In this document: piece after piece, positions 1 through 64,000 of the stretch
Position numbering within the stretch: position 1 is the stretch's first letter
Layout: every line of letters begins with the position of its first letter
Assembly: GCA_015063225.1 (NCBI GenBank)
Contig: SUSU01000001.1
Location: 152,446 to 216,445 of the forward strand
Direction: 5' to 3'
DNA: 64,000 nucleotides
From: Thermoplasmata archaeon
GTDB lineage: Archaea > Thermoplasmatota > Thermoplasmata > Methanomassiliicoccales > Methanomethylophilaceae
Translations under genes and position numbers: made by a program
The notes under the pieces: model-generated
Told to the model about the DNA's origin: nothing
What the model saw: the letters and a program-made list of their open reading frames with translations, nothing else
Database searches by the model: none

Positions 1-681
1 CCGATGTACGGCGAGGACACCACCGTGGTCTTCGCCGAGACCCCCGAGGAGATCAGGGCCGCTGACGTCATAGTGCTCGCTGGTACGAAGAACTCCGTCA
101 AGGACCTCCAATGGCTGAAATCGAACGGCATGTTCGAGGCCATCCGCGAGATGAGGGGCAAGGTCCCCATAGTCGGCATATGCGGCGGATACCAGATGAT
201 GGGCAAGGTCCTCCACGACCCCAAGGGCATAGAGGGAGGGGTGCCTGGAGACCACGAGTGCCTCGGTTTCTTCGACAACGAGACCTCGTGGGAGGAATAC
301 GACAAGAGGGTCATCCGCGACCACGCCGTCATGATCGAGGGCGGGGGACAGGTGGAAGGATACGAGATTCACATGGGCATGAGCGACGTCCGCGAGAAGC
401 CCCTGTTCAGGATAGTCAACGTGGGGAGGGAGAAGGAGACCGAGGGTTCCGTCCGCGAGGATGAGATGCTCTTCGGCACATACCTCCACGGATGTTTCGA
501 CAAGCCCGCCTTCAGGCGCTACGTACTCTCCTTCGCGAAGTGCGGAGGAAAGGAGGTGGAGTTCAAACCCGTCGAGGACTACGACGAGATAGTCGACAGG
601 AACCTCGACATCCTCGCCGACGGGTTCCAGGAGAATCTGGACATGGATGCCTTCATGAGGATCATGGAGGGGAAGGAATGA
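1..681 (+). CDS. cobQ: cobyric acid synthase, C-terminal glutaminase part (5' end outside window)
   Basis: C-terminal class I glutaminase (GATase_3) domain of the CobQ/CbiP family, which supplies ammonia for side-chain amidation of the corrin ring in cobalamin synthesis. Visible marks are GTKNS followed by DLQWL, the nucleophile elbow GICGGYQMMG (Cys about residue 60 from the first Met) and the catalytic His in GTYLHGCFD. The reading frame is open to the left edge and the family is about 480 residues, so the N-terminal part is either cut off by the window or encoded elsewhere. It ends in an ATGA overlap with the next gene, which encodes a separate CobQ N-terminal domain, so the two are co-transcribed. 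Confidence 0.85.
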   Translation, partial: PMYGEDTTVVFAETPEEIRAADVIVLAGTKNSVKDLQWLKSNGMFEAIREMRGKVPIVGICGGYQMMGKVLHDPKGIEGGVPGDHECLGFFDNETSWEEYDKRVIRDHAVMIEGGGQVEGYEIHMGMSDVREKPLFRIVNVGREKETEGSVREDEMLFGTYLHGCFDKPAFRRYVLSFAKCGGKEVEFKPVEDYDEIVDRNLDILADGFQENLDMDAFMRIMEGKE

Positions 682-1514
682 GATCCATCCTCTTCCTCGG
701 GACCGCCTCCGGTGCCGGAAAGACCACCCTCGATGCGGTGTTCTGCCGCTACCTCGTCCGCAAGGGCATCAGAGCCGTTCCTTTCAAGGCCTCCAACCTC
801 TCGCTGAACTCCTTCGTCACAATCGACGGCAAGGAGATCGGCATGGGTCAGGCCCTCCAGTCGTGGGCCTGCGGCGTAGAACCGAGTGCCCACATGAACC
901 CCGTTCTGCTCAAGCCGGCCGACGGTCACCGCCTCCAGGTAATCCTCAGGGGGGAGCCCCTGCTGGATGTCGGACCCGACAGGGATTACGACAGGAAGAT
1001 GGTGATGGAGAGGGCCTGCGAGAGCTACGACATCCTCGCTGAGGAGAACGATTTCGTGGTCTGCGAGGGCTCCGGTTCCCCCGCGGAGCTCAACCTCCTC
1101 TCTACCGACATGGCGAACGTGGGGATGATGCGTGCCCGCAGGGTTCCGAGCGTGCTCGTCGCCGACATCGAGAGGGGAGGCGTGTTCGCCGCCATCTACG
1201 GGACGTGGAAGCTCATCCCCGACGATGTCCGTCCCCTACTGAAGGGTTTCCTCATCAACAGGTTCCGCGGGGATGCCTCGCTCCTCGATTCCGGCATCGA
1301 GAAGATTGAGGAGCTCACCGGGATGAAGTGCATCGGTGTCGTTCCCTACGAGAACCTCAGGTTGCCCGAGGAGGACTCCCTTTCCAGCAGCGGCGGGAAG
1401 ATCGGCAAGGGCGACATCCGCAGCGGGTTCATCGACAACCTCGACAGGATGCTCGAGGAGGCCGAGGCCGCCAGTGTTGATTTCTCGATGATCGAGGATA
1501 TGGCGGAACACTGA
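678..1514 (+). CDS. stand-alone CobQ/CbiP N-terminal (dethiobiotin synthetase-like) domain protein
   Basis: A 278-residue P-loop protein matching the N-terminal ATP-binding domain of cobyric acid synthase. It has the P-loop GTASGAGKTT (residues 7-16), the CobQ signature PFKASNLSLNSF, GQALQSWACG, MNPVLLKP, CEGSGSPAELNL and the ADIERGGVFAAIYG segment. After LPEEDS the usual linker and glutaminase domain are missing and a short acidic helix-rich tail follows. The glutaminase domain sits in the gene just upstream (4-base overlap), so the pair may act as a two-subunit amidase, or this may be a truncated paralogue. Start ATG 678 is fixed by the overlap. Confidence 0.8.
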   Translation: MRSILFLGTASGAGKTTLDAVFCRYLVRKGIRAVPFKASNLSLNSFVTIDGKEIGMGQALQSWACGVEPSAHMNPVLLKPADGHRLQVILRGEPLLDVGPDRDYDRKMVMERACESYDILAEENDFVVCEGSGSPAELNLLSTDMANVGMMRARRVPSVLVADIERGGVFAAIYGTWKLIPDDVRPLLKGFLINRFRGDASLLDSGIEKIEELTGMKCIGVVPYENLRLPEEDSLSSSGGKIGKGDIRSGFIDNLDRMLEEAEAASVDFSMIEDMAEH

Positions 1515-1709
1515 TCATCCGCCGGATGCTACCCTTATCGCCCTTATCGTGGCGTTGTCGGGGATGTCGCTGTCCATGGGGACGGGCGTGTTCCCGATGG
1601 CGAAAACATAAGCGGAAGGATTGAAACCGAGGTCGCGGACAGCATCCGAGATCGACATGCCTGGCTCAATCTCGAATTCCTGGTTCTGTATGGTGATCTT
1701 GGATGTCAT
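1515..1709 (-). CDS. ThiS/MoaD-like small ubiquitin-fold protein (SAMP-like)
   Basis: A 64-residue protein ending in the diagnostic C-terminal Gly-Gly (IRVASGG). The body fits the beta-grasp ThiS/MoaD fold: a short N-terminal strand (TSKITIQNQEFEI), a helix (SISDAVRDLG), and the P-x-D...I-x-D-N-A-T turn before the last strand. Family members carry sulfur as a C-terminal thiocarboxylate or are conjugated to proteins (archaeal SAMPs). I chose ATG 1709 because longer in-frame starts add residues unlike the family. No E1 enzyme is adjacent, so its pathway cannot be told from context. Confidence 0.7.
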   Translation of the reverse strand: MTSKITIQNQEFEIEPGMSISDAVRDLGFNPSAYVFAIGNTPVPMDSDIPDNATIRAIRVASGG

Positions 1710-1821
1710 GTTCCATTCTCCGCATCCTCCGAATCCCGCATTCCGAATAACTACCTTTGCCCGGTCGGCAGTGTTGCATAACATCCGATGTTTCATATCC
1801 TTGCGTGTATTCGCGGGGAAC

Positions 1822-2574
1822 ATGTCCGATTTCAAGACCGGTTTGGATCTGTATGTCAGTGCGAAACCTGACAGGATCCTCCTTCTCGATACCGAGACCA
1901 CCGGTCTGAAAGGAGGCCTTTTCGACAAGGACCCGGGCTTCCGTCCGGCGACCGATCCCGAGGAATCGTCCCGGCTGGATTCCCTTAACTGGAACAATTA
2001 CGGCGATCTCGTCCTGGATATCGGCATCTGCGAGCTCAGTCTTTCCGAGGGGACGGTGAAGGACGTCTACTCCTCCGTGGTCGGTTACGACACCTCGATC
2101 TGGAACGAAAGCATGTGTCATTCATGGATCTTCGAGAACAGCGACCTCCGTATCGAGGATGTGGCCCACGCACCGAGGCTCTCCAAGGTCCTCAAGGAGG
2201 TGACGGCGATCCTCGCGGGCAGGTGGGTGACATCCTATAACGTCCAGTACGACCTCGACAAGTTCCTCTACAGGTTCCCCTGGTGCCTGAAGAACAGGTT
2301 CAGCGAGGTCAGGGACCCGATGTTCTCCGCCCAGCAGATATGCAAGCTCAAGAGCCCGTACTACGGCGTGACCGAGTACCGCTACCCCAAGCTCGACTAC
2401 GCCTACGAGAAGATCCTCGAGGGGGAGGACCCCGCAGGCATTCACGGGGTGCAGGACCACCGTGCGCTCTCCGATGCGAGGATGGCATCGCACCTGCTGC
2501 TGAGGATGTACCGCGAAGGGACATACGACCCGCTGGATTTCAGCGGCCGTCACTCTTCCTTCTCTTCGCCGTGA
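1822..2574 (+). CDS. DEDDh 3'-5' exonuclease (DnaQ/RNase T-like)
   Basis: A 250-residue protein with the three exonuclease motifs of the DnaQ-like DEDDh superfamily: Exo I in LLDTETTG (Asp23, Glu25), Exo II in SYNVQYDLDKF (about residues 138-148) and Exo III in HRALSDARMASHL (His and Asp near residues 215-220). These acidic residues bind two metal ions and remove nucleotides from 3' ends of DNA or RNA. The start ATG 1822 puts Exo I at the usual distance from the N terminus; longer in-frame starts run antisense through the ThiS-like gene. It converges on the P-type ATPase gene and overlaps its 3' end by 25 bases. Confidence 0.8.
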   Translation: MSDFKTGLDLYVSAKPDRILLLDTETTGLKGGLFDKDPGFRPATDPEESSRLDSLNWNNYGDLVLDIGICELSLSEGTVKDVYSSVVGYDTSIWNESMCHSWIFENSDLRIEDVAHAPRLSKVLKEVTAILAGRWVTSYNVQYDLDKFLYRFPWCLKNRFSEVRDPMFSAQQICKLKSPYYGVTEYRYPKLDYAYEKILEGEDPAGIHGVQDHRALSDARMASHLLLRMYREGTYDPLDFSGRHSSFSSP

Positions 2575-5171
2575 CGCCTTCTGAAAATGGATCTGCGTTC
2601 CTTCAGGACGTTGGCGGCGACCTTCTCCGAGAACCTGTCGAGGTGGCCGATTATCCTGCTCTTGAGGACGGCGAGGGTGATCACGAACCATATCACGGAC
2701 ATCAGTATGATGAATATCCACACGTTGGTGTCGAAGCAGATCATCTTCAGGAACGTCGCCGCATATCCGGGGACGTAGAAGAAGATGGCTGCGACCGTGG
2801 CGGTCATGAGAAGCAGGATGCCGATGGGGAGGTACGCCCTGCGGAAGGGCACGTTGTCCCAGGCGAGCCTCTTGAACGGGGGGAAGAGGAGCATGAGCTG
2901 CAGTATCCCGGTGATGATCAGGAACAGTATCATGGCGTTCTTGCCGAAGGTGAGTTCGAGGGAATCGCTGCCGCAGATGTATGCGGTCATGTTGTCGGCG
3001 GTCCAGTGGTTCTCGGGGAACAGGTCCTTGTCGACGGAACCGGGACTGAGTCCGCCGCTGTTCGCTGCGGAGACCATGGAATCGATGATGCCGTCCATGT
3101 CGATGTCTCCCCCCACGCACAGGTAATAGACGATGAGGTACGTGGCGAGTCCGCCGATGACGGTCAGCACCGAGACGGGGCCGCCGTAACGGATGACCCT
3201 GGGGAGGATGAGCTCCCGGTTCTCGGATGGCTTCGCGGCGAACGTCAGGAAGAACGCCGCTACCGTGACCGTGAGGAACGCGTAGGCCATGTTCTGTATG
3301 GGCTCCATGGGTTTGGTCCCGAAGATCAGGAGCATGATGAGAACGAGGAAAGCCAGGGTGACGTTCCTGGTCAGGTAGAGGCGGAGGATGTCCCTCATCC
3401 CGGACACGGTCCTCTTCCCCTCCATGATGGCACGGGGCAGGGCTTTGAAATTATCGTTGATGAGAATCATGTCGGCTACGCCGCGGGCCGCGGAGGAACC
3501 CGTCTCCATCGCCACGCCAACGTCGGCCTTCTTGATGGAACGCACATCGTTCACGCCGTCGCCGACCATGGCGACATATCTCCCGTTCCTGCGGAGGGCG
3601 TCGATGACCTTCTCCTTCTGGTCGGGGCGCATGCGTCCGAAGATGTTGGTCTCCAAAGCGGTCTTGTCGAATTCCTCCGGGGACATAGAATCGAGGTCGT
3701 CGCCGGATACGCGTCTCCTCTCCCCGGGGATCTCAGCGAGGGAGAACAGGGCCTCCACGGTATCGGGGTCGTCGCCGGAGATGACCTTGATATCCATCCC
3801 GTTGCCGGTGAAGTTCTGGATGATCTCGCGGCAGTCCTCGCGGACCTCGTCCCTGATGGACACGACCGCGACGGGCTCGAGGGCGGGGATGGAGTCCTCC
3901 TCCCCCTCATGGACCTCCGCGCCGTGTCCGTCGCAGAACACGATCGCCCTGAGGCCTTTGGAGGCGAGGTCGGACACCACCCAATCGACCTCCGAGGAGC
4001 CCTCCGTGTAGGGTTTGAGGACGTTCCATGCCCCCATGAACACGGTGTCGATCTCCTCCCCCTTAACCCTAACCGCGGAATATTTGCGAGCAGAGGAGAA
4101 CTGTATCTCGTCGATGAGCTCGGTCTCGCGGGCACCGAACTTGTCCTTGACCGCCTGCATGGTGCGGTTCAGACTGCCGGTCGCCCCGCACATCTCGGAT
4201 ATGAGGCGCTCGGCGCGTTCTGGAGTGCCGATGAAGTAGACGTCCTCGAACACGAGCTTGTTTGTGGTAATGGTGCCGGTCTTGTCCATGCAGACGGTGT
4301 CCACATGGCTCATGCTCTCCACGGATGCGGAGTTCTGGAGGAGGACGCCGGAATCCGCCATGCGGACGGCCGTGATCATGTATGTGAGGGTGATGAGAAG
4401 GAAGAGCGCGATGGGGACGATATCAAGGATGAGCACGAACTCCCTGAGTGTGTCGTCGATGCTGAATATCCCGCGGACGATGTTGAGTATTACGGAGATC
4501 AGCAGGAAAGCGAAGGCGAGGATCATCAGGGCCTCGGTGGCCGCGGTGGTCTCTTTCTGGAGAGGGGTCTTCTTCTTCTCGAACTTGCGGGCGGCGGCGG
4601 TCATCTTGGCGGAGAAGGTGTCCTCGCCGATCTTGTCGACCCTGAAGTAGCAGTCCCCGGAGACGCACGACGAACCGGAGAACACGGTGTCGCCGGGCTG
4701 TTTCCTGACGGTGCGGGATTCCCCGGTGAGGAGGGACTCGTCCATCTCCGCCGCGCGGCTCTCCAGGACCTCCCCGTCCACCTGGGCCTGTTCCCCGGCG
4801 GAGAGGTGGATGATGTCGTCCATAACGATGGAAGTGCGGTCGATGGTCCTCTCCTCCCCGTCCCTGACGACGACGGCGGTGGGGCGCATGAGGACGGCAA
4901 TCTTGTCGAGCCTGCGTTTCGCTTTGCATTCCTGGATGGTGGAGATGAGGACGTTGAGGACGATGACGCCCGTAGCCGCTATGGCGTTGATGATGTCGTG
5001 GCATATCACGAGGGAAAGACCGAGGATGACCAGAATTACGTTGAAGGGGGTGATGGCGTTCTTGAGGAAGATGTCCAGGTAGGTCCTGCCGGTGCGACCT
5101 TCCTCGCCGTTCACCAGACCGGAGGAAACCCTCTCCTCCACCTCTGATGAGCTCAGCCCCTGAACAGACAT
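2550..5171 (-). CDS. P-type cation-transporting ATPase (HAD-IC family)
   Basis: An 873-residue membrane ATPase with all P-type landmarks in order: an N-terminal hydrophobic hairpin (about 45-75), the dephosphorylation loop TGES (149-152), the phosphorylation site DKTGT (296-300), SGDD (465-468) and the hinge GDGVND (537-542), then a C-terminal six-helix region. Helix M4 carries a single proline (VPIALF), not the CPx of heavy-metal pumps, and there is no N-terminal metal-binding domain. This suggests a P2/P3-like pump for an alkali or alkaline-earth cation; the ion cannot be assigned. Single gene, divergent from the region holding a small secreted protein. Confidence 0.88.
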   Translation of the reverse strand: MSVQGLSSSEVEERVSSGLVNGEEGRTGRTYLDIFLKNAITPFNVILVILGLSLVICHDIINAIAATGVIVLNVLISTIQECKAKRRLDKIAVLMRPTAVVVRDGEERTIDRTSIVMDDIIHLSAGEQAQVDGEVLESRAAEMDESLLTGESRTVRKQPGDTVFSGSSCVSGDCYFRVDKIGEDTFSAKMTAAARKFEKKKTPLQKETTAATEALMILAFAFLLISVILNIVRGIFSIDDTLREFVLILDIVPIALFLLITLTYMITAVRMADSGVLLQNSASVESMSHVDTVCMDKTGTITTNKLVFEDVYFIGTPERAERLISEMCGATGSLNRTMQAVKDKFGARETELIDEIQFSSARKYSAVRVKGEEIDTVFMGAWNVLKPYTEGSSEVDWVVSDLASKGLRAIVFCDGHGAEVHEGEEDSIPALEPVAVVSIRDEVREDCREIIQNFTGNGMDIKVISGDDPDTVEALFSLAEIPGERRRVSGDDLDSMSPEEFDKTALETNIFGRMRPDQKEKVIDALRRNGRYVAMVGDGVNDVRSIKKADVGVAMETGSSAARGVADMILINDNFKALPRAIMEGKRTVSGMRDILRLYLTRNVTLAFLVLIMLLIFGTKPMEPIQNMAYAFLTVTVAAFFLTFAAKPSENRELILPRVIRYGGPVSVLTVIGGLATYLIVYYLCVGGDIDMDGIIDSMVSAANSGGLSPGSVDKDLFPENHWTADNMTAYICGSDSLELTFGKNAMILFLIITGILQLMLLFPPFKRLAWDNVPFRRAYLPIGILLLMTATVAAIFFYVPGYAATFLKMICFDTNVWIFIILMSVIWFVITLAVLKSRIIGHLDRFSEKVAANVLKERRSIFRRRHGEEKEE

Positions 5172-5195
5172 GCCAGTCTGATGGTGACGGTGTTA

Positions 5196-5228
5196 TAAAA
5201 AAAGTAACGCGCGGGAACTCCCGCGCGT
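5196..5228 (-). terminator. GC hairpin plus T tract
   Basis: Perfect 9-bp stem ACGCGCGGG / CCCGCGCGT (5207-5215 and 5220-5228) with a four-base loop. On the minus strand it is followed by a run of seven T (5197-5203), just past the stop of the small membrane protein at 5243. Looks like its transcription terminator. Confidence 0.6.
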
Positions 5229-5242
5229 GTGTGGTTTAGAAA

Positions 5243-5485
5243 TCAGAAATCTCCATACAGCTTGACGTGGATAGCCAGGCCGACGCAGAAGCATGCAGCA
5301 ACGATGCAGATTACGCAGAGAATCAGGAAGAGGTCGGACATGTTGACCTGTCCCTCATGCTCTACGGGGTAGGTGTTGCCGTCATCGATCGAGGCCTCGG
5401 TATCATCGGCGGCGCCGAGGAGAGCGAAAGCTCCGCCGGCAACGACGAGGGCCAGAACGGCTGCGGTCATAAGTTTGGCGTTCAT
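5243..5485 (-). CDS. small membrane protein with signal-like N terminus, unknown function
   Basis: An 80-residue protein that I do not recognise. Residues 1-25 form a signal peptide or first membrane segment (LMTAAVLALVVAGGAFALLG). A polar acidic stretch of about 25 residues follows, then a second hydrophobic segment rich in Cys (LILCVICIVAACFCVGLAI) and a short tail. ATG 5485 was chosen over an upstream in-frame start because GGAG lies 8-9 bases before it. A hairpin terminator lies downstream. The protein is probably in the cell membrane with its middle loop outside. Confidence 0.6.
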   Translation of the reverse strand: MNAKLMTAAVLALVVAGGAFALLGAADDTEASIDDGNTYPVEHEGQVNMSDLFLILCVICIVAACFCVGLAIHVKLYGDF

Positions 5486-5594
5486 CACAAACACTCCGTA
5501 GGGAGATTGGACTCCCATCGGGACTGGATTGCGGGCGCTGTTAATAAAACTAGTGTGCGTTCCGCTTATATCGGTGTTGGGGGATTATCCCACG

Positions 5595-6086
5595 ATGAGG
5601 CCGCTAACCGTCGTGTTCTTCAGTCTAGGTATACTGATAGGCGTCGTGGTGTCGTCGAACATCCTCTTCGTACAGGGGACGATCGGGGAGATCGAGATGC
5701 TCCTGCTGTGCGTCGCGGCCATACTTTTGTTCACCGTCGTCATGGTCCTCACCCTCAACGCACGTGTGACCGTCGAGGGGGCCATCTTCGTCTCGTCATC
5801 CTTCACGCAGGTCTGCATCCCGTTCGATGCCGTGACGGATGTGGAGTTCAGGCAGACGTTCTCCCCCGGTCTCAAGATCGCGGGTTACGGTTCCCTGCAC
5901 AGGCATACCGGGGTGTACTCGAACAAGGAGTTCAAGAGGTACAGGATCGCCGTCGATACCCGGGTCGCCGGATTCGTCATCGTGAAGTACGGTCAGAACG
6001 ATGTCCTCGTGTTCAATTCGGTGGACGGGCAGACCACGTACTCGATGTTCGCGTCCATCCAGTCCGCACTGAAAGAAAGACAGTGA
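5595..6086 (+). CDS. two-helix membrane protein with PH-like domain
   Basis: A 163-residue protein. Two hydrophobic segments fill the N-terminal third (VVFFSLGILIGVVVSSNIL and LLLCVAAILLFTVVMVLTL). The rest looks like a beta-rich bacterial PH-type domain (VTVEGAIFVSSSF, IPFDAVTDVEF, RYRIAVDTRVAGFVIVKYG, LVFNSVDG). Such proteins are integral to the cell membrane with the PH fold in the cytoplasm; the function is unknown. ATG 5595 begins just before the first hydrophobic segment. The assignment to the PH fold is from pattern only. Confidence 0.55.
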   Translation: MRPLTVVFFSLGILIGVVVSSNILFVQGTIGEIEMLLLCVAAILLFTVVMVLTLNARVTVEGAIFVSSSFTQVCIPFDAVTDVEFRQTFSPGLKIAGYGSLHRHTGVYSNKEFKRYRIAVDTRVAGFVIVKYGQNDVLVFNSVDGQTTYSMFASIQSALKERQ

Positions 6087-6097
6087 CTGGCTCTTCA

Positions 6098-6838
6098 TCA
6101 TAGGTAGTGTATGCCGTGCCCGGGGATCCTTCCGAATTCCTCGGGGTCCTTGCCGAGGACCATCTCCTTGTATGCGTTCCCGTACTTGCTGAAGGATGAT
6201 TTGTACAGGTGGTTGCCCGACAGTAAAGTGGTAAGCCATTCGGGATAACCGTACATGGTCTTGATCTCCATCAGCGTGTATCCCTCGGGGAGCACGGCGT
6301 ATCCCGATGGTTCGGACGTGAGGTCCACATTATCGGTTCTGGAGAGGATGTTCGTATCGATGGTGATACGGAGGTCGCTCCCGTCCTTTGCACGATAGGC
6401 ATCGCGTTCGTAGGTGAGCATCATGGCGGGGCGGATACCGGGGTACCTCTCCCTCATGAAATCGATCTCCATCCCTATCTGGCTCTTCGGTCCGATGCCA
6501 TCGGGGGAGAACCATCTCACCGCTTGGTCGAGGGGCATGGACAGCCTGCGCTTGTAGACGATGCCGTCGAATTTCTTCTTGAGTTCCACGAAGATCTTGG
6601 AATCCCCTTCCGCAGGACCGTAGCTCCTGAAACGGAGTTTCTCCTTGTAGAGGGGTTTCTCGATGGACCTGCGGGCGAGGATGAAGTCGTCGGTGTCGAG
6701 GTAGATGTTCCTTATCGAACTGTGCCCGTAATCATCGGGGACCATGTTCTCTTTGAGGGCTCCCATGACTGCTTTCAACTGCGACGAATCCATCAGATAC
6801 TTCAGCTCGTATCTTTTGAATTCCATCTTGACCGTCAT
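6098..6838 (-). CDS. VTC-domain (polyphosphate polymerase-like) protein
   Basis: A 246-residue VTC domain. It has an N-terminal RYELKYLMD basic strand, NIYLDTDDF, a KEKLRFRSYG basic strand, FVELKKKFDGIVYKRR, an EIDFMRERYPGIRPAMMLTYERDAY segment and the late acidic MEIKTMYGYPEWL. This is the pattern of the tunnel-forming catalytic domain that makes polyphosphate from ATP. In bacteria such domains often sit next to a DUF4956 membrane protein and CotH; neither is present, so this is a lone copy. Function as a polyphosphate polymerase or triphosphate-binding enzyme is inferred from family. Confidence 0.75.
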   Translation of the reverse strand: MTVKMEFKRYELKYLMDSSQLKAVMGALKENMVPDDYGHSSIRNIYLDTDDFILARRSIEKPLYKEKLRFRSYGPAEGDSKIFVELKKKFDGIVYKRRLSMPLDQAVRWFSPDGIGPKSQIGMEIDFMRERYPGIRPAMMLTYERDAYRAKDGSDLRITIDTNILSRTDNVDLTSEPSGYAVLPEGYTLMEIKTMYGYPEWLTTLLSGNHLYKSSFSKYGNAYKEMVLGKDPEEFGRIPGHGIHYL

Positions 6839-6873
6839 GGACGAACACTCCGTGGATGAACCGCGATCGGATG

Positions 6874-6906
6874 ATAAAAGGTGGTGCCGGACCGACGGTC
6901 CGGCAC
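6874..6906 (-). terminator. terminator of sufBC
   Basis: A perfect 10-bp stem GTGCCGGACC / GGTCCGGCAC (6884-6893 and 6897-6906) with a three-base loop, 13 bases past the sufB stop. On the minus strand the hairpin is followed by a short T run (6876-6879). Confidence 0.6.
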
Positions 6907-6918
6907 AGTGTATGTGTT

Positions 6919-8136
6919 TCAGTCGCCTTCGTTAGCCTTCTCGATGGCCGAGTCGATCTCGGACTGGAGGTTGGCCGGAAGACCGCGGATGCCTCCGACG
7001 AGGAATCCGCGGACGATCATGGAGACGGCCTCGTCCTCGGACAGGCCGCGGGTCATGAGGTAGTCGATCTGGTCCTGGGCGATCTTCCCGACGGCGGCCT
7101 CATGGGTCATGTCGACGTCGCTGCAGGAAGCCTCGAGCTCGGGGATGGCGTGGGTTATGCCCCCGTCCTTGAGGATGATGGACTTGCATTCGAGGTGGGC
7201 CTTCGCGCCGGGCGCATTGCCGACGAGCTTACCCCTCGCGATCATCTTCCCGCCGTAGGAGATGTTCCTGCTGACGATCTCCGCACCGGTGTTGGGGCCG
7301 TTGAGGTAGGCGCATCCGCCGGTATCGATGTTGGAGTTCTCGTGGGCGATGCACATGGTGTTGAAGGTGCATCTAGAACCCTCGCCGTTGAGGTAGGCGT
7401 TGGGGAACGACTGGATGGTGCCGACGGGGTCGAGGACCACGTAGTTGTTCACGTAGTTGGAGTTCTTGCCCATGATGACGTTGGTCCTGGGCCTGACGGC
7501 GGTCTGCTCGGCCCAGCTGTGGATCATGGTGAAGGAGAGCGATGCGTTGTCGCCGATGTACATCTCGGAGACACCGACGTGGAGAGCGTCGTTGGCGTGG
7601 TGGACGGTGGTGCATCCGGTGACCATGTCGCAGGAGGCGTCGTCCCCGACGATGATGATGTTGTGCAGGTTCTGGATGGACTTGTTCTTGGCGAGCATCA
7701 TGCAGGTCTGCACGGGCATCTTGAGGTGGTACCCGGGTTTGACGTACACGAAGTAACCGTCGGAGTTCTCCTCGAAGGTCTTGGCGGTGTACTTGTCTTT
7801 GGTGGGGTCCATGGCGGACCAGCAGTAATCCCTCACCCAGGGGTAGGTCTCCATGGCTTTCTGGGTGCTCATGATGATGAGTCCCTCCTGCGCCTTGTTG
7901 GAGCAGTGGCTCATGGCGTTGTCGATGAACAGGATGGTGCCTTCCTTCTCGGAATCGTCGGTGTCCACGCCGACGTTGATCATCCTCTTCCTGAGTTCCT
8001 CGGGAGTCTCCCTGATGTCCTCGATCTGCTCGACATCGCGGTCCCCCTCGTCGTACCTCTCCAGGTCGATGTCGGAGCCGTATGCGGCCTTCTTGTCGAG
8101 GGCCTTCTTGACTTCGGATTCGTCGTACTTGGTCAT
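6919..8136 (-). CDS. sufB: SufB/SufD-family iron-sulfur cluster scaffold
   Basis: A 405-residue SufBD protein with the right-handed beta-helix core typical of the family (repeating strands such as VSEMYIGDNASLSFTMIHSW and IISRN-like turns) and a C-terminal helical pair (GLSEDEAVSMIVRGFL) that binds SufC. With SufC it forms the SUF scaffold that assembles Fe-S clusters in the cytosol; many archaea have only SufB and SufC, as here. Its ATG overlaps the sufC stop (ATGA), so the two are translated together. No sufS, sufU or regulator lies nearby. B versus D cannot be decided from sequence alone. Confidence 0.88.
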   Translation of the reverse strand: MTKYDESEVKKALDKKAAYGSDIDLERYDEGDRDVEQIEDIRETPEELRKRMINVGVDTDDSEKEGTILFIDNAMSHCSNKAQEGLIIMSTQKAMETYPWVRDYCWSAMDPTKDKYTAKTFEENSDGYFVYVKPGYHLKMPVQTCMMLAKNKSIQNLHNIIIVGDDASCDMVTGCTTVHHANDALHVGVSEMYIGDNASLSFTMIHSWAEQTAVRPRTNVIMGKNSNYVNNYVVLDPVGTIQSFPNAYLNGEGSRCTFNTMCIAHENSNIDTGGCAYLNGPNTGAEIVSRNISYGGKMIARGKLVGNAPGAKAHLECKSIILKDGGITHAIPELEASCSDVDMTHEAAVGKIAQDQIDYLMTRGLSEDEAVSMIVRGFLVGGIRGLPANLQSEIDSAIEKANEGD

Positions 8137-8861
8137 TCGTCATCAACTCCGTATCCGTTGTCCTTGATGTCCTGAAGGATGGCTTTCGCATCCCCTTCCC
8201 TGACGATCTTCCCGTGGATGAGCACGAACGCCTTGTCGGCGCCGATGTAGTCCATGATCTGCCCGGTGTGGGTGATGACGAACGCGGACACTTCCTTCGT
8301 CCTCTCGGTACCCTCCTCGGTGCCGTAGATGAGTTCGTGGACCTTCCTGCCGATGAGTCCGATGCTCTCGAGGTCGACCCCGGACTCGGGTTCGTCAAGC
8401 ATGACGAAGTCGGGAGCCTGTGCGGAGAGCTGCATGAGTTCGGACCTCTTGATCTCCCCTCCGGAGAATCCGACGTTGACGTCGCGGTTCATGAAGTCCT
8501 GCATCTTGAATTCCTTCTCCCTTCCGGCCTGTCCCTTGCCGTTCTTGGCGGTGGCGGCGACGAGGTTGCCGAGGGTCACGCCGATGACGTTCGGGGGCCT
8601 CTGCATCATCATGCCGATGCCGAGTTTGGAACGCTGGTCGACGGGGAGGTGGGTGATGTCCACTCCTTTGAAGATGATCTTTCCGGAGGTGATTTTGGTC
8701 ATCCCGTATCCCATGATGCTGGCAAGGAGCGTGGATTTACCCGAGCCGTTGGGGCCGAAAAGGACGCAGATCTCTCCCTCTTCGAGGTTCATCGTGACCC
8801 CCTTGAGGATTTCTCTGCCGCCTGCCTCTACGTGCAGGTCAATTATCTCGAGAAGTGACAT
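8133..8861 (-). CDS. sufC: SufC, ATPase of the SUF iron-sulfur assembly complex
   Basis: A 242-residue ABC ATPase with Walker A GPNGSGKST (36-44), the SufC-type signature FSGGEIKRSEL, Walker B FVMLDEPESGVD, and the SufC-specific HTGQIMDYIGADKAFVLIHG C-terminal region. It drives conformational change of SufB during cluster assembly. First gene of the sufCB operon; a TATA-like stretch (TTTATTTA on the minus strand, about 8884-8891) lies only about 25-30 bases before the ATG, so the mRNA is nearly leaderless. A perfect palindrome sits just upstream of that box. Confidence 0.92.
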   Translation of the reverse strand: MSLLEIIDLHVEAGGREILKGVTMNLEEGEICVLFGPNGSGKSTLLASIMGYGMTKITSGKIIFKGVDITHLPVDQRSKLGIGMMMQRPPNVIGVTLGNLVAATAKNGKGQAGREKEFKMQDFMNRDVNVGFSGGEIKRSELMQLSAQAPDFVMLDEPESGVDLESIGLIGRKVHELIYGTEEGTERTKEVSAFVITHTGQIMDYIGADKAFVLIHGKIVREGDAKAILQDIKDNGYGVDDE

Positions 8862-8892
8862 TGCGCCCGCAATTAGGAATTAGGTAAATAAA

Positions 8893-8911
8893 TGTTAGGT
8901 GCTCCCTAACA
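8893..8911. promoter_or_regulatory. palindromic operator candidate upstream of sufCB
   Basis: TGTTAGG-N5-CCTAACA, a perfect 7-bp inverted repeat. It lies just upstream of the TATA-like box of sufC, where a bound repressor would block TFB/TBP loading. A half-site-like TTAGG is repeated at 8871-8884. Probably the site of an iron or Fe-S-responsive regulator; the protein is unknown. Confidence 0.5.
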
Positions 8912-9206
8912 ATTGGCAATTTTCAAATATCCGATGTAACGGAAAAACGTTTTTTGTAAACGTAATAATCGTCCATCCAATCGTTTTTCCTACCCTCAGA
9001 AACGATCCCGATGTGGCATTGATAATAAATGAGCCAGTTGTTTATATTCCGAGACGATTGCCCTATTTGAGTCCGCACACGACGGGTCGATTGTGACGAT
9101 TGTGGGAAAGGTCCCGCCTGGCGCAATATTTTTACAATATGCGCGGTTGTTCAGAGGTATCCCGGGTATGCCGAATGCGGTTCGGAAATGCCCATAAGGT
9201 GGTCAA
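8912..9206. promoter_or_regulatory. AT-rich divergent intergenic region between sufC and the AGCS symporter
   Basis: About 295 bases with no gene I can support. The left part is AT-rich and feeds sufC. An AATATTTTTACAATAT stretch at 9124-9139 is the likely TATA region of the symporter mRNA, and AAGGTGG at 9197-9203 is the ribosome site of its TTG start. The short + strand ORF here lacks coding character. Confidence 0.4.
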
Positions 9207-10667
9207 TTGTCTGCATTGGACGCAATGTTCGAATTCTTCACTGATGCCTTCGGCGCTCTGAATACCTATTTCTGGTGCATCTCCTTCGTGTTCCTCGTCG
9301 GATTGGGCATAATCTTCACGCTCAAGCTGAAGGGGGAGCAGATCCTCCGTATCCGCGAGACCTCTAGGCTTGCGCTGTCCGAGGCCGGCGCCGGTAAGAC
9401 CTCCTCCAAGGTGTCCTCGTTCGAAGCGTTCTGCATGAGCATGGGTGCCCGCATCGGTGTGGGTAACATCGCCGGTGTCGCCACCGCTATCGCCACCGGA
9501 GGTCCCGGTGCCGTGTTCTGGATGTGGATATTCGCCATCATCGGTGCCGCCAGCAGTTTCATGGAATCCACCTTGGCGCAGATCTACAAGGAGCCCAAGA
9601 GCGATGGGTCGTACCACGGCGGGCCCGCCTATTATGCCACCAAGGGTCTTAAGAGCAAGACCCTCGGGATCATCGTCGCCGTTCTCATCGTGATTACCTT
9701 CGGTTTCGGTTTCGTCGGCGTGCAGTCCTGCAACGCCAGCAACGCCCTCTGCGGGGCTTTCGACTTCGAGAACAACCATCTCGTCTTCGCCGCGGTTCTC
9801 GGGGTGCTCACCGCCATCGTCATCTTCAGCGGTGTGAAGAAGATCGGTAAGTTCTCGGCCAAGGTCGTCCCTGCGGCAGCCGTCCTGTGGGTCGTCTTCG
9901 CCATCATCGCACTCTGTCTCAACTACGAGAACGTCGGCAACGCGGTCGCCATGATCTTCCAGTATGCCTTCGACCTCCCCGCCGTCATCGGAGGAGGAAT
10001 CGGTACCATCATCGTCACCGGTCTGAAGAGGGGAGTGTTCTCCAACGAGGCCGGTCTCGGTTCCGTCGCCAACCTCGCTGCCACAGCGGATGTCAAGCAC
10101 CCCGTGAAGCAGGGTCTGGTCCAGTCCTTCGGTGTTCTGGTCGACACCCTCCTGGTCTGTACGGTCACCGCCCTCGTCGTCCTCTCCTACGGTGCCTGGG
10201 ACACCATCGCCCTCGATTTCGCCCTCGGGACCGACGATGCCGTCAAGGGAGCTAACCTCGTACAGGGAATCGTCTCCTCGACCGCCATCGGGGAGGCCGC
10301 CAACTACATCATCGCCGCCTTCCTGTTCGTCTTCGCGTTCACCAGCCTCATCGGATACTACACCATGTCCGAGTCCAACGCGAGGTTCGCCAAGGACGAC
10401 AAGAAGGTCATCTTCATTATCAGGATCGCCATCGTCATCGTCGCCTTCGCCTCCGCCACCCTCGCGGACGTCAGCCTCATGGATACCATCAGCGACACGT
10501 TCATGGCCGCCATGGCCGCGGTCAACATGATCGTCGTATGTCTGCTCAGCAGGCAGGTCTTTGAGGCCTATGCGGATTACAGGGAACAGAAGAAGGAAGG
10601 GGTCGAGGATCCCGAGTTCCACAGGGACGTGCTTTCCGACAGCTCCGGCGTCACGGAGTGGGAGTGA
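9207..10667 (+). CDS. alanine/glycine:cation symporter (AGCS family)
   Basis: A 486-residue membrane protein of the AGCS (sodium/alanine symporter) family. Characteristic segments are GARIGVGNIAGVATAIATGGPGAVFWMW, YHGGPAYYATKGLK, GFVGVQSCNASN, GLKRGVFSNEAGLGS and DTLLVCTVTALVVL. It imports alanine or glycine with Na+ through about ten membrane helices. The start is TTG 9207: AAGGTGG lies four bases upstream and no closer ATG precedes the first helix. A small membrane-protein gene follows after five bases. Confidence 0.9.
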   Translation: MSALDAMFEFFTDAFGALNTYFWCISFVFLVGLGIIFTLKLKGEQILRIRETSRLALSEAGAGKTSSKVSSFEAFCMSMGARIGVGNIAGVATAIATGGPGAVFWMWIFAIIGAASSFMESTLAQIYKEPKSDGSYHGGPAYYATKGLKSKTLGIIVAVLIVITFGFGFVGVQSCNASNALCGAFDFENNHLVFAAVLGVLTAIVIFSGVKKIGKFSAKVVPAAAVLWVVFAIIALCLNYENVGNAVAMIFQYAFDLPAVIGGGIGTIIVTGLKRGVFSNEAGLGSVANLAATADVKHPVKQGLVQSFGVLVDTLLVCTVTALVVLSYGAWDTIALDFALGTDDAVKGANLVQGIVSSTAIGEAANYIIAAFLFVFAFTSLIGYYTMSESNARFAKDDKKVIFIIRIAIVIVAFASATLADVSLMDTISDTFMAAMAAVNMIVVCLLSRQVFEAYADYREQKKEGVEDPEFHRDVLSDSSGVTEWE

Positions 10668-10672
10668 TCGAT

Positions 10673-10903
10673 ATGTCTGCGGTAGAGAATTTGCTTACTG
10701 TAAAGAAATGCGAAACCCTCGCCATCCTCTTCGGACTGTTCGCCTTCATCATGGGGGTCATCACGGGCTATTGTTCTTACAATGGCAAGGACACCCTGAT
10801 GTTCCTCCCCCTCTTCGTCGGGATGGTCCTCGTCGGACTGATGTTCTGGGCTGTCATGAAGCGCGGCGACCTGAAGTACGGGAAGAAGGTCGACAGATAC
10901 TGA
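10673..10903 (+). CDS. small two-helix membrane protein, unknown
   Basis: A 76-residue protein with two hydrophobic segments (ETLAILFGLFAFIMGVITGY and LMFLPLFVGMVLVGLMFWAV) and a basic C terminus. ATG 10673 has GGAG eight bases upstream, inside the end of the symporter gene, whose stop is only five bases away. It is therefore probably co-transcribed and may be a helper of the transporter, but no family is recognised. Confidence 0.6.
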   Translation: MSAVENLLTVKKCETLAILFGLFAFIMGVITGYCSYNGKDTLMFLPLFVGMVLVGLMFWAVMKRGDLKYGKKVDRY

Positions 10904-10914
10904 TCCGTTTCCGG

Positions 10915-10937
10915 ATAGGCGACCACCGTGTTGATGG
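10915..10937 (-). repeat. 22-bp imperfect palindrome repeat, inverted copy
   Basis: Reverse complement reads CATCAACACGGTGGTCGCC followed by TAT, matching the units at 11120-11171 and 27137-27209 with one change. This copy is in the opposite orientation to the two copies about 190 bases downstream. Confidence 0.6.
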
Positions 10938-11119
10938 TTTCTCTCCGTCAGTGCGGTCGCCGGTCTTTGCCCCTGGGATGGCCCAGGGGCCATCATCTTC
11001 TCCGAAGGGATTAACCTCCCTGCGGTCTTCCGTTTTTGCCCCCGGGCCGTTCTAGGGGCAATACTGGGCATTTCACCCCCGGGAAAACCGTGTACGGGGG
11101 CTCCGGAAGTGAATCCCGG
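10938..11119. other. intergenic region with hairpins
   Basis: No gene seen. It contains a perfect 9-bp hairpin GCCCCTGGG / CCCAGGGGC at 10969-10990, a likely terminator for the symporter operon, and a second stem TTGCCCC / GGGGCAA around 11036-11063. Both are framed by the oppositely oriented 22-bp repeats. Confidence 0.4.
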
Positions 11120-11171
11120 TCATCAACACGGAGGTCACCTAACACGATACACCAACACGCTGGTGACCTAT
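11120..11171 (+). repeat. two tandem copies of the 22-bp palindromic repeat
   Basis: Copy 1, CATCAACACGGAGGTCACC (11121-11139); copy 2, CACCAACACGCTGGTGACC followed by TAT (11150-11171). Each unit is an imperfect palindrome (CACCA...TGGTG). The same family recurs at 27137-27209. Confidence 0.65.
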
Positions 11172-11231
11172 GTCCGGCGGATGCTGTACGGGATGGGAAC
11201 TGTTAAACGCGCAGTCCTCCCATACACGTTC

Positions 11232-11615
11232 ATGGCAAGAAAGAAGAAATCCTCCGCGACCGGCGAGAGCAAGAGCATCGCCCAATCCTTCGTCGGCGGC
11301 CTGATCTTCACCCTGATCATGGTCGTCGTGGTGCCGGTCATCTGCGAGATACTCATCCAGCCCGTCGTCCAGGACCTCGTCGGCGACAATGCGTTCATGT
11401 GGTTCTCGTCCTCGCTGATCGTCACCATCATCATGCTGATCGTCATCGTACTGTTCTCGGTCTTCCTCGGCGGCAGCGCCATCCTCAAGAAGTTCGGGAT
11501 CATCGGTGTGATCGCCCTCATCGTGGCATACTGGCTCCTCGGAGATCTCCCCGGAGCGATCCTGCCCGTGGCGGTCATCATAATCATGTTCGTCATCAGG
11601 AAGGCCAAGGACTGA
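11232..11615 (+). CDS. small membrane protein with basic N terminus, unknown
   Basis: A 127-residue protein. A basic N terminus (ARKKKSSATG) is followed by three or four hydrophobic segments (LIFTLIMVVVVPVICEILI, LIVTIIMLIVIVLFSVFL, IIGVIALIVAYWLL, AILPVAVIIIMFVI), so it sits in the membrane with its N terminus inside. I do not recognise the family. ATG 11232 was chosen because the longer in-frame extension runs through the repeat array and adds no plausible domain. Confidence 0.55.
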   Translation: MARKKKSSATGESKSIAQSFVGGLIFTLIMVVVVPVICEILIQPVVQDLVGDNAFMWFSSSLIVTIIMLIVIVLFSVFLGGSAILKKFGIIGVIALIVAYWLLGDLPGAILPVAVIIIMFVIRKAKD

Positions 11616-11658
11616 ATCCTTCCCTAAACCCCTTTCAAACCCCTTCCTTTTTCATGCA

Positions 11659-12783
11659 TCAGACGCAGAAGAGATACCAGGCCGAGATCAGCACCGCCAG
11701 CATGACGATGTTGATGACGATGAACACGGCGAAGAACCTCTTCACGGAAGCGTCCTTTTCCAGCATATAGAATTTCAGGGTGATGATGCTGGCCATGGAA
11801 GCGATGGGGGTGCCGAAACCACCGATGTCCGCACCCACGAGTACGGCCTGCCAGTTGTCCGTGAAAGGCTGAAGGAGTACGGTGGCGGGCAGATTGCTGG
11901 TGAACTGGCTCATCAGCACGGTGGTGAGCATCGGGTCCACCGAGAGGCAATCCACGAGGAAGTCCTCGACGGCATCTATGTTGGCCATCCCGTTGGCGAA
12001 CACGAACAGGAAGAAGAAGATGAACAGGATGCTGTAATCGGTTTTTCCGAACACGCGGGGCATCATTAGCAGGAACGCGATGACGACCACGGGAACGGTC
12101 AGATAGAGGGGGAGGAATCCAACCACGGTCGCGACCGCGATGATGAAAAGGACTGCGATGGCTGCCACGATCCTCCTGTCCTTCATCTCTACGGGCTTAC
12201 CGACATCGACCTCAATGGGAGACCGTTTGATCATGAGGATTATGGCCAGAAGGGTGACCGCACCGACTACCACGATAGGGATCAGGACTGAGAGGTACTC
12301 CCACAGGGTGAATCCGTAGTAGTCCTGGAGGTTGTAGATGTACAGGTTGTGGGGGTTGCCGAAAGGAGTGAGGAATCCTCCCACGTGTGCGGCGGCCGTT
12401 TCGAGTACGAGCACGAGGGGGATGAGTCTCCTCAGCCCGGCCTTGTTCAGCACCGTGATGGCGATGGGGACAACGGTCACCAGTGCGACGTCGTTGGTGA
12501 ACAGCATCGCGATGAAGAAGGGCATGAACACCAGCACGAGGCACAGTGCGGTGGTGGTGGAGATCCTGCCCACCATGGACTGGGAGATCCTGTCGAGCAC
12601 CGCGCATTCGCGGAGGCCGGAGATGATGAGGAGGAAGCACAGAAGGATCCCTATGGTCTTCAGGATCCTCCCGTAATCGTAGTCGGTAACCCTGTCGAGG
12701 GGGACTACGAGAACCGATATCAGCGCGAGCACGACGGAGATGACGAGAAGTCCGTTCTGCCTCGCCCATGCGATGATATCCAT
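11659..12783 (-). CDS. SLC13/ArsB-type anion transporter
   Basis: A 374-residue permease of the ion-transporter superfamily (CitMHS/ArsB/SLC13). It has about ten to eleven hydrophobic helices and the family-type re-entrant loops: FTNDVALVTVVPIAI in the first half, TPFGNPHNLYIYN and SNLPATVLLQPF in the second. Substrates in the family are di- or tricarboxylates, arsenite, sulfate or Na+; the sequence does not decide. Divergent from the BASS transporter across a 77-base region that must hold both promoters. Confidence 0.8.
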   Translation of the reverse strand: MDIIAWARQNGLLVISVVLALISVLVVPLDRVTDYDYGRILKTIGILLCFLLIISGLRECAVLDRISQSMVGRISTTTALCLVLVFMPFFIAMLFTNDVALVTVVPIAITVLNKAGLRRLIPLVLVLETAAAHVGGFLTPFGNPHNLYIYNLQDYYGFTLWEYLSVLIPIVVVGAVTLLAIILMIKRSPIEVDVGKPVEMKDRRIVAAIAVLFIIAVATVVGFLPLYLTVPVVVIAFLLMMPRVFGKTDYSILFIFFFLFVFANGMANIDAVEDFLVDCLSVDPMLTTVLMSQFTSNLPATVLLQPFTDNWQAVLVGADIGGFGTPIASMASIITLKFYMLEKDASVKRFFAVFIVINIVMLAVLISAWYLFCV

Positions 12784-12860
12784 ATCCCTCCGATAATGGA
12801 GGTGTATTTACCGTTTCCATACCTAGGAAAACGTTAAAACGATACGTCCATGGCATCAAC

Positions 12861-13808
12861 ATGGACATATCGGGGACCGTGGGCAGGTACATGGGGGTCA
12901 TCGTCCTGGCGGCCGCCCTGCTGGCGTTCCTCGTCCCGAGTACCGGTTCATGGGTGGAGACATCCTGGGTGAACTATCTCCTTATGATAGTCATGTTCGG
13001 CATGGGCCTCACCATCAAACCCGCGGACTTCAAGGTGGTGTTCACCAATCCGAGGGACATATTGATCGGATGCGTCACCCAGTTCGCGGTGATGCCTGTG
13101 ACCGCATATCTCCTCTGCAAGGGGTTCTCTCTCGAGACGGGACTCATGGCTGGGGTCATACTCGTGGGCGCATGCCCCGGAGGCACCGCCAGCAACGTCA
13201 TCACCTATTTCTCGAAGGGGGACGTGCCCCTGTCGGTGGGCATGACCGCCCTCAACACCCTCATCGCCCCGATCCTGACACCCATAATCGTCTTCCTGGC
13301 TCTGCACGAATCCATCGATGTTGACACCTTCTCGATGTTCAAGACCATGGTGCAGGTCGTGGTCGTCCCGCTCGCCCTGGGATTCCTGGTCACCCACTTC
13401 TTCCCGAAATCTACGGAGAAGGCATCGGGTGCTCTGCCCCTGGTGTCCATCACGGCGATCACGATCATCATCATGTGCATCGTATCCCATTCGGTGGATG
13501 CCCTGAAGGACTGCGGGGCGACCGTCTTCGCCGTCGTGGTGATCCACAACCTGATCGGATACGCCACCGGCTATTCCGTCGCACGTATGACGGGGATGAC
13601 GGAATCCAGGAGGAGGGCCCTGTCCATAGAGGTCGGCATGCAGAACTCCGGTCTCGCGGCTTCCCTCGCCACGACCTCGTTCCCATCGTTGGCCATGGCC
13701 ACGGTGCCGGGGGCCATCTTCAGCGTCTGGCATAACATATCCGGTGCCATACTCGCGGCTTATTTCGCCAGCAGGGATGGCACGTCGGACGATAGTAAGG
13801 AGGAATGA
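12861..13808 (+). CDS. bile acid:sodium symporter (BASS) family transporter
   Basis: A 315-residue protein with nine to ten helices and the BASS hallmarks: MFGMGLTIKPADF, VGACPGGTASNVITYFSKGDVPLSV, and EVGMQNSGLAASLA. Prokaryotic members move small organic anions such as pantoate, pyruvate or 2-keto acids with Na+, not bile acids. ATG 12861 follows a TATA-like AAAACGTTAAAA stretch. It shares a divergent promoter region with the SLC13/ArsB-type permease, so the two may serve the same metabolite. Confidence 0.85.
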   Translation: MDISGTVGRYMGVIVLAAALLAFLVPSTGSWVETSWVNYLLMIVMFGMGLTIKPADFKVVFTNPRDILIGCVTQFAVMPVTAYLLCKGFSLETGLMAGVILVGACPGGTASNVITYFSKGDVPLSVGMTALNTLIAPILTPIIVFLALHESIDVDTFSMFKTMVQVVVVPLALGFLVTHFFPKSTEKASGALPLVSITAITIIIMCIVSHSVDALKDCGATVFAVVVIHNLIGYATGYSVARMTGMTESRRRALSIEVGMQNSGLAASLATTSFPSLAMATVPGAIFSVWHNISGAILAAYFASRDGTSDDSKEE

Positions 13809-13815
13809 CCACAAG

Positions 13816-14604
13816 TCAGAGCCAATGAACGGTACGTTCGTCCCTGGGGACCGTACGTTTGAACCTGACTCTCGGATGGCCGATGACGTATACCGCATGA
13901 GCGGTCAGATCTTCCCTGACACCGGGGAAGAACGACATGAACCTCTCGGGATCGTTCTCCGCCGCCTGAAGCATCCAACGGGAATGGAAACCCCCCAAAC
14001 CCATGGAGTACGCCATGAGGTCAATCTGTTCCATGGGTATGATCGCATCGATGGGGAATCTCGCGAATGCGATGATGAGCTGCCTGCCCTCCCATGTGAA
14101 GGGGTTGTTCTTCTCCTTCTGTCCAGCATCCACGTAATCCACGAACTGTTTCAGACGGGGATGTTCGTCGGTGTGGGCCCTGAGGATCGATGCCAGCAGT
14201 TCCATGAAATCCCCGAACCTCTCGTCGATGACGGCATACTCCACGGATTGGGAATTCTCTGCCGTCGGGGCGTAACGTACGGAATCCAGCAGCCGCTCCA
14301 ACTCCTCCTTCGTGCAGTTCCTGTCGAACCACCTGAGGCTTCTTCTCGTGCGGTAGAGCCAGGCGAGGTCTTCCGGGGCGATAAGCGGCCTGTCGAGGGG
14401 TTCCTGCGCGGACGGATCGCACCTGAGAGTTATGGCGTTCTTGGGACAGACGGAAACGCAGTGTCCGCATCTGAAGCACGAATAGGGGGATTCGACCTCG
14501 CGGGCCTTACGGTCTTCTCCGACTGCGAGATGCCCGCGGATGCAGACCTTTACGCACTGTCCGCAGCCTATGCATGAACCGGAGATCTCGAGAGAGTGTT
14601 CCAT
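13816..14604 (-). CDS. ferredoxin-nitroreductase fusion protein
   Basis: A 262-residue protein in two parts. Residues 1-60 hold two 4Fe-4S motifs (CIGCGQCVKVC and CFRCGHCVSVCPKNAI). Residues 80-250 are a nitroreductase-family FMN domain (RRSLRWFDRNCTKEELERLL, RYAPTAENSQSVEYAVI, GLGGFHSRWMLQAA, GHPRVRF). The fusion is common in anaerobes and suggests electron delivery from the Fe-S clusters to FMN for reducing an unknown substrate. ATG 14604 was chosen: longer starts would run through tRNA-Ala. The gene converges on the BASS gene with seven bases between. Confidence 0.85.
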   Translation of the reverse strand: MEHSLEISGSCIGCGQCVKVCIRGHLAVGEDRKAREVESPYSCFRCGHCVSVCPKNAITLRCDPSAQEPLDRPLIAPEDLAWLYRTRRSLRWFDRNCTKEELERLLDSVRYAPTAENSQSVEYAVIDERFGDFMELLASILRAHTDEHPRLKQFVDYVDAGQKEKNNPFTWEGRQLIIAFARFPIDAIIPMEQIDLMAYSMGLGGFHSRWMLQAAENDPERFMSFFPGVREDLTAHAVYVIGHPRVRFKRTVPRDERTVHWL

Positions 14605-14674
14605 TGTCACCACTTGATGTTCCGAACACTCATGCCTATATATCACGCACGCAGGCAATTTGGAAGTTAATGAG

Positions 14675-14748
14675 TGGACATGGCGAGATTCGAACTCGCG
14701 GCTTCGTCCTTGCGAAGGACGCACGCTACCGGACTGCGTCACATGCCC
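14675..14748 (-). tRNA. tRNA-Ala(CGC)
   Basis: A complete cloverleaf can be drawn on the minus strand. The acceptor GGGCATG pairs with CATGTCC, including the G3:U70 pair that marks alanine tRNAs. The anticodon stem-loop is CGTCC-TTCGCAA-GGACG with anticodon CGC, and the T arm is GCGAG-TTCGAAT-CTCGC. The discriminator is A; CCA is not encoded. No intron, 74 bases. Confidence 0.93.
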
Positions 14749-14844
14749 AGTTAAAACCGGTGAGATTGCGATACCCATATCCGATATAAACTCTTGTTCC
14801 CCCGATAGGTTTTAGGCGAGTAAACCTATCTCGGGAACGTTCCC

Positions 14845-15285
14845 ATGACCCGCCTCTATCTCGCCGGCCCCCTGTTCTGCCAGTCCGAACGCGACTACAA
14901 CATCCGCTTGAGGGACGCCCTCTCAGCAGAGGGTTACGAACTCGTCCTCCCCCAGGAGAACGACTTCAAGATCAACACCGCTAAGATGGCGACCAACCAG
15001 GACTACCGCGATGCCGCCACCATGATGGTCTTCCAGGCCGACATGGAGATGCTCGATTCCTGCGATGCCGTCGTTTTCATCATGGACGGCAGGGTGCCCG
15101 ACGAGGGCGGGTGCGTGGAGATCGGATACGCGTACGCCAAGGGGAAGGAGTGCTTCGGTCTGAAAACGGATGTCCGTACCGCGGAGTTCGGTACGGACAA
15201 CATGATGATCGGAGGGGTCCTCAAACTGAGGGTGGCCGCCTCCGTATCTGAGTTAATAGGTTTCCTGAAGGAATCGGGCCTCTGA
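14845..15285 (+). CDS. nucleoside 2-deoxyribosyltransferase family protein
   Basis: A 146-residue protein of the NDT family (PF05014 type). It has the N-terminal LYLAGPLFCQSERDYN substrate loop, LPQEND, a central DAVVFIMDGRVPDEGGCVEIGYAYAKGK segment holding the predicted catalytic Glu (CVEIGYA), and a final strand TDNMMIGG. Such enzymes swap or hydrolyse the base of (deoxy)nucleosides in salvage or clean-up. It starts about 95 bases after the tRNA gene on the other strand and abuts nfeD tail to tail. Confidence 0.82.
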   Translation: MTRLYLAGPLFCQSERDYNIRLRDALSAEGYELVLPQENDFKINTAKMATNQDYRDAATMMVFQADMEMLDSCDAVVFIMDGRVPDEGGCVEIGYAYAKGKECFGLKTDVRTAEFGTDNMMIGGVLKLRVAASVSELIGFLKESGL

Positions 15286-15732
15286 TCAGGCCCTCACGAC
15301 ATGGACGTGGACGCCCTCGGAGGAGTCCACGGTGACCTCGGTGCCCACAGGGATGACCTCCTCGGCCTGTGCGCTCCAGACGTCGTTCCCGATGCGTACT
15401 TTACCCTTCATATTGCCGGGGCTGACCTCCACCGTTACGACCCCTTTCCTCCCGACGAGCGATTCCGCCACCGTCGTGGTGGGGGGTTCGGGTGCGCCGA
15501 GCCTGGCGTACATCCAGAAGGTCAGGGGAGTGGCGATGACTGCGGCGACTATAGCCACCGCGGGCGTCAGGGCGGTGAAAAACTCGTCGTTGTCCACTAT
15601 TCCGAACACGCCGACCGCGGCCATCACGACACCGGGGATGAGCATGTACGCCCCCGGCATGAAGGCCTCTGCGACCAGAAGAGCCAGACCTATGATCAGT
15701 ATGGCCGCGGGGATGACGGTGGCGGCATCCAT
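15286..15732 (-). CDS. NfeD-like membrane protein
   Basis: A 148-residue NfeD-type protein with three N-terminal helices (AAILIIGLALLVAEAFMPGAYMLIPGVV type), then a C-terminal OB-fold domain (residues about 88-148) with LVGRKGVVTVEV and the family's late V-P-x-G-T-x-V-x-V strand. NfeD proteins pair with stomatin/SPFH proteins in membrane microdomains. It follows the SPFH gene with a two-base gap, confirming the functional pair. Confidence 0.85.
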   Translation of the reverse strand: MDAATVIPAAILIIGLALLVAEAFMPGAYMLIPGVVMAAVGVFGIVDNDEFFTALTPAVAIVAAVIATPLTFWMYARLGAPEPPTTTVAESLVGRKGVVTVEVSPGNMKGKVRIGNDVWSAQAEEVIPVGTEVTVDSSEGVHVHVVRA

Positions 15733-15734
15733 GT

Positions 15735-16823
15735 TCAGACCTCCGGCAGATGGTTCGCCTCGACTATGGCGTCGGATTCCTCGATGTCCTCCTCGAGGCT
15801 CTCCTTGAACTTCTCCGTCTCGCGGAGCATGTCCTCGCGGGTGGGAATGGGTCCGAGGATCTCGTCCGGATCTCCGACGGCCTGACGGATGGAATCCACA
15901 TCGGAGACCTGCCTGTCCGGCACGGTGTTGGCGGCACCCATGTAGTCCGAGATGCCGTTGATGAGTCTGGTGACCTCCATGGGGAAGAAGATCTTCGAGG
16001 ACTCCCCCTCGCCCACGGACTTGATGGTGTCCATCGAGAGCACGGAGAGGGCCTTGGCGTCCATGGTGGCGGCGCCAACGGAGAGGATCCTCAGCTTCTG
16101 GGCCTCTCCCTGGGACTCGAGGATGGTGGCCATCCTCTGACCCTCGGCCTTGAGGATCATGGACTGCCTCTCTCCCTCGGCGATGAGGATGGCGGACTTC
16201 TTCTTACCCTCGGCCTCCATGATGGCGGCGCGCTTGAGACCGTCGGCCTCTAGGATCGCGGCCCTCCTCTTCCTCTCCGCGGAGGTCTGCTCCTCCATGG
16301 AGTTCTTGACGCGGGCGGCGGGGTCGACCTCCTTGATCTCGACGGTCTCCACCCTGACACCCCACTTGTCGGTGTTCTCGTCGAGGGTGTCCCTGAGCTG
16401 GACGTTTATGGCCTCCCTGGAGGAGAGGATCTGGTCCAACTCCATCTGTCCGATGACGGACCTGAGGGTGGTCTGGGCGAGGTTGACGGTGGCCAGACGG
16501 TAGTTGGTGACCTCGAAGAAGGCGTTCTTGGGGTCGGTCACCTTGATGTAGATGACGGCATCCACGTTCACGGGCGAGTTGTCCTTGGTGATGACCTCCT
16601 GTTTGGGAACGTCGAGGACCTCCGTCCTCAGGTCGAGCTTGACGACCTGGTTGATAAGGGGGCAGACGAAGTTCAGACCCTGGTTGAGTACGCGTACGAA
16701 CTTACCGAGGCGCATGTAGATGGCCTGTTCGTAGGGCTGGACGATCTTCACACCGCTCGCGACGCACACGAGGATGACGAATATGACCAGTACGGCGAGT
16801 GTAATCACTAATGCCACGTGCAT
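15735..16823 (-). CDS. SPFH/band 7 (stomatin-like) membrane protein
   Basis: A 362-residue stomatin-type protein: an N-terminal membrane helix (VITLAVLVIFVILVCVASG), the SPFH domain (residues about 25-200; IVQPYEQAIYMRLGKFVRVLNQGLNF, DVPKQEVITKDNSPVNVDAV), a coiled-coil repeated Ala/Glu-rich helix (KRRAAILEADG, KRAAIMEAEG, KKSAILIAEG) and an acidic tail. It forms oligomeric cages on the cytoplasmic membrane and works with NfeD. ATG 16823 begins just before the membrane helix; longer starts add residues that look non-coding. Confidence 0.88.
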   Translation of the reverse strand: MHVALVITLAVLVIFVILVCVASGVKIVQPYEQAIYMRLGKFVRVLNQGLNFVCPLINQVVKLDLRTEVLDVPKQEVITKDNSPVNVDAVIYIKVTDPKNAFFEVTNYRLATVNLAQTTLRSVIGQMELDQILSSREAINVQLRDTLDENTDKWGVRVETVEIKEVDPAARVKNSMEEQTSAERKRRAAILEADGLKRAAIMEAEGKKKSAILIAEGERQSMILKAEGQRMATILESQGEAQKLRILSVGAATMDAKALSVLSMDTIKSVGEGESSKIFFPMEVTRLINGISDYMGAANTVPDRQVSDVDSIRQAVGDPDEILGPIPTREDMLRETEKFKESLEEDIEESDAIVEANHLPEV

Positions 16824-16912
16824 CTCTATCACTTTGCATATGGTATCGGCTAACCCCCCTATAACCGTATGCGCGCGTGATGTTATTAGGGAGGAGCGGA
16901 TATGCCCCAAAC

Positions 16913-17662
16913 ATGAAGCAGCTCGTGCTTGTGAGACACGGAGAGAGCGAATGGAACAAACTCAACCTCTTCACCGGATGGACCGACGTGGACCTTTCCG
17001 AGAAGGGTGTCGAGGAGGCCAAGGCCGCGGGTGTCCTCCTGAAATCCGAGGGGTTTACCTTCGACGTTTGTTACACCTCGTTCCTGAAGAGGGCGATCCA
17101 CACCGCCCATCTCATCGAGGACGCCATGGACCTCGCCTGGATAGACGAGGTCAAGACCTGGAGGCTCAACGAGAGGCATTACGGCGCCCTACAGGGGCTC
17201 AACAAGTCCGAGACCGCCGAGAAGTACGGCGAGGACCAGGTAACCGTCTGGAGGAGGTCCTACGATGTCCCTCCGCCGGCCCTCGAGCCCGGGGATGAGC
17301 GCGACCCTTCGCTTTGCGACAGGTACAGGAACACCCCTCCCGAGGGACACCCCCTCACCGAGAGCCTCGAGATCACCGTCGCCCGCGTCATCCCCTATTA
17401 CGAGGAGGTCATCAAGCCCGAAGTTGAGGCAGGCGTGAGGGTGATGATAGTCGCCCACGGCAACTCCCTCAGGGCCCTTGTGAAGTACCTCGACGGGCTC
17501 ACCGGCGAGCAGATCACCAAGGTCAACATCCCCACCGGTTCGCCTCTGGTCTACGAGTTCGACGACGATATGAAGGTGCTCGGTTCCCGCTACCTCGGCG
17601 ACCAGGAGGCCATCGCCGCTAAGCAGAAGGCCGTCAGCGAGCAGGGTAAGAAGAAGGCCTGA
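16913..17662 (+). CDS. gpmA: 2,3-bisphosphoglycerate-dependent phosphoglycerate mutase
   Basis: A 249-residue cofactor-dependent phosphoglycerate mutase interconverting 3- and 2-phosphoglycerate. It has the phosphohistidine motif [10 protein letters not shown] (His9), [55 protein letters not shown] and the second catalytic His in [17 protein letters not shown]. Most methanogens use the cofactor-independent enzyme, so this dPGM is likely an acquired gene. ATG 16913 places the motif at the normal distance. GGGAGGAG at 16889-16896 is too far to be its ribosome site, so the mRNA may be leaderless. Confidence 0.92.
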
Positions 17663-17711
17663 ATCAGGTTTATATCTCCATCATTCGGTTACATGGGTAA
17701 GAGGAATCCCC

Positions 17712-18038
17712 ATGGGTGCATGCAGAGTCGAAGTGGAGCCCGGGCCGTGCAAGATGACCACCGTGATTGTCGCCAAACCCAGCGATGACATGATGTCCGT
17801 GATCTTCGAGGTCCAGAGCACCTGCAAGTTCGTTCAGAAAATGGCCGCCGCGGTCCCCTCCATCAACCCTTACGACGAGCTCAACAGGAATTTCGCGGAG
17901 AGCGAGATATACAAGGCCGCCGCCGGGAACCTCTCGCATCTCGCGTGTCCCGTCCCCTGTGCCTTCGTCAAGGCCATGGAGGTCGCCTCCGAGATGGGGC
18001 TCAAGAGGGACGTCACCATGAAGATCGAGGACGCCTGA
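17712..18038 (+). CDS. conserved cysteine-containing protein of anaerobes, unknown function
   Basis: A 108-residue soluble protein with conserved-looking cysteines (GACRVEVEPGPC, STCKFV, HLACPVPCAFVKAMEV). The ending CPVPCA plus an EV helix resembles an uncharacterised family seen in methanogens and other strict anaerobes (I believe DUF6951; the name is from memory). The cysteines could bind a metal or Fe-S cluster. Co-directional with the acetyltransferase-like gene that starts five bases after its stop. Confidence 0.6.
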   Translation: MGACRVEVEPGPCKMTTVIVAKPSDDMMSVIFEVQSTCKFVQKMAAAVPSINPYDELNRNFAESEIYKAAAGNLSHLACPVPCAFVKAMEVASEMGLKRDVTMKIEDA

Positions 18039-18043
18039 TTTCT

Positions 18044-18286
18044 ATGGAGATAGTCCACAACCGCTGCGGTGCCTGTTTCAAGGCCATGGACGGCGAGAGG
18101 GAGGTCGGTATCCTCCAGTACTCCATCGATAACGGAACCATGAACATCTTCCATACGTTCGTGGAGCCGGACATGAGGGGCAGGGGGATCGCTTCCGAGA
18201 TGACCGCCCGCGCAGAGGCGTTCGCGAAGGAAGAGGGCCTCAAGACCGTGGCAACCTGTTCGTACGCCGCGGCCAAACTCAAGTGA
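18044..18286 (+). CDS. small GNAT-fold acetyltransferase-like protein
   Basis: An 80-residue minimal GCN5-related domain. It has an N-terminal strand, GEREVGILQYSIDNGTMNIFHTFVEPDMRGRGIASEMTARAEAFAKEEG with the acetyl-CoA pyrophosphate loop (RGRGIAS), then TVATCSYAA. It matches the short YjdJ-like (Acetyltransf_CG) subfamily, whose substrates are unknown. Five bases separate it from the preceding gene, so an operon is likely. Confidence 0.75.
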   Translation: MEIVHNRCGACFKAMDGEREVGILQYSIDNGTMNIFHTFVEPDMRGRGIASEMTARAEAFAKEEGLKTVATCSYAAAKLK

Positions 18287-18292
18287 GAGAAA

Positions 18293-18706
18293 TCAGAGCT
18301 TCACATCCGACCAGCAGAGTTCGCGGGTCTCGGTATAGAGGCCGTTGTCGGTGCGGCGGGTGTTGATGATGCGGAAGGCGATGTTGTCCTTCCCGATGAA
18401 GATCCTCTGTCCCTCGTCGCCAGAATCGTTCTCGTAGATGGTGACGTACATGGATCCGAAGGACGTCTTCATGTTGTCGGAACCGCGTTTCTCGAGCTTG
18501 CTGTAGTCGAAGACGCAGGTGCCGAAGGCGAGGTTCCCCTCGACGGTCTCGGGGGTCCCGTTGTTGATGTCGCGGGCAAGAGTGACCTTGTCCCCGTCGA
18601 TCGCCTTGATGACATAGCGCTCTATGGCGACCTCCCCCTGGGGGTGGCCAGACACGGCTACTGTGTACTGGTACGCGAACCAATTCCCCACGGCTAAAGA
18701 GACCAT
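18293..18706 (-). CDS. hypothetical protein
   Basis: A 137-residue protein without recognisable domains. Predicted mainly beta strands (NWFAYQYTVAVSG, EVAIERYVIKAI, KVTLARDIN, FGTCVFDYSK, SMYVTIYE, QRIFIGKDNIAFRIINTRR). No signal or membrane segment. Convergent with the acetyltransferase-like gene. Codon use and base composition match neighbours, so it is probably real. Confidence 0.5.
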   Translation of the reverse strand: MVSLAVGNWFAYQYTVAVSGHPQGEVAIERYVIKAIDGDKVTLARDINNGTPETVEGNLAFGTCVFDYSKLEKRGSDNMKTSFGSMYVTIYENDSGDEGQRIFIGKDNIAFRIINTRRTDNGLYTETRELCWSDVKL

Positions 18707-18850
18707 TATATCACTCCAATCTAACTTATTGAGTAGTCATTAAAATACGTTCTTATTTTAGGCACTACTTAAAAAACCGTACAAAACATGTATTCGTAAC
18801 AAATAAGCGATATTTCACTTACTTGGTCCAAAAAACGCCGGAAATGCGCC

Positions 18851-18887
18851 GGAAAGAAAAAAAGGTGTCCCGGGCCGGAGCCCGGGA
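18851..18887 (-). terminator. mtaB1 terminator
   Basis: A perfect 8-bp stem TCCCGGGC / GCCCGGGA with a four-base loop (868-887), followed on the minus strand by a T-rich run (18855-18863). It lies ten bases past the mtaB1 stop. The same hairpin core closes mtaB2 and the His-rich gene. Confidence 0.7.
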
Positions 18888-18897
18888 AGGTGTTTAA

Positions 18898-20298
18898 TCA
18901 GAAGCCGTAGTTCTTCATGTTGAAGTTCTTGACGACGCCGTCGTACTCCTTGACGCACTTCTCGACGAAGGTGTCCTCCTCGGTGGGGAGGGCCTCGATC
19001 TTCTTCTTGGAGTCGATGAGGACCTCGTACTGCTTCTTGGACAGCCTGAGGATCTTGTCGTTGTATCCCTTCTCCATGATCTCGCAGGCCTTGAGGGCAC
19101 CGGCGCGGGCGCGGAGGTAGTAGGAGTCTCCCTCGGCGACGATGGCCTGTCCGATCTCGTAGGCGTTGAAGTACGCGAGGCAGTACGCTTCGGGGGACCT
19201 GGTGAGGTCGGTGAGGGCGTACAGGTCGCGGAGGGTCTTCGCGTTGCCGGTCTGGATGGCGGTGTTCATCAGGGCGGCCTCGTATCCGAGGGATCCCATC
19301 CAGCAGGCGACGGAGGTTCCGCCGAACTCGGGGTGGTACTCGACGGACTCGTTGGACCAGCAGTCGCAGATCTGGGCGGTGAGGTTACCCATCAGGTCGC
19401 AGTGGGCGCACTGGCAGTTCTTACCCTCCTGGGTGGTGGGTTTTCCGGCGATGCACTTGTTGATGATTCCCTCGTAACCGCAGTCCTTGTCGGGACCCAC
19501 GGCTCCGCACTCCCAAGCCACAAGGGTCCTGGGGGCAGCGATTACACGGGTGATGGCAGAGAAGGTCTTCTGGACATCCATGTCGAGCATACCGCCGGCC
19601 ATGAACATCGAGGTGTTGGCACCGGAACAGTCGGTGTCTCCACCAGCGACGGTGCGGTTCCTCTTGGCGACGTCGACCATCTCGGACCAGATGTACTCCA
19701 TGTCGACGGATCCGAGGTATCCGACACCGAACAGGAAGGCGACGATGTCGCCCTGGGTGACGGCGTAGTCGGCGAACTCTTTTCCGCCGACGGACTCGAC
19801 GGAGAGGTTGTCGCAGCCGTTCTCGCAGGCGATGTCGCAGCATCCGAAGAACTTCTCGGGGTAGCTGTGGACCTTGTCCATTCCGGGGCGGAGTCCCTCA
19901 TCGGCCTCACGCTGGTCGGGGATGGTGTGGCGGACACCGCAGGCGAGTCCGTACTCGTCGTGGTATTTCTCGCAGATCTCCTTCTGGCCGGCGACGACGG
20001 GGGCGGAGAGTTTCTCCTGGTTCATCTGGGAAACCCACTCGGTCTCGAGGTGGACGGCGGGGAATCCGGCGGTGATACAGCGGTCGAGAGCGTCCTTGGA
20101 GATGTAGTCGACGTACTCCTTTCTGAAGCGCTCGACGTCCTTCTCGGTTCCGGCCCTGGGGGCGTAGTTGATCTCGGGGATGACCTGTCCGGATCCGATC
20201 TTGAGGCCGAAGCCCTCGGAGACAGGGTGGAGCGCGGAACCCATGATGATGTCGTCCGCGCACTTGTACGCCATACTCTTGTATTTGATAGATGCCAT
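18898..20298 (-). CDS. mtaB: methanol:corrinoid methyltransferase MtaB, copy 1
   Basis: A 466-residue MtaB. It takes the methyl group of methanol and passes it to the cobalt of MtaC, the first step of methylotrophic methanogenesis. Expected zinc ligands are present: Glu168 (SVESVGGKE), Cys224 (GDTDCSGAN) and Cys264 (AWECGAVG), close to Glu164/Cys220/Cys269 of the Methanosarcina barkeri enzyme. ATG 20298 was preferred to GTG 20307: GGGAG lies at proper distance and MtaB proteins begin in this way. It follows mtaC1 by five bases. The DNA is identical to copy 2 across the whole gene. Confidence 0.95.
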   Translation of the reverse strand: MASIKYKSMAYKCADDIIMGSALHPVSEGFGLKIGSGQVIPEINYAPRAGTEKDVERFRKEYVDYISKDALDRCITAGFPAVHLETEWVSQMNQEKLSAPVVAGQKEICEKYHDEYGLACGVRHTIPDQREADEGLRPGMDKVHSYPEKFFGCCDIACENGCDNLSVESVGGKEFADYAVTQGDIVAFLFGVGYLGSVDMEYIWSEMVDVAKRNRTVAGGDTDCSGANTSMFMAGGMLDMDVQKTFSAITRVIAAPRTLVAWECGAVGPDKDCGYEGIINKCIAGKPTTQEGKNCQCAHCDLMGNLTAQICDCWSNESVEYHPEFGGTSVACWMGSLGYEAALMNTAIQTGNAKTLRDLYALTDLTRSPEAYCLAYFNAYEIGQAIVAEGDSYYLRARAGALKACEIMEKGYNDKILRLSKKQYEVLIDSKKKIEALPTEEDTFVEKCVKEYDGVVKNFNMKNYGF

Positions 20299-20303
20299 TT
20301 GTC

Positions 20304-21086
20304 TCACTCTCCCTTAACGATGGAGTCCCATTCCTCGCGAACTCTCTTCCAGTCGTATCCGGCCAGAAGCTTCTCGGCGATCATGGGGGTCTGGTTGGCC
20401 TTGTCGGAGTAGATTCCGAGGTCGTAGGAGTTGGAGAACTCCCTGTTGACCGCACCTCCGCATCCCATGAGCGGGATGTTGAGACCGGCCTCCTTCATCC
20501 TCTTGGCTTCCTCGGGGAAGGCGGACATGGTGGTGGTCATGAGAGCGGTACCGGACATGAACAGGGGCTTGACCTCGATACATTTCTCGACGGCGACGGT
20601 GATGGGGACATCACGTCCGAGGTCGATGACGTTGTAACCGGCGGCCTTCATCATGGCGGCGGCGATGTTCTTTCCGATGTCGTGGGGGTCACCCTCGGCG
20701 GCGTGCATGATAACGTCGGCCTTGGTCTCGCGGGCGCCGCCCATCTTCTTCTCGGCGAGGGCGATTCCGATCTCCATGACCTTGGCGGCGACCATCATGT
20801 CGGGGAGGTAGTAGACGTGCTCGTTGTAGAGCTTACCGACAGCGTCGATTCCGGGGACGAGACCATCGTTGATGACCTGGTCGGCGGGGAACTTCTCGAG
20901 GGCTGCGGCCATAGCGGGTCCGACGTCCTTGACCTTCTTGTAAAGAACGGTCTCGGCGACAGCCTTCAGAATGGGGTCGCTCGGAAGCATTTTCTTAGCA
21001 GCTTCTTCGGGGCTGGTCTCGTTCTGAACCGCCAGGTCGTACCTGGTCAGAATCTGGGAGAAGTCCACTTTTTTGTAGTCAATCAT
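20304..21086 (-). CDS. mtaC: methanol corrinoid protein MtaC, copy 1
   Basis: A 260-residue corrinoid carrier: a helical cap (residues 1-115), then the B12-binding Rossmann domain with EGDPHDIGKN (His135 is the lower cobalt ligand, as His136 in M. barkeri MtaC), GYNVIDLGRDVP, and SGTALMTTTM. Methyl-Co(III) MtaC is the substrate of MtaA, which is not in the window. GGAGG precedes the ATG. A TATA-like TTTTTAAATA lies at 21141-21150 (minus strand), giving a leader of roughly 30 bases. Its 3' half is identical to copy 2; its 5' half differs. Confidence 0.95.
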   Translation of the reverse strand: MIDYKKVDFSQILTRYDLAVQNETSPEEAAKKMLPSDPILKAVAETVLYKKVKDVGPAMAAALEKFPADQVINDGLVPGIDAVGKLYNEHVYYLPDMMVAAKVMEIGIALAEKKMGGARETKADVIMHAAEGDPHDIGKNIAAAMMKAAGYNVIDLGRDVPITVAVEKCIEVKPLFMSGTALMTTTMSAFPEEAKRMKEAGLNIPLMGCGGAVNREFSNSYDLGIYSDKANQTPMIAEKLLAGYDWKRVREEWDSIVKGE

Positions 21087-21454
21087 TTGCTATTCCTCCA
21101 AATCGACTGTTTGTCGATAGTATCATATGGCTTGGAATCCTATTTAAAAACTCTTTTTACATATCATCCAATGACCAAATACTCATCCAATTCACTAGCC
21201 AGAAAAAATTATTCTCACATTTTCAAGATTATGAACTGTAAAAATACGGGAATCTATGTAATCGAAAAACTGATAAAAACAACAAAAAATGGTGACAAAT
21301 CAACATAATGTAAACATAAAATGTCCTCTCTATCCAACCCGTGTGTCCGACTGCGGATGCGGAGCGGAGGTGTAATCTTCCGCTATACAATTACTAGAAA
21401 AAAATACGCGGGTGCGCGAATAGAGGAGCGTGCCGGAAGAACCGGGAAAAACGG
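21087..21454. promoter_or_regulatory. intergenic region between the two mta operons
   Basis: About 370 bases. The left part holds the mtaC1 promoter (TATA-like 21141-21150) and ribosome site GGAGG; the middle is AT-rich; the right part is downstream of mtaB2. No gene seen. Confidence 0.5.
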
Positions 21455-21483
21455 TGAAAAGGGGTGCCGGGCCGGAGCCCGGC
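21455..21483 (-). terminator. mtaB2 terminator
   Basis: A 7-bp stem GCCGGGC / GCCCGGC with a four-base loop (21466-21483), 12 bases past the mtaB2 stop, followed on the minus strand by CCCCTTTTC. Related to the mtaB1 hairpin but outside the identical block. Confidence 0.6.
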
Positions 21484-21495
21484 TTTAGTGTTTGA

Positions 21496-22896
21496 TCAGA
21501 AGCCGTAGTTCTTCATGTTGAAGTTCTTGACGACGCCGTCGTACTCCTTGACGCACTTCTCGACGAAGGTGTCCTCCTCGGTGGGGAGGGCCTCGATCTT
21601 CTTCTTGGAGTCGATGAGGACCTCGTACTGCTTCTTGGACAGCCTGAGGATCTTGTCGTTGTATCCCTTCTCCATGATCTCGCAGGCCTTGAGGGCACCG
21701 GCGCGGGCGCGGAGGTAGTAGGAGTCTCCCTCGGCGACGATGGCCTGTCCGATCTCGTAGGCGTTGAAGTACGCGAGGCAGTACGCTTCGGGGGACCTGG
21801 TGAGGTCGGTGAGGGCGTACAGGTCGCGGAGGGTCTTCGCGTTGCCGGTCTGGATGGCGGTGTTCATCAGGGCGGCCTCGTATCCGAGGGATCCCATCCA
21901 GCAGGCGACGGAGGTTCCGCCGAACTCGGGGTGGTACTCGACGGACTCGTTGGACCAGCAGTCGCAGATCTGGGCGGTGAGGTTACCCATCAGGTCGCAG
22001 TGGGCGCACTGGCAGTTCTTACCCTCCTGGGTGGTGGGTTTTCCGGCGATGCACTTGTTGATGATTCCCTCGTAACCGCAGTCCTTGTCGGGACCCACGG
22101 CTCCGCACTCCCAAGCCACAAGGGTCCTGGGGGCAGCGATTACACGGGTGATGGCAGAGAAGGTCTTCTGGACATCCATGTCGAGCATACCGCCGGCCAT
22201 GAACATCGAGGTGTTGGCACCGGAACAGTCGGTGTCTCCACCAGCGACGGTGCGGTTCCTCTTGGCGACGTCGACCATCTCGGACCAGATGTACTCCATG
22301 TCGACGGATCCGAGGTATCCGACACCGAACAGGAAGGCGACGATGTCGCCCTGGGTGACGGCGTAGTCGGCGAACTCTTTTCCGCCGACGGACTCGACGG
22401 AGAGGTTGTCGCAGCCGTTCTCGCAGGCGATGTCGCAGCATCCGAAGAACTTCTCGGGGTAGCTGTGGACCTTGTCCATTCCGGGGCGGAGTCCCTCATC
22501 GGCCTCACGCTGGTCGGGGATGGTGTGGCGGACACCGCAGGCGAGTCCGTACTCGTCGTGGTATTTCTCGCAGATCTCCTTCTGGCCGGCGACGACGGGG
22601 GCGGAGAGTTTCTCCTGGTTCATCTGGGAAACCCACTCGGTCTCGAGGTGGACGGCGGGGAATCCGGCGGTGATACAGCGGTCGAGAGCGTCCTTGGAGA
22701 TGTAGTCGACGTACTCCTTTCTGAAGCGCTCGACGTCCTTCTCGGTTCCGGCCCTGGGGGCGTAGTTGATCTCGGGGATGACCTGTCCGGATCCGATCTT
22801 GAGGCCGAAGCCCTCGGAGACAGGGTGGAGCGCGGAACCCATGATGATGTCGTCCGCGCACTTGTACGCCATACTCTTGTATTTGATAGATGCCAT
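21496..22896 (-). CDS. mtaB: methanol:corrinoid methyltransferase MtaB, copy 2
   Basis: Encodes the same 466 residues as copy 1, and the DNA appears identical base for base, with a constant offset of 2598. The identical block starts one base past the stop codon and continues into mtaC. Same zinc ligands (Glu168, Cys224, Cys264). Flanking DNA and the 5' half of the partner mtaC differ, so this is a true second locus homogenised by recent gene conversion, not an assembly echo. Different promoters may serve different methanol levels, as known for multiple mta operons in Methanosarcina. Confidence 0.95.
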   Translation of the reverse strand: MASIKYKSMAYKCADDIIMGSALHPVSEGFGLKIGSGQVIPEINYAPRAGTEKDVERFRKEYVDYISKDALDRCITAGFPAVHLETEWVSQMNQEKLSAPVVAGQKEICEKYHDEYGLACGVRHTIPDQREADEGLRPGMDKVHSYPEKFFGCCDIACENGCDNLSVESVGGKEFADYAVTQGDIVAFLFGVGYLGSVDMEYIWSEMVDVAKRNRTVAGGDTDCSGANTSMFMAGGMLDMDVQKTFSAITRVIAAPRTLVAWECGAVGPDKDCGYEGIINKCIAGKPTTQEGKNCQCAHCDLMGNLTAQICDCWSNESVEYHPEFGGTSVACWMGSLGYEAALMNTAIQTGNAKTLRDLYALTDLTRSPEAYCLAYFNAYEIGQAIVAEGDSYYLRARAGALKACEIMEKGYNDKILRLSKKQYEVLIDSKKKIEALPTEEDTFVEKCVKEYDGVVKNFNMKNYGF

Positions 22897-22901
22897 TTGT
22901 C

Positions 22902-23684
22902 TCACTCTCCCTTAACGATGGAGTCCCATTCCTCGCGAACTCTCTTCCAGTCGTATCCGGCCAGAAGCTTCTCGGCGATCATGGGGGTCTGGTTGGCCTT
23001 GTCGGAGTAGATTCCGAGGTCGTAGGAGTTGGAGAACTCCCTGTTGACCGCACCTCCGCATCCCATGAGCGGGATGTTGAGACCGGCCTCCTTCATCCTC
23101 TTGGCTTCCTCGGGGAAGGCGGACATGGTGGTGGTCATGAGAGCGGTACCGGACATGAACAGGGGCTTGACCTCGATACATTTCTCGACGGCGACGGTGA
23201 TGGGGACATCACGTCCGAGGTCGATGACGTTGTAACCGGCGGCCTTCATCATGGCGGCGGCGATGTTCTTTCCGATGTCGTGGGGGTCACCCTCGGCGGC
23301 GTGCATGATGACATCGGCCTTGGTCTCACGGGATCCACCCATCTTCTTCTCGGCGAGGGTGATTCCGACCTCCATGACCTTGGCGGCGACCATCATGTCG
23401 GGGAGGTAGTAGACGTGGTCGTTGTACAGTTTACCGACAGCGTCGATTCCGGGGACGAGACCATCGTTGATGACCTGGTCGGCGGGGTATTTGGCGAGGG
23501 CAGCGGCCATGGCGGGGCCCACTTCCTTGATTTTCTTGTAGAGAACTGTCTCTGCGACCGCTTTGAGCGTGGGGTCGGTGGGCAGCATCTTCTTTGCGGC
23601 TTCTTCGGGACTGGTCTCGTTCTGAACCGCCAGGTCGTACCTGGTCAGAACCTTCGTGAAGTCCACTTTGCTGTAGTCGATCAT
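22902..23684 (-). CDS. mtaC: methanol corrinoid protein MtaC, copy 2
   Basis: A 260-residue corrinoid protein equal to copy 1 from about residue 125 on, with about a dozen changes before that (for example SKVDFTKVL against KKVDFSQIL). His135 in EGDPHDIGKN binds cobalt. ATG 23684 has AGGAGG seven bases upstream; a longer in-frame start is rejected. A TATA-like TTTAAATAATATA (about 23726-23738, minus strand) precedes it. First gene of the mtaC2-mtaB2 operon. Confidence 0.95.
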   Translation of the reverse strand: MIDYSKVDFTKVLTRYDLAVQNETSPEEAAKKMLPTDPTLKAVAETVLYKKIKEVGPAMAAALAKYPADQVINDGLVPGIDAVGKLYNDHVYYLPDMMVAAKVMEVGITLAEKKMGGSRETKADVIMHAAEGDPHDIGKNIAAAMMKAAGYNVIDLGRDVPITVAVEKCIEVKPLFMSGTALMTTTMSAFPEEAKRMKEAGLNIPLMGCGGAVNREFSNSYDLGIYSDKANQTPMIAEKLLAGYDWKRVREEWDSIVKGE

Positions 23685-24062
23685 TTTTTTTCCTCCTGAT
23701 TTAGTCGGTATCGAAACCATTTAACTATATTATTTAAAGATATTGTATAAACCGTTTTTCGGGGATATCGCCAACGAAAAACAATAGCCAGTATGTTTAA
23801 CACATCGCGAAAATATTGTATTTATTAAGATATTTATAAGTATAATTGGTCTTATTGTAATTGACTTTGAACTTATAATTCGATTTAACAAATGTGTCTT
23901 TTGTATATACATAATCACGCCTACATTGTGTTGGATTACGTCACCATCTAGCCGTTTAACTTACAAAATGTACGCACATCCCATTTCGGTCAATACCGTC
24001 CGAAACGATTTCTCTTATATAGAAGAGCAAAACAATAAGTACGCGCTGGAGGATAACGGGTC
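23685..24062. promoter_or_regulatory. divergent promoter region, mtaC2 / CobW-like GTPase
   Basis: 378 AT-rich bases. On the minus strand a TATA-like box at about 23726-23738 and AGGAGG serve mtaC2. On the plus strand TTATATA at 24015-24021 and GGAGG at 24048-24052 serve the GTPase. The middle (23760-23960) is strongly AT-rich with no gene I can support. Such long upstream regions are usual for methanol-regulated mta operons. Confidence 0.55.
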
Positions 24063-24650
24063 ATGGAAGTATTCATTGTAGGTGGTTTCCTAGGAAGCGG
24101 AAAAACCAGTCTGCTGATGAAACTCGCTGAGAATTTCACCAAGAACAAGAAGAAGGCCGTTCTCCTGGTCAACGAATCCGGGGAGGTCGGTGTCGACGGT
24201 GCCACGCTCAAGGCCCAGGGGTATGATTCTGTCGAACTCCCCTCTGGCTGCATCTGCTGCACCCTCGCCGGTACCCTCCTCAACGCTCTGAAGAACATCA
24301 AGGACGACATCGACCCCGATGTCATCATCATCGAGCCTACCGGTCTCGCGCTTCCCCACAAGGTGAAGGAGATGGTGAGGCAGGCCTGCATCGACGAGGA
24401 ACGCTGCATGATCCTCGGCATCGTGGACGTCCAGCGCTTCGACGACCTCGTCGCCAAGAAGGAGGAGTTCTTCACCAGGCAGATGCACGGTTCCGAGTTC
24501 ATCATGATTAATAAGGCGGATATCGCCAAACCCGGGCAGATCGAGAACGCCACTGCATGGCTCAAGTCCCGTTTCCCGGACAAGGAAGTCATCCCCGTGT
24601 CGGTCAAAGAGAACACTAACCTCGAAAGAGTCTACGAGTTGATGGCATGA
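24063..24650 (+). CDS. CobW/COG0523-type G3E GTPase (GTPase domain only)
   Basis: A 195-residue GTPase of the CobW/HypB/UreG class. It has P-loop GGFLGSGKTS (7-16), NESGEVGVDGA, the metal-binding CxCC motif in SGCICCT (Cys63, 65, 66), EPTGLA, and the base-specificity NKAD. COG0523 proteins deliver zinc or cobalt to target enzymes. The usual C-terminal CobW_C domain is absent; the next gene (4-base ATGA overlap) could supply it in trans. Position between mtaC2 and ramA suggests a role in metal supply to zinc-dependent MtaB or to corrinoid handling. Confidence 0.82.
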   Translation: MEVFIVGGFLGSGKTSLLMKLAENFTKNKKKAVLLVNESGEVGVDGATLKAQGYDSVELPSGCICCTLAGTLLNALKNIKDDIDPDVIIIEPTGLALPHKVKEMVRQACIDEERCMILGIVDVQRFDDLVAKKEEFFTRQMHGSEFIMINKADIAKPGQIENATAWLKSRFPDKEVIPVSVKENTNLERVYELMA

Positions 24651-25372
24651 GCGAGGATCACGAATGGTCGTCCCTTGACGAGGCCGGCGGCGTGGCCGCG
24701 GGCTTCACCGGGACCATAGAGAACTGGAATGCGGATTCCGAGGCCAGGATGGCGGATACCCTCATGGCCGTCGGGAGATACGTACAGGGAGAGTCCGGAT
24801 GCCTCCTCGGCCACATCAAGGCCGCGGTCTATCTCGAGGACGGTTCGGGCCTCACCCTCAACCTCATCGACATGGACAACGGTGTCGAGCACCACGGCAC
24901 CCTCCCCCGCAACGACATCGTGAAATTCAACTTCATGTGCGCCGTTCTCGATGTAGACGAGCACGAACTCACCCACAGGATGATACACGCCATCGACGAC
25001 TCCGGTCTCGACTACCACATTGACAAGGAGTCCCTCGAGCATCATCACGACCATGACCACCATCATGACCATGACCACGAGCACCACCACGATCATGATG
25101 ACCATGACCACGAGTGCTGCTGCCACCACCACGATGACGAGCATGAGCACCACCACGATCACGACCATGACGGGTGCTGCAAGTGTCACGAGCTCGCCGA
25201 GATGATCGACGAGGACGGAAAGCTCCGTCCCGACCATCACCACCACGATCACGACCATGACCACGATGATCATGATCACGACCACGGGTGCTGCTGCCAC
25301 CACCACGATGACGAGCATGAGCACCACCACGATCACGACCACGACGGCCACTGCTGCCACCACCACGACTGA
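24647..25372 (+). CDS. histidine-rich metal-binding partner of the GTPase
   Basis: A 241-residue protein in two parts. Residues 1-125 are a compact domain (GTIENWNADSEARMADTLMA, GCLLGHIKAAVYLEDG, HHGTLPRNDIVKFNFM) that resembles a CobW-C-like or accessory domain. Residues 126-241 are an extreme metal-binding tail of His, Asp and Cys (HHHDHDHDH blocks, CCCHHH twice, GCCKCHE once), with a DNA direct repeat of about 45 bases (25125-25170 and 25299-25345). Tails like this store or chaperone Ni, Co or Zn. Translationally coupled to the GTPase, so the pair probably acts as one split metallochaperone. Confidence 0.8.
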   Translation: MSEDHEWSSLDEAGGVAAGFTGTIENWNADSEARMADTLMAVGRYVQGESGCLLGHIKAAVYLEDGSGLTLNLIDMDNGVEHHGTLPRNDIVKFNFMCAVLDVDEHELTHRMIHAIDDSGLDYHIDKESLEHHHDHDHHHDHDHEHHHDHDDHDHECCCHHHDDEHEHHHDHDHDGCCKCHELAEMIDEDGKLRPDHHHHDHDHDHDDHDHDHGCCCHHHDDEHEHHHDHDHDGHCCHHHD

Positions 25373-25388
25373 TCATCGCAAATACCTT

Positions 25389-25416
25389 CCCGGGCTCTGG
25401 CCCGGGTCCCTTTTCC
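25389..25416 (+). terminator. terminator of the GTPase/His-rich operon
   Basis: A perfect 7-bp stem CCCGGGC / GCCCGGG with loop TCTG (25389-25406), followed by TCCCTTTTCCCC. It ends this operon before the separate ramA promoter region. Confidence 0.65.
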
Positions 25417-25485
25417 CCGACTAACATTTATCGGACCACCGCGATTACACCCACAATATCGGTTCTGCCGACAAGGGGGAAAAAT

Positions 25486-27105
25486 ATGGCTTACGGAATT
25501 GCCTTAGATATCGGGACCAGCGGTACCCGCGGCCACGCCGTCGACCTTTCGGACGGGAAGATCCTGTCCACCGTCGTCACGGAGTGCCATCCGCTCCCCG
25601 GCGCCAACATCATGGACCACCTGACGTTCTGCATCAAGGTGGGGAACAAGACCGCCCACGACATCCTGATGGATACCGTGAACAAGGTCATAGCGAACCT
25701 CGGGATCGACCTGAAACAGGTGGAGAGGGTCAGCATCTGCGGTAACCCCATCCAGCTGTCGCTCTTCCAGGGCATCCCCGTGGACGACCTCGCGTTCGCC
25801 GGCGAGAACGCCAAGCGCGAGAGGCATATCGTCGACCAGAAGAGGGATGCCGGCGTGTTCTCCGCCGTCGATGTCGGACTCGATGTCCCCGACGGCTGCG
25901 AGCTCTGCGTCCCTCCCGCCATCCGCCACGAGATCGGTGCGGACGCCCTTGCCATGATGTACAAGTCCGGGTTCCTGGAGCAGAAGGAGAACTGCCTGGT
26001 CACCGATTACGGTACGAACGCCGAGATGGCGCTGAAGATCGGCGACGACATCTACACCGGGTCCGCCGCGGCGGGTCCCGCCATGGAAGGACAGTCCATC
26101 AAATGCGGTATGCTCGCAGGCCCCGGCGCGATCTCCGATCTGGAGTACGATTTCGGATGGAGATGTCAGGTCCTCGACGATTCCATCACCCCCCTCCCCG
26201 GGGACAAGTTCGATTTCTCCCTCGGACAGTGTACGGATTCCGGACCCATGTCTGGGAAGGCCGTCGGAATCACGGGTACCGGTGTGATCGCCGCCGTCGC
26301 GGTGGCCACCCAGTACGAGAAGCTCTGGAAGAAGGGACAGCTCCAGACCCCCGACGGGGTCATGCATCTCCAGGACGGGGTGTACATCGAATCCCACGAC
26401 ATCTCCGAGGCGGCCAAGGCCATCGGGGCTATGAGGGCCGGACATTTCACACTCCTGGAGCATGCGGGCATCAAGTTCGAGGACATGAAGGTCATGTACA
26501 TGTGCGGAGCCTCCGGCACATATGTCGATGCCGTGAAGGCCCGCGACATCGGTCTCATCCCCCCGTCGATCACCGATGCCTACCAGTGGGGCAACACCTC
26601 CCTGGCCATGGCCACGGACATCCTGAGGGACCCCGAGCTACTGGACACCCTCCAGGGTATCGCCAACGGCATCAGGGCGAACCACATCATGTTCGCCGGT
26701 GACAAGATCTTCAGCCAGATCTACATGCAGGAACTCTCCTACTGGGACGAGGGCATGACCATGGAGATGTACAACCAGAACAATGCCCTCGAGGGCATAC
26801 AGGCCCTGCCCAAGGTCCGCGGGCGCATGAACGTCCACAAGATGGTCAAGCGTGACATCCCCGACCTCGGAGCCGCCGGTCTGAAGATCATCCACGATAT
26901 CGGTACCGAGCTCTCCGGGAAGTTCGAGGGATGCATCAAGTGCGGGAAGTGCGTGAAGGAGTGTCCCGAGAAGGCCCTCTCCATGAAGGACGACGGTACC
27001 TTCGTGGTCAAGACCAAGAACTGCCTCGGCACTGCCTGTTACCGCTGCGAGATGAACTGCCCGCAGAAGGTCTACAAGTACAACGCCCTGCAGCTCCCGT
27101 TCTGA
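25486..27105 (+). CDS. ramA: RamA-type corrinoid protein reductive activase
   Basis: A 539-residue ASKHA-fold ATPase with a C-terminal ferredoxin module. The N-terminal nucleotide loop is LDIGTSGTRGHAVDL. Central segments are VTDYGTNAEMALKI and GSAAAGPAMEG; ITGTGVIAAVAVA follows, and the last 60 residues hold two 4Fe-4S motifs (CIKCGKCVKECPEKAL and CLGTACYRCEMNCP). RamA-type enzymes use ATP to reduce inactive Co(II) corrinoid proteins back to Co(I). RamA was described for methylamine methyltransferases; beside mtaBC it most likely re-activates MtaC. Own promoter region after the upstream terminator. Confidence 0.92.
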   Translation: MAYGIALDIGTSGTRGHAVDLSDGKILSTVVTECHPLPGANIMDHLTFCIKVGNKTAHDILMDTVNKVIANLGIDLKQVERVSICGNPIQLSLFQGIPVDDLAFAGENAKRERHIVDQKRDAGVFSAVDVGLDVPDGCELCVPPAIRHEIGADALAMMYKSGFLEQKENCLVTDYGTNAEMALKIGDDIYTGSAAAGPAMEGQSIKCGMLAGPGAISDLEYDFGWRCQVLDDSITPLPGDKFDFSLGQCTDSGPMSGKAVGITGTGVIAAVAVATQYEKLWKKGQLQTPDGVMHLQDGVYIESHDISEAAKAIGAMRAGHFTLLEHAGIKFEDMKVMYMCGASGTYVDAVKARDIGLIPPSITDAYQWGNTSLAMATDILRDPELLDTLQGIANGIRANHIMFAGDKIFSQIYMQELSYWDEGMTMEMYNQNNALEGIQALPKVRGRMNVHKMVKRDIPDLGAAGLKIIHDIGTELSGKFEGCIKCGKCVKECPEKALSMKDDGTFVVKTKNCLGTACYRCEMNCPQKVYKYNALQLPF

Positions 27106-27136
27106 AACTCCTTAGGGGGCCCTGCCCCTTTTCCAT

Positions 27137-27209
27137 CACCAACACGCTGGTGACCTATTCTCCATCAACACGGTGGTCACCTATCCCGGACCAACACGCT
27201 GGTAACCCA
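27137..27209 (+). repeat. three tandem copies of the 22-bp palindromic repeat
   Basis: CACCAACACGCTGGTGACC (27137-27155, then TAT), CATCAACACGGTGGTCACC (27163-27181, then TAT) and ACCAACACGCTGGTAACCCA (27190-27209), separated by four to five bases. The first unit equals the 11150-11171 copy. They fill the gap between the converging ramA and YdbT-like genes. Confidence 0.7.
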
Positions 27210-27211
27210 CA

Positions 27212-28666
27212 TCACTGGAACCTGCGGAAGTCGTAACGGCCGTCGATGATCCTGTCGCGGACTTCGTATGAAAGGCTCTCGAGGGATCCGGAATCGAACA
27301 CTCCGGACCTGATCTTGGAGTTCCCCGTGGTGGACAGCATGTTCATGGTGCACCTCGCGGTGCCGTAACGCCTCTGCGCGGGGGAGGTGGTGACATCCAC
27401 GAACTGCACCTTGTCGAGGAGTACGTAGTTAGACACGCGGTCGAAGGCCCCCGTGACGATCAGGGCGATGGTGTCGTCCATGGCGAACGTGCGGATACGG
27501 AATGCGAGATGCCCCCACCCGAGGATGCCCGCGGCAAGCAGCACTATAACGCCGTCGAACAGCACCCTGTACAGACCCGAGAACTCGTCCTCGAGGAGCA
27601 CATAGATGGCTGCGAGTACGGCGAGGGACACCGCCATGTAAGGAACGATCCCGAACAGGGCGGAGACGGATTGTTTTGAGGTCTCCCCGCGGCATTCGAA
27701 CTCCGGGAGGAGGGTCCCGATCAGGTCGGTGCATACGGCCTTATCCTTCAGCGGGCACAGCAGGGGCATCCCCTTCTGGTCCGCGGTGCCGACGACCTCG
27801 GCCTCGAGAATCGCCCTGCCCATGAGGCGGCAGATGAGCGGTTCCTCCAGTTTCACGTAGTTCACCTTGGAGAGCTTGAACGAGTCCTGACGGGTGGAGA
27901 ACAGTCCCGACGAGATGACGACGGTGTCCCCGTCCCTGACGATCCTGTAGTTGTAGTACCTGAAGAAGTGCGATAACGCGGGGATGAAGAACTCCACTGC
28001 GAACAGGATCACGGCGAGCAGGTTGACGGATCCCGACTCCACGAGGGAGACGACGGAATAGATCAGCATCACAATGCCGAATGCGAACTGCCATGTGCGC
28101 ATCCCGAGGAAGGAGTGGAGGAAGATATCCATTCCGGTGACCTGTACGAGGGACTCCATCGAGTCGTAATCCTTCGCCATGTGTTTTTCGGCATCTGGCT
28201 CATCATCGGTCGAGGCGGGGGATGTGCCGTACATGCGGGCGTATACCCTGTCGCGGAGTTCCTCCGCATCCTCCTTCTCGAGGACGATGAACGCCTCGGC
28301 ACGGTTGACGTTGACGCTCGAATTGAGATTGAACGAGAGCTTGGTGGCGCCCAGTATGCGGTAGATGAAGTCACGTTCGACGTTCACCGAGGCGAGCCTG
28401 TCGTACTGTATGCGGACCTCCCTGCGGGAGACGATGTTCCTGGTGACCACGATCTCGTCCTCGAGGAAGTAGTACTTCGTCCTCAGCCAGATCAGGACGC
28501 TCATCGCCACGGAGAAGATGATGATCCCGACGGCCCATACGAATCCCGGAGTGGTGTCCTCGCTGGTCGAGATGATGATCAGAACCGTCAGCCCCAGGGC
28601 CAGGGTGTTGCGGACGACGGTGCCCACGAGGTAGGACCAGTGGTTGCGAAGGAACTCCCCGTTCAT
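27212..28666 (-). CDS. YdbT-like membrane protein with three PH-type (bPH_2) domains
   Basis: A 484-residue membrane protein. Three helix pairs (about 15-60, 190-250, 340-400) alternate with three bPH_2 domains, each with the family pattern of a strand, then an R-x-x-(Y/F)xx(L/V)xxV-type segment (LEDEIVVTRNIVSRREVRIQYDRLASVNVERDF type; VVISSGLFSTRQDSFKLSKVNYV; LIVTGAFDRVSNYVLLDKVQFVDV). The pairing with a small YdbS-like gene upstream (4-base overlap) is the classic ydbS-ydbT arrangement. In Bacillus the pair protects against exported toxic peptides; here the function is unknown. Confidence 0.8.
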   Translation of the reverse strand: MNGEFLRNHWSYLVGTVVRNTLALGLTVLIIISTSEDTTPGFVWAVGIIIFSVAMSVLIWLRTKYYFLEDEIVVTRNIVSRREVRIQYDRLASVNVERDFIYRILGATKLSFNLNSSVNVNRAEAFIVLEKEDAEELRDRVYARMYGTSPASTDDEPDAEKHMAKDYDSMESLVQVTGMDIFLHSFLGMRTWQFAFGIVMLIYSVVSLVESGSVNLLAVILFAVEFFIPALSHFFRYYNYRIVRDGDTVVISSGLFSTRQDSFKLSKVNYVKLEEPLICRLMGRAILEAEVVGTADQKGMPLLCPLKDKAVCTDLIGTLLPEFECRGETSKQSVSALFGIVPYMAVSLAVLAAIYVLLEDEFSGLYRVLFDGVIVLLAAGILGWGHLAFRIRTFAMDDTIALIVTGAFDRVSNYVLLDKVQFVDVTTSPAQRRYGTARCTMNMLSTTGNSKIRSGVFDSGSLESLSYEVRDRIIDGRYDFRRFQ

Positions 28667-29157
28667 TCCCTAGCCTTCAGGAGTTTGATGATCTTCTCGT
28701 TGAGGTTGGCGGCTATGTACTCCGCAACCGGGTCGTTGAGGTATTCCATGGCCGCGGTGCCGCCGGCGGTGGTGACTGTGACCTTCGCCAGGTTGTACTT
28801 CCTCAGGATGGGGCCTTTGCTGACCTCGACCTGATGGACCCTCTCGACGGGGACGAGGACATGGGAGTGGAAGATGACCCCTCTGCGGACCTCTATGCAG
28901 TCGTCGTCCATGCGGTAACGGTAGTGGTTGTAGAAGATTACGGGACTGGCGAGGAGATACACGGCGATAGCGGCCACGCAGATCCACATGTAGACCAGAT
29001 AGTCGGTGGCCTCCGGGACGAACACCGTCAGGGGGACGGCGAATGCCAATACGATCGCCAGTTCCAGCAGGTGCCCCAGGTACATCGCGTTCTTCGAAAC
29101 CGGGTCGAGCATCCTGAATTCCTGGATGTTCTCCAACGGTATGTCCTCAGCGCCCAT
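28663..29157 (-). CDS. YdbS-like membrane protein with one PH-type domain
   Basis: A 164-residue protein: two helices (LLELAIVLAFAVPLTVFV and YLVYMWICVAAIAVYLLAS), then one bPH_2 domain (RMDDDCIEVRRGVIFHSHVLVPVERVHQVEVSKGP, KVTVTTAGG). It is translated with the YdbT-like protein through an ATGA overlap. ATG 29157 was chosen: a TATA-like TATTATACCATAT lies 15-30 bases upstream, and longer frames overlap the exonuclease gene. Confidence 0.78.
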   Translation of the reverse strand: MGAEDIPLENIQEFRMLDPVSKNAMYLGHLLELAIVLAFAVPLTVFVPEATDYLVYMWICVAAIAVYLLASPVIFYNHYRYRMDDDCIEVRRGVIFHSHVLVPVERVHQVEVSKGPILRKYNLAKVTVTTAGGTAAMEYLNDPVAEYIAANLNEKIIKLLKARE

Positions 29158-29996
29158 GCCGGGTAATGGGGATATGGTATAATACTGAGTCGGAATCGTC
29201 TCTGGGTGAACTTCTTTCCGTTCTTCGGTTTCTTGTTGGGGTCGAAGGCCTTCAGCCATTTGACGAGTTCCGCATCCTCTTCTCCCCATTCGGGGGTCTC
29301 GCCGTTGTCGATGTACTTGTGGTACCACTCCTCGGCCTCGGCCATGGGGCCGGACATGTCGGGGGTAGCCATGTGCACGATGTAGCAGTTGTCCGGGGCG
29401 GGTTTCCAGAACTGGGGGCGGTCGTAGTCCTCGGGCTCGAGGAATCCGACGGCGAAGATGATGTCATCAAGATTGGATAGGGCGGCATACAGTCCGGCCT
29501 GGAGGATGTAGTCCTCGGGTACCTTGGAGACGTTGCCCTCCTCATCAAGCCATGCGTCGCGGTGGCTGGAGGTCTTGATCTCGAGGATGGCGGTGCGTTT
29601 TCCGCCGGCGGCGATGTATCCGTCCACCAGACCGCCGAAGATGTTGTTATTGTGGAAGTGGTCGTAACCGCAGGTCTCTTTCGCAACGGGTTCCTCGACG
29701 ATGACCTTCTCGGAGGCGGGGAGACCCAGCATCGCGGGGATGCATCCGGAGTTGGCGCGGACGTAATCCCTGATGACTGGCTCAATGACATTCCCGGCAT
29801 CCATGTACTTGTTCGGGGGGTCTCCGGGATAGATGCGTGCGATCTCGAGGGCGACCTTGAACGGGGTGGAGAAACGGCTGCATCCGAGGATGGCTCCCAT
29901 CTTGGTGCCGGTGATCTTCTTCTTCCTTCCCCATTGGTCGAAGAAAACAACGTGCTCGTTATCATCTATCTCGGTTACGTTCATCCTTCCGTCCAT
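29028..29996 (-). CDS. YqaJ-type viral recombinase/exonuclease, orphan copy
   Basis: A 322-residue protein with a PD-(D/E)XK nuclease core of the YqaJ/lambda-exonuclease type: ITGTKMGAILGCSRFSTPF near the N terminus, DAGNVIEPVIRDYV, and the metal-binding VDGYIAAGGKRTAILEIKTS (Asp...Glu-x-Lys). Such enzymes resect double-stranded DNA for phage recombination. No single-strand annealing partner is adjacent. The last 43 residues (after FDPNKKPKNGKKF) overlap the YdbS-like gene and its promoter in another frame and look non-native, so the true 3' end may be lost by a frameshift. Start (ATG 29996 or 29984) is uncertain. Probably a leftover of an older mobile element. Confidence 0.65.
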   Translation of the reverse strand: MDGRMNVTEIDDNEHVVFFDQWGRKKKITGTKMGAILGCSRFSTPFKVALEIARIYPGDPPNKYMDAGNVIEPVIRDYVRANSGCIPAMLGLPASEKVIVEEPVAKETCGYDHFHNNNIFGGLVDGYIAAGGKRTAILEIKTSSHRDAWLDEEGNVSKVPEDYILQAGLYAALSNLDDIIFAVGFLEPEDYDRPQFWKPAPDNCYIVHMATPDMSGPMAEAEEWYHKYIDNGETPEWGEEDAELVKWLKAFDPNKKPKNGKKFTQRRFRLSIIPYPHYPAWALRTYRWRTSRNSGCSTRFRRTRCTWGTCWNWRSYWHSPSP

Positions 29997-30067
29997 AGGG
30001 GAAGGGATGCCGCAATCAGTATTTGATTTGCACGAAGATGTGTATGTCCGCCCTTTCGGAGTGCGGA

Positions 30068-30337
30068 TCACTTGCGCTCGAGACGGATGTCCCAGCCTAC
30101 GAGTTTCATCTTCACGTTGACGGTGTTTCCGTCCTGAAGATCGAAATTCTCGAGACCGGCAAGTGCAGATACGGCTCTGGCCTCGAACTTGTGGGGGCCC
30201 GAAGTGGTCTTGAACTCCATGGATTCCCCGTTCTTCAGTTTCCCGACCTCGACATCGTCGATGATGATGGTGGCGGAGGTCTTGCCCATGACGTAGGCTT
30301 TCAGGCGGGTGATGGTGACGGTTATTTCGTCAGACAT
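30068..30337 (-). CDS. small beta-sandwich protein, PEGA-like
   Basis: An 89-residue protein built of alternating strands (EITVTITRLKAYVMG, ATIIIDDVEVGKLKNGESMEFKTTSGPHKFEAR, NTVNVKMKLVGWDIRL). The I-x-D-D-x-x-V-G-x-L...G...E-x-x-x-G-P-H pattern resembles PEGA and related carrier-type domains that decorate surface or signalling proteins. No signal peptide. Co-directional with the exonuclease gene, 71 bases upstream of it. Confidence 0.5.
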   Translation of the reverse strand: MSDEITVTITRLKAYVMGKTSATIIIDDVEVGKLKNGESMEFKTTSGPHKFEARAVSALAGLENFDLQDGNTVNVKMKLVGWDIRLERK

Positions 30338-30625
30338 TTAATCACTAAGCATAGATGGAAAAGAAGTAATAAAAATGTCCGAGGGACTGTTTTTGACGAT
30401 GTGGGCATCTTAGTCTCCAAATCCGTCACTTGTCTATCTTGTCACCTATTTCTAAATGTATGAATAGTTGGATTTATTACAAATTACCACTTTTTTGGTG
30501 ATATAAAATGATGCCAATCATAAATGGTTCGAATCATTCGTTTTTTTGACCATAATTAGTATAGTATTCATTATTTATGTATCAGGTACAAAAGTTATCG
30601 TTATATAAGGGGTGTTTTTGTTTGT
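30338..30625. promoter_or_regulatory. AT-rich promoter region of the uptake operon
   Basis: No gene seen. The region is markedly AT-rich, with TATA-like TTATATAAGG at 30601-30610 about 50 bases before the binding-protein ATG. Confidence 0.45.
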
Positions 30626-30644
30626 ATTGGATATAACATCCAAT
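30626..30644. promoter_or_regulatory. palindromic operator candidate of the uptake operon
   Basis: ATTGGAT-N5-ATCCAAT, a perfect 7-bp inverted repeat. It lies about 20-35 bases past the TATA-like box and ends 12 bases before the ATG, at or just after the expected transcription start. That fits a metal- or ligand-responsive repressor site. Confidence 0.5.
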
Positions 30645-30655
30645 AAAGTGGTAGC

Positions 30656-32020
30656 ATGGATAATAAAATCATGGCAATAGCTGCCGTCGCGATCATCGTC
30701 GTGGCGGCCGTAGCCGTCGTTGCCGTCGCGCTGCCCGGAAAGGACAACAAATCGAACTCCGACCCCAACGAGGGATTCGGTACCGACACCGTTGTCATTT
30801 ACGGCAATGCTAACAACGACTCCTATATCGACAGCGATGACCTGAACATGGTCCAGGAAATCGTGGACAAGAAAAGCACCTGGGACCGCTCCAAGAACCC
30901 CTTCGCCGACGCCAACTGCGATGGTCAGATAACTAAAGAGGACGTCGACAAAATCCAGATGATCATTGACAAGAAGGAAGGGAAGATCTTCTACAAGAAC
31001 TACTTTGGCGAGGACCAGGAGATATCCTTCCCTCTGAAGAACAAGAAGATTGCCGTCACCTACTGGCAGCAGGCCGAGGCCGTTGCCATTCTCGGTCAGT
31101 GGAACAATGTCAAGGTCGCCAACGCTTACGTCACCCAGATTAAGGGCAACCAGTACCCCTGTGAGGGCATCGTCGAGGTCGGAACCACCGGAAGCAGCGC
31201 CAAATCCGTTGACGACAACGGTATCAGCGCCATGATCAGCGCGGGCATCAACCTCATCATAGCCACCCCGACCTCCGCCGTCAAGACCGGCTGCGAAAAG
31301 GTCATCGTCGACGGCGTCCAGGCCGATGCCATCTACCTCTGGCATATGGGCAACTCTTCCATCCCCACCATCCTGACCATGGGCATCATGTTCGATCAGG
31401 AGGAGAAGGCGCAGAAGTACGCCAAGTTTTGCTACGACCTCATCGACAAGGTCGAGTCCAAACTCGAGGGCAAGGAGAAGAAGGACATCATCGTCACCAC
31501 CATGTACGCCAACCAGGCCAGCAGGTCCGACATCACCGTCTGCTCCGGAGTCGGAAGGGAGGGTACCTGCACCGTCCTCCAGCACCTCGGCAACGTCTAC
31601 AACAACTGGAAGGGCATCAACGACTTCGGCATGGCGTCCTACCAGAAGGAGTGGTTCCTCGGCGAGGGGGACAAGTTCGACGTCATCTTCATGGCGTACT
31701 CCTCCGTCGACCAGTTAACCTACTCCCAGGACAAGTTCAATTCCAGTTTCGAGGAGTTCATCGAGTACTTCAAGAACACCAAGGCCTACAACAATCACGG
31801 CATGATCGGCGCACCGTACATCTTCGCCGGCTATTCCATGTTCTCCATGATGATGTATGCCGCCTGGATGCTCTACCCGGACTTGTTCTCCCTCGAGGAG
31901 GCGCAGGACTCCCTGCAGGAGTGGTTCGACAACTTCACCGTTGCAAAGGTGGACGTCAAGAAGGACGCCGTCTGCTACTACACCGGTGACAAATACCAGA
32001 CCCTCTACGCTGACGCGTGA
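30656..32020 (+). CDS. FecB/BtuF-like ABC transporter binding protein with a dockerin domain
   Basis: A 454-residue secreted or anchored protein. Residues 1-28 are a signal/anchor helix (IMAIAAVAIIVVAAVAVVAVAL). Residues about 48-110 form a two-repeat dockerin, each repeat a calcium loop plus helix (GNANNDSYIDSDDLNMVQEIV and ADANCDGQITKEDVDKIQMII). The rest is a periplasmic-binding-type domain (IAVTYWQQAEAVAILGQW, LIIATPTSAVKTGCEKVIV, DVIFMAYSSVDQLTY). Followed by the permease and ATPase genes, so it captures a corrinoid, heme or iron-siderophore ligand. A dockerin on a binding protein is unusual; a cohesin protein is encoded 3' of the operon. Confidence 0.85.
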   Translation: MDNKIMAIAAVAIIVVAAVAVVAVALPGKDNKSNSDPNEGFGTDTVVIYGNANNDSYIDSDDLNMVQEIVDKKSTWDRSKNPFADANCDGQITKEDVDKIQMIIDKKEGKIFYKNYFGEDQEISFPLKNKKIAVTYWQQAEAVAILGQWNNVKVANAYVTQIKGNQYPCEGIVEVGTTGSSAKSVDDNGISAMISAGINLIIATPTSAVKTGCEKVIVDGVQADAIYLWHMGNSSIPTILTMGIMFDQEEKAQKYAKFCYDLIDKVESKLEGKEKKDIIVTTMYANQASRSDITVCSGVGREGTCTVLQHLGNVYNNWKGINDFGMASYQKEWFLGEGDKFDVIFMAYSSVDQLTYSQDKFNSSFEEFIEYFKNTKAYNNHGMIGAPYIFAGYSMFSMMMYAAWMLYPDLFSLEEAQDSLQEWFDNFTVAKVDVKKDAVCYYTGDKYQTLYADA

Positions 32021-32065
32021 TAAACACTAATATCCGACCAGGAAGGCGATACCACGGGAGCAGAG

Positions 32066-33166
32066 ATGGATCCGGTAGAATATGCGGTCGAGAAGTGGGT
32101 CCACCATGACGATTCGGGGAACATCACCCCGGTGATGGAGGACTACCACCGTTACATCCTGCGCAAGTGGATATTCATCGCAGTCTGCATCGTGGCCGCC
32201 TTCCTGGCTGCGGGCTACTCCCTGAAGGTCGGCGCCTACGATATCGGTTATGTCGATACGTACAAGACCATATGGGAGCACCTGACGGGAAACATCCGTC
32301 CGGGGAACGACGACTACGTCATCTGGGATATGAAACTCCCCCGGACGATAACCGCCATACTCGCCGGTGCTGGTCTCGCCGCCGCCGGTGTCGTGATGCA
32401 GAGCATACTCAGGAACCCCCTCGCCGACCCGTACACCACGGGTATTTCGTCGGGGGCGTCCTTCGGCGCCACCCTCGCCCTGGGATTGGGAATCACATTC
32501 GGCAGCGCCGGATATGCGGTCATCACCAACGCCTTCCTCTTCGCCCTCATCCCCATGGGAGTCATCGTCACCGTCTCCAAGATGAGGGGTGCGACACCGT
32601 CCACCATGATTATGGCCGGCATCGCCATCATGTACATCTTCAACGCACTAACCACGATGATCAAGCTCTTCGTCGACCCGGATAAACTGGCGGCGATCTT
32701 CGAGTGGTCCGTGGGTACCCTGGAAGGTACCAACTGGAATAACGTCGGGATCATGTTCGTCGTGGTCGCCGTCGGTGTCGTCGCCCTCCAGCTGCTCGCC
32801 AAGAAGCTCAACGTCATCTCGGCCGGGGACGACAGCGCCCGCGCTATAGGGGTCGATGCGGAGAAGCTTCGTCTGGTCTCCCTGATGATCGTTTCTCTTC
32901 TGGCGGCAGGTGTCGTCAGTTTCACCGGACTCATAGGTTTCGTCGGACTCGTTTGCCCCCATATCGCGAGGCTCATCATCGGTTCCGACACCCGTTACCT
33001 CATGCCCGCTTCCATGGCGTTCGGTGCCGCACTGCTCCTGTTCGCGGACGGTATAGGCAGGTACGTGATCTCCCCGTCCACCATCCAGGTCGGTGTCATC
33101 ACCGCCATCATCGGGGCCCCGCTGTTCCTCTATCTCATCGTCAGAAGCAAGAAGGAGGCGGCCTGA
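32066..33166 (+). CDS. FecCD/BtuC-type ABC transporter permease
   Basis: A 366-residue permease of the iron-siderophore/cobalamin type. An N-terminal cytoplasmic stretch of about 30 residues is followed by nine to ten helices with KLPRTITAILAGAGLAAAGVVMQ (here MKLPRTITA), NPLADPYTTGISSGASFGA, ARAIGVDAEKLRL and the ATPase-coupling FTGLIGFVGLVCPHIARLIIGSD. It moves the ligand handed over by the binding protein. 45 bases after that gene; its stop shares a base with the ATPase ATG. Confidence 0.92.
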   Translation: MDPVEYAVEKWVHHDDSGNITPVMEDYHRYILRKWIFIAVCIVAAFLAAGYSLKVGAYDIGYVDTYKTIWEHLTGNIRPGNDDYVIWDMKLPRTITAILAGAGLAAAGVVMQSILRNPLADPYTTGISSGASFGATLALGLGITFGSAGYAVITNAFLFALIPMGVIVTVSKMRGATPSTMIMAGIAIMYIFNALTTMIKLFVDPDKLAAIFEWSVGTLEGTNWNNVGIMFVVVAVGVVALQLLAKKLNVISAGDDSARAIGVDAEKLRLVSLMIVSLLAAGVVSFTGLIGFVGLVCPHIARLIIGSDTRYLMPASMAFGAALLLFADGIGRYVISPSTIQVGVITAIIGAPLFLYLIVRSKKEAA

Positions 33167-33969
33167 TGGAAGAGAACGGTCCCCCTGTCGTGGAGGTAAA
33201 GAACCTCTGTTTCGGATACGGTTCCGGCGAACCCGTACTCGAGGACATCTCGTTCACATTGGACAAGCCGGGAATGACCTGCATAGTGGGCCCGAACGGT
33301 GTGGGGAAATCCACGCTGATCAAGTGCATCAACGGTCTCCTGAAACCCACATCGGGTTCAGTGGAGGTCATGGGCAAACCCGTATCGGACTACAAACTGA
33401 AGGAACTCGCCAAGGTGGTGGGTTACGTCCCTGTCATGACTGGCACATACAACGTCATGACTGTCCTCGATACCGTTCTCATCGGAAGGTACTCCCATCA
33501 GAAATGGAGGACGCGCCCCGAGGATATCGAGATCGCGCACAGGGCGCTCGAGGCCATGGAGATAGAGGACCTCGCCATGAGGAACTTCAACGAACTCTCC
33601 GCAGGGCAGCATCAGAAGGTATCCCTCGCCCGCGGACTCGTCCAGGAACCGAGGGTGATGCTCCTCGACGAACCCACCTCGAACCTCGATGTGAGGCATC
33701 AGCTGTTCGTTTCCGCATTCCTGAAGAAGCTGTGCGATGCGACATCGTCCAACGTGCTGATGATCAGCCACGACCTCAACCTCGCGGCCAAGTTCGCGGA
33801 CAACCTCCTCGTGCTGGAGAAGCCCGGCAGGCTGTACGGGTTCGGTCCTCCCCAGGAGCTCATAACCCCGGAGATGCTCCGCAGGGTCTACAACGTCGAA
33901 TGCGACGTCATAGACGACCACGGGTCGCCCCACGTGATATTGCAGTCCGTAGGTTCCGAACTGATGTGA
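33166..33969 (+). CDS. FecE/BtuD-type ABC transporter ATPase
   Basis: A 267-residue ABC ATPase with Walker A GPNGVGKST (about residues 42-50), a Q-loop region (VVGYVPVMTG, with Pro-Val in place of the usual Pro-Gln), signature ELSAGQHQKVSLARGL, Walker B VMLLDEPTSNLD and switch His in MISHDLN. The signature has SAGQ in place of SGGQ, common in this family. Start ATG 33166 overlaps the permease stop (TGATG). It powers uptake of the ligand through the FecCD permease. Confidence 0.92.
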   Translation: MEENGPPVVEVKNLCFGYGSGEPVLEDISFTLDKPGMTCIVGPNGVGKSTLIKCINGLLKPTSGSVEVMGKPVSDYKLKELAKVVGYVPVMTGTYNVMTVLDTVLIGRYSHQKWRTRPEDIEIAHRALEAMEIEDLAMRNFNELSAGQHQKVSLARGLVQEPRVMLLDEPTSNLDVRHQLFVSAFLKKLCDATSSNVLMISHDLNLAAKFADNLLVLEKPGRLYGFGPPQELITPEMLRRVYNVECDVIDDHGSPHVILQSVGSELM

Positions 33970-34065
33970 TGGGCGTCCGATTTCGATTTACCCCACATCG
34001 GATTAATTGCCGAACAATGAATCGTTCACCCTACTTACTTAATAGGAACATATCCACCCGCACAT

Positions 34066-34656
34066 ATGTTTGGCAGAACCAGAGTGGCGGCGGTCCTCGT
34101 CGTTGCATTCCTTGCAGCTCTTACAACGATGGCCTTGGCCGCGACGGACGCATCAGATGCGGCTACCCCCACTATAGAAATCCAGGAGAGGGAGGCCGCT
34201 CCGGATACCGATGTGACATTCGAGGTCTATATCCAGGACAATCCGGGCATATGCGACATCCATATCGATTTCTTGATTTCCGGCGAGATAGAAGTAAAAA
34301 AGGTCACGTCCGACCTGATGAATGTCCAGGAAGGGACCAGATCCGGCACTGTTTACAGTGTGAGTGCCAGCAGTGGCAGTATGATGTCCGAGTCCGGGAC
34401 TCTGATGACGCTGACGCTCTATATGCCCGACAGGGACCCCAACGCAGTCTATTGCATCTACGCCAATAAAGTCGTTTCAACACCCTCGTTCACGTTCGAT
34501 ACCATTCGCGGCACCATCTATCTGGACATGTCGGGCTTGAACAGGGACGATGACGAAAGTGATGACGATTCCGACACCTACCTCGCATTCGGTGTCGCGG
34601 CCGCGGTAGCCGTCGTTGCCACCCTTGTTATCGCAGTCCTTGTTGCTAGGCGCTGA
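34066..34656 (+). CDS. membrane-anchored cohesin-domain protein
   Basis: A 196-residue surface protein. It has a signal peptide (VAAVLVVAFLAALTTMALAA), then one cohesin domain (residues about 35-155: TIEIQEREAAPDTDVTFEVY, NPGICDIHIDFLISGEIEV, SGTLMTLTLYM), an acidic linker (DDDESDDDSD), a membrane helix (AFGVAAAVAVVATLVIAVLV) and AxRR at the C terminus. The pattern is that of a cohesin that holds dockerin-bearing partners. It lies 96 bases after the uptake operon whose binding protein has a dockerin, so the two may bind each other outside the cell. Starting ATG 34066 follows TATA-like CTTACTTAATAGG. Confidence 0.78.
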   Translation: MFGRTRVAAVLVVAFLAALTTMALAATDASDAATPTIEIQEREAAPDTDVTFEVYIQDNPGICDIHIDFLISGEIEVKKVTSDLMNVQEGTRSGTVYSVSASSGSMMSESGTLMTLTLYMPDRDPNAVYCIYANKVVSTPSFTFDTIRGTIYLDMSGLNRDDDESDDDSDTYLAFGVAAAVAVVATLVIAVLVARR

Positions 34657-34787
34657 AACAGGGTCGGTCCTCTCCGACGGTACAGAATACCGTTCGGAGT
34701 ATCATTCCGCATACGTTTTAGTTCGGGATCGTTCGTGAGATTCCGCAATGCTTTGAACGCGCGAGCTTAAGTAAAATCCGATGGCGA

Positions 34788-34823
34788 TGGTGCGGGGGAG
34801 GGGATTCGAACCCCCGCACGACC
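34788..34823 (-). other. tRNA 3'-end fragment, left attachment site of the integrated element
   Basis: On the minus strand the segment reads as a tRNA T arm (GGGGG-TTCGAAT-CCCCT), acceptor strand CCCCCGC, discriminator A and CCA. No matching 5' acceptor (GCGGGGG), D arm or normal anticodon arm is found upstream, so it is a fragment. With the integrase next to it, this is the signature of integration into a tRNA gene; the intact tRNA should lie beyond the right edge. Homology may extend farther than marked, up to about 34870. Confidence 0.65.
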
Positions 34824-34936
34824 AATTTCCCCATCATCGCCTCCTTAGTGGGAGACGCTTGGTTGAACGCAAGGATTTTCAGGTACTTTAAGCCTTTGAG
34901 GTCCTCGCGCGTATACACGCACGCGACTATATGGGG

Positions 34937-36250
34937 TCAGGTGAGGAGCTGATTCGCGAGCATCTCATCGACCTCAATGCTCCGTTGGGGATTGACGTAA
35001 ACGTAGTGGCGGAGGGTCGTGTTGATCTGTGCATGACGCATCTTATTCTGCACCACATACAAGGGAACCCCGGCATCGACCATGGTTGAACAGAAAAACC
35101 GTCTGAGGGTGTGGCAACTGAAGGGAATTCCTGTTCTGAGGGACAGTTCCTGGAGCATACGCTGTACCCAGTGGTCATCAGCTGCAACTACGTTCCCGTC
35201 ACGGGCGACGCGAACCAGGAGGTGGTCCTCGTCACGATCACCCAGGAGTTCTGCGCGGGAGCCCAAGTATCCAGCGATAAGGCCGTCGAGCTGGGATTGA
35301 ACGTTAATCAGGGCTATTTTGGAGCCTTTTCCACGGATTTTAACCCGGCCTTCCTTAAAATCAGACAATCTGATGTGGGTGATTTCGGACAAGCGGAGCC
35401 CAAGCATCGCCCCGAGAGCGAGTATGACCTTGGTGGTTTCGTCAGCGGCCTCGAACAATACTCTCCATTGGTCCATGGTGATCCATGTGCGGTCCGGGAC
35501 ATCACCAGTGAAGACCAGCCCAGCACGTTTGTACGGATCGTACCCGTAGCACCACCCGAGGAATTTCCCGAAATTACAGAGGTAGGCTTGAATCGTGTTC
35601 TGTCTGGCTTGCATCGAGTGACGGATCCGGCGGAGGTGAGTATAGTCGATTTCATCTGGGGATATAGGCCCGTATTCATCTATTATGGCAGAATAGGATG
35701 CACGAACACACTTGCGGAGGTTCTTCAGAGTTGTTTCGGACAAACCCCTCTCGCGCTGGTCCTCGATGAATCTACTGAGCTGGGACTCCAGCTCCGATGT
35801 CCCAGGAGCCTCGGGTAGGGAGGTCCGCACGGTTTCCCGACGCGGATACGGACGGGGTAACCTCTGCCCAGTCGACCATTCGACGAAATCCACGAGGAAT
35901 CCGATGTAGCGGTTCCTGGTGCCTATGGACAGTTCCGACATCATATCCGACAGGTCCGTCAGATGATCGGCGGTGATGTCCTCGATTTTTGTGATTGAGG
36001 AGCGGTAATCCAACACACGTAGCATCTTTTCTATGGTGATGATGCATTTTCTACGCTGAGATGTGCCCATTTTATCATGCAAATGAAGGTCATAGCGGAC
36101 CACTTGATTTTCGAAATAGAAATTGCCCAAACACGTGTCGCACCAATCGGCACGACCCGTTTGTTTCTTATATCCCATTATGGATGCCAAAGTATCACCT
36201 CGGTGATACCTCTCCGCGACAGTTCGAAGGGTTTCGGAGAGGTTAATCAC
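34937..36250 (-). CDS. tyrosine recombinase (integrase)
   Basis: A 437-residue site-specific recombinase. The N terminus has a Cys/His cluster (WCDTC...HLH) that may bind zinc; a core-binding domain covers about 150-250. The catalytic domain carries Arg in LGLRLSEITH, Lys in RGKGSK, His-x-x-Arg in SCHTLRRFF, His in MRHAQINTT and the nucleophile Tyr in LRHYVYV. It points toward the tRNA fragment about 110 bases away, as expected for an integrase beside its attachment site. Predicted GTG start at 36250; the ribosome site is weak. Confidence 0.9.
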   Translation of the reverse strand: MINLSETLRTVAERYHRGDTLASIMGYKKQTGRADWCDTCLGNFYFENQVVRYDLHLHDKMGTSQRRKCIITIEKMLRVLDYRSSITKIEDITADHLTDLSDMMSELSIGTRNRYIGFLVDFVEWSTGQRLPRPYPRRETVRTSLPEAPGTSELESQLSRFIEDQRERGLSETTLKNLRKCVRASYSAIIDEYGPISPDEIDYTHLRRIRHSMQARQNTIQAYLCNFGKFLGWCYGYDPYKRAGLVFTGDVPDRTWITMDQWRVLFEAADETTKVILALGAMLGLRLSEITHIRLSDFKEGRVKIRGKGSKIALINVQSQLDGLIAGYLGSRAELLGDRDEDHLLVRVARDGNVVAADDHWVQRMLQELSLRTGIPFSCHTLRRFFCSTMVDAGVPLYVVQNKMRHAQINTTLRHYVYVNPQRSIEVDEMLANQLLT

Positions 36251-36270
36251 TATTTTGACATCCCATCCCT

Positions 36271-36300
36271 AATCTAACCGAAAAACGAAATCGAAAGTTA
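36271..36300 (+). promoter_or_regulatory. shared element motif, copy at the integrase/regulator divergent region
   Basis: Plus strand CTAACCGAAAAACGAAATCG and following AAAG at 36273-36297 match the motif CGAAAAACCGAATCG seen upstream of several operons of this element. It lies between the divergent integrase and regulator genes, and TATATTTG follows. Confidence 0.5.
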
Positions 36301-36373
36301 TATTTGAATTTCGTGGTAATTACAAGTTTTGTGGGGAAAACACTAATAAAAGCGTTTCTGCTTTTCGGTATTC

Positions 36374-36931
36374 ATGATGGGGGGAGACTTAGTCAATTCT
36401 ATATCGCAAGGCATCACCGTACCTATGCTGTTACGGTTGCTCCGCGAGGACAGACCGCTCATATTCAATGATTTTTCCGACCTTGTGAGCAACAACAACG
36501 TCCGTAGGGACAGGATTATCCAGATGGAGGAGGAGGGACTGGTGAATGTCGAGAGCATTTACTCCCCGAGAAAGATACACCGGGTCACCTTGTCCCCGCT
36601 GGGCATATCCGTAGCCAAGCTGTTGAACACTATCGATTCCCTCAACCCAGATGTCGATGCCAAGGACAAATGTATGTCCATGCGTTATGCGGATCCGGTT
36701 CTGCGCCTCATCCTGTCCCGCACGAAGATTAAGTTTTCGGAAATCAACAATGTTTTACCCTATCCAGACACCCTCAAAAAGCTCTATTTCAGAATGGAGG
36801 AGGAGGGACTAGTGAAAATAGGAACGGAGGTCGATGAGAGGAGGTATAAGTTCCTCACTTTGACTCCGTTCGGTAAAATCCAGGCGATGTGTTTCCAAGA
36901 GATTTACGATTTGATGAAGAATCAATCGTGA
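36374..36931 (+). CDS. double winged-helix transcriptional regulator
   Basis: A 185-residue protein made of two similar winged-helix halves (residues about 10-85 and 100-175). Each half has the pattern of a recognition helix and then RMEEEGLV or QMEEEGLV plus a beta wing (RKIHRVTLSPLG; RRYKFLTLTPFG). It resembles archaeal HxlR/MarR-like regulators. It is one of very few plus-strand genes of the element and is divergent from the integrase, the usual place of an element's master regulator. It may bind the motif upstream. Its 3' end overlaps the zinc-ribbon gene by ten bases. Confidence 0.7.
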   Translation: MMGGDLVNSISQGITVPMLLRLLREDRPLIFNDFSDLVSNNNVRRDRIIQMEEEGLVNVESIYSPRKIHRVTLSPLGISVAKLLNTIDSLNPDVDAKDKCMSMRYADPVLRLILSRTKIKFSEINNVLPYPDTLKKLYFRMEEEGLVKIGTEVDERRYKFLTLTPFGKIQAMCFQEIYDLMKNQS

Positions 36932-37161
36932 TACTTACCTTTGTTTCTGGCGCAGTTGGGACACCCGGCGCCTCTGGAACGAACGGCAATGATGGTCCGC
37001 CACTCGTACCCACATCCAGAACAGCGCCACCATACCCTATTGCGCGAGTAGTACTTCACGCTTGTTGGCAATAAACCCCCGTTTTTAATCGGGTGCCACT
37101 CTAGAGCCAGTTCGGGATTCACTTCAGCTAAACTGTCCCCATCCCCGATGCTGAACCCCAT
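36922..37161 (-). CDS. zinc-ribbon protein (DUF4379-like)
   Basis: A 79-residue protein with the DUF4379 pattern: LALEWHPIKNGGLLPTSV, VWWRCSGCGYEWRTII, RSRGAGCPNC, thus two CxxC pairs binding one zinc. Such domains occur in viruses and next to restriction or homing nucleases and probably bind DNA. I prefer ATG 37161, whose product begins MGFSIGDG, to an upstream TTG. Confidence 0.7.
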   Translation of the reverse strand: MGFSIGDGDSLAEVNPELALEWHPIKNGGLLPTSVKYYSRNRVWWRCSGCGYEWRTIIAVRSRGAGCPNCARNKGKYHD

Positions 37162-37166
37162 CTGGA

Positions 37167-37652
37167 TCACACCGTGAAACAATCCTCGATCTTGCGATTT
37201 CCAAAGAATTTGGAGATGTCGGTGATGTCGGGATTGATAAAAGCATACCTCTGAGCATACTTGTTCGAGGATTTACCGTGGGATTGTGACATCTGCTTGG
37301 CGACCGCCCTCGACTGTGCTTTGGATCCGCAGATAACGACCTTCTGATAACCGTTGGTTAGGTTCATCTCAAGGGCGGCCCAGACCTTTTTCGGGGTCGG
37401 TTTCTTTGCAGGGGTTTTCCCAGGAGTCTGTTTCCTCTTGTTGTTCGTGCGCGCGAGCGCGAATTCCTCACCGCCGTACTCGAACAGTATCGTATCCTCG
37501 GTACGTTTGATTTCCCTGACGTCCTTGCCCTCGGGTTTCTTGTTGAGGAGCAGTGCGGCCCCGGCGAGCATGACGGATGCGGCCGACAGACCGATGGTGG
37601 CATAGTCGAAAGAATCGTGGAATTTCTTCCTCTTAGTGTTGTTCTGGGTCAT
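37167..37652 (-). CDS. hypothetical protein with one membrane helix and basic linker
   Basis: A 161-residue protein. A basic N terminus (NTKRKKFHD) is followed by one hydrophobic helix (ATIGLSAASVMLAGAALLLN), a Lys/Pro-rich linker (KRKQTPGKTPAKKPTPKK) and a compact C-terminal domain (VWAALEMNLTNGYQKVVICGSK...YAFINPDITDISKFF). Type II membrane topology is likely. GGTGA lies just before the ATG. Unknown function. Confidence 0.55.
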   Translation of the reverse strand: MTQNNTKRKKFHDSFDYATIGLSAASVMLAGAALLLNKKPEGKDVREIKRTEDTILFEYGGEEFALARTNNKRKQTPGKTPAKKPTPKKVWAALEMNLTNGYQKVVICGSKAQSRAVAKQMSQSHGKSSNKYAQRYAFINPDITDISKFFGNRKIEDCFTV

Positions 37653-37656
37653 ATTA

Positions 37657-37962
37657 TCACCATATCGCGTAGGGTTCCAAGTCCCTCTCCATCAGGAGGA
37701 GTTCCTCTGGAACGACCTTGACGTTCCCAAAGGGTGTGGTTTTACGGTAAAGCTCGACACGGTCTAAGCCGTTGGCTAGTTCCCCGAAATACTTCTCGGA
37801 TCCGGGGGGATAACATTTGGTTTCGAAGGTGTGGCTGTTCCTGTTGTAGAATATCCTCGCCGGGCCGTTGTATTCGTTGAAATCGAGGACTGCACGGTGG
37901 AGGCCGTTGCTGTCATCCCCCTCGAAGGCGACCTTACGGGACTTCTTCCGTTTGAGGATCAT
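37657..37962 (-). CDS. hypothetical protein
   Basis: A 101-residue protein beginning MILKRKKSRKVAFEGDD, with a beta-rich middle (HRAVLDFNEYNGPARIFYN, HTFETKCYPPG) and no membrane segment. Its ATG 37962 overlaps the stop of the metallopeptidase-like gene by four bases (ATGA), so it is translated with that gene. Family not recognised. Confidence 0.55.
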   Translation of the reverse strand: MILKRKKSRKVAFEGDDSNGLHRAVLDFNEYNGPARIFYNRNSHTFETKCYPPGSEKYFGELANGLDRVELYRKTTPFGNVKVVPEELLLMERDLEPYAIW

Positions 37963-38864
37963 CTCTTCGCCTTCTTGTTGCTGGAGATTACCGCCCTGGA
38001 GATGCAACTCTTGTCAAAATTCCTCTGAGCCGCCCTGATGGCCGCCTTGCCCTTCAAGGCACGACCCTGGCTGATGAGGTCCTGGTCGCGGAGATAAGCC
38101 TCGCGGGAATCCATACCGGGAATTGAATCATAATACCCGGACTGGACCCTGTCCACACGGGTCCTTGCGACCGTCTCGGCAACGGTTTCGCGTTCCTCCC
38201 TCTCGACGAGGGCGTCCCTCTTTGATTTGGGATATGCGTTGAAGGTGGCGTTCATGAGGACTCCCTCACGGTTCGTAGGGAACGTGGTCCTTCCATCGAG
38301 AGCGCGGAGGTGATGGACGACCTCGTGGACTATGCCGTCGGGAGTGGTGCCATCCTCGAGGACTATGTGGGGGACTCTCACTCCGTCCTGCATCCTGAGA
38401 TAATAGCCAGTGCAATCATCCATGTATGCATTGGTGGTGATGTAGAACCCTTTGTCGCGTGTAAGCAGCTCGAGTTCCTCTGCGGTGAACGAATCAGCGA
38501 GAATCTTCTTGATGCGGTTCGATTCCTTTTTCGTGGCAACAACGGCCAGATTCCTCAAGGCATCGCGTTTCTTACCACGGATCGACAGGGGTACGGAGTA
38601 AATCTCCGCGACCTCGTCATCTATTCCATCTATATCGCAACATGATGGATCCGCCCACCAGTCGATAATCTCCTCGGGTGTCAGATTCCTCGGGAGGACC
38701 ACATCAGAATCGATCCCACGGTCGGAATGCTTATTCCCGACCTCCTGGAACCTCTCGACAACGGCCCACATCGGGACGCACCCCGTCTGATCTACGGGGA
38801 TGGTGTATGTCTTCATCCCCTTGCGGACCTTCACCTTACCGGGTTTGCCCTCTTTCGTCAACAT
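37959..38864 (-). CDS. putative zinc metallopeptidase-like protein (HEVVH)
   Basis: A 301-residue protein with an HExxH-type site in DGIVHEVVHHLRALDG (about residue 182) and a downstream Glu-rich helix (EREERETVAETVARTRV) that could give the third zinc ligand. Upstream strands (YYLRMQDGVRVPHIVLEDG) fit a minimal gluzincin-like fold. It ends in the basic tail NKKAKR shared by many proteins of this element. First gene of a short operon (38864 to 36922), behind a long regulatory region. Could act on host or virion proteins; peptidase activity is inferred from the motif only. Confidence 0.6.
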   Translation of the reverse strand: MLTKEGKPGKVKVRKGMKTYTIPVDQTGCVPMWAVVERFQEVGNKHSDRGIDSDVVLPRNLTPEEIIDWWADPSCCDIDGIDDEVAEIYSVPLSIRGKKRDALRNLAVVATKKESNRIKKILADSFTAEELELLTRDKGFYITTNAYMDDCTGYYLRMQDGVRVPHIVLEDGTTPDGIVHEVVHHLRALDGRTTFPTNREGVLMNATFNAYPKSKRDALVEREERETVAETVARTRVDRVQSGYYDSIPGMDSREAYLRDQDLISQGRALKGKAAIRAAQRNFDKSCISRAVISSNKKAKR

Positions 38865-39147
38865 AACGGTCGCACCTTGACTTGGAACTTCCGCCCGGTT
38901 TGCAATATACCATCGGGTCGTGTGGTTTTAAGGTTAACGTGAAGGTGACACGTTAGGGTGGAGTGAACGTGTCGGATCGAGGATGGTGATGATGGTGAAG
39001 GTGAAGGTCAAAACGGTACCTTCACCATCATCACCGTGTGAAATCGGGGTCGGGAAAAGACCTTCGAAACCCCCTAAATCATGCGGTCTAAGATAGATAT
39101 ATATGCGCACGCTCGGGAGTGTTTCGATTGCGGCGGCAAAAATTACT
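38865..39147. promoter_or_regulatory. non-coding region with inverted repeats (operator or replication region)
   Basis: No gene supported. It holds an 18-bp perfect inverted repeat GGTGATGATGGTGAAGGT (38985-39002) with its complement at 39018-39035, and AACGTG/CACGTT half-sites at 38936-38941, 38949-38954 and 38966-38971 that form two overlapping palindromes. Direct GGTGAAGGTGA-type units add to these, and a TATA-like ATATATAT stands at about 39097-39104 (minus strand). If transcription starts there, the leader is over 200 bases and strongly folded. Confidence 0.6.
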
Positions 39148-39170
39148 GGCTGTGGAAAAATTCCGCAGCC
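39148..39170. terminator. bidirectional hairpin terminator after the ATPase gene
   Basis: A 10-bp stem GGCTGTGGAA / TTCCGCAGCC (one G-T pair) with loop AAA. It is followed by six T on the plus strand (39172-39177) and ATTTTT on the minus strand. It lies 12 bases past the stop of the ATPase gene. Confidence 0.65.
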
Positions 39171-39182
39171 GTTTTTTGGGGT

Positions 39183-40229
39183 TTATGCAGTCTCTTCAGT
39201 GGATTTTTCCGCTTGTTTCTTCTCCTTCAGACGTACCTCCTTGACCCAATTGTAGATGGTCCTATCCTTAACACCGAGAGCGTCCGCGATGGTGACCACA
39301 TCTACACCCTCATCCTTCAACCTAGTAGCTATGGTTTTCAGAGTATCGGCCATTATGGCCTTGTTGGCGCGTGCGGTCGAATCCGACATGGGGACTTCAG
39401 TTTCCTGTTGGGAATAAAAGGCCCTAATGGAGTCTATCATCTCATAACTCGACCTGCCCGAGATGGCATAGACGAACTCGAGGAAGGGAAAATCACCCAC
39501 CTTGAAGTCAGCACTGGACAAGTGGTCGTATGCATACTCCCCGGCGCGGATTTCCTCTGGGTTGGAGGTCCATGACGATGTCGGAACCGGGAGGGCGACC
39601 CTGGGGTCGTTCGCACCCATCTTGACATAGACGATGGAACGCGGATCCATGTTGAGCCTTCTTGCGCGGATGAATGCCTCGGCCTCCTTGTTGTTCTTCT
39701 GGAACGTGCAAGTGACGTTAGCTGGGTCATTCTCCGCATCGATGAAGTTACGGAATGCGGGGCCAAGGTTCCTCATCGCCGGGGACAACAGCCAGAGGGC
39801 GAGGTTGAACTTACGGATGATTCCGCAGAACGACTTCATCGATTTGGCCATGTCCCCCGAGGAGTTCATGTCACCCATGAGGAAGTTCTGGGCCTCGTCC
39901 AGGAGGAGGATAATCAGTGTATCCTTCCTCCCATACTTCTCGAGGACGTTGGCAACGATTGGGAACAGTTCCTTCATCGTGGTGATGCTGTACACCCCCG
40001 GGGGGGATGCGGTGCGGAATCCCCCCTCGATGGTCTTCTGTATGAAGATTACGTTGGAGATCAGAATCACGTGTTTCGGCATATCTGGGAAGTACCCCTC
40101 CATGAGCCTCTGGCAGAAGGACACCGCACAGTGGGTCTTACCTCCCCCACGGGTACCGTAGGAGACTATTACCGCGCCCGGCTTGAAGATGTTCTTCACC
40201 GCATTGTTGACGAAATCCTGGTTCACCAT
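39183..40229 (-). CDS. P-loop ATPase (packaging/secretion type) with C-terminal helix-turn-helix
   Basis: A 348-residue ATPase. Walker A is SYGTRGGGKTH (24-33), Walker B is LIILLLDEAQN (about 104-114), followed by a sensor-like LALWLLSPAMRNLG. This outline recalls viral genome-packaging (A32/FtsK-HerA-like) or Zot-like ATPases. Residues about 300-335 form a resolvase-like helix-turn-helix (VTIADALGVKDRTIYNWVKE), an unusual addition that could bind the DNA being moved. Last gene of the five-gene unit 43549-39183 that includes a membrane protein, which supports a DNA-translocation or morphogenesis module. Confidence 0.7.
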   Translation of the reverse strand: MVNQDFVNNAVKNIFKPGAVIVSYGTRGGGKTHCAVSFCQRLMEGYFPDMPKHVILISNVIFIQKTIEGGFRTASPPGVYSITTMKELFPIVANVLEKYGRKDTLIILLLDEAQNFLMGDMNSSGDMAKSMKSFCGIIRKFNLALWLLSPAMRNLGPAFRNFIDAENDPANVTCTFQKNNKEAEAFIRARRLNMDPRSIVYVKMGANDPRVALPVPTSSWTSNPEEIRAGEYAYDHLSSADFKVGDFPFLEFVYAISGRSSYEMIDSIRAFYSQQETEVPMSDSTARANKAIMADTLKTIATRLKDEGVDVVTIADALGVKDRTIYNWVKEVRLKEKKQAEKSTEETA

Positions 40230-40600
40230 CCGTCCCCACTCTCCTCCTTGCGGTCCTCGAAGGCGCCGTACATCGCCGGGCCGTCGTATGTCTGCGCTCC
40301 TGTGTCCCTTGTCAGGAGATGGGCATCGCGCATGACGAACTCGTAGAGTAGCATATACAGGCGGAACTTCCTCACCGAGATGTATCCCTCCTCGGGAAGG
40401 GGATACACCGCAGTGACGCGGATGTACCTCGGGTTCGACACGAGGGGTTTGTCCAGATTGAGGCCGAGGGCGTGTTCGAAGGTCCAGAGATACTCGGCAC
40501 GGAGGTCCCCGATCTCCTCGTGACGGAGGAGCTGGGAGTACCTGGTGTTCATGTCCGTGACGGTCTCCTTGAACTTGCTGGCGAAGGGTTGCTTGACCAT
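40223..40600 (-). CDS. hypothetical protein
   Basis: A 125-residue soluble, mostly helical protein (KFKETVTDMNTRYSQLLRHEEIGDLRAEYLWTFEHAL type N-terminal half; VRKFRLYMLLYEFVMRDAHLL later). No family recognised. It overlaps the ATPase start by seven bases, so it probably works with the ATPase. Confidence 0.6.
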   Translation of the reverse strand: MVKQPFASKFKETVTDMNTRYSQLLRHEEIGDLRAEYLWTFEHALGLNLDKPLVSNPRYIRVTAVYPLPEEGYISVRKFRLYMLLYEFVMRDAHLLTRDTGAQTYDGPAMYGAFEDRKEESGDGW

Positions 40601-40602
40601 AG

Positions 40603-41529
40603 TTAAGCCTCCCCCATGAAGTCCAGAAGGAAACCGAGGATTTCGGTGTTGTCGGGGCCGATCGCCTCGAGGTATGCCAGAGTGACCTTCACATCCTCCG
40701 AGTCCGCATCGGGGAGGGAATCGATGGCCACGCTGACATTATCTGTAACCAGTGGCTCCAGGAGTTCTTGCAGGTAATCCCAATCCTCGATCTCCATCGG
40801 GGGCTCGTCGAAGTCCTCGGTTTCCTCCGTTTCATCATCGAGGTTGTCGAGTTCGGGAATGTCGAAGGGGTCGATGTCCCTGGGTCTTCTCCGTGGGGCA
40901 TGGTTCCTCACTGGATCCGCGAATCTCGGATCCGCGATACCCTTCTCGACCTTCTCTTGGAACTTCTCGAACTCCTCGTCCCCGAGGAGGAGGCGCATAC
41001 CGAGGGCCCAGTCGACATCATCCTCGGTTTCGACATTGCCGTGGACATAGTCGAACGTGATGGGTGCCATGTTGTATTTGGCGGTGGCGTTCTTCCAGTC
41101 GGCTGGGGAGATACCTTTGCCAGACAGGGATGCCACGTACTCCTCGATACCGCGTTTCCTTCCCCAGGTCTGGTTCTGACGGCGGTACTCCTGGATTTTC
41201 TTGATACCAGTCTCGACTCTCACCAGCTCGTTCAGGGTGAACAGATCCTTGATTTTGTTGACCTCGTTGAAGGGTGGGGAACGGGAGTTGATGAGGTGGC
41301 GGTTCTTCGTCAGCACCATATATGCGAAATCACGGTCGATGATTTCGGATTCGAGTGCCTGGCTACGGCGATAGAGGTGGTCTTCCATCTCATCCCATGC
41401 CCACATCATGGTCTTGATTTTCGAGTACTCCTTACCGTAGAGGATGGCCTCTGCAGTGTTGGAATCCGGCAGTGCCCCCGAGTCGATGGACACCATCGGA
41501 TCCTGTGTCTCCGGATCCATGGTCGTCAT
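40603..41529 (-). CDS. hypothetical protein of the ATPase module
   Basis: A 308-residue acidic soluble protein. The N-terminal two thirds look helical (EYSKIKTMMWAWDEMEDHLYRRSQALESEI; NKIKDLFTLNELVRVETGIKKIQEY). A Pro/acidic linker follows (RRRPRDIDPFDIPELDNLDDETEETEDFDE), then a helical C terminus. No enzyme motif. Overlaps the membrane-protein gene upstream by four bases and lies two bases from the gene downstream. Confidence 0.6.
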   Translation of the reverse strand: MTTMDPETQDPMVSIDSGALPDSNTAEAILYGKEYSKIKTMMWAWDEMEDHLYRRSQALESEIIDRDFAYMVLTKNRHLINSRSPPFNEVNKIKDLFTLNELVRVETGIKKIQEYRRQNQTWGRKRGIEEYVASLSGKGISPADWKNATAKYNMAPITFDYVHGNVETEDDVDWALGMRLLLGDEEFEKFQEKVEKGIADPRFADPVRNHAPRRRPRDIDPFDIPELDNLDDETEETEDFDEPPMEIEDWDYLQELLEPLVTDNVSVAIDSLPDADSEDVKVTLAYLEAIGPDNTEILGFLLDFMGEA

Positions 41530-42500
41530 TCCTCCACACCTCCGTCATCCTCGGGTGTCGGCTCCTCGGATTTGGGACTTCTGCGGAATATGGACTTGTG
41601 TTTGGCCTTGGGACCAGTCCCCTTGGGCATCCGTAGCTTTTTCACGGGGGGCTCGTCCTCTGGCTTGAGGCGGTCGATGATGTCGCGGTACACATCCGCA
41701 CCGGGGGTACGGTCGGCAATCATCTCGACGAGCAGGTCCGCAGATTTACCGTAGAGGTTGGTGATGGCGGTGGTCTTGCTCTCGAGGAGCTGGGCCTCCT
41801 TACGCGTCAGCTCGTGAGCCATGCTCTTCTGGTTGTATGCGGAAACGAGCCACTTCTGGGTCGAATCTATGCAAGAGGGAGCGGGGGTGTAGGTATAGGA
41901 ACGGGTCTTGAACGTGAACGGGCCCCTCTGCACCTCCTCCTCCGCGATTTTCTCCTCGACCACATCGACCACATCGACGGAAATTAGTGGCAACAGGACC
42001 TTCTGGACGAAAATGGGGGTCGTTCTCTGAATCTGTCCGATGGGGAACCTCAGAGGTGAGCGGACCCCGAAAATCACGGTCTTGAGGATGGCCACCATCG
42101 ACTGTTCCTGGACGTAGGTACGACCATCGGGGCCGTAGTAGTAGACGAGGGGGCGGATTTCCTGTGCCCCGTTCGGGAAACGGTCCGAGATGATGGTGTG
42201 GACGTTGACATAGATGAGGGAGAACTCCCCACGGATGTATGCCAGGCAGTAGGGGCCGATGAAACCGACCAGATAACAGATGTACCAGATGTTCCCGGGG
42301 TCTATGGGGGTACTCACACCCAGCCACTGGATCCATACGGGGGACAGGAATGCTAGGACGAAAAGCATCGTCACCGGGTCCTTCCACGGCACCAGGACAT
42401 GGACGTGTTCCCTGACCCTCGCCCCGAGTTCGAAGGCCACGAGGGATATGAATGCCAGCCCCAGAGGGAGGGCGATGTCTACGATAGCCACCGCCATCAC
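41526..42500 (-). CDS. membrane protein of the ATPase module
   Basis: A 324-residue protein. Three N-terminal hydrophobic segments (VDIALPLGLAFISLVAFELG, VTMLFVLAFLSPVWIQWLG, WYICYLVGFIGPYCLAYI) are followed by a large cytoplasmic part with a helix-rich centre (KSMAHELTRKEAQLLESKTTAITNLYGKSADLLVEM) and an ending of basic then acidic residues (LRMPKGTGPKAKHKSIFRRS then EEPTPEDDGGVEE). It could anchor the ATPase at the membrane during virion assembly, entry or transfer; that role is inferred from the operon. Confidence 0.65.
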   Translation of the reverse strand: MMAVAIVDIALPLGLAFISLVAFELGARVREHVHVLVPWKDPVTMLFVLAFLSPVWIQWLGVSTPIDPGNIWYICYLVGFIGPYCLAYIRGEFSLIYVNVHTIISDRFPNGAQEIRPLVYYYGPDGRTYVQEQSMVAILKTVIFGVRSPLRFPIGQIQRTTPIFVQKVLLPLISVDVVDVVEEKIAEEEVQRGPFTFKTRSYTYTPAPSCIDSTQKWLVSAYNQKSMAHELTRKEAQLLESKTTAITNLYGKSADLLVEMIADRTPGADVYRDIIDRLKPEDEPPVKKLRMPKGTGPKAKHKSIFRRSPKSEEPTPEDDGGVEE

Positions 42501-43549
42501 CTCTTACGTCTGGGCGAGAGCCTGTGGATGGCCGACTCCGAGGGCCCGGCACCGTACCGCTCCTCCTCATCCTCTCCGTTACCCATCAAGATGGCCTCGG
42601 TCTCCTCGGCATAGGGGTTGGATTCTGGTTTCGGGGAGGGAGTGTAGAAGACATCGCCCGCGTCCGGATCACCCTCGGATTCCTCATCATCCTCACCATC
42701 GGGCTCGGATTCATCGGTTTCCTCCTCCGCCTCCAACTTTCCATTACGTTCCATATCGTTGCATCTGCAACTTTGTGGCCCCTCATCATCGGATTCGGTT
42801 TCATCATCCTCGCCCTCCTCGGATTCGGGGTCACCATCACCGTCGGGTTCATCATCCCCATCGGATCCATCGGATTCTTCCTCCGTACCCTCATCATCGG
42901 TGTCAGCAGATTCGGCCTCGGGTTCCTCCGCGTCCGAGTCTTCCTCCTCTTCCGGGACCGCGTCGTCCTCGGATTCATCATCATCCTCGGCGGGGGGATA
43001 CTGGGGTTTCGCTCCAGAGAAACGACCCTCGGGGGGTACGTAATCATCGTGCGGAAGTGCCTCGTAGGCATCCTCCAGAGCTTGTTCCTCCTCGGTCATG
43101 ATGAAGGGGTTGGCGATCTGGGGGGTCCTCGGCCTCCTCTTGATTCCGAGTTCCTTGCTTGTGATGGCAAGGGCGAATGCACTCGAGGACTCACCGTCCT
43201 CGTGGGCGATGTTGCTGGCGAAGGTCAACAGGTCCAGGGTCTCATCATCGCGGTCCTTCCTACTGGACATCAGCTTGATGATGCTTGGGATAGTATCGAT
43301 TATGCCCTGGGAGAGGTCCGCCACGATAACGGACAGGCGATGGCACTCATCGAGGAGTTGCTGTTTCACATCCGCCGGATCCTCGGATTCATAGAGCTGG
43401 CGGCACGTGTCGGTGAACAGGCGTTGCTGGACCGAGAACACGAAATAATCCCGGTAGAAATCGTTCACTGGGTCGTTCTGTTCGGGGGTTCTGGAGAAGG
43501 CCCTCCCGATACCCCTCAGTACATCGTTGTTGATAGACGGCTGGGTCAT
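42497..43549 (-). CDS. acidic low-complexity protein
   Basis: A 350-residue protein. Residues 1-145 look folded and helical (NDFYRDYFVFSVQQRLFTDTCRQLYES, SVIVADLSQGIIDTIPSIIKLM). Residues about 185-300 are almost only Asp, Glu and Ser with a single Cys pair (SCRCND). The protein ends in SPRRKR. Such acidic tracts mimic DNA or bind basic partners; many proteins of this element have basic tails, so a charge-based interaction is possible. First gene of the unit. Confidence 0.6.
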   Translation of the reverse strand: MTQPSINNDVLRGIGRAFSRTPEQNDPVNDFYRDYFVFSVQQRLFTDTCRQLYESEDPADVKQQLLDECHRLSVIVADLSQGIIDTIPSIIKLMSSRKDRDDETLDLLTFASNIAHEDGESSSAFALAITSKELGIKRRPRTPQIANPFIMTEEEQALEDAYEALPHDDYVPPEGRFSGAKPQYPPAEDDDESEDDAVPEEEEDSDAEEPEAESADTDDEGTEEESDGSDGDDEPDGDGDPESEEGEDDETESDDEGPQSCRCNDMERNGKLEAEEETDESEPDGEDDEESEGDPDAGDVFYTPSPKPESNPYAEETEAILMGNGEDEEERYGAGPSESAIHRLSPRRKR

Positions 43550-43675
43550 TTACATCCCCCCGTCCGTCGGTTTGCGGCGGATTATCGGGGTGTGTCTTTA
43601 AAAATGTAAATCAAAGGTCGATAAGGAAATCTATTGGGGCGATCATCATTTAAACAAGCGGATAAATGAACAATT
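43550..43675. other. AT-rich non-coding stretch
   Basis: AT-rich region between the acidic protein gene and the toxin-like cargo. It must hold the promoter of the 43549-39183 unit (TTTACATTTTTAAAGACAC on the minus strand near 43595-43613). No other signal seen. Confidence 0.4.
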
Positions 43676-43831
43676 GTGTGGATAATTCGGTCGAGATTCA
43701 GAAAAAAAGTCGAATCTGCCGAAAGAGACAGATTGGCTGTTGAAATCGCTCGGTTATCTCAGGGGACTCCAATTATTGGTTATCACGATGAGGAGGGTCA
43801 TCTAGTGATTCCAGAGGAATACGATGAATAA
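43676..43831 (+). CDS. possible small protein, 51 residues
   Basis: An open frame from GTG 43676 to TAA 43831 on the plus strand encoding a basic first half (RSRFRKKVESAERDRLAVE) and an ending GYHDEEGHLVIPEEYDE. A TATA-like TTTAAAC lies 24-28 bases before the GTG, as for leaderless archaeal mRNAs. There is no homology I recognise; it could be chance. Confidence 0.3.
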   Translation: MWIIRSRFRKKVESAERDRLAVEIARLSQGTPIIGYHDEEGHLVIPEEYDE

Positions 43832-43884
43832 GATGTAGAGGGATCAGTATACGAATCTCTACAGATAAAGGATAAGAAAATGAA

Positions 43885-44103
43885 TTAAGACATCGACTGA
43901 AGATAACGGTCGATGTAACATTGCACCTTTTCATCAATGGCGTCGTCGCTCTCCTCGCCGAGAACATCGTAGCAAAGTACCATCTTGTCATAAATGCCAC
44001 AGTCCTTGAACAGGCGTAGCACACTCCTGGGAGATGCGTTCAATTTGAGACAGAATCTCTGAACGCAGCTTTCGATGATACCACATTCATCATTGAACAT
44101 CAT
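43885..44103 (-). CDS. DUF3791-like protein, probable antitoxin partner
   Basis: A 72-residue protein fitting DUF3791: a first helix with ESCVQRFCLKLNASPRSVLRLFKDCGIYDKMVLCYDVLG, where the G-(V/I)-x-D-x-x-x-x-x-Y-D-x-L core is diagnostic, then IDEKVQCYIDRYL. DUF3791 genes are commonly found beside DUF3990 genes, as here, and are suspected antitoxins. ATG 44103 is preferred; it overlaps the DUF3990 stop by about 14 bases. Longer starts run far into that gene. The region is far richer in AT than the rest of the element, so it is a recent import. Confidence 0.7.
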   Translation of the reverse strand: MMFNDECGIIESCVQRFCLKLNASPRSVLRLFKDCGIYDKMVLCYDVLGEESDDAIDEKVQCYIDRYLQSMS

Positions 44104-44617
44104 ATATTTCATCAGCACCCACATATTTAAGGCATTTTTCAATAGCTCTTTGTGTTTGGAACTGGATTTGGGTCGACTTAACATATTTTTTCAAGGTTTC
44201 TAAGAGAATAGAGAATTGTTCATAATCCCCATGGGGATAATTAACGATGTACTCCATAAGCAAGTTGCGTACAGTGTCGTCAGCGGTTGGCCCTATAACG
44301 ATGTCGTATCTGGCAGCCCTTCCATAATAACTATCGATTAAGTATTGTAGCCACTCCTCGTCAAGATTGAATGTTTTAACTGCTAGGTGATATTTCTCGA
44401 CACATTCCTCTAGAAATAAGTAGTGGTTAACAAAAAATGGTTTGCCATCTTCAGTTTTCCAAGTGCCTCTAATCAAGGAGTACTTGTAATCCTCGGTTGT
44501 GTAAAATCCTGGGCCAAATTCATTCCAAGAATCCTTGTTAAAATCACTCTGGGGATTTGTAACATTGGTTGGACTACCGTGATATACCTTCCTACTGAAT
44601 AATTGAAATAGACTCAT
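44090..44617 (-). CDS. DUF3990-like ADP-ribosyltransferase-fold protein, probable toxin
   Basis: A 175-residue protein with DUF3990 features: YHGSPTNV near the N terminus, NEFGPGFYTTEDYKYSL, a strand VNHYLFLEEC, EEWLQYLIDSYYG and the diagnostic ARYDIVIGPTADDTVRNL. The H-G-S, F-Y-T-T and conserved acidic positions recall ADP-ribosyltransferase folds. Paired with a DUF3791-like gene, it forms a candidate toxin-antitoxin module. AT-rich with different codon use from flanking genes. It starts by a four-base overlap with the orphan methylase module at 44614, which may let it use that operon's transcription. Confidence 0.7.
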   Translation of the reverse strand: MSLFQLFSRKVYHGSPTNVTNPQSDFNKDSWNEFGPGFYTTEDYKYSLIRGTWKTEDGKPFFVNHYLFLEECVEKYHLAVKTFNLDEEWLQYLIDSYYGRAARYDIVIGPTADDTVRNLLMEYIVNYPHGDYEQFSILLETLKKYVKSTQIQFQTQRAIEKCLKYVGADEIYDVQ

Positions 44618-45063
44618 CTCCTTCTACCTTCGTGTTTGTTTGAGGAAGTTTTTGGTCTCTCATCGAACGTCTTGATGTTCCTCATGATTTCAGTCATGAC
44701 AGGTACCGCGATCGAGTTCCCGGCTTGACGTTGGAGTTGCTGATTGGAGACACCGACCTCCGATGCCTTGTCAAAGGCGCGGTCGTCCCAGCCCCCCCCC
44801 GCCTTGCGACGTGAGAACCCCATTGCTCTCCAGGTCTCCCTCGGGGTCATACGGCGGATGCTCTTCATGTCCTCGGTGACCTTGATGTCGCTGGACTGAC
44901 TGGAGGTGATTGTCGGAGCTAGACCATCGGCCTTGTAGAGGCGACGATGCTGGATGCTGTTGATTCCCTTCTTCTTCCTCCATTCGCGGTTGTTGTAGAC
45001 GTAGATCTTGTCTCCCTTCTTCTCCATGATACCTACGCAGTTGATTCCCTTCTTCTTAGCCAT
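44614..45063 (-). CDS. orphan C5-methyltransferase target-recognition/C-terminal module (copy A)
   Basis: A 149-residue protein equal to the C-terminal half of a DNA cytosine-C5 methyltransferase, with no catalytic half. A target-recognition segment (KIYVYNNREWRKKKGINSIQ, YKADGLAPTITSSQ) is followed by motif IX region IRRMTPRETWRAMGFS and motif X RQAGNSIAVPVMTEIM, then a basic tail NKHEGRRR. A G9 tract in the coding strand (C9 at 44792-44800) encodes part of KAGGGWDD and could shift the frame. Its ATG overlaps the stop of the sister gene by eight bases. May supply specificity in trans. Confidence 0.8.
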   Translation of the reverse strand: MAKKKGINCVGIMEKKGDKIYVYNNREWRKKKGINSIQHRRLYKADGLAPTITSSQSSDIKVTEDMKSIRRMTPRETWRAMGFSRRKAGGGWDDRAFDKASEVGVSNQQLQRQAGNSIAVPVMTEIMRNIKTFDERPKTSSNKHEGRRR

Positions 45064-45502
45064 CTCGATGTCTCCTTTTCCTTGACTTGTCGTCGAATGT
45101 CTTGATGTTTCTCATAATCTCGGTCATGACCGGGACCGCGATCGAATTGCCAGCCTGGCTGTTCAGCTGCCCCTCGGTCATGCCTGACTTGGATGCCTTC
45201 TCGAAGGCACGGTCGTCCCAGCCCCCCCCCGCCTTGCGACGGGAGAATCCCATAGCCCTCCACGCCTCGCGCGGAGTCATCCTACGGATTTGGTTGCCGT
45301 CGTGGGTGATTTTCCCACCGCAACCATGCCCGGCGGTAATCGTAGGTGACAGACCATCGTCCTTGTAGACGGAGTGTGTCTGGATGCACCTCTGCCCGTA
45401 CCTATCCCTCCACTCGTCACGGTCGTAGACGTAGATCTTGTCACCTTTCCTCTGAAGGAGCCCGACACAGTGACACTTGCCACTTTTTGCCACCTGGTTC
45501 AC
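45056..45502 (-). CDS. orphan C5-methyltransferase target-recognition/C-terminal module (copy B)
   Basis: A 148-residue sister of copy A. Target-recognition segment KIYVYDRDEWRDRYGQRCIQ and YKDDGLSPTITAGHGCGG; motif IX region IRRMTPREAWRAMGFS; motif X SQAGNSIAVPVMTEIM; tail KSRKRRHRDG. The G9 tract recurs at the same codons (C9 at 45222-45230). The recognition half differs much more between A and B than motifs IX-X do, as expected for modules with different DNA targets. Catalytic motifs I-VIII are absent. Confidence 0.8.
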   Translation of the reverse strand: MNQVAKSGKCHCVGLLQRKGDKIYVYDRDEWRDRYGQRCIQTHSVYKDDGLSPTITAGHGCGGKITHDGNQIRRMTPREAWRAMGFSRRKAGGGWDDRAFEKASKSGMTEGQLNSQAGNSIAVPVMTEIMRNIKTFDDKSRKRRHRDG

Positions 45503-45506
45503 CCCG

Positions 45507-45917
45507 TCAGAACACCTTCGGCGAGAGCGTGAAACGGGTCGATGCGGAGCCGAAATTCACATCATATCCGTAACGGGATGCCACCTTCCTGATGGAATCC
45601 TCGCAGTCGAGGAACCAGTACTTCAAGGAGACGCGGTACCCGTCATGACCGTCGGGCATGAAGAAATCCACCCAAGGTTTCGTGGGGCCGAGGTCATTGA
45701 TTTTACGGATCACGAGGTCGATGTCGGTGACATTCACCGATGAATCCGTCTTGAATCCCGACCCATCATAGGGCACACCGTCGACAGAAACGATTTGGGG
45801 GGTCCTCTCACCGCGTTTCAGATACACCGGGAGGTCAGCCGCATTGTAGCAGTCGCTGACATCGATGGTGTACTGGATGGTGATTTTACGGGCCTTGTAG
45901 CCGTTGTACTCGACCAT
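45507..45917 (-). CDS. hypothetical protein
   Basis: A 136-residue soluble protein, predicted beta-rich (ARKITIQYTIDVSDCYN, NVTDIDLVIRKIND, HDGYRVSLKYWFLDCEDS, RYGYDVNFGSASTRFTLS). No domain recognised. It sits within four bases of both neighbours in the methylation island, so it is co-transcribed with the methyltransferases. Confidence 0.55.
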   Translation of the reverse strand: MVEYNGYKARKITIQYTIDVSDCYNAADLPVYLKRGERTPQIVSVDGVPYDGSGFKTDSSVNVTDIDLVIRKINDLGPTKPWVDFFMPDGHDGYRVSLKYWFLDCEDSIRKVASRYGYDVNFGSASTRFTLSPKVF

Positions 45918-45920
45918 GCC

Positions 45921-47348
45921 TCATCTCCTCGATTTTGCGAATCCGCGCGAAACGGATGATTTTCTGACTGATGCGGGTTTCTTCTTGGTCTTGGTCGGGG
46001 CGGACTTCGGCTTGGGTACCGTTTTTGCCCTGGAGGACGATTTTGCCTTGCTCGCCGAGGTCTTCCTCGAGTAGTCGGTCACCTTCTTCTGTTTCGATTT
46101 CGCCCTCGGGGACGCATCGAAGTCATCGACGCTCTTCAGAACGGATTTCATCACGGGTACCGCGATCGAGTTCCCGGACTGTTTGTAGAGCTGGGCATCG
46201 GACATGGTCCTCGTGCGACCCGTTTTGGATTTCTCGACCACTGCCTTCGATGCCTTGTCGAAGGCGCGGTCATCCCACGTCCCATCCTTCTTCTTCCTGG
46301 AGAAACCCTGTGCCCTCCAGGTCTCTTTCGGGGTGAGCTTGCGGATGGTCGATTTACCCTCAAGGACCTTGGGCTGTCTGTTACCTCCCTGGCTGGTCGT
46401 GACCGTGGGGCAGAGCCCGTTCTTGCCATAGACCCTCTTGATGGAATCGCGGCCCTTGAGCCCGTCGACTGTTCCCACCTGCTTGCATCTGCACGTGTCG
46501 ATGAAGTTCGAAGTCTTCCTGGACCCCTCATGGGTGGTGACCGCGTGGGCGACATCCTCTTTGGGATCCAAAGGTTTGAATGCGAAACCGTTGCCACGGC
46601 CAGCCTCCTTCTGGGATGACTTCATCGCCCCGGCGACGCGTTTCTTGGTGAGGTAGTATTTGTCATCGACCTCGTCCTCGAGGAAATCGGCCATGACCGT
46701 GTTGCACCCGGTCCCCACGGGAAGGTCGGGGCAGTCGGCGCCGAGGTGGGAAATCATGAACGCACGGTTGCGGTTCTGCCCAGTATCGAAATCCTTCGCG
46801 TTGAGGGTACCAGATTTGCTGGTGTACCCGAGGGCCTCGAGGAATCTCATCCACGCGTCCCAGTCCTTCTTGTTCTTCGGGGAGAACACCTGGGGGACGT
46901 TCTCCATGATGAGGTAGCGGGGGAGGTTGTTGTCCTTCTGAGCCTGGACGAGGATGTCCCTGACCGCCCAGAGGAGTCCCGAGTGTTCGCCCTTGAGGCC
47001 CTTCCCGCCCACGTGGGCGATGGACAGGTCGGTGCAGGGGAAGGAGTAGGTCATGATGTCGACGTTCTTGGGGAGGTGTTTGATTTTTGTGACATCCCCG
47101 CACCTCCTCCCCTGCTTGTCGGTGAACTCACCGAGCATGGGGGTCTTGCCGTGGATCGCCTCGTAGGAGATGTTCGCGTACGGATCGATGTCGCAGATAC
47201 CGACAATCTCGTAGGGGATATGGGCGCGGTCGAGGGCCATCCTCTGGGCGCCTATTCCCGAAAAAAGTTCGACGACACGGAACGGTTTTCCGTCCTTGGA
47301 GTTCTTGGACCTCTGGGGTGTGGTTTTGCGGTTGGTTGTTGTCATCAT
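45921..47348 (-). CDS. complete DNA cytosine-C5 methyltransferase with long basic tail
   Basis: A 475-residue enzyme with all C5-methylase motifs: I VVELFSGIGAQ (25-35), IV SFPCTDLS (catalytic Cys105), VI ENVPQ, VIII QNRNRAFMIS, target-recognition region (about 225-340), IX IRKLTPKETWRAQGFS, X LYKQSGNSIAVPV. It transfers methyl from S-adenosylmethionine to cytosine in DNA, probably to protect the element from host restriction. The last 60 residues are a Lys/Ser/Pro tail ending in FAKSRR. At the place of the G9 tract of the orphan modules it has KKDGTWDD without a G run. No restriction nuclease seen nearby. Confidence 0.92.
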   Translation of the reverse strand: MMTTTNRKTTPQRSKNSKDGKPFRVVELFSGIGAQRMALDRAHIPYEIVGICDIDPYANISYEAIHGKTPMLGEFTDKQGRRCGDVTKIKHLPKNVDIMTYSFPCTDLSIAHVGGKGLKGEHSGLLWAVRDILVQAQKDNNLPRYLIMENVPQVFSPKNKKDWDAWMRFLEALGYTSKSGTLNAKDFDTGQNRNRAFMISHLGADCPDLPVGTGCNTVMADFLEDEVDDKYYLTKKRVAGAMKSSQKEAGRGNGFAFKPLDPKEDVAHAVTTHEGSRKTSNFIDTCRCKQVGTVDGLKGRDSIKRVYGKNGLCPTVTTSQGGNRQPKVLEGKSTIRKLTPKETWRAQGFSRKKKDGTWDDRAFDKASKAVVEKSKTGRTRTMSDAQLYKQSGNSIAVPVMKSVLKSVDDFDASPRAKSKQKKVTDYSRKTSASKAKSSSRAKTVPKPKSAPTKTKKKPASVRKSSVSRGFAKSRR

Positions 47349-47378
47349 ATCACTTCTGTTTGTGTTTATCGTAAGTCA
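47349..47378 (-). promoter_or_regulatory. shared element motif upstream of the C5-methylase operon
   Basis: Minus strand ACTTACGATAAACACAAACA then GAAGTGAT just before the ATG. It resembles the other copies (ACTTACGAAAAACCGAATCG at 48909-48928). GTGAT serves as ribosome site. Confidence 0.4.
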
Positions 47379-47381
47379 TGG

Positions 47382-47699
47382 TCAAATCCATCTCAGGTCG
47401 TAAGTTCCCCAGTCCTGGTAACGCTTGTACCCGGATTTGACCTTCCAGCCACGTTCCCTGGCCTGGTCGATTGCGTACGACTGTACCGCTGAGTTGGGGT
47501 AATCGACGAATACGACCGTCAAGTCCTTGCCATCGACCGCAGCCACTCCCTTAATCAGGTTGAGTGCGGTTGCGGTCGCCTTGAGGATTCCCTCGCGGTC
47601 GGTCTGATAGATGGTATATCTCCTCAGCTGACCCATCGGCCCATCTACATCCAGATACCAAACCCCCCTGCCGTTGTTGACCAGCACGAAGGTGACCAT
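47382..47699 (-). CDS. hypothetical protein
   Basis: A 105-residue protein with an alternating strand-helix pattern (MVTFVLVNNGRGVWYLDVDG, RRYTIYQTDREGILKATATALNLIKGV, DLTVVFVDYPNSAVQSYAIDQARERGW) that could be a small alpha/beta fold, perhaps RNase H-like, but no catalytic set is evident. ATG 47699 has a strong AAGGAGG site; an upstream ATG at 47756 in the same frame overlaps the methyltransferase stop. Confidence 0.5.
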   Translation of the reverse strand: MVTFVLVNNGRGVWYLDVDGPMGQLRRYTIYQTDREGILKATATALNLIKGVAAVDGKDLTVVFVDYPNSAVQSYAIDQARERGWKVKSGYKRYQDWGTYDLRWI

Positions 47700-47757
47700 G
47701 TACGTCTCCTCCTTGGGTATTTTGGACTCTCTGTGACCTAAACCGAAGAGCCACATC

Positions 47758-48897
47758 TCAATCCGCCCCCTTGACTGGAACCCTGACATATCCATTCCTC
47801 ATGGAGTACTCGTCTATGACGTGGAAGATTTCCCTGATAATGGGAACACCGAGGGAGTTCCCGGACTCGAAATACAAGTCGGAGTCCGTCTGTCCGCTGG
47901 CTCTAACGCGGTCGTAGGACCAGTCGGGGAATCCTTGCAGACGGTATGCCTCGCGGGGGGTGAATGTTCTGATGGTCAAGGTGCCATCTGGTCTGCGGAC
48001 GATGACTCCGCTGCAATCCCCGGATGTCATCAGCGTGTGCGCGCGACCCTTTTTCACCCTGCCCCTCGCCTTGTGCTTGGAGGTCACGAACTGAAGTGTG
48101 ACACCGTCCCCCTCATAGCCGTCCAGATACCCGACGCGGGTATCGTTGATTAGACGAAGGCAGTCCTGGTGCCCGTCCGGATCCTATCCGCCGTACATCA
48201 TCTTCTTGCGGAAACTCTTCGAGACCTCGTACTCCTCGATGTATCCCCCCTCGAGAATGGTGGAGAGAGGGGGGGCGGGGTACGTTCCGTCGGGGAGGTC
48301 GGGACAGTCGGCACCGAGGTGGGAGAGCATGAAACATCTCACCCTGTCCTGGGGGACTCCGAAGTCGCTGATGCGGAGGTCCTTCCACTTCGAAGTGTAA
48401 CCCAGTGACTCGAGGGTGTTGATCCACACTTGGGAGTCGGGGCCGTAGTTCTTGTTGTGGATCTGGTCCACGTTCTCCATGATTAGCCATTCGGGGCGGA
48501 GCCTCTCGATCTGTTCCTTGAGCGACCAGAGGACGGAGCTGTGGGAATCCTTGCGGATGAGCCCCTTTTTCTTGGTGGTGTTGGCTTTGGAGAGGCCCTG
48601 GCAGGGAAAACTGTAGCACAGACAATCCATTTCTGGGAATTCGTGAACGGTCACATCCCCGATGTTCTTCGAGGGATTGTATCCGCCGATGCCATCGAAA
48701 ATAGCGTTGTAAGCCGCGTTGCTGCGTTTGTCAATGTCGGCGGTGGCGACAATCTCGTAGGGGATTTTGGATCTCCCGTTCTCCCCGGGGCACGGGGGTT
48801 TGTCTGAGGTGTACAACCCCATGTGCTGGGCACCGATTCCAGAGAATGCCTCCGCCACTCTCAGCTTGCGCCCGTCCTTCGAATTACGGCTAATCAT
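47758..48897 (-). CDS. DNA cytosine-C5 methyltransferase interrupted by one in-frame TAG (possible pyrrolysine)
   Basis: Codons 1-237 hold motifs I (AEAFSGIGAQ), IV (SFPCQGLS, Cys99), VI (ENVDQ) and VIII (VPQDRVRCFMLS). Codon 238 (48186-48184) is TAG. The same frame then runs without a stop through a recognition region (RVGYLDGYEGDGVTLQF, KARGRVKKGRAHTLMTSG), motif IX (TFTPREAYRLQGFPDW) and motif X (ESGNSLGVPIIREI) to TGA at 47758. Read through, the product is 379 residues, a normal size for the family. TAG is avoided as a stop by all other genes listed, and this order uses TAG for pyrrolysine. Otherwise the halves would be a split enzyme (48897-48184; internal start near 48087). Confidence 0.8.
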
Positions 48898-48905
48898 CTA
48901 TTCAC

Positions 48906-48945
48906 TTCCGATTCGGTTTTTCGTAAGTATTTTAATATCGGGTTT
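48906..48945 (-). promoter_or_regulatory. shared element motif and TATA-like box of the amber-containing methylase
   Basis: Minus strand CGAAAAACCGAATCG at 48909-48923, preceded by a TATA-like GATATTAAAATAC at about 48928-48940. The motif lies between the box and the ATG, so it is at or near the transcription start. Confidence 0.55.
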
Positions 48946-49084
48946 CGATTTCCGAAATACCAAGTCGGGCCGTCAGATGCGTGCATTGGAAAGACACGCG
49001 CGTCTGAGCTTGGGGCATCATGGATTCCTCGTCGAACAACCTCGCGTCGGCCCCGCACCCATTACTTTTGATTTTGCATTACGT

Positions 49085-49206
49085 TTATATCGCTTGGTGC
49101 GATTGTCGGTTCGGACCCCACGGGACCAGCGTAGCCAGCGTTTCACGAGTGGGGTCTTGTCCGACCTCAGTTGTGAACCACCGCCCCTCGGTCCCGGGGC
49201 CTTTTT
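49085..49206 (+). ncRNA. candidate structured RNA with terminator
   Basis: Plus strand: TATA-like TTTATAT at 49085-49091. A long hairpin follows: GTCGG (49105-49109) plus GACCCCAC (49114-49121) pair with GTGGGGTC (49149-49156) and CCGAC (49161-49165). Then comes a stem GCCCC / GGGGC (49183-49200) and CTTTTT, a terminator-like ending. No protein-coding sense. It may be a small RNA of the element; the spacing of the TATA-like box is short, and the opposite strand cannot be excluded. Confidence 0.35.
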
Positions 49207-49630
49207 ACCTCCGCTTGCTCCTCCTCGTGCCACACCATGCACAGATTTCCACATCGTGTTCGTAGTGTTCCGTTTTGATAGTGTATGCATCGATCACATC
49301 CCTGGAACCACACTCGACACACGGCCTCCTGGCGTGTTTCGGCTGAATCAGATACTCCAGCCAGTCGGCAATATCCAAGAGGTCATCGCGTTTCACGGTG
49401 AGCTCGGGATAACCGCCGTCCAGTCTGAGTCCGCCCATATCGCGGATGCTCCCGAAACCAGTCTTCCCGAGCAGTGTGTCCACCTCGTACGCGCTGATGA
49501 AGTACCCCGTATTGCCATCGATAAAACTGGCGATCAGCCTTCCATCGGTTTCACGGTAGATCCTCACCCTCCAGCGCCCGAAGTCCCTGTAGGTCAGCAG
49601 TCTTGCCCTGTTGCTTACTCCATCCGGCAT
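49205..49630 (-). CDS. zinc-binding protein with basic tail
   Basis: A 141-residue protein: an N-terminal beta-rich domain (WRVRIYRETDGRLIASFIDGNTGYFIS), a helix (LLDIADWLEYLIQPKHARR) and a C-terminal zinc ribbon (CVECGSRDV...CAWCGTRR) ending in RRSKRR. The two CxxC pairs probably bind zinc and the tail nucleic acid. ATG 49630 was chosen because GGAG lies nine bases upstream and it avoids overlap with the previous gene. Confidence 0.6.
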   Translation of the reverse strand: MPDGVSNRARLLTYRDFGRWRVRIYRETDGRLIASFIDGNTGYFISAYEVDTLLGKTGFGSIRDMGGLRLDGGYPELTVKRDDLLDIADWLEYLIQPKHARRPCVECGSRDVIDAYTIKTEHYEHDVEICAWCGTRRSKRR

Positions 49631-49643
49631 TTTTTCCGCTCCT

Positions 49644-50045
49644 TCAGTCCATGTACGAGTAAACCACCCTGGGTTTCCCGTCGAATAATTCGCAAAGGTG
49701 ACCACCGAGGTTGAAACAAGGCCCGTAACGGGAATGACGGCGGACCCTTACGCGGAAGGGTTCCGTGGTATGGGTGCCGCTGATGGGCCATTCCTTGTAG
49801 GTGTAGTTCTGGTTGTACGGCGGGTCGAAGATGTCGACGTACTCCATCCTCTTCCTCAGTCCGACAAGCGTGACGGACTGCTGGCCGTTCAGCGCGACGA
49901 CCTCGTAGTATTCCGGGAATCCAGTGACCCCGAAATATCCTACGAAGATGTCGCCGATTTTGATTCCTTCATTCGAGTACAGACCCGAATTGGGGGAGAG
50001 CGTAATGCTCCCCTCATCAGTCGCATTCCTGTGTTTCCCGAACAT
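49644..50045 (-). CDS. hypothetical protein
   Basis: A 133-residue protein, predicted mostly beta (IKIGDIFVGYFGVTGFPEYYEVVALNGQQSVTLVGLRKRM type; HTTEPFRVRVRRHSRYGPCFNL). It looks like a small SH3-like or OB-like barrel. No motif known. It overlaps the small gene upstream by 29 bases. Confidence 0.5.
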   Translation of the reverse strand: MFGKHRNATDEGSITLSPNSGLYSNEGIKIGDIFVGYFGVTGFPEYYEVVALNGQQSVTLVGLRKRMEYVDIFDPPYNQNYTYKEWPISGTHTTEPFRVRVRRHSRYGPCFNLGGHLCELFDGKPRVVYSYMD

Positions 50046-50160
50046 TGCGATTCACTTCCTCTTCTTGTATCTCACATTCGTTATTTGCCTCGGCGACAGG
50101 CTTCACCGACAGACCCAGCATGATATGCGAGTCCTCGAGGAGCCAGTCAATTACCGTCAT
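50017..50160 (-). CDS. small acidic protein, 47 residues
   Basis: Short gene with a good ribosome site (GAGGTGGGG before ATG 50160), beginning MTVIDWLLEDSHIMLGLSV and ending in a highly charged EEEVNRNVRETQECD. It overlaps the end of the upstream gene (14 bases) and the start of the next (29 bases), the same packing as the rest of the operon. Unknown function. Confidence 0.45.
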   Translation of the reverse strand: MTVIDWLLEDSHIMLGLSVKPVAEANNECEIQEEEVNRNVRETQECD

Positions 50161-50860
50161 TTCCCCACCTCTCACGAATAATCTGTTCATCCCCGGGGCG
50201 GAACCCCACGAGGTCGATGTCCGCCTCGTCACCGAATCTGTCCGCGATTGACTCTGCCACTGAAAACAAGCGGAGTGCAAGGGCGATCAATTCGGCATGG
50301 TAGGTCCACGAACCCCCGTCGAGATAGTTCCCGTGCTCGTCGCGGAGGTCGATCCAGTGATTATCCGAGGTCAACTGGAACCTGATTCTGTCCCCGCAAG
50401 GGTCGCGAACGTCCACGCCGTTCTCATGGAGGGTATCGAGGAGATAGTCGTGGTCGATTCTGCGGATCAGAATGTTACCCGTGGGTATCGGCTCGATGTC
50501 GATGGTCGTTTCCTGACCAGTCGCCTCCACGACGGCCCCGAGGACCGTGTCGAGCCACTGGGGAGTCACCGGGAGTTTCTCGGAGGATTGTTCTGCGAAA
50601 TCGAGGATTGCACGTTCTCCCTCGATGCACCCCACACAGATGTAGGGGATTTCGCGGAGGTCCTTGTCTGGGTACTTTTTGCGATAGGTGGCGTAGGTGG
50701 CAATGTCTGAGGTGGGGACCTCGTATCCGCAACGGCGACACACTAGCCTCTCCTCGTGCAGATCGGGGTGATTCTCGGAGGGGTCATCAGGTGTCGTATG
50801 GCATTTGCAATGGCCACAATCACCGTTGCAAGGTTGACCTGGTTGTTTTTTTCTGAACAT
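50147..50860 (-). CDS. zinc-binding protein, unknown
   Basis: A 237-residue protein. The N terminus is Cys/His-rich (PCNGDCGHCKCHTT) and a second ribbon follows (CRRCGYEVP...CVGC). The rest alternates strands and helices (NILIRRIDHDYLLDTLHENG, DRIRFQLTSDNHWIDLRDEHG) with a helical end. No catalytic motif is recognised. ATG 50860 is preceded by CGATAGTGATACG, as for other first genes in this element, so it probably begins a transcript. Confidence 0.55.
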   Translation of the reverse strand: MFRKKQPGQPCNGDCGHCKCHTTPDDPSENHPDLHEERLVCRRCGYEVPTSDIATYATYRKKYPDKDLREIPYICVGCIEGERAILDFAEQSSEKLPVTPQWLDTVLGAVVEATGQETTIDIEPIPTGNILIRRIDHDYLLDTLHENGVDVRDPCGDRIRFQLTSDNHWIDLRDEHGNYLDGGSWTYHAELIALALRLFSVAESIADRFGDEADIDLVGFRPGDEQIIRERWGNDGN

Positions 50861-50879
50861 CGTATCACTATCGAATCGA

Positions 50880-51362
50880 TTAATCGTTATCAATGAACTG
50901 TTGCAGTTCGTCATCATCCGGGATGTACAGTCCCTTGTTCAGGATGCGTAGCTCGATGGTGGAATATTGCCACCCCTCGCGGACCTTCACCCCGTGCGCC
51001 CTCGCCCATTTGACAAGGGCCTCGTAACGGGAAATGGCTAGTCTGGAGCGCCCCAGGGAAATATCCTTCGCCTCCTCTGGAGAGGACGCATAGATGAGGC
51101 GGCTCTTCGGGATCCATTTCTCCACGTGCATGAAATTCTCCCCTTCCCCGTATATGCCGATGTCCCTCTCGGTACGGTAGAAAACGACCTTGGCGAGGAT
51201 TGCCTTCTCGGTCTCGTGGATGATTTCCTGTACCCCGTAGCTCAATTTGAAGTAGGTGGGTACTCTATAGTAACGGTTGGATCCGAAGGCGATGTTGTTG
51301 TCTGCCCAGTACCTCTCGATGTAGATTCCCAGGGGGGACACCTCATAATCACGGTCGGACAT
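50880..51362 (-). CDS. hypothetical protein
   Basis: A 160-residue protein starting MSDRDYEVSPLGIYIERYW. It has mixed alpha/beta character (QEIIHETEKAILAKVVFYRTE, ARSRLAISRYEALVKWARAHGVKV in part) and an acidic end. Its ATG shares a base with the stop of the methyltransferase-like gene (TGATG), so it is co-translated. No family known. Confidence 0.55.
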   Translation of the reverse strand: MSDRDYEVSPLGIYIERYWADNNIAFGSNRYYRVPTYFKLSYGVQEIIHETEKAILAKVVFYRTERDIGIYGEGENFMHVEKWIPKSRLIYASSPEEAKDISLGRSRLAISRYEALVKWARAHGVKVREGWQYSTIELRILNKGLYIPDDDELQQFIDND

Positions 51363-52372
51363 CAGTACCCCTCGCAGACGATCACGTTTCCGAAGACGCG
51401 GACATTCTCGGGGCCGAACACCTCGTAGCACAGGGGCAGATAGTCCTTCAACCTCTGACCGCGCTGGTATCTGCCACGTCCAGTCGGACCGGGTTTTTTG
51501 GCCTCATAGACCGTGATGAGCGTCGCATCCGCGATTTTCTTCGCAAGGTTCAGGAGGTCGATTATGTTCTCCCGTTCCTTTATGACGTTGAGGACGTTCG
51601 ACAGTATGGCCGTGTCATACACGCCCGTGAGAGCCATGTCGTTGATGTCCTTGGGATAATTGAAAGGGTCGCGCGGAGTCACGTTCGCGTACATCATGCC
51701 CACGGTCTGATTGAAATACCTGGGAACCCCAGCGGCCAGGTCGATGACCTGTTTGCCAGCGATGTACCTGTCCACGACCCAGCCGATGTTGTATATCCTC
51801 GGCGGGGTCCTGGAGTTAATCGAGGTCGCGTCGGAGGGGTACTGCTGATCGACATTGTTGTAACGCTTGATTTCGGATGGCGTCAGATGTACCCCGTTCT
51901 TCTTGTTACGCAGGGGGATGTTCGCCTCACGGAGCCTCTCCTCCCAGAAACTCTGGTATCCGATTCTGTTCGAGTACTTGTGGCGGATGTCCTCGGTTGC
52001 CTTCGACCTCTGGCGGGCCTTCTCGACATCGAACCCGGAATAATCCGGATCCACAAACGTTTCTTTCATGTGGTAGATCTGGGGGTTCTTCTTCATCGGG
52101 ATGATACGGCGGGGAGGGTTCCCGTCCCATCCGTCGATGTCAAAAACGTAGGAATCCCCCACCACTGGCTCGGGGGCGGAGTTGAAATCGGGGGAGTCTA
52201 TGAGGGAAAGCGTTCCCTTCATCGAGTCGTATTTGATGACCTCGAACGGGATTCCTTCACTGTCCGCATAGGATGTTATGTCGCGGAACACACCCGCGTA
52301 ACCGGGAGCCGCCTTGAGCAGCTCCGCGATGTTCGAGCGGTGGACATAGTAGCAGTCGCCTACCTTCTTCAT
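51362..52372 (-). CDS. class I SAM-dependent methyltransferase-like protein
   Basis: A 336-residue protein. Residues 1-110 are unrecognised. Residues about 195-336 look like a class I methyltransferase fold: VIDLAAGVPRYF as a modified motif I, VYDTAILSNVLNVIKERENIIDLLNLAKKI as motif IV-V, and a late TLITVYEAKK strand with the phage-type GRGRYQRGQRLKDYLPLCYEVF segment. Similar domains occur in phage-encoded modification genes. Target unknown; the motif I glycines are fewer than usual, so activity is uncertain. Confidence 0.6.
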   Translation of the reverse strand: MKKVGDCYYVHRSNIAELLKAAPGYAGVFRDITSYADSEGIPFEVIKYDSMKGTLSLIDSPDFNSAPEPVVGDSYVFDIDGWDGNPPRRIIPMKKNPQIYHMKETFVDPDYSGFDVEKARQRSKATEDIRHKYSNRIGYQSFWEERLREANIPLRNKKNGVHLTPSEIKRYNNVDQQYPSDATSINSRTPPRIYNIGWVVDRYIAGKQVIDLAAGVPRYFNQTVGMMYANVTPRDPFNYPKDINDMALTGVYDTAILSNVLNVIKERENIIDLLNLAKKIADATLITVYEAKKPGPTGRGRYQRGQRLKDYLPLCYEVFGPENVRVFGNVIVCEGY

Positions 52373-52759
52373 TCATGCACCCCTGTAACTGTTGAAGAGA
52401 ACCGTTTTGGTCGCCTTCATATCATTGACGGACCGCCTCAGAAATGCCCGGTCCATCATGTCATGGAAACCCCCGAGACCGCAGATCCGGAGGGCGAACT
52501 TCTTGCCGACCTCTTTGGCGACCTTGCATTTCAGATCGCGAATGCTCTCCCATCCGTGGACACACAATATCCCGGATGCGATGGGGGACCCATCGGAGAT
52601 GCTGAAGGAACGGTAATCTATCGGAATCTTGCCGTTGCACGTGTCCATCGGCGACAGCGAGAGCCTGACCGTCGCAGAGGAATCGTCCGAGATGAACCAG
52701 CCCTTCCACCTCTCCTCACCCTCCACTGGGGCCTCGAGATAGTCGTGGCCGTCAAACAT
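52373..52759 (-). CDS. hypothetical protein
   Basis: A 128-residue protein: beta-rich first half (WKGWFISDDSSATVRLSLSPM, YRSFSISDGSPIASGILCV), helical second half (WESIRDLKCKVAKEVGKKFALRICG). ATG 52759 follows CGGAGGAATACG, a strong ribosome site, so the longer upstream start is rejected. Its stop abuts the next gene's ATG. Confidence 0.55.
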   Translation of the reverse strand: MFDGHDYLEAPVEGEERWKGWFISDDSSATVRLSLSPMDTCNGKIPIDYRSFSISDGSPIASGILCVHGWESIRDLKCKVAKEVGKKFALRICGLGGFHDMMDRAFLRRSVNDMKATKTVLFNSYRGA

Positions 52760-53102
52760 CGTATTCCTCCGAGAGTATCTCCGCGAGTTCATCCGCGTCT
52801 ATCTCCCCGACCATGTCGGGCCACAGATGGATGATTTTCTCGTAGACCACGGGGCGGACATCGTCATCGAGGTCGTTGTCCTCGAGGACGGCATCGGTAA
52901 CGAAGTTCACCATGTCCGGGGATGATGCGAATGCCATGATGAAACCAGCCAGCGCGGACACGTTATCATCGAATCCGCGACCGCTACGGCTCGCCTTCAC
53001 CCACTGACGCATCGTTCCGTTCTCATCGAAATACTCCAAAAGATACGATTCTGCGTCCATCAACTCGATTTCGACAGGGATAGTGACAGTGATTGTAGTC
53101 AT
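52752..53102 (-). CDS. hypothetical acidic protein
   Basis: A 116-residue acidic protein, N-terminal strand (TTITVTIPVEIELMD) followed by helices (NVSALAGFIMAFASSPDMVNFVTDAVL, ADELAEILSEEYDV). No recognised domain. Overlaps the next gene by eight bases. Confidence 0.55.
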   Translation of the reverse strand: MTTITVTIPVEIELMDAESYLLEYFDENGTMRQWVKASRSGRGFDDNVSALAGFIMAFASSPDMVNFVTDAVLEDNDLDDDVRPVVYEKIIHLWPDMVGEIDADELAEILSEEYDV

Positions 53103-53103
53103 T

Positions 53104-53346
53104 TCAACGACCTCTGTATTTGATTACCTCGATCCGGCGGAAATGAAACGAGCCGTCGTTCCAGTTCAGCCTAATTTCGACGTCCCTCTTCTTCTCCTTC
53201 GCCTTCTTGGTCGCGAGGTCTTTGACCTCGCGGTATTCCCCGTAATGAAGAGCCTGGTCCACCCTCTGCCCCGAGGGGGTGTAGTGGAACGTATAGTAGG
53301 GACGTACCGGGGAGGGGGACTTCACCTTGTAGCGAAACTCAATCAT
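53104..53346 (-). CDS. small basic protein
   Basis: An 80-residue basic protein with strands and one Lys-rich helix (VKDLATKKAKEKKRDVEIRL) ending in KYRGR, a short form of the tail common in this element. It overlaps the upstream gene by four bases. Function unknown; nucleic-acid binding is plausible from charge. Confidence 0.55.
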   Translation of the reverse strand: MIEFRYKVKSPSPVRPYYTFHYTPSGQRVDQALHYGEYREVKDLATKKAKEKKRDVEIRLNWNDGSFHFRRIEVIKYRGR

Positions 53347-53591
53347 CTGCTGACGCCTCCGCGATAAGCGTTCGTGATTGCGAAGGAATCAGCCAGTGCC
53401 CCCTCGAGATTGAAATCATAACCGCCGAGGTCCGCCATGTAGTTGAGATAGCTGACAACGATATGGTGGATCGATTTCTCCCTCGGATATTTGAGTCCGA
53501 AGAGGTCGATTGCACGTCTGATGATACCAGCATCGCCCCCGTCCCTCCGACGTAGGTCGGGCAACAGACGGTAGTACGGGGTCGGGTTCAT
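53343..53591 (-). CDS. hypothetical protein
   Basis: An 82-residue protein (PYYRLLPDLRRRDGGDAGII, then HHIVVSYLNYMADLGGYDFN) ending YRGGVSR. ATG 53591 overlaps the upstream stop by one base (TGATG); the longer frame above it is a shadow of the membrane-protein gene. Unknown function. Confidence 0.5.
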   Translation of the reverse strand: MNPTPYYRLLPDLRRRDGGDAGIIRRAIDLFGLKYPREKSIHHIVVSYLNYMADLGGYDFNLEGALADSFAITNAYRGGVSR

Positions 53592-53809
53592 CAGAAGGCC
53601 CCCACCCATATCGTGGCTAGAGCTGCAACGACCCAGGCAACACCCTTGCGATAGTGACCCGTCTTGATAGCGATGATGGATCCGATAATCTCCCCGGACA
53701 GGACCAGAGTCAGCCAATGTTCTTTCGCCCATTCGATGTACGGGAGAACCTGATCTATGATGGAACGGGCTTCCTCGATGTCTTGGGTGTCTATGTCCGT
53801 CGGTTGCAT
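53591..53809 (-). CDS. small membrane protein
   Basis: A 72-residue protein with one or two hydrophobic helices (HWLTLVLSGEIIGSIIAIK and GVAWVVAALATIWVGAF) after an acidic N terminus (PTDIDTQDIEEARSII). ATG 53809 follows GATAGTGATTGT, the same start context as at 50860 and 47348, suggesting a transcript start here. Possibly a virion or holin-like membrane protein, but nothing proves this. Confidence 0.5.
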   Translation of the reverse strand: MQPTDIDTQDIEEARSIIDQVLPYIEWAKEHWLTLVLSGEIIGSIIAIKTGHYRKGVAWVVAALATIWVGAF

Positions 53810-53852
53810 ACAATCACTATCGTTTCCGTTATTCATTAGTTTGTCGCCTGAA

Positions 53853-54107
53853 TCACTCAATCGGGACATCGAGGGCGACGAGGGTGGAGATTCCGAGTAT
53901 GATTAATGCGAGGTCGATGACCAGTGCGAAGAAGAAACCGAAGGCCGTACCACGGGCCCAGGTGTAGTTACCGCCCTGGATCATACCCACGATGAACATG
54001 ACCACGATTACGAGGAACCCTATAGTGGGTGCGAAAAGGGAGATCAGCATATTGATTAGCGCGGCCCCCTTCTCCTGTGTGGACATGAAACCGAACATCC
54101 GAGTCAC
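53853..54107 (-). CDS. small two-helix membrane protein
   Basis: An 84-residue protein with two long hydrophobic segments (LINMLISLFAPTIGFLVIVVMFIVG and GFFFALVIDLALIILGISTLVAL) joined by a polar loop with Trp-Ala-Arg. It overlaps the upstream gene by four bases. Size and topology recall small virion membrane or pilin-like proteins, but no family is recognised. Confidence 0.55.
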   Translation of the reverse strand: MTRMFGFMSTQEKGAALINMLISLFAPTIGFLVIVVMFIVGMIQGGNYTWARGTAFGFFFALVIDLALIILGISTLVALDVPIE

Positions 54108-54409
54108 CGCCTACCGAACATCTGATCCCAGCATTCTGGGCAGATGTGCGACTTGAGAATCTCCCTGTACCCTGGCGGGATACCTGGCATCGCGTCCTGG
54201 ATTAGCATCTCCCTGTGTAACCAGCGATTGTATCTGTCCTCGTCCAAAAGGAACAGGAACTCGCGTCCGCAGTAGTCACATTCGGACCAGCCACATTCCA
54301 AAGACTCGATGTTGTCGTCCACGAGAGTGGCGGCGGGGGGGTCGTACCCCTCCTCGAGGACATGGGCCTGTGCCCAGCGCCTCAGCTCTTCCTTCGATTT
54401 CATTCTCAT
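54104..54409 (-). CDS. zinc-binding protein
   Basis: A 101-residue protein with two Cys pairs around a helical insert (CDYCGREFLFLL...HICPECWDQMF), likely one zinc site, and a short basic end FGRR. It overlaps the adenine methylase gene by four bases. Confidence 0.6.
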   Translation of the reverse strand: MRMKSKEELRRWAQAHVLEEGYDPPAATLVDDNIESLECGWSECDYCGREFLFLLDEDRYNRWLHREMLIQDAMPGIPPGYREILKSHICPECWDQMFGRR

Positions 54410-55296
54410 TTCCTCCTGAGTATGCCCTTGCGGGCCTTCTTGGGTTTTTTCTTGTAGTTGCGGATCACGTACTCGTAGGTCTTACCGCGCCCGGACGCCT
54501 TCGGAGAAATCCCCGTCGCGGACTCGATTCTATCGAGTTTGTAGCCACCGTAGTGACGCGGGAAGAACTTGGTGTCGTAGGAGTTAGACTCCATGAGCTT
54601 GGCTCCCCTCTTGTCGGCCGCACGGAAGTGTTTGGCGAGTTCGATCTGCTCGGGTTCATCGAATCCCTGGCTGGAGTACCCAGCGAAGGTCCCGTAGTAC
54701 GGGGGGTCCAGGTACACGAAGGATTTCTTACCGCTGGCCTTGGTCATGATGTTCGGGTAGTCCCCGCTCTTCATCTCCACGCCCTTGAGCATCTCGGAGA
54801 CCTCGAGGATGTTGTCCGTGTCGATGACGAACCTGTCCTTCTTCCCCCAGGAAACGTTGAAGTCCCCGTTTTTGTTGACACGGTAGAGGCCGTTGATGTC
54901 CGTCCTGTTAAGGAATATGAACAGCGCGGCCCTCAGAACCTTGCGCTTGCCATCGCCACGAATGTGGTTGTAGGTCTCCCTGGCCCCGTAGAAGTACCCC
55001 TCGCGCCCCCCCTCATCGAAGGAATCATACTCGCGCTGGAATGTCTCAAGCAACTGGATGAGTTTCTTGGGTTGGTCGCGGATGACCTCGTACATATTGA
55101 TGAGTTCCCCGTTGATGTCGTTGATCGTGACATTCTTCGGACCGAAACGTTCGATGACCTCGAGGAGGACCGAGCCACCTCCGACGAACGGCTCGTAGTA
55201 GTCCTCGATCTTGTCGGGGAATCTTTTGGTAAGAGCGGGCATGATACGGGATTTGCCCCCGGCCCACTTCACGACGGGTTTCACCACGTTCCTCAC
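54406..55296 (-). CDS. DNA adenine-N6 methyltransferase (D12/Dam class)
   Basis: A 296-residue enzyme of the Dam/DpnM class. It has KWAGGKSRIMPAL near the N terminus, SAM-binding FVGGGSVLLEV (37-47), TINDINGELINMY, helical recognition region, LNRTDINGLYRVNKNGDFNV, catalytic DPPY (197-200) and GYSSQGFDEPEQIELA. It methylates adenine N6 in a short DNA site, probably GATC-like or similar by family. The last 20 residues form a basic tail (YKKKPKKARKGILRRK), not usual for the family but shared across the element. Overlaps both neighbours by four bases. Confidence 0.92.
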   Translation of the reverse strand: MRNVVKPVVKWAGGKSRIMPALTKRFPDKIEDYYEPFVGGGSVLLEVIERFGPKNVTINDINGELINMYEVIRDQPKKLIQLLETFQREYDSFDEGGREGYFYGARETYNHIRGDGKRKVLRAALFIFLNRTDINGLYRVNKNGDFNVSWGKKDRFVIDTDNILEVSEMLKGVEMKSGDYPNIMTKASGKKSFVYLDPPYYGTFAGYSSQGFDEPEQIELAKHFRAADKRGAKLMESNSYDTKFFPRHYGGYKLDRIESATGISPKASGRGKTYEYVIRNYKKKPKKARKGILRRK

Positions 55297-55835
55297 CAGC
55301 GCCTTTTCCCTTTGACGGACCTGGTCCTGGTGACCTCTACGCCACCGAATAGGAGACTGTCACCGACCCTCTGCTCGCGAACCATTTTCGCCCGTCTGAA
55401 ACTGTCACTGTAGTGGGGTAGCTGTACGGCCTGGAGCATCTCATCATATCCGACATCTGGACCACCTTCCACGGAATACCTCCGTTCATCGAACCCCCCC
55501 TTACGTACGGGCGCGAAATCCCTGACCGTCCGCCTCCACTCAAGAGCGAGCTCGTTGGTCGTAGGAGAGAGGAGGTCCAGGTACGACACGGGCATATCGT
55601 AGCAGGGTGGACCCATAGTCTCGTCCATGAACTTCAGATACACTATATTCGGATCGGTCTGAATCAACACGACAAGGGCGAAAACGGTCTTTCCGTTGTC
55701 ATAGACACCATAGTAGACGTTGCCCTTGATGGTGTCACGGATGCAAGTGGCATCCAACTGACTGCGAATGAGGTCTTTTTTCTCGGCGGTAGACCTCTCC
55801 GAGAAATGGTAGTAAGGGATTCCGTCCCATCCCAT
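55293..55835 (-). CDS. MGWDG-family protein, copy 2 (phage/plasmid DUF6927-like)
   Basis: A 180-residue protein with N-terminal MGWDGIPYYHFSERSTAEKK, GNVYYGVYDNGKTVFALVVL, DETMGPPCYDMPVSYLDLLSP and a C-terminal basic tail RTRSVKGKRRW. It is a tandem duplicate of the next gene upstream. The MGW start, a conserved MGP-x-Y-D-x-P core and a small size match a family common on phages and plasmids that I know as DUF6927 (name from memory). Function unknown. Confidence 0.65.
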   Translation of the reverse strand: MGWDGIPYYHFSERSTAEKKDLIRSQLDATCIRDTIKGNVYYGVYDNGKTVFALVVLIQTDPNIVYLKFMDETMGPPCYDMPVSYLDLLSPTTNELALEWRRTVRDFAPVRKGGFDERRYSVEGGPDVGYDEMLQAVQLPHYSDSFRRAKMVREQRVGDSLLFGGVEVTRTRSVKGKRRW

Positions 55836-56380
55836 CAGAGTCCCCTCCTTTTCCCTTTGGTATTCTTAGTCCTGGTGACTTCCCATCCGTTGATTCTGAG
55901 CCTACCGCCGACCTTCTGTTCGCGGATCAGTTTCTTGCGTCTGTAACCGTCCGCGTAGGCACCCAGTCCCAGGGACCCCATCATCTCGTTGTATCCCATA
56001 TCGGGACCACCGCCCACGGAGTACCTCCTGTCGTCGAATTTCACCTTGGGGACCGATGCCTTCGCCCTGACCTTCTCCCTCCACTCGCGCGAGTAGTCGT
56101 TCGCGGGGGGTGAGAGGAGGTCCAGGTACGACACGGGCATATCGTAGTAGTAGGGGCCCATGTCCTCGCTCATGTGCTTGAGGTAGACCATGTCCGGATC
56201 CGTTTGGATGAGCGTGACCAGTGCGAAGACCTCGCGCCCGTTGTCGTACACCCCGTAGTACACGTTGCCTCTGATGGTGTCGCGGAGGCACGGGAATCCG
56301 ACCTCGTTGCGGATGAACTCCTTCTTGTCTGCCGTCGACCACTCGGAGAAACGGTGGCAGGGGATTCCGTCCCATCCCAT
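55835..56380 (-). CDS. MGWDG-family protein, copy 1 (phage/plasmid DUF6927-like)
   Basis: A 181-residue paralogue of the following gene: MGWDGIPCHRFSEWSTADKK, GNVYYGVYDNGREVFALVTL, EDMGPYYYDMPVSYLDLLSP, tail RTKNTKGKRRGL. The two copies are joined by TGATGG, where the stop of one overlaps the start of the next. The first six to seven tail codons are best conserved with the core, so the tail is part of the duplicated unit. Confidence 0.65.
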   Translation of the reverse strand: MGWDGIPCHRFSEWSTADKKEFIRNEVGFPCLRDTIRGNVYYGVYDNGREVFALVTLIQTDPDMVYLKHMSEDMGPYYYDMPVSYLDLLSPPANDYSREWREKVRAKASVPKVKFDDRRYSVGGGPDMGYNEMMGSLGLGAYADGYRRKKLIREQKVGGRLRINGWEVTRTKNTKGKRRGL

Positions 56381-56424
56381 CAGAGTCCCCTCCTTTTCCT
56401 CTTGATTTCGTTCTCGATGTGCAT
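56380..56424 (-). pseudogene. remnant C-terminal tail of a deleted MGWDG-family copy (14-codon leader ORF)
   Basis: ATG 56424 opens a 14-codon frame MHIENEIKRKRRGL whose last codons and stop (KRRGL, TGATGG) match the end of copy 1 exactly in form. It looks like the leftover 3' end of a third tandem copy now fused to the operon's start region. It may also act as a leader peptide that couples translation. Confidence 0.5.
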
Positions 56425-56440
56425 ATCGTCACCTACTTTT

Positions 56441-56458
56441 GAAACGGTTTTTCGTTAG
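56441..56458 (-). promoter_or_regulatory. shared element motif upstream of the MGWDG/adenine methylase operon
   Basis: Minus strand CTAACGAAAAACCGTTTC, matching the motif of 48909-48923 and 60660-60674, about 17 bases before the leader ATG. AGGTGACG serves as ribosome site. Confidence 0.5.
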
Positions 56459-56668
56459 TTATGGTTTGTGAGTGTCGTCTGTCGTCCCGATTACCTCGGT
56501 ATGCTCGTACCCGTAGTGGTCCTCCACGGTGAGGACGTGGCCGCATCCAGGACAGTTGACCTTCCATGTCTTAATCACGGATCCATCGGGGGATTCCCTG
56601 ATTCTGGGGTCATCCATACTGTGGGTGAACCTCTCACCGCAGAGGGGACATCCGAGGACATCGGCCAT
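56459..56668 (-). CDS. small zinc-ribbon protein
   Basis: A 69-residue protein with two CxxC pairs (GCPLCGERF and NCPGCGHVL) separated by about 25 residues. Last gene of the operon that begins at 60641; its end runs into the motif of the next operon. Likely a zinc-bound nucleic-acid or protein adaptor. Confidence 0.6.
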   Translation of the reverse strand: MADVLGCPLCGERFTHSMDDPRIRESPDGSVIKTWKVNCPGCGHVLTVEDHYGYEHTEVIGTTDDTHKP

Positions 56669-56934
56669 CAGCGGGACCTCTTCTTACTTCTGATGTTGCG
56701 ACTTTTGGGTTCTGGGTACCATGAACGGATCTGACCCAGTATGCCCTCCAGCTCGGTCGGCTCGGGGTCGTAGCGCCCATCGTGGAAAAACACCTCGACG
56801 TCCTTGAATCTGCAACCGCACTGGGGACAGTCGATGATGAATATCCTGTCGATACGGTTGCCATCGAGGGGGTCCTCACGAATACCGTAGTCCCCGTACT
56901 CGCAAGGGTTCCCGCACCTGGGACAGAACGGCAT
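56668..56934 (-). CDS. small zinc-ribbon protein with basic tail
   Basis: An 88-residue protein with paired CxxC motifs (FCPRCGNPCEYG and DCPQCGCRF), a helix (ELEGILGQIRSWY) and the tail KSRNIRSKKRSR. Same plan as its neighbours. It overlaps the downstream gene start by one base. Confidence 0.6.
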   Translation of the reverse strand: MPFCPRCGNPCEYGDYGIREDPLDGNRIDRIFIIDCPQCGCRFKDVEVFFHDGRYDPEPTELEGILGQIRSWYPEPKSRNIRSKKRSR

Positions 56935-57326
56935 CAGATCACACCCCCGTCCGCTACAGCCCTCGCGACAATCATGCAGACGTACCCGATGAGGTCGAAA
57001 TGGATCAGCGACTCGAACATCCAGTACTCGGAGATAATGATGGAGCCGATGGGGTCGGCCTCGAGTTCCTCCGCACGTTGCGACATGACATGACGGATGT
57101 ACGACTCGCCCTCCTCGGGATAATAGAACAAGCTGGGGTTGTCCATTGCCATAGGGACGAAAACCTCGAGGGCGTGATAGGTGGTGACCGTGTAGTCCCC
57201 GCCGACATAGTCTTGGATGAACCCATCCGCTACATCGACGATCTTGGGGACATTTGCCCTCCCTCTTATGGCCAGACTTGTAATCCTCTTCTCGAGATTG
57301 GCGAAATCTGCTTTCTTCTTAGGCAC
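56934..57326 (-). CDS. hypothetical helical protein
   Basis: A 130-residue protein, basic N terminus (KKKADFANLEKRITSLAIRG), then helices (YHALEVFVPMAMDN, ESYIRHVMSQRAEELEADPIGSIIIS) and a hydrophobic C terminus (LIHFDLIGYVCMIVARAVADGG). Start GTG 57326 has AGGAGG at the right distance; the longer frame overlaps the previous gene. No domain recognised. Confidence 0.55.
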   Translation of the reverse strand: MPKKKADFANLEKRITSLAIRGRANVPKIVDVADGFIQDYVGGDYTVTTYHALEVFVPMAMDNPSLFYYPEEGESYIRHVMSQRAEELEADPIGSIIISEYWMFESLIHFDLIGYVCMIVARAVADGGVI

Positions 57327-57885
57327 GTCTTGTCCTCCTTTCCTTGGATTTGGAAGTGGTTTTGTCGATGGAGCGGAGGTACTGCATAGCACCTTGGGCC
57401 ACAATAGCGAGGCGACGGGAGAGCCAGTCTATGTCCAGCTCAGACTCGACCGTGTCGAAAAGGAACCTGCCATTGATGAGGTCCGTCCCCGCCCCTATCA
57501 TCGCATTACGGAGGATTTCGAGGTCCCCCAGTATGCGATTCTTGTTGTTCTCGGCGTCCGTCCATCCGCTGGGGTCCGTGAAGAGTTCGGAAACGGCATC
57601 TTGACCAATCGTGAACGTCGCACCATCCGGGCAACCCGTGAGGACGGAGTCTATGAGCGCGTCATCGAAGAATCTCTGGCCGTGGACCTCCTCCATGATT
57701 TCGAGTCCGGCAAAGAAATAATCGGATCCTTTAAGGGGCCCGTTGTCGACTTCGACGTCATAGTAATTCTCATCGCAATTCGGACACACCCAGGGGTATT
57801 CCTTTCTGAGATTGCGGTCGGTTTCCCGCGCGAGTCTTCCCCCGCACTTCGGACAGAGCGGGGTATCTTTGGGTCTGTGGATCAT
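57319..57885 (-). CDS. zinc-ribbon protein with basic tail
   Basis: A 188-residue protein: an N-terminal ribbon (LCPKCGGRL...VCPNCDENYYDVEV), then a mostly helical domain (DDALIDSVLTGCPDG, LGDLEILRNAMIGAGTDLI, WLSRRLAIVAQGAMQYL) and the tail SKSKERRTRRA. The helical part may be a conserved domain in this element but I cannot name it. Overlaps neighbours by four to eight bases. Confidence 0.6.
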   Translation of the reverse strand: MIHRPKDTPLCPKCGGRLARETDRNLRKEYPWVCPNCDENYYDVEVDNGPLKGSDYFFAGLEIMEEVHGQRFFDDALIDSVLTGCPDGATFTIGQDAVSELFTDPSGWTDAENNKNRILGDLEILRNAMIGAGTDLINGRFLFDTVESELDIDWLSRRLAIVAQGAMQYLRSIDKTTSKSKERRTRRA

Positions 57886-58388
57886 CTCCTCATCCCCCTC
57901 GTTTTCCTTTTCTTGGACGGAGACTCTATCGAGCCCTCATCATACCACCACTCGGACGCGCCAGTAAATGTCACGGAGAAACGGGATCCGCAGCTCGGGC
58001 ACTTGTATACCTCGTAGAGGTTGCGGTCCCCGTCGTAGCCGTTGGTCTTCATGTCCGCGACAGAAGTACGGGAGCCGCAGACGGGACAGTCGGGCGTCTG
58101 AGGTCTGACGGATCTGGATTTGATGCTCCTGCTTGCACGGGGGTCATCACGAAGTGCGCCGATGTGTATCCCTGGACCGATGGCAGACCCGGATTCAGTG
58201 ATGACGCGGTGGAGTTCGAGGCCATCCTCGATGTTGTGGTAGCGCGATCCGAGAATCTTTTCGACCGCATCAGTGATGGAGAACAAGATGTTCTGCACAT
58301 CGTATCTCTCATCGAGGTCGTCCACGTTGATGATGATGCGGGGGCGGTACTCGATTTCGCTGATTTTGTGGTCCCCATAGTAGACCAT
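57882..58388 (-). CDS. zinc-ribbon protein with basic tail
   Basis: A 168-residue protein. An N-terminal domain (EIEYRPRIIINVDDLDERY, NILFSITDAVEKILG) is followed by a ribbon (DCPVCGSRTSV...KCPSCGSRFSVTF) and the tail SKKRKTRGMRR. ATG 58388 overlaps the previous stop by one base, and its own stop overlaps the next ATG (ATGA). Function unknown. Confidence 0.6.
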   Translation of the reverse strand: MVYYGDHKISEIEYRPRIIINVDDLDERYDVQNILFSITDAVEKILGSRYHNIEDGLELHRVITESGSAIGPGIHIGALRDDPRASRSIKSRSVRPQTPDCPVCGSRTSVADMKTNGYDGDRNLYEVYKCPSCGSRFSVTFTGASEWWYDEGSIESPSKKRKTRGMRR

Positions 58389-59248
58389 CAGTACACCCCC
58401 CACGACTGTTTCTGCTGGAGATACTCCCCGAGTGCGCAGAGCGGGAACTCGTACCAAGGTTCGCGGTCGATTTGGTCGATGAATATCGAGGGTTTGCTGT
58501 ATCTGCCGTCCCAGAGGTTCTCGACCATGTGTTTCGACACGGGGGTGACCTTGATGTAGAGGTCAGAGTGGTAGGTGGCTATCTCGTCCTTCCCCATGTT
58601 GGCCATGGCCCAGTCGTGGACGTTGCCCGGTCTCACGGTCCCCTCCCCGGCCATGGGTTTCTCGGATTTCGAGAGGAGTTTCCTCTTGGGGGCCTTCTTG
58701 GCCTTGCGCCTGTTCTTGGATCCGATGGTTCTGCCCAGGAGGTTGACGTCCTCGGAGTAGGCAGATGAGTCGAACAGGGTCTCTACCAGTTCCCTACGGT
58801 CCATGCGGTCGGCGTTCTTCTCGCAGTACGCGAGTCCGCGCGGGGTCAGCATACGGACGTTCATCACCATGTGACCGTCGTGATGGTAGGTCGTGACGGT
58901 GAGGGCCCCGTTCTCGTCATCGACGCGGACATCGTACTGACCGCCGACGGCGAAACGCGAAAGGAAGTCCTCGGGGCTGGAGATGTCGGTGAACACGTTC
59001 CCGCCGGGACCGCTCCTGCCGGGGATTCCGTAGCGGTCGGAGCTGTAGCCACTGCACACGAAACCGGGTGCGTCACGGAAAACGTGGCCGTACTCGTGGC
59101 AGAAGGTCTCATACTCCCAGTCCAGGTCAAGGACGAGGTCGTCATCCGGATCCATGGACCTGCAGTCGGGGTCGACGTAGCACTCCCTCCTCGGGTCCCA
59201 TTCGTAGTTCTCGTAGTCCTCCGGATCGGAGGAGTAGACCATGGTCAT
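58388..59248 (-). CDS. putative metallopeptidase-like protein (HEYGH)
   Basis: A 286-residue protein with a perfect HExxH zinc site in YETFCHEYGHVFRD (about residues 48-60), close to the N terminus, then Cys/Gly-rich loops. A second, C-terminal domain (residues about 195-286) follows a basic linker KNRRKAKKAPKRKLLSK. It is one of few proteins here with the basic stretch inside instead of at the end. HExxH also occurs by chance, so activity is not proven. ATG 59248 or 59242 could be the start. Confidence 0.5.
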   Translation of the reverse strand: MTMVYSSDPEDYENYEWDPRRECYVDPDCRSMDPDDDLVLDLDWEYETFCHEYGHVFRDAPGFVCSGYSSDRYGIPGRSGPGGNVFTDISSPEDFLSRFAVGGQYDVRVDDENGALTVTTYHHDGHMVMNVRMLTPRGLAYCEKNADRMDRRELVETLFDSSAYSEDVNLLGRTIGSKNRRKAKKAPKRKLLSKSEKPMAGEGTVRPGNVHDWAMANMGKDEIATYHSDLYIKVTPVSKHMVENLWDGRYSKPSIFIDQIDREPWYEFPLCALGEYLQQKQSWGVY

Positions 59249-59880
59249 CTCCTCACCCCCTTCCCCTTAACTGTTTTCCCCACTGGTTTCGCTTTGGAAA
59301 CGTTCGTTCTTTTCGCGGTTCCTTGGTTCCTGACGGGTTTTTTCGATTTGGATGTGGCAGACTTCGTCTTGGGGACGGTTTTGGACTTGGAGGGGCCTTT
59401 CCCCGATTTTTTCGAGTTGACCCTCGTCGGCGATGTGTTCCTGGAGCGGTGTTTCACACCGTAGGACACCTCGACGTCCCAGAGCGCGAGGATTTCCGCG
59501 AGTTCCGGATCCACATCGATGTCCCCCTCGCAGACCATGTCGTAGAACGTGTACTGGTCCGTGGCGCACATCAACGCGAAATCATCTACATCGAGGGGTT
59601 CCAGATTGTCATAACCATCAAGGTGCCACGGCCCGTTGCCCGAGATGTCGGCGTTCCTACCGAAATCAAAGGCATCCATCTTGGACAGCCCCTCGATGTA
59701 GTCCTCGACCTCGTCCCAATTGTAGAAGATGCGCTCATTCTGGAACGTGGAGGTCTCCTCCGCGATTTTCCAAGCCTCGTCGAGATGCTCGGAGAGGTAC
59801 TCCTTGTAGGCATCGAACGGGGTGTAGGTGGGATCCGTCCTCCTGCAGAAGCGGTAGTAACTGATGTCAGCGGCCATCAT
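59245..59880 (-). CDS. protein with folded N-terminal domain and long basic tail
   Basis: A 211-residue protein. Residues 1-145 are acidic and probably helical (AYKEYLSEHLDEAWKIAEE, WDEVEDYIEGLSKMDAF, DPELAEILALWDVEV). Residues 146-211 are a Lys/Ser/Thr-rich disordered tail (SKKSGKGPSKSKTVPKTKSA ... KGKGVRR) like linker-histone tails. The tail should bind DNA or another polyanion; the domain is unrecognised. Confidence 0.6.
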   Translation of the reverse strand: MMAADISYYRFCRRTDPTYTPFDAYKEYLSEHLDEAWKIAEETSTFQNERIFYNWDEVEDYIEGLSKMDAFDFGRNADISGNGPWHLDGYDNLEPLDVDDFALMCATDQYTFYDMVCEGDIDVDPELAEILALWDVEVSYGVKHRSRNTSPTRVNSKKSGKGPSKSKTVPKTKSATSKSKKPVRNQGTAKRTNVSKAKPVGKTVKGKGVRR

Positions 59881-60641
59881 CTGCGCCCCCGCACCTTGGT
59901 GGTTTTGCTCACGGATTTCTTCTTGGGAACGGGGGTCGGTTTCTTCGCGGGGGCCTTCTTCGTCACCGTAGTCTTCTTCGTAGCGGTGGTTTTCTTGGCG
60001 GAGGTTGTTTTCCTCGAGGGAGAGGCCTTCCTACCCACGTTCTTGGAGTTCCTGCTCTGCTTGACCCTACCGAAGGGGCCCCATCCGTCCTCGAAGACGA
60101 CGATGTTCCTAGGTCCGCCGTAGTCGGGGTCGTAGTTGGGGTTTTCCTCGGTGTGTGCGACGGGTTCGCCCTCGTAGCTTATCTCACCCCAGACGACGTC
60201 GGGGCGCTTGAGCCAAGCGACCGCGACCTCGAGGTCATCCGTCTCATCATCGTCCTCGTAGTAGTCGGTCCAGCCGTCCTCGTTCGCGGTGTGGACCTGG
60301 TAGAACACGTCCTCGGAGGATTCCGAGTTGTCGCCCGATTTCTGGTTTTTGACCTTGTGGACAGTGGCCCTTTTGATGGCTGGACCGACAGATTTCCTCG
60401 AGGATGAGCGGATGCTCGTACCTTCGACGATGTACTCTCCGATCCAAGGAGTGTCATCCTCGTAATCGTCGGTTCCCCCATGGCTGAGTCTTCTAATGGC
60501 CTCAAGCTGCTCGTCGAACTCCTTCTGAATCTTCAACAGTGCCGATTCAGCAAGTTCACGTGTCGCATAGATGCCGTAAATCCACCCACCACGATCGAAC
60601 TCATCATCCGGGTTCGGGCCATGAATTACATAGACGCGCAT
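59877..60641 (-). CDS. protein with acidic body and long basic tail
   Basis: A 254-residue protein. An N-terminal alpha/beta domain (MRVYVIHGPNPDDEFDRGG, YATRELAESALLKIQKEFDEQ) is followed by an acidic middle (YYEDDDETDDLEVAVAWLKR) and a 45-residue tail of Lys/Thr/Pro repeats (KKTTATKKTTVTKKAPAKKP) ending TTKVRGRR. ATG 60641 has GGTGA five bases upstream and is preferred to ATG 60653. First gene of the operon 60641-56459, downstream of a motif copy. Confidence 0.6.
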   Translation of the reverse strand: MRVYVIHGPNPDDEFDRGGWIYGIYATRELAESALLKIQKEFDEQLEAIRRLSHGGTDDYEDDTPWIGEYIVEGTSIRSSSRKSVGPAIKRATVHKVKNQKSGDNSESSEDVFYQVHTANEDGWTDYYEDDDETDDLEVAVAWLKRPDVVWGEISYEGEPVAHTEENPNYDPDYGGPRNIVVFEDGWGPFGRVKQSRNSKNVGRKASPSRKTTSAKKTTATKKTTVTKKAPAKKPTPVPKKKSVSKTTKVRGRR

Positions 60642-60655
60642 TTTTCTCACCATTT

Positions 60656-60686
60656 GTTTCGATTCGGTTTTTCGAAAGTGTTTATC
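60656..60686 (-). promoter_or_regulatory. shared element motif upstream of the 60641-56459 operon
   Basis: Minus strand CACTTTCGAAAAACCGAATC followed by GAAAC, containing CGAAAAACCGAATCG at 60660-60674, with TATA-like GATAAACAC just upstream, inside the end of the preceding gene. Confidence 0.55.
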
Positions 60687-61248
60687 TGGAACGTTTGAGG
60701 AAACGTTTCCTGTTCTTCGAGGACGTGCAACTGGTTCCCGGGACATCGTAGCCGATGTCGAAGGCGACCATGATTGCGCTCACGTTGAGGTCGTCGAGGC
60801 CATGGTCATAACAGTAGTCGGCCACTGCGTCCGAGGCCTCCTCCACATCTCTGCTGGCGTAGTCCTCATAGTCCTCGAGCGAAATGTAGCCACGTTCGTA
60901 GTCGTATAGGCGATTGCGGTTCTTTGCATCCATCTGTTCACGGATGAGGTTGAAATGGTCGACGTCGGACTGGCTCAGGAGATAGGGACCTTCGAAGGTA
61001 TCGACCTTGATGTTGCGTTTGGATTTCTGATTACGCACGACAACCATGCTCCCATCCACATCCTCGACCTCGAGATGAGGGTTCTCGTAGACGAGCATGA
61101 GGGGGATTTCCATACCACAGGTCCTGCAATACTCCTTGAATTTGATAGTGGCCTTGTCGGCGTCATGGTCGTATTCCAAGGGATAATTCCCACGGAAAAT
61201 GTTATCCGCTTTGCAGTACGGGCAACTGTACCAAGTTTCGTAAATCAT
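60682..61248 (-). CDS. zinc-ribbon protein with basic tail
   Basis: A 188-residue protein. The N terminus holds a ribbon (SCPYCKADNIF...YCRTCGMEIPL), then a domain with DVDGSMVVVRNQKSKRNIKV, a helical part (RLYDYERGYISLEDYEDYASRDVEEASDAVADYCYDH type) and the tail SSKNRKRFLKRSR. ATG 61248 follows AAGGTGAG. Unknown function. Confidence 0.6.
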   Translation of the reverse strand: MIYETWYSCPYCKADNIFRGNYPLEYDHDADKATIKFKEYCRTCGMEIPLMLVYENPHLEVEDVDGSMVVVRNQKSKRNIKVDTFEGPYLLSQSDVDHFNLIREQMDAKNRNRLYDYERGYISLEDYEDYASRDVEEASDAVADYCYDHGLDDLNVSAIMVAFDIGYDVPGTSCTSSKNRKRFLKRSR

Positions 61249-61252
61249 CATC

Positions 61253-61621
61253 TCACCTTGTTCTGTATTTCCTGACGAGTTCCATGTACAGGTCCGACAA
61301 AGCATCATAGAACTCCTTGGCTGAGTCGAGGAGCATACATATGTCCTCGGGAGCGCCACGCTCGACACGTTCACGCTTACTCATCTCGATCCATGGTCTT
61401 TCGAACTCTTCCTCGTCGAAACCCTCGATGTACTGGCCGAGGTCGCGGATAAACTCCTGGGGGGTACCCCCCTCGATGGTCGCTATGCAGTCCTCGCCAC
61501 AACAATCCGTCCAGTATTCGAGTTCGGTGTACGAGCGACCGCTCTTATCTTGATAGAAATCAGCGCGGAAACCAGCCCCATCAAGGAAATCCAACAGTTT
61601 CTCCATCTTCGCTCTGCTCAA
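61253..61621 (-). CDS. hypothetical protein
   Basis: A 122-residue acidic protein: N-terminal helix (RAKMEKLLDFLDGAGFRADFY), a Cys pair region (DCCGEDC), then helices with a basic end (MELVRKYRTR). TTG start at 61621 has AGGTGAAGTGA upstream; ATG 61606 is an alternative. Unknown function. Confidence 0.5.
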   Translation of the reverse strand: MSRAKMEKLLDFLDGAGFRADFYQDKSGRSYTELEYWTDCCGEDCIATIEGGTPQEFIRDLGQYIEGFDEEEFERPWIEMSKRERVERGAPEDICMLLDSAKEFYDALSDLYMELVRKYRTR

Positions 61622-61626
61622 TCACT

Positions 61627-62454
61627 TCACCTAGCCTTTTGTCCGTTGCTCTGTTTCCTCGGTTTGACGGACCTTGACCCAACAGGCTTCGTGGAAGCCC
61701 TCTTCGTGGATTTCTTAGGGACCTTGTCCTTCCTCATCTTGACCACGCCGTCGTAGCGGTGGTTGGTCTTGGTCATCCTCGCACGCTTGCCGTTGGATGT
61801 CACCTTGGGTTTCTCCAAGCGTTTCCTGACCTCCTCCTCTGCGTCCTCGGCGGCCCACTGGAGATAATCATCCTCGTAGCACACGGTGAAATCCGTCCAT
61901 GAGCTCGGCATGACATCGAGTATCCTGTCGACCAGTCCGTCATATCCGAGGCAGTCGTAGGTCTCGGTGTCATCACCATCGCTGTCGATGAGGGTGACGA
62001 GGTAGGCATCACCGTTCATCCACTTGGAGAGCTCGTCAAGGAGGTCATCGGCGTATGCCCTGGCCTCATCCTCATTCTTGACGCAACCCTTGCGGAAGAC
62101 TATGAATCCCGCCAGTCCCGAGTCCCATTCCCCTAGAGCTGGATGTACCGACCCCACGTAGAACGTCGAGGTGCCGGGGCCGTGCTCGCCGTAGCCGAGG
62201 GGGAGGACATAGCCTCCGTCGGCCCTGATTCTGGCCACCGCTTGCTCCTCCGAGCCGTATTCCTCGAGAAGGTCGCTCATCGGCTCGATGTACTCGTTCA
62301 TAGCGGTGAAACGGGGTGAGTATGCATATAGCGTCACCTCGGTGAGGCCCTCGAGAACGTTCCAAGGGTCATCGTCGTGGGCGATGAGGATCTTGTTCCT
62401 CCCGTCCCCGTAGGTCGCGTAGGAGGGTAAGCGTCTTTTGAATTGCATTGCCAT
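61627..62454 (-). CDS. protein with folded body and basic tail
   Basis: A 275-residue protein. Body of mixed alpha/beta (KILIAHDDDPWNVLEGLTEVTLYAYS, ADGGYVLPLGYGEHGPGTSTFYVG, AYLVTLIDSDGDDTETYDCLG) followed by a tail of about 60 residues rich in Lys, Ser and Arg (KDKVPKKSTKRASTKPVGSR) ending NGQKAR. ATG 62454 has AGGAGA eight bases upstream. No family recognised. Confidence 0.6.
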   Translation of the reverse strand: MAMQFKRRLPSYATYGDGRNKILIAHDDDPWNVLEGLTEVTLYAYSPRFTAMNEYIEPMSDLLEEYGSEEQAVARIRADGGYVLPLGYGEHGPGTSTFYVGSVHPALGEWDSGLAGFIVFRKGCVKNEDEARAYADDLLDELSKWMNGDAYLVTLIDSDGDDTETYDCLGYDGLVDRILDVMPSSWTDFTVCYEDDYLQWAAEDAEEEVRKRLEKPKVTSNGKRARMTKTNHRYDGVVKMRKDKVPKKSTKRASTKPVGSRSVKPRKQSNGQKAR

Positions 62455-62876
62455 CGGTATCTTCTCCTGTTGTATGCGGTTTTGAATGATTTGCTGGGCA
62501 CCAGTCCATCCATCGGGTCGTCCGAGCTCTCGATGTCCCCGTCGACCTCGTAAAGATAATTCAACCATGCCGCGGCGATGTGGCCACCGAACTTCGCTCC
62601 GACATTGTAAGAGGCGTTCACCAGATCCAAGAAGTAGTCCTCGGCCTCGTGGACGTATTCCATACGGGAGGCATCCACCTCGGACGAGAAACCAATGACG
62701 AAGTACTCCTGGTTCATGTTGTAGTAGTCCGTCAGCCCCCCGCATCTGTGGATCACGGGGGCCCTCTCGAGAGCGTCGTACAGGGCATCGTACTCACGAG
62801 TACTGAGCTGTCTGGGGAATGCAAGATGGATGGTGACCTCCAACTTAGTGATTGGGTACAAGTCCTCCGAGATCAT
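62334..62876 (-). CDS. hypothetical protein with abnormal 3' end
   Basis: A 180-residue frame. The first 138 residues look coherent (KLEVTIHLAFPRQLSTREYD, EAEDYFLDLVNASYNVGAKF) up to SFKTAYNRRRYRW, which itself resembles the basic tails of this element. After that the frame overlaps the next gene by 121 bases in another phase and reads as low-complexity residues. A natural stop near 62455 was probably lost by a small indel, or the overlap is real. Confidence 0.5.
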   Translation of the reverse strand: MISEDLYPITKLEVTIHLAFPRQLSTREYDALYDALERAPVIHRCGGLTDYYNMNQEYFVIGFSSEVDASRMEYVHEAEDYFLDLVNASYNVGAKFGGHIAAAWLNYLYEVDGDIESSDDPMDGLVPSKSFKTAYNRRRYRWQCNSKDAYPPTRPTGTGGTRSSSPTTMTLGTFSRASPR

Positions 62877-63448
62877 CTTCTGCCCCTCTTGGTCTTGACC
62901 GACTTGGACCTCTTCTTCTTCCCGGTGTCGGGGTCGATTCCGAGGATTTCGAGTAGCTCGCGTCTCTCGACGGGGTCGGCCAGAGCCTTGTCCACGGCAT
63001 CCCAGTTGATGGCCTTCTGGAAACCCCACGGGTCGTCGTACTTGGATCTCCTCGCGTTGGATTTCACGGGCTCCTCGGCGGGAGGGTTCCAGCGGTCCCA
63101 TCTGGTGAAGACGTGTTCCTTGATGTTCTCGGATTTGACGGGGCGCTCGTCATCCCAAGTGGACCAGATGATCTCGCCCGGATCCTGGCCCGGGATGTAC
63201 CTGGAAATCAGACCGACCAGCCCCGTCTTCCTCAGGATGTCGCGGGCGGCCTCCTTGGCCTCCTCGAAGGTGCCGATGAAGACCGAGGCGCCGTCGCGGA
63301 AGTTCCCGACCCACCACTCCTCCTTGCCGAGGTAGTCCACCATGGCCTCGTGGTCCCCGCACTGAGGACAGATGAGGGTCTTGTTGTCCCTTCTCGACAG
63401 GGAGGGGTGCTCAGTGTAGGGGAAACCGCAACGCGGACAGACGGGCAT
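62873..63448 (-). CDS. zinc-ribbon protein with basic tail
   Basis: A 191-residue protein: N-terminal ribbon (VCPRCGFPYTEH...ICPQCGDHEAM), a domain with EEWWVGNFRDGASVFIGTFEEAKEAARDILR (a pattern like single-pass signal-processing or plasmid-borne zinc-ribbon proteins, but not named), then helices and the tail KKKRSKSVKTKRGRR. Overlaps both neighbours by one to four bases. Unknown function. Confidence 0.6.
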   Translation of the reverse strand: MPVCPRCGFPYTEHPSLSRRDNKTLICPQCGDHEAMVDYLGKEEWWVGNFRDGASVFIGTFEEAKEAARDILRKTGLVGLISRYIPGQDPGEIIWSTWDDERPVKSENIKEHVFTRWDRWNPPAEEPVKSNARRSKYDDPWGFQKAINWDAVDKALADPVERRELLEILGIDPDTGKKKRSKSVKTKRGRR

Positions 63449-64000
63449 CAGCGCGCCCCCTTCGTCTTGGCGGTCTTCGAAGGTGCGGATTTCGCCTTCT
63501 GAGACGTTTTCTTGGTCTTGGTCGGGGTGGACTTCGGCTTTGAGGAGGTTTTTGCCTTGGAGGGCGATTTGGTCGCATTAGCGGAGGTCTTCTTTGCCTT
63601 CATGGCCTTCGCTTTGCGGGCCTTCTCGAGGTTGCGGAGGCGTTCCTCCTTCACCTGAGCCTCGGTCTTGACACGGATATTCGCCCTAGTTCCGAGGGGA
63701 CAGTCGTACCCGACGCGGTCGTAGAGGGAGGGGTTCCTCTGGTTACGGCGGACGTACTCGTCGGCGATTTCGGGGGTGAGGCGGTTCTTGTAGACGTGTT
63801 TCGCGGAGGTCTTCCTGTCCTCCTCGAATCCGGGGGTACGGGATTTCTTGCGGTCCCAGTACTCATCGGAGACGTATCCCTTCGGGGTGAGACGGGTCCT
63901 GCAGTATCTCGCGGGGATGGATCCGTGGTCTACCACAGTCCTGGGTTTCGCACTGAAGGAGCGTTGCTGCCCGTCGGCCTCGTCGCCGTCGGGAAGACGG
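63448..64000 (-). CDS. protein with long basic tail (5' end outside window)
   Basis: Reading frame open to the right edge. A GTG at 63936 is possible, but upstream codons (LPDGDEADGQQRSFSAKPRT) look coding, so the protein probably begins outside. The visible body (VYKNRLTPEIADEYVRRNQRN, GYDCPLGTRANIRV) is followed by a coiled helix (KEERLRNLEKARKAKAMKAKK) and a 50-residue Lys/Ser/Thr/Pro tail ending KTKGAR. Tail DNA at 63511-63540 is nearly identical to DNA at 45982-46012 in the C5-methylase tail. Confidence 0.6.
   Translation of the reverse strand, partial: RLPDGDEADGQQRSFSAKPRTVVDHGSIPARYCRTRLTPKGYVSDEYWDRKKSRTPGFEEDRKTSAKHVYKNRLTPEIADEYVRRNQRNPSLYDRVGYDCPLGTRANIRVKTEAQVKEERLRNLEKARKAKAMKAKKTSANATKSPSKAKTSSKPKSTPTKTKKTSQKAKSAPSKTAKTKGAR

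Follow-up and report, generated by a model that had tools for sequence, protein, structure and literature searches.

A DNA cytosine methyltransferase gene on a mobile element of an archaeon of the Methanomassiliicoccales is interrupted by a single in-frame TAG. We infer, with a probability of about 0.83, that this triplet is efficiently read through as pyrrolysine and that an active, full-length methylase results. The gene lies in a window of 64,000 nucleotides, the whole stretch of DNA analyzed, from a genome assembled as 39 contigs with a total of 1.46 Mb. The reading frame starts with the ATG at 48897, is crossed by TAG at 48186-48184 and terminates with the TGA at 47760-47758 (Table 1). 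The original prediction, which gave the frame 379 residues with the TAG at codon 238, was exact in its coordinates. The match to Pfam PF00145 covers residues 13-361 and positions 2-322 of the 324 in the profile (E 3.2e-44), with one TAG inside. Motifs I to X are found in order, including the catalytic PCQ and the ENV motif, and they lie where they had been predicted, motifs I-VIII before the TAG and the recognition region and motifs IX-X after it. As judged from its sequence, the region 47758-48897 of the reverse strand is a C5-cytosine DNA methyltransferase gene with predicted activity.

Table 1. Coordinates in the window of the interrupted methylase gene, its parts and related genes of the element.
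Feature	Coordinates	Strand	Evidence
C5-cytosine DNA methyltransferase frame, TAG read as pyrrolysine (predicted), 379 codons	47758..48897	(-)	PF00145 whole profile, AlphaFold, Foldseek
Part upstream of the TAG (237 codons), motifs I-VIII with catalytic PCQ	48187..48897	(-)	
Sole in-frame TAG (codon 238), loop between the large and small domains	48184..48186	(-)	
Part downstream of the TAG (141 codons) with the recognition block NDTRVGYLDGYEGDGVTLQFVTSKHKARGRV and motifs IX-X	47761..48183	(-)	Invariant columns, coding periodicity
Earliest possible internal start, GTG, within the conserved recognition block	48085..48087	(-)	
C5 methylase paralogue of full length, 41% identity, no TAG	45921..47348	(-)	
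Stand-alone C-terminal half, recognition region and motifs IX-X	45056..45502	(-)	PF00145 profile 243-323, alignment
Further stand-alone C-terminal half (61% identity with the preceding one)	44614..45063	(-)	PF00145 profile 225-323, alignment
Tyrosine integrase, left side of the element	34937..36250	(-)	PF00589 E 1.6e-17

The region that follows the TAG has the properties of a coding sequence. Its 141 codons retain coding periodicity (GC1/2/3 of 0.57/0.45/0.72) and the frame scores +8, while the two other frames of the same strand score -85 and -138. An open stretch of this length has a p of about 0.014 in the shadow frames of the element's genes, and the open frame after the TAG is beyond chance. 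The codon score per codon is 0.055 after the TAG and 0.21 before it, and the former value is at the level of the stand-alone C-terminal halves encoded in the same element (0.04-0.10). The alignment showed that this part is collinear with single-chain phage methylases, with no break, and that all invariant residues of the target recognition block and of motifs IX-X are in place. The in-frame TAG is followed by intact, homologous sequence up to the normal end of the protein, as expected of a pyrrolysine-containing protein.

The original prediction had assumed that the host decodes TAG as pyrrolysine, and the genome bore this out, with a complete pylTSBCD set and avoidance of TAG as a stop. Contig C16 carries, consecutively, the genes for tRNA-Pyl (anticodon CUA, 8459-8529), PylS, PylB, PylC and PylD. 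PylS has 274 residues (TIGR02367, 275 bits), and the cluster is directly preceded by two mtmB genes, each of which contains a single in-frame TAG. A short PylS that lacks the N-terminal domain, together with mtmB genes, is what we take to be consistent with the Methanomassiliicoccales. Stop codons were counted with a small ad hoc codon-based gene finder in the window and in a sample of about 309 kb, around a fifth of the genome. The 273 host genes called in the sample ended in TGA (253), TAA (14) or TAG (6); the share of TAG among intergenic stop triplets was 22%. In the window, 61 of the 67 scored genes ended in TGA and five in TAA, and the methylase alone met a TAG, as had been claimed. The six TAG endings of the sample comprised the two mtmB genes, an SF1 helicase gene with 374 further in-frame codons, a gene with a TGA two codons further on and two short, doubtful calls; at least three of the six are read-through genes. 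None of the 332 genes ending in TGA or TAA was followed in frame by a coding-like stretch that was free of starts for 30 codons. Such a continuation was found in two of the seven TAG-ended genes (an mtmB and the methylase), and four of the seven continued in a coding-like manner. This host hardly ever ends a gene with TAG; the frequency is similar to the 1.6% of TAG stops given for Ca. M. alvus by Borrel et al. 2014 (PMC4153887).

AlphaFold modeled the read-through protein with an HhaI-like two-domain fold (pTM 0.83). The best Foldseek matches were M.MpeI and M.HhaI, aligned over the full length with TM-scores of 0.65-0.76 by target length, and the new protein shares with them all motifs as well as the fold. 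Its identity to them in the structural alignment is about 21%, and its recognition region is of the kind found in Streptococcus and Staphylococcus phage methylases. According to the model, the read-through protein would fold as a complete methylase. Residue 238 lies, in the model, in the loop that leads from helix 227-230 to strand 247-251, at the junction of the catalytic and recognition domains. In an alignment of about 80 homologues the corresponding column is a variable linker, with many different residues or gaps. The question of whether homologues carry lysine at this codon, raised with the original prediction, had a mixed answer: two Staphylococcus SPbeta-like proteins that align there free of gaps have Lys, and the others have varied residues or gaps. 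No close orthologue was found in 147 genomes of the order, in viral contigs or in genome contigs, the nearest match being 41% identical, and the nearest relatives have no TAG at this position.

The best explanation of these observations agrees with the original prediction of a pyrrolysine-containing, single-chain methylase on a mobile element. The tRNA-Pyl (CUA) of the host, charged by PylS, would read codon 238 (TAG) as pyrrolysine and let translation proceed to the TGA, yielding one full-length HhaI-like C5 cytosine methyltransferase. Residue 238 would be exposed at the surface, in the variable loop that connects the catalytic domain to the recognition domain, where nearly any side chain should be tolerated. 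The TAG probably arose by a single-base change (e.g., from AAG, GAG or CAG), which would have been near-neutral because the host hardly uses TAG as a stop. We consider a neutral origin of this TAG most likely.

Other genes of the order have similar interruptions. A survey of 147 genomes returned about 100 C5-methylase matches, and four loci were otherwise intact with one in-frame TAG, at three independent positions. Besides the gene described here, two near-identical methylases (G080, L206 and G082, L198) have the same TAG at frame residue 151, which falls between motifs VI and VIII; a third (G121, L205) has one at frame residue 379, inside motif IX, in a column where other aligned methylases have Arg or Lys. 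Since the truncated product of the latter gene would lack motif X, read-through is its only sensible reading. The presence of TAG at three unrelated positions of C5 methylases within one order argues that it is a sense codon rather than the subject of gene-by-gene recoding. A helicase of the SF1 (DNA2/NAM7-like) family (L029:5298-7475 (+), G000:C6:105298-107475) has an in-frame TAG at codon 351, and the same column is TAG in three more genomes of the genus (L042, L043 and L045; 40-49% identity, four genomes in total) and mostly Glu in the rest of the family. A TAG kept for that long may encode a functional pyrrolysine. Taken together, the sequences of the methylase and helicase genes indicate that these archaea use TAG as a functioning sense codon. 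A member of the same helicase family from another genus (L154, G091) has TAG where the other 29 rows of the alignment have Gln. In addition, TAG stands at codon 36 of a gene for a DUF4443 protein (L039:227-739 (-)), whose sequence has coding signal before and after the triplet; homologues in the genus lack this TAG. A GP88-family gene on the same contig, to the right of the window (L023:2407-3804 (-)), has TAG at codon 31, and a start downstream of that TAG is possible.

A different reading of the methylase gene is that the enzyme is split as M.AquI is, with the TAG ending a subunit composed of motifs I-VIII whose partner is made either from the rest of the same gene or from one of the stand-alone C-terminal halves encoded later in the operon. 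As M.AquI and M.SssI show, a C5 methylase can remain functional when broken between motif VIII and its recognition domain. The TAG is located in this interval, the one that gives the best complementation between fragments of M.SssI, and it is close to the point at which M.AquI is split (PMC3404938). As in the two-subunit M.AquI, the stop comes after motif VIII and before motifs IX-X; unlike in M.AquI, a start of its own for the C-terminal subunit is absent after the TAG. There is no ATG, GTG or TTG in the 32 sense codons, exactly the predicted number, that separate the TAG from the GTG at 48087, which already lies in the conserved recognition block. A product started at this GTG would miss the first half of the block, including GYLDGYEGDGVTLQF. 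A stand-alone C-terminal subunit with this start was rejected, since conserved recognition residues would be missing. Separate subunits with their own starts had been named as an outcome that would speak against a single chain, and related split methylases do exist in two genomes, with the break in this region (G098, L171 and G097, L170). Their C-terminal genes begin with an ATG, one of them with a Shine-Dalgarno sequence, which the present gene lacks. In G098 the C-terminal gene has the same type of recognition block, its ATG stands just behind GAGGTGA and it overlaps the stop codon of the preceding gene, and in G097 a small gene lies between the two. A homologue from a Streptococcus prophage is also annotated as two genes. 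Both split methylases (L171:3-1325 and L170, reverse strand, 2207-3235) contain an apparent intein directly before the catalytic Cys, with the junctions VTHN|CQDLS and VETHN|CQDLS and a Pfam Intein_splicing match in L171.

The stand-alone halves could in principle serve as partners of a truncated methylase. They overlap each other by 8 bases and lie downstream of the two complete methylases, and they are possibly exchangeable recognition subunits or remnants. In the alignment, however, they are closer to the paralogue than to the TAG-containing methylase, and the downstream part of the latter, which would be unnecessary if other halves served, is intact and collinear. Together with the near absence of TAG as a true stop in this genome, these features make a split enzyme unlikely.

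The TAG could also reflect a recent nonsense mutation or a fault of the assembly, the gene being a nascent pseudogene in which read-through does not occur or is not required. Decay is frequent among methylases of mobile elements: the only TGA-interrupted gene among the roughly 100 matches is a decayed fragment with frameshifts as well (G036), another is a broken copy with a change of frame (G095), and the nearest relatives of the present gene have no TAG here. However, its sole lesion is the one triplet that the host decodes. The otherwise intact C5 methylases with a single stop in the 147 genomes were always interrupted by TAG and never by TGA or TAA, and even a recent TAG would still be read by tRNA-Pyl. 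We regard such a mutation as decidedly improbable.

The original prediction went further and tied methylation, through the supply of pyrrolysine, to growth on methylamines. This part found no support: the codon is at a non-conserved loop position, and TAG occurs in unrelated genes of the same genome and at other sites of C5 methylases of the order, as neutral capture predicts. For these reasons, regulation by pyrrolysine supply was rejected as the default. As the TAG is most likely read as pyrrolysine, the enzyme is probably full-length, with no special methylamine switch, and a dependence of methylation on methylamine growth is not supported. It is very improbable that at low pyrrolysine the 237-residue catalytic subunit borrows the recognition half of the 45056-45502 or 44614-45063 protein and uses its own half when pyrrolysine is abundant, an arrangement that, if true, would shift the element's methylation pattern with the pyrrolysine state of the host.

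With its TAG probably read through, this DNA methylase of a mobile element joins the likely pyrrolysine proteins. The existence of such proteins outside methylamine metabolism in this order is an idea published in 2014; Borrel et al. 2014 predicted 16 of them in Ca. M. alvus, including Cas1 (PMC4153887). The methylase resembles those cases in the presence of pylTSBCD, the rarity of TAG stops and the occurrence, in an ordinary gene, of one TAG that homologues lack. It differs from them in being a C5 methylase of a mobile element, of which the portion of Table 7 that was compared has no example (PMC4153887). Heinemann 2009, as cited in PMC2933860, described pyrrolysine in a tRNAHis guanylyltransferase as a result of neutral evolution, as well as amber codons in Methanosarcina transposases. 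That case and the present one share an in-frame TAG in a gene unrelated to methylamines for which near-neutral capture is the best explanation; the protein is a different one, and read-through here is predicted. Elements of this kind in pyrrolysine-decoding archaea would rely on the additional codon meaning of the host, and the methylase would be shortened in a host that reads TAG as a stop. Standard gene callers split or miss genes that contain such a TAG. An archaeal code in which all TAG codons are read as pyrrolysine was reportedly described in 2025; our search of a collection of papers for a code of that description returned nothing relevant.

The same element includes a gene for a D12-class adenine DNA methyltransferase (PF02086, 54406-55296 (-)), and it may therefore carry several DNA modification activities. 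A PHROG search with ten genes of the element gave mostly weak or no functional matches. Elsewhere in the window, two adjacent two-gene units (18898-21086 and 21496-23684 (-)) have equal lengths and nearly equal coding scores, and are apparently the product of a recent tandem duplication.
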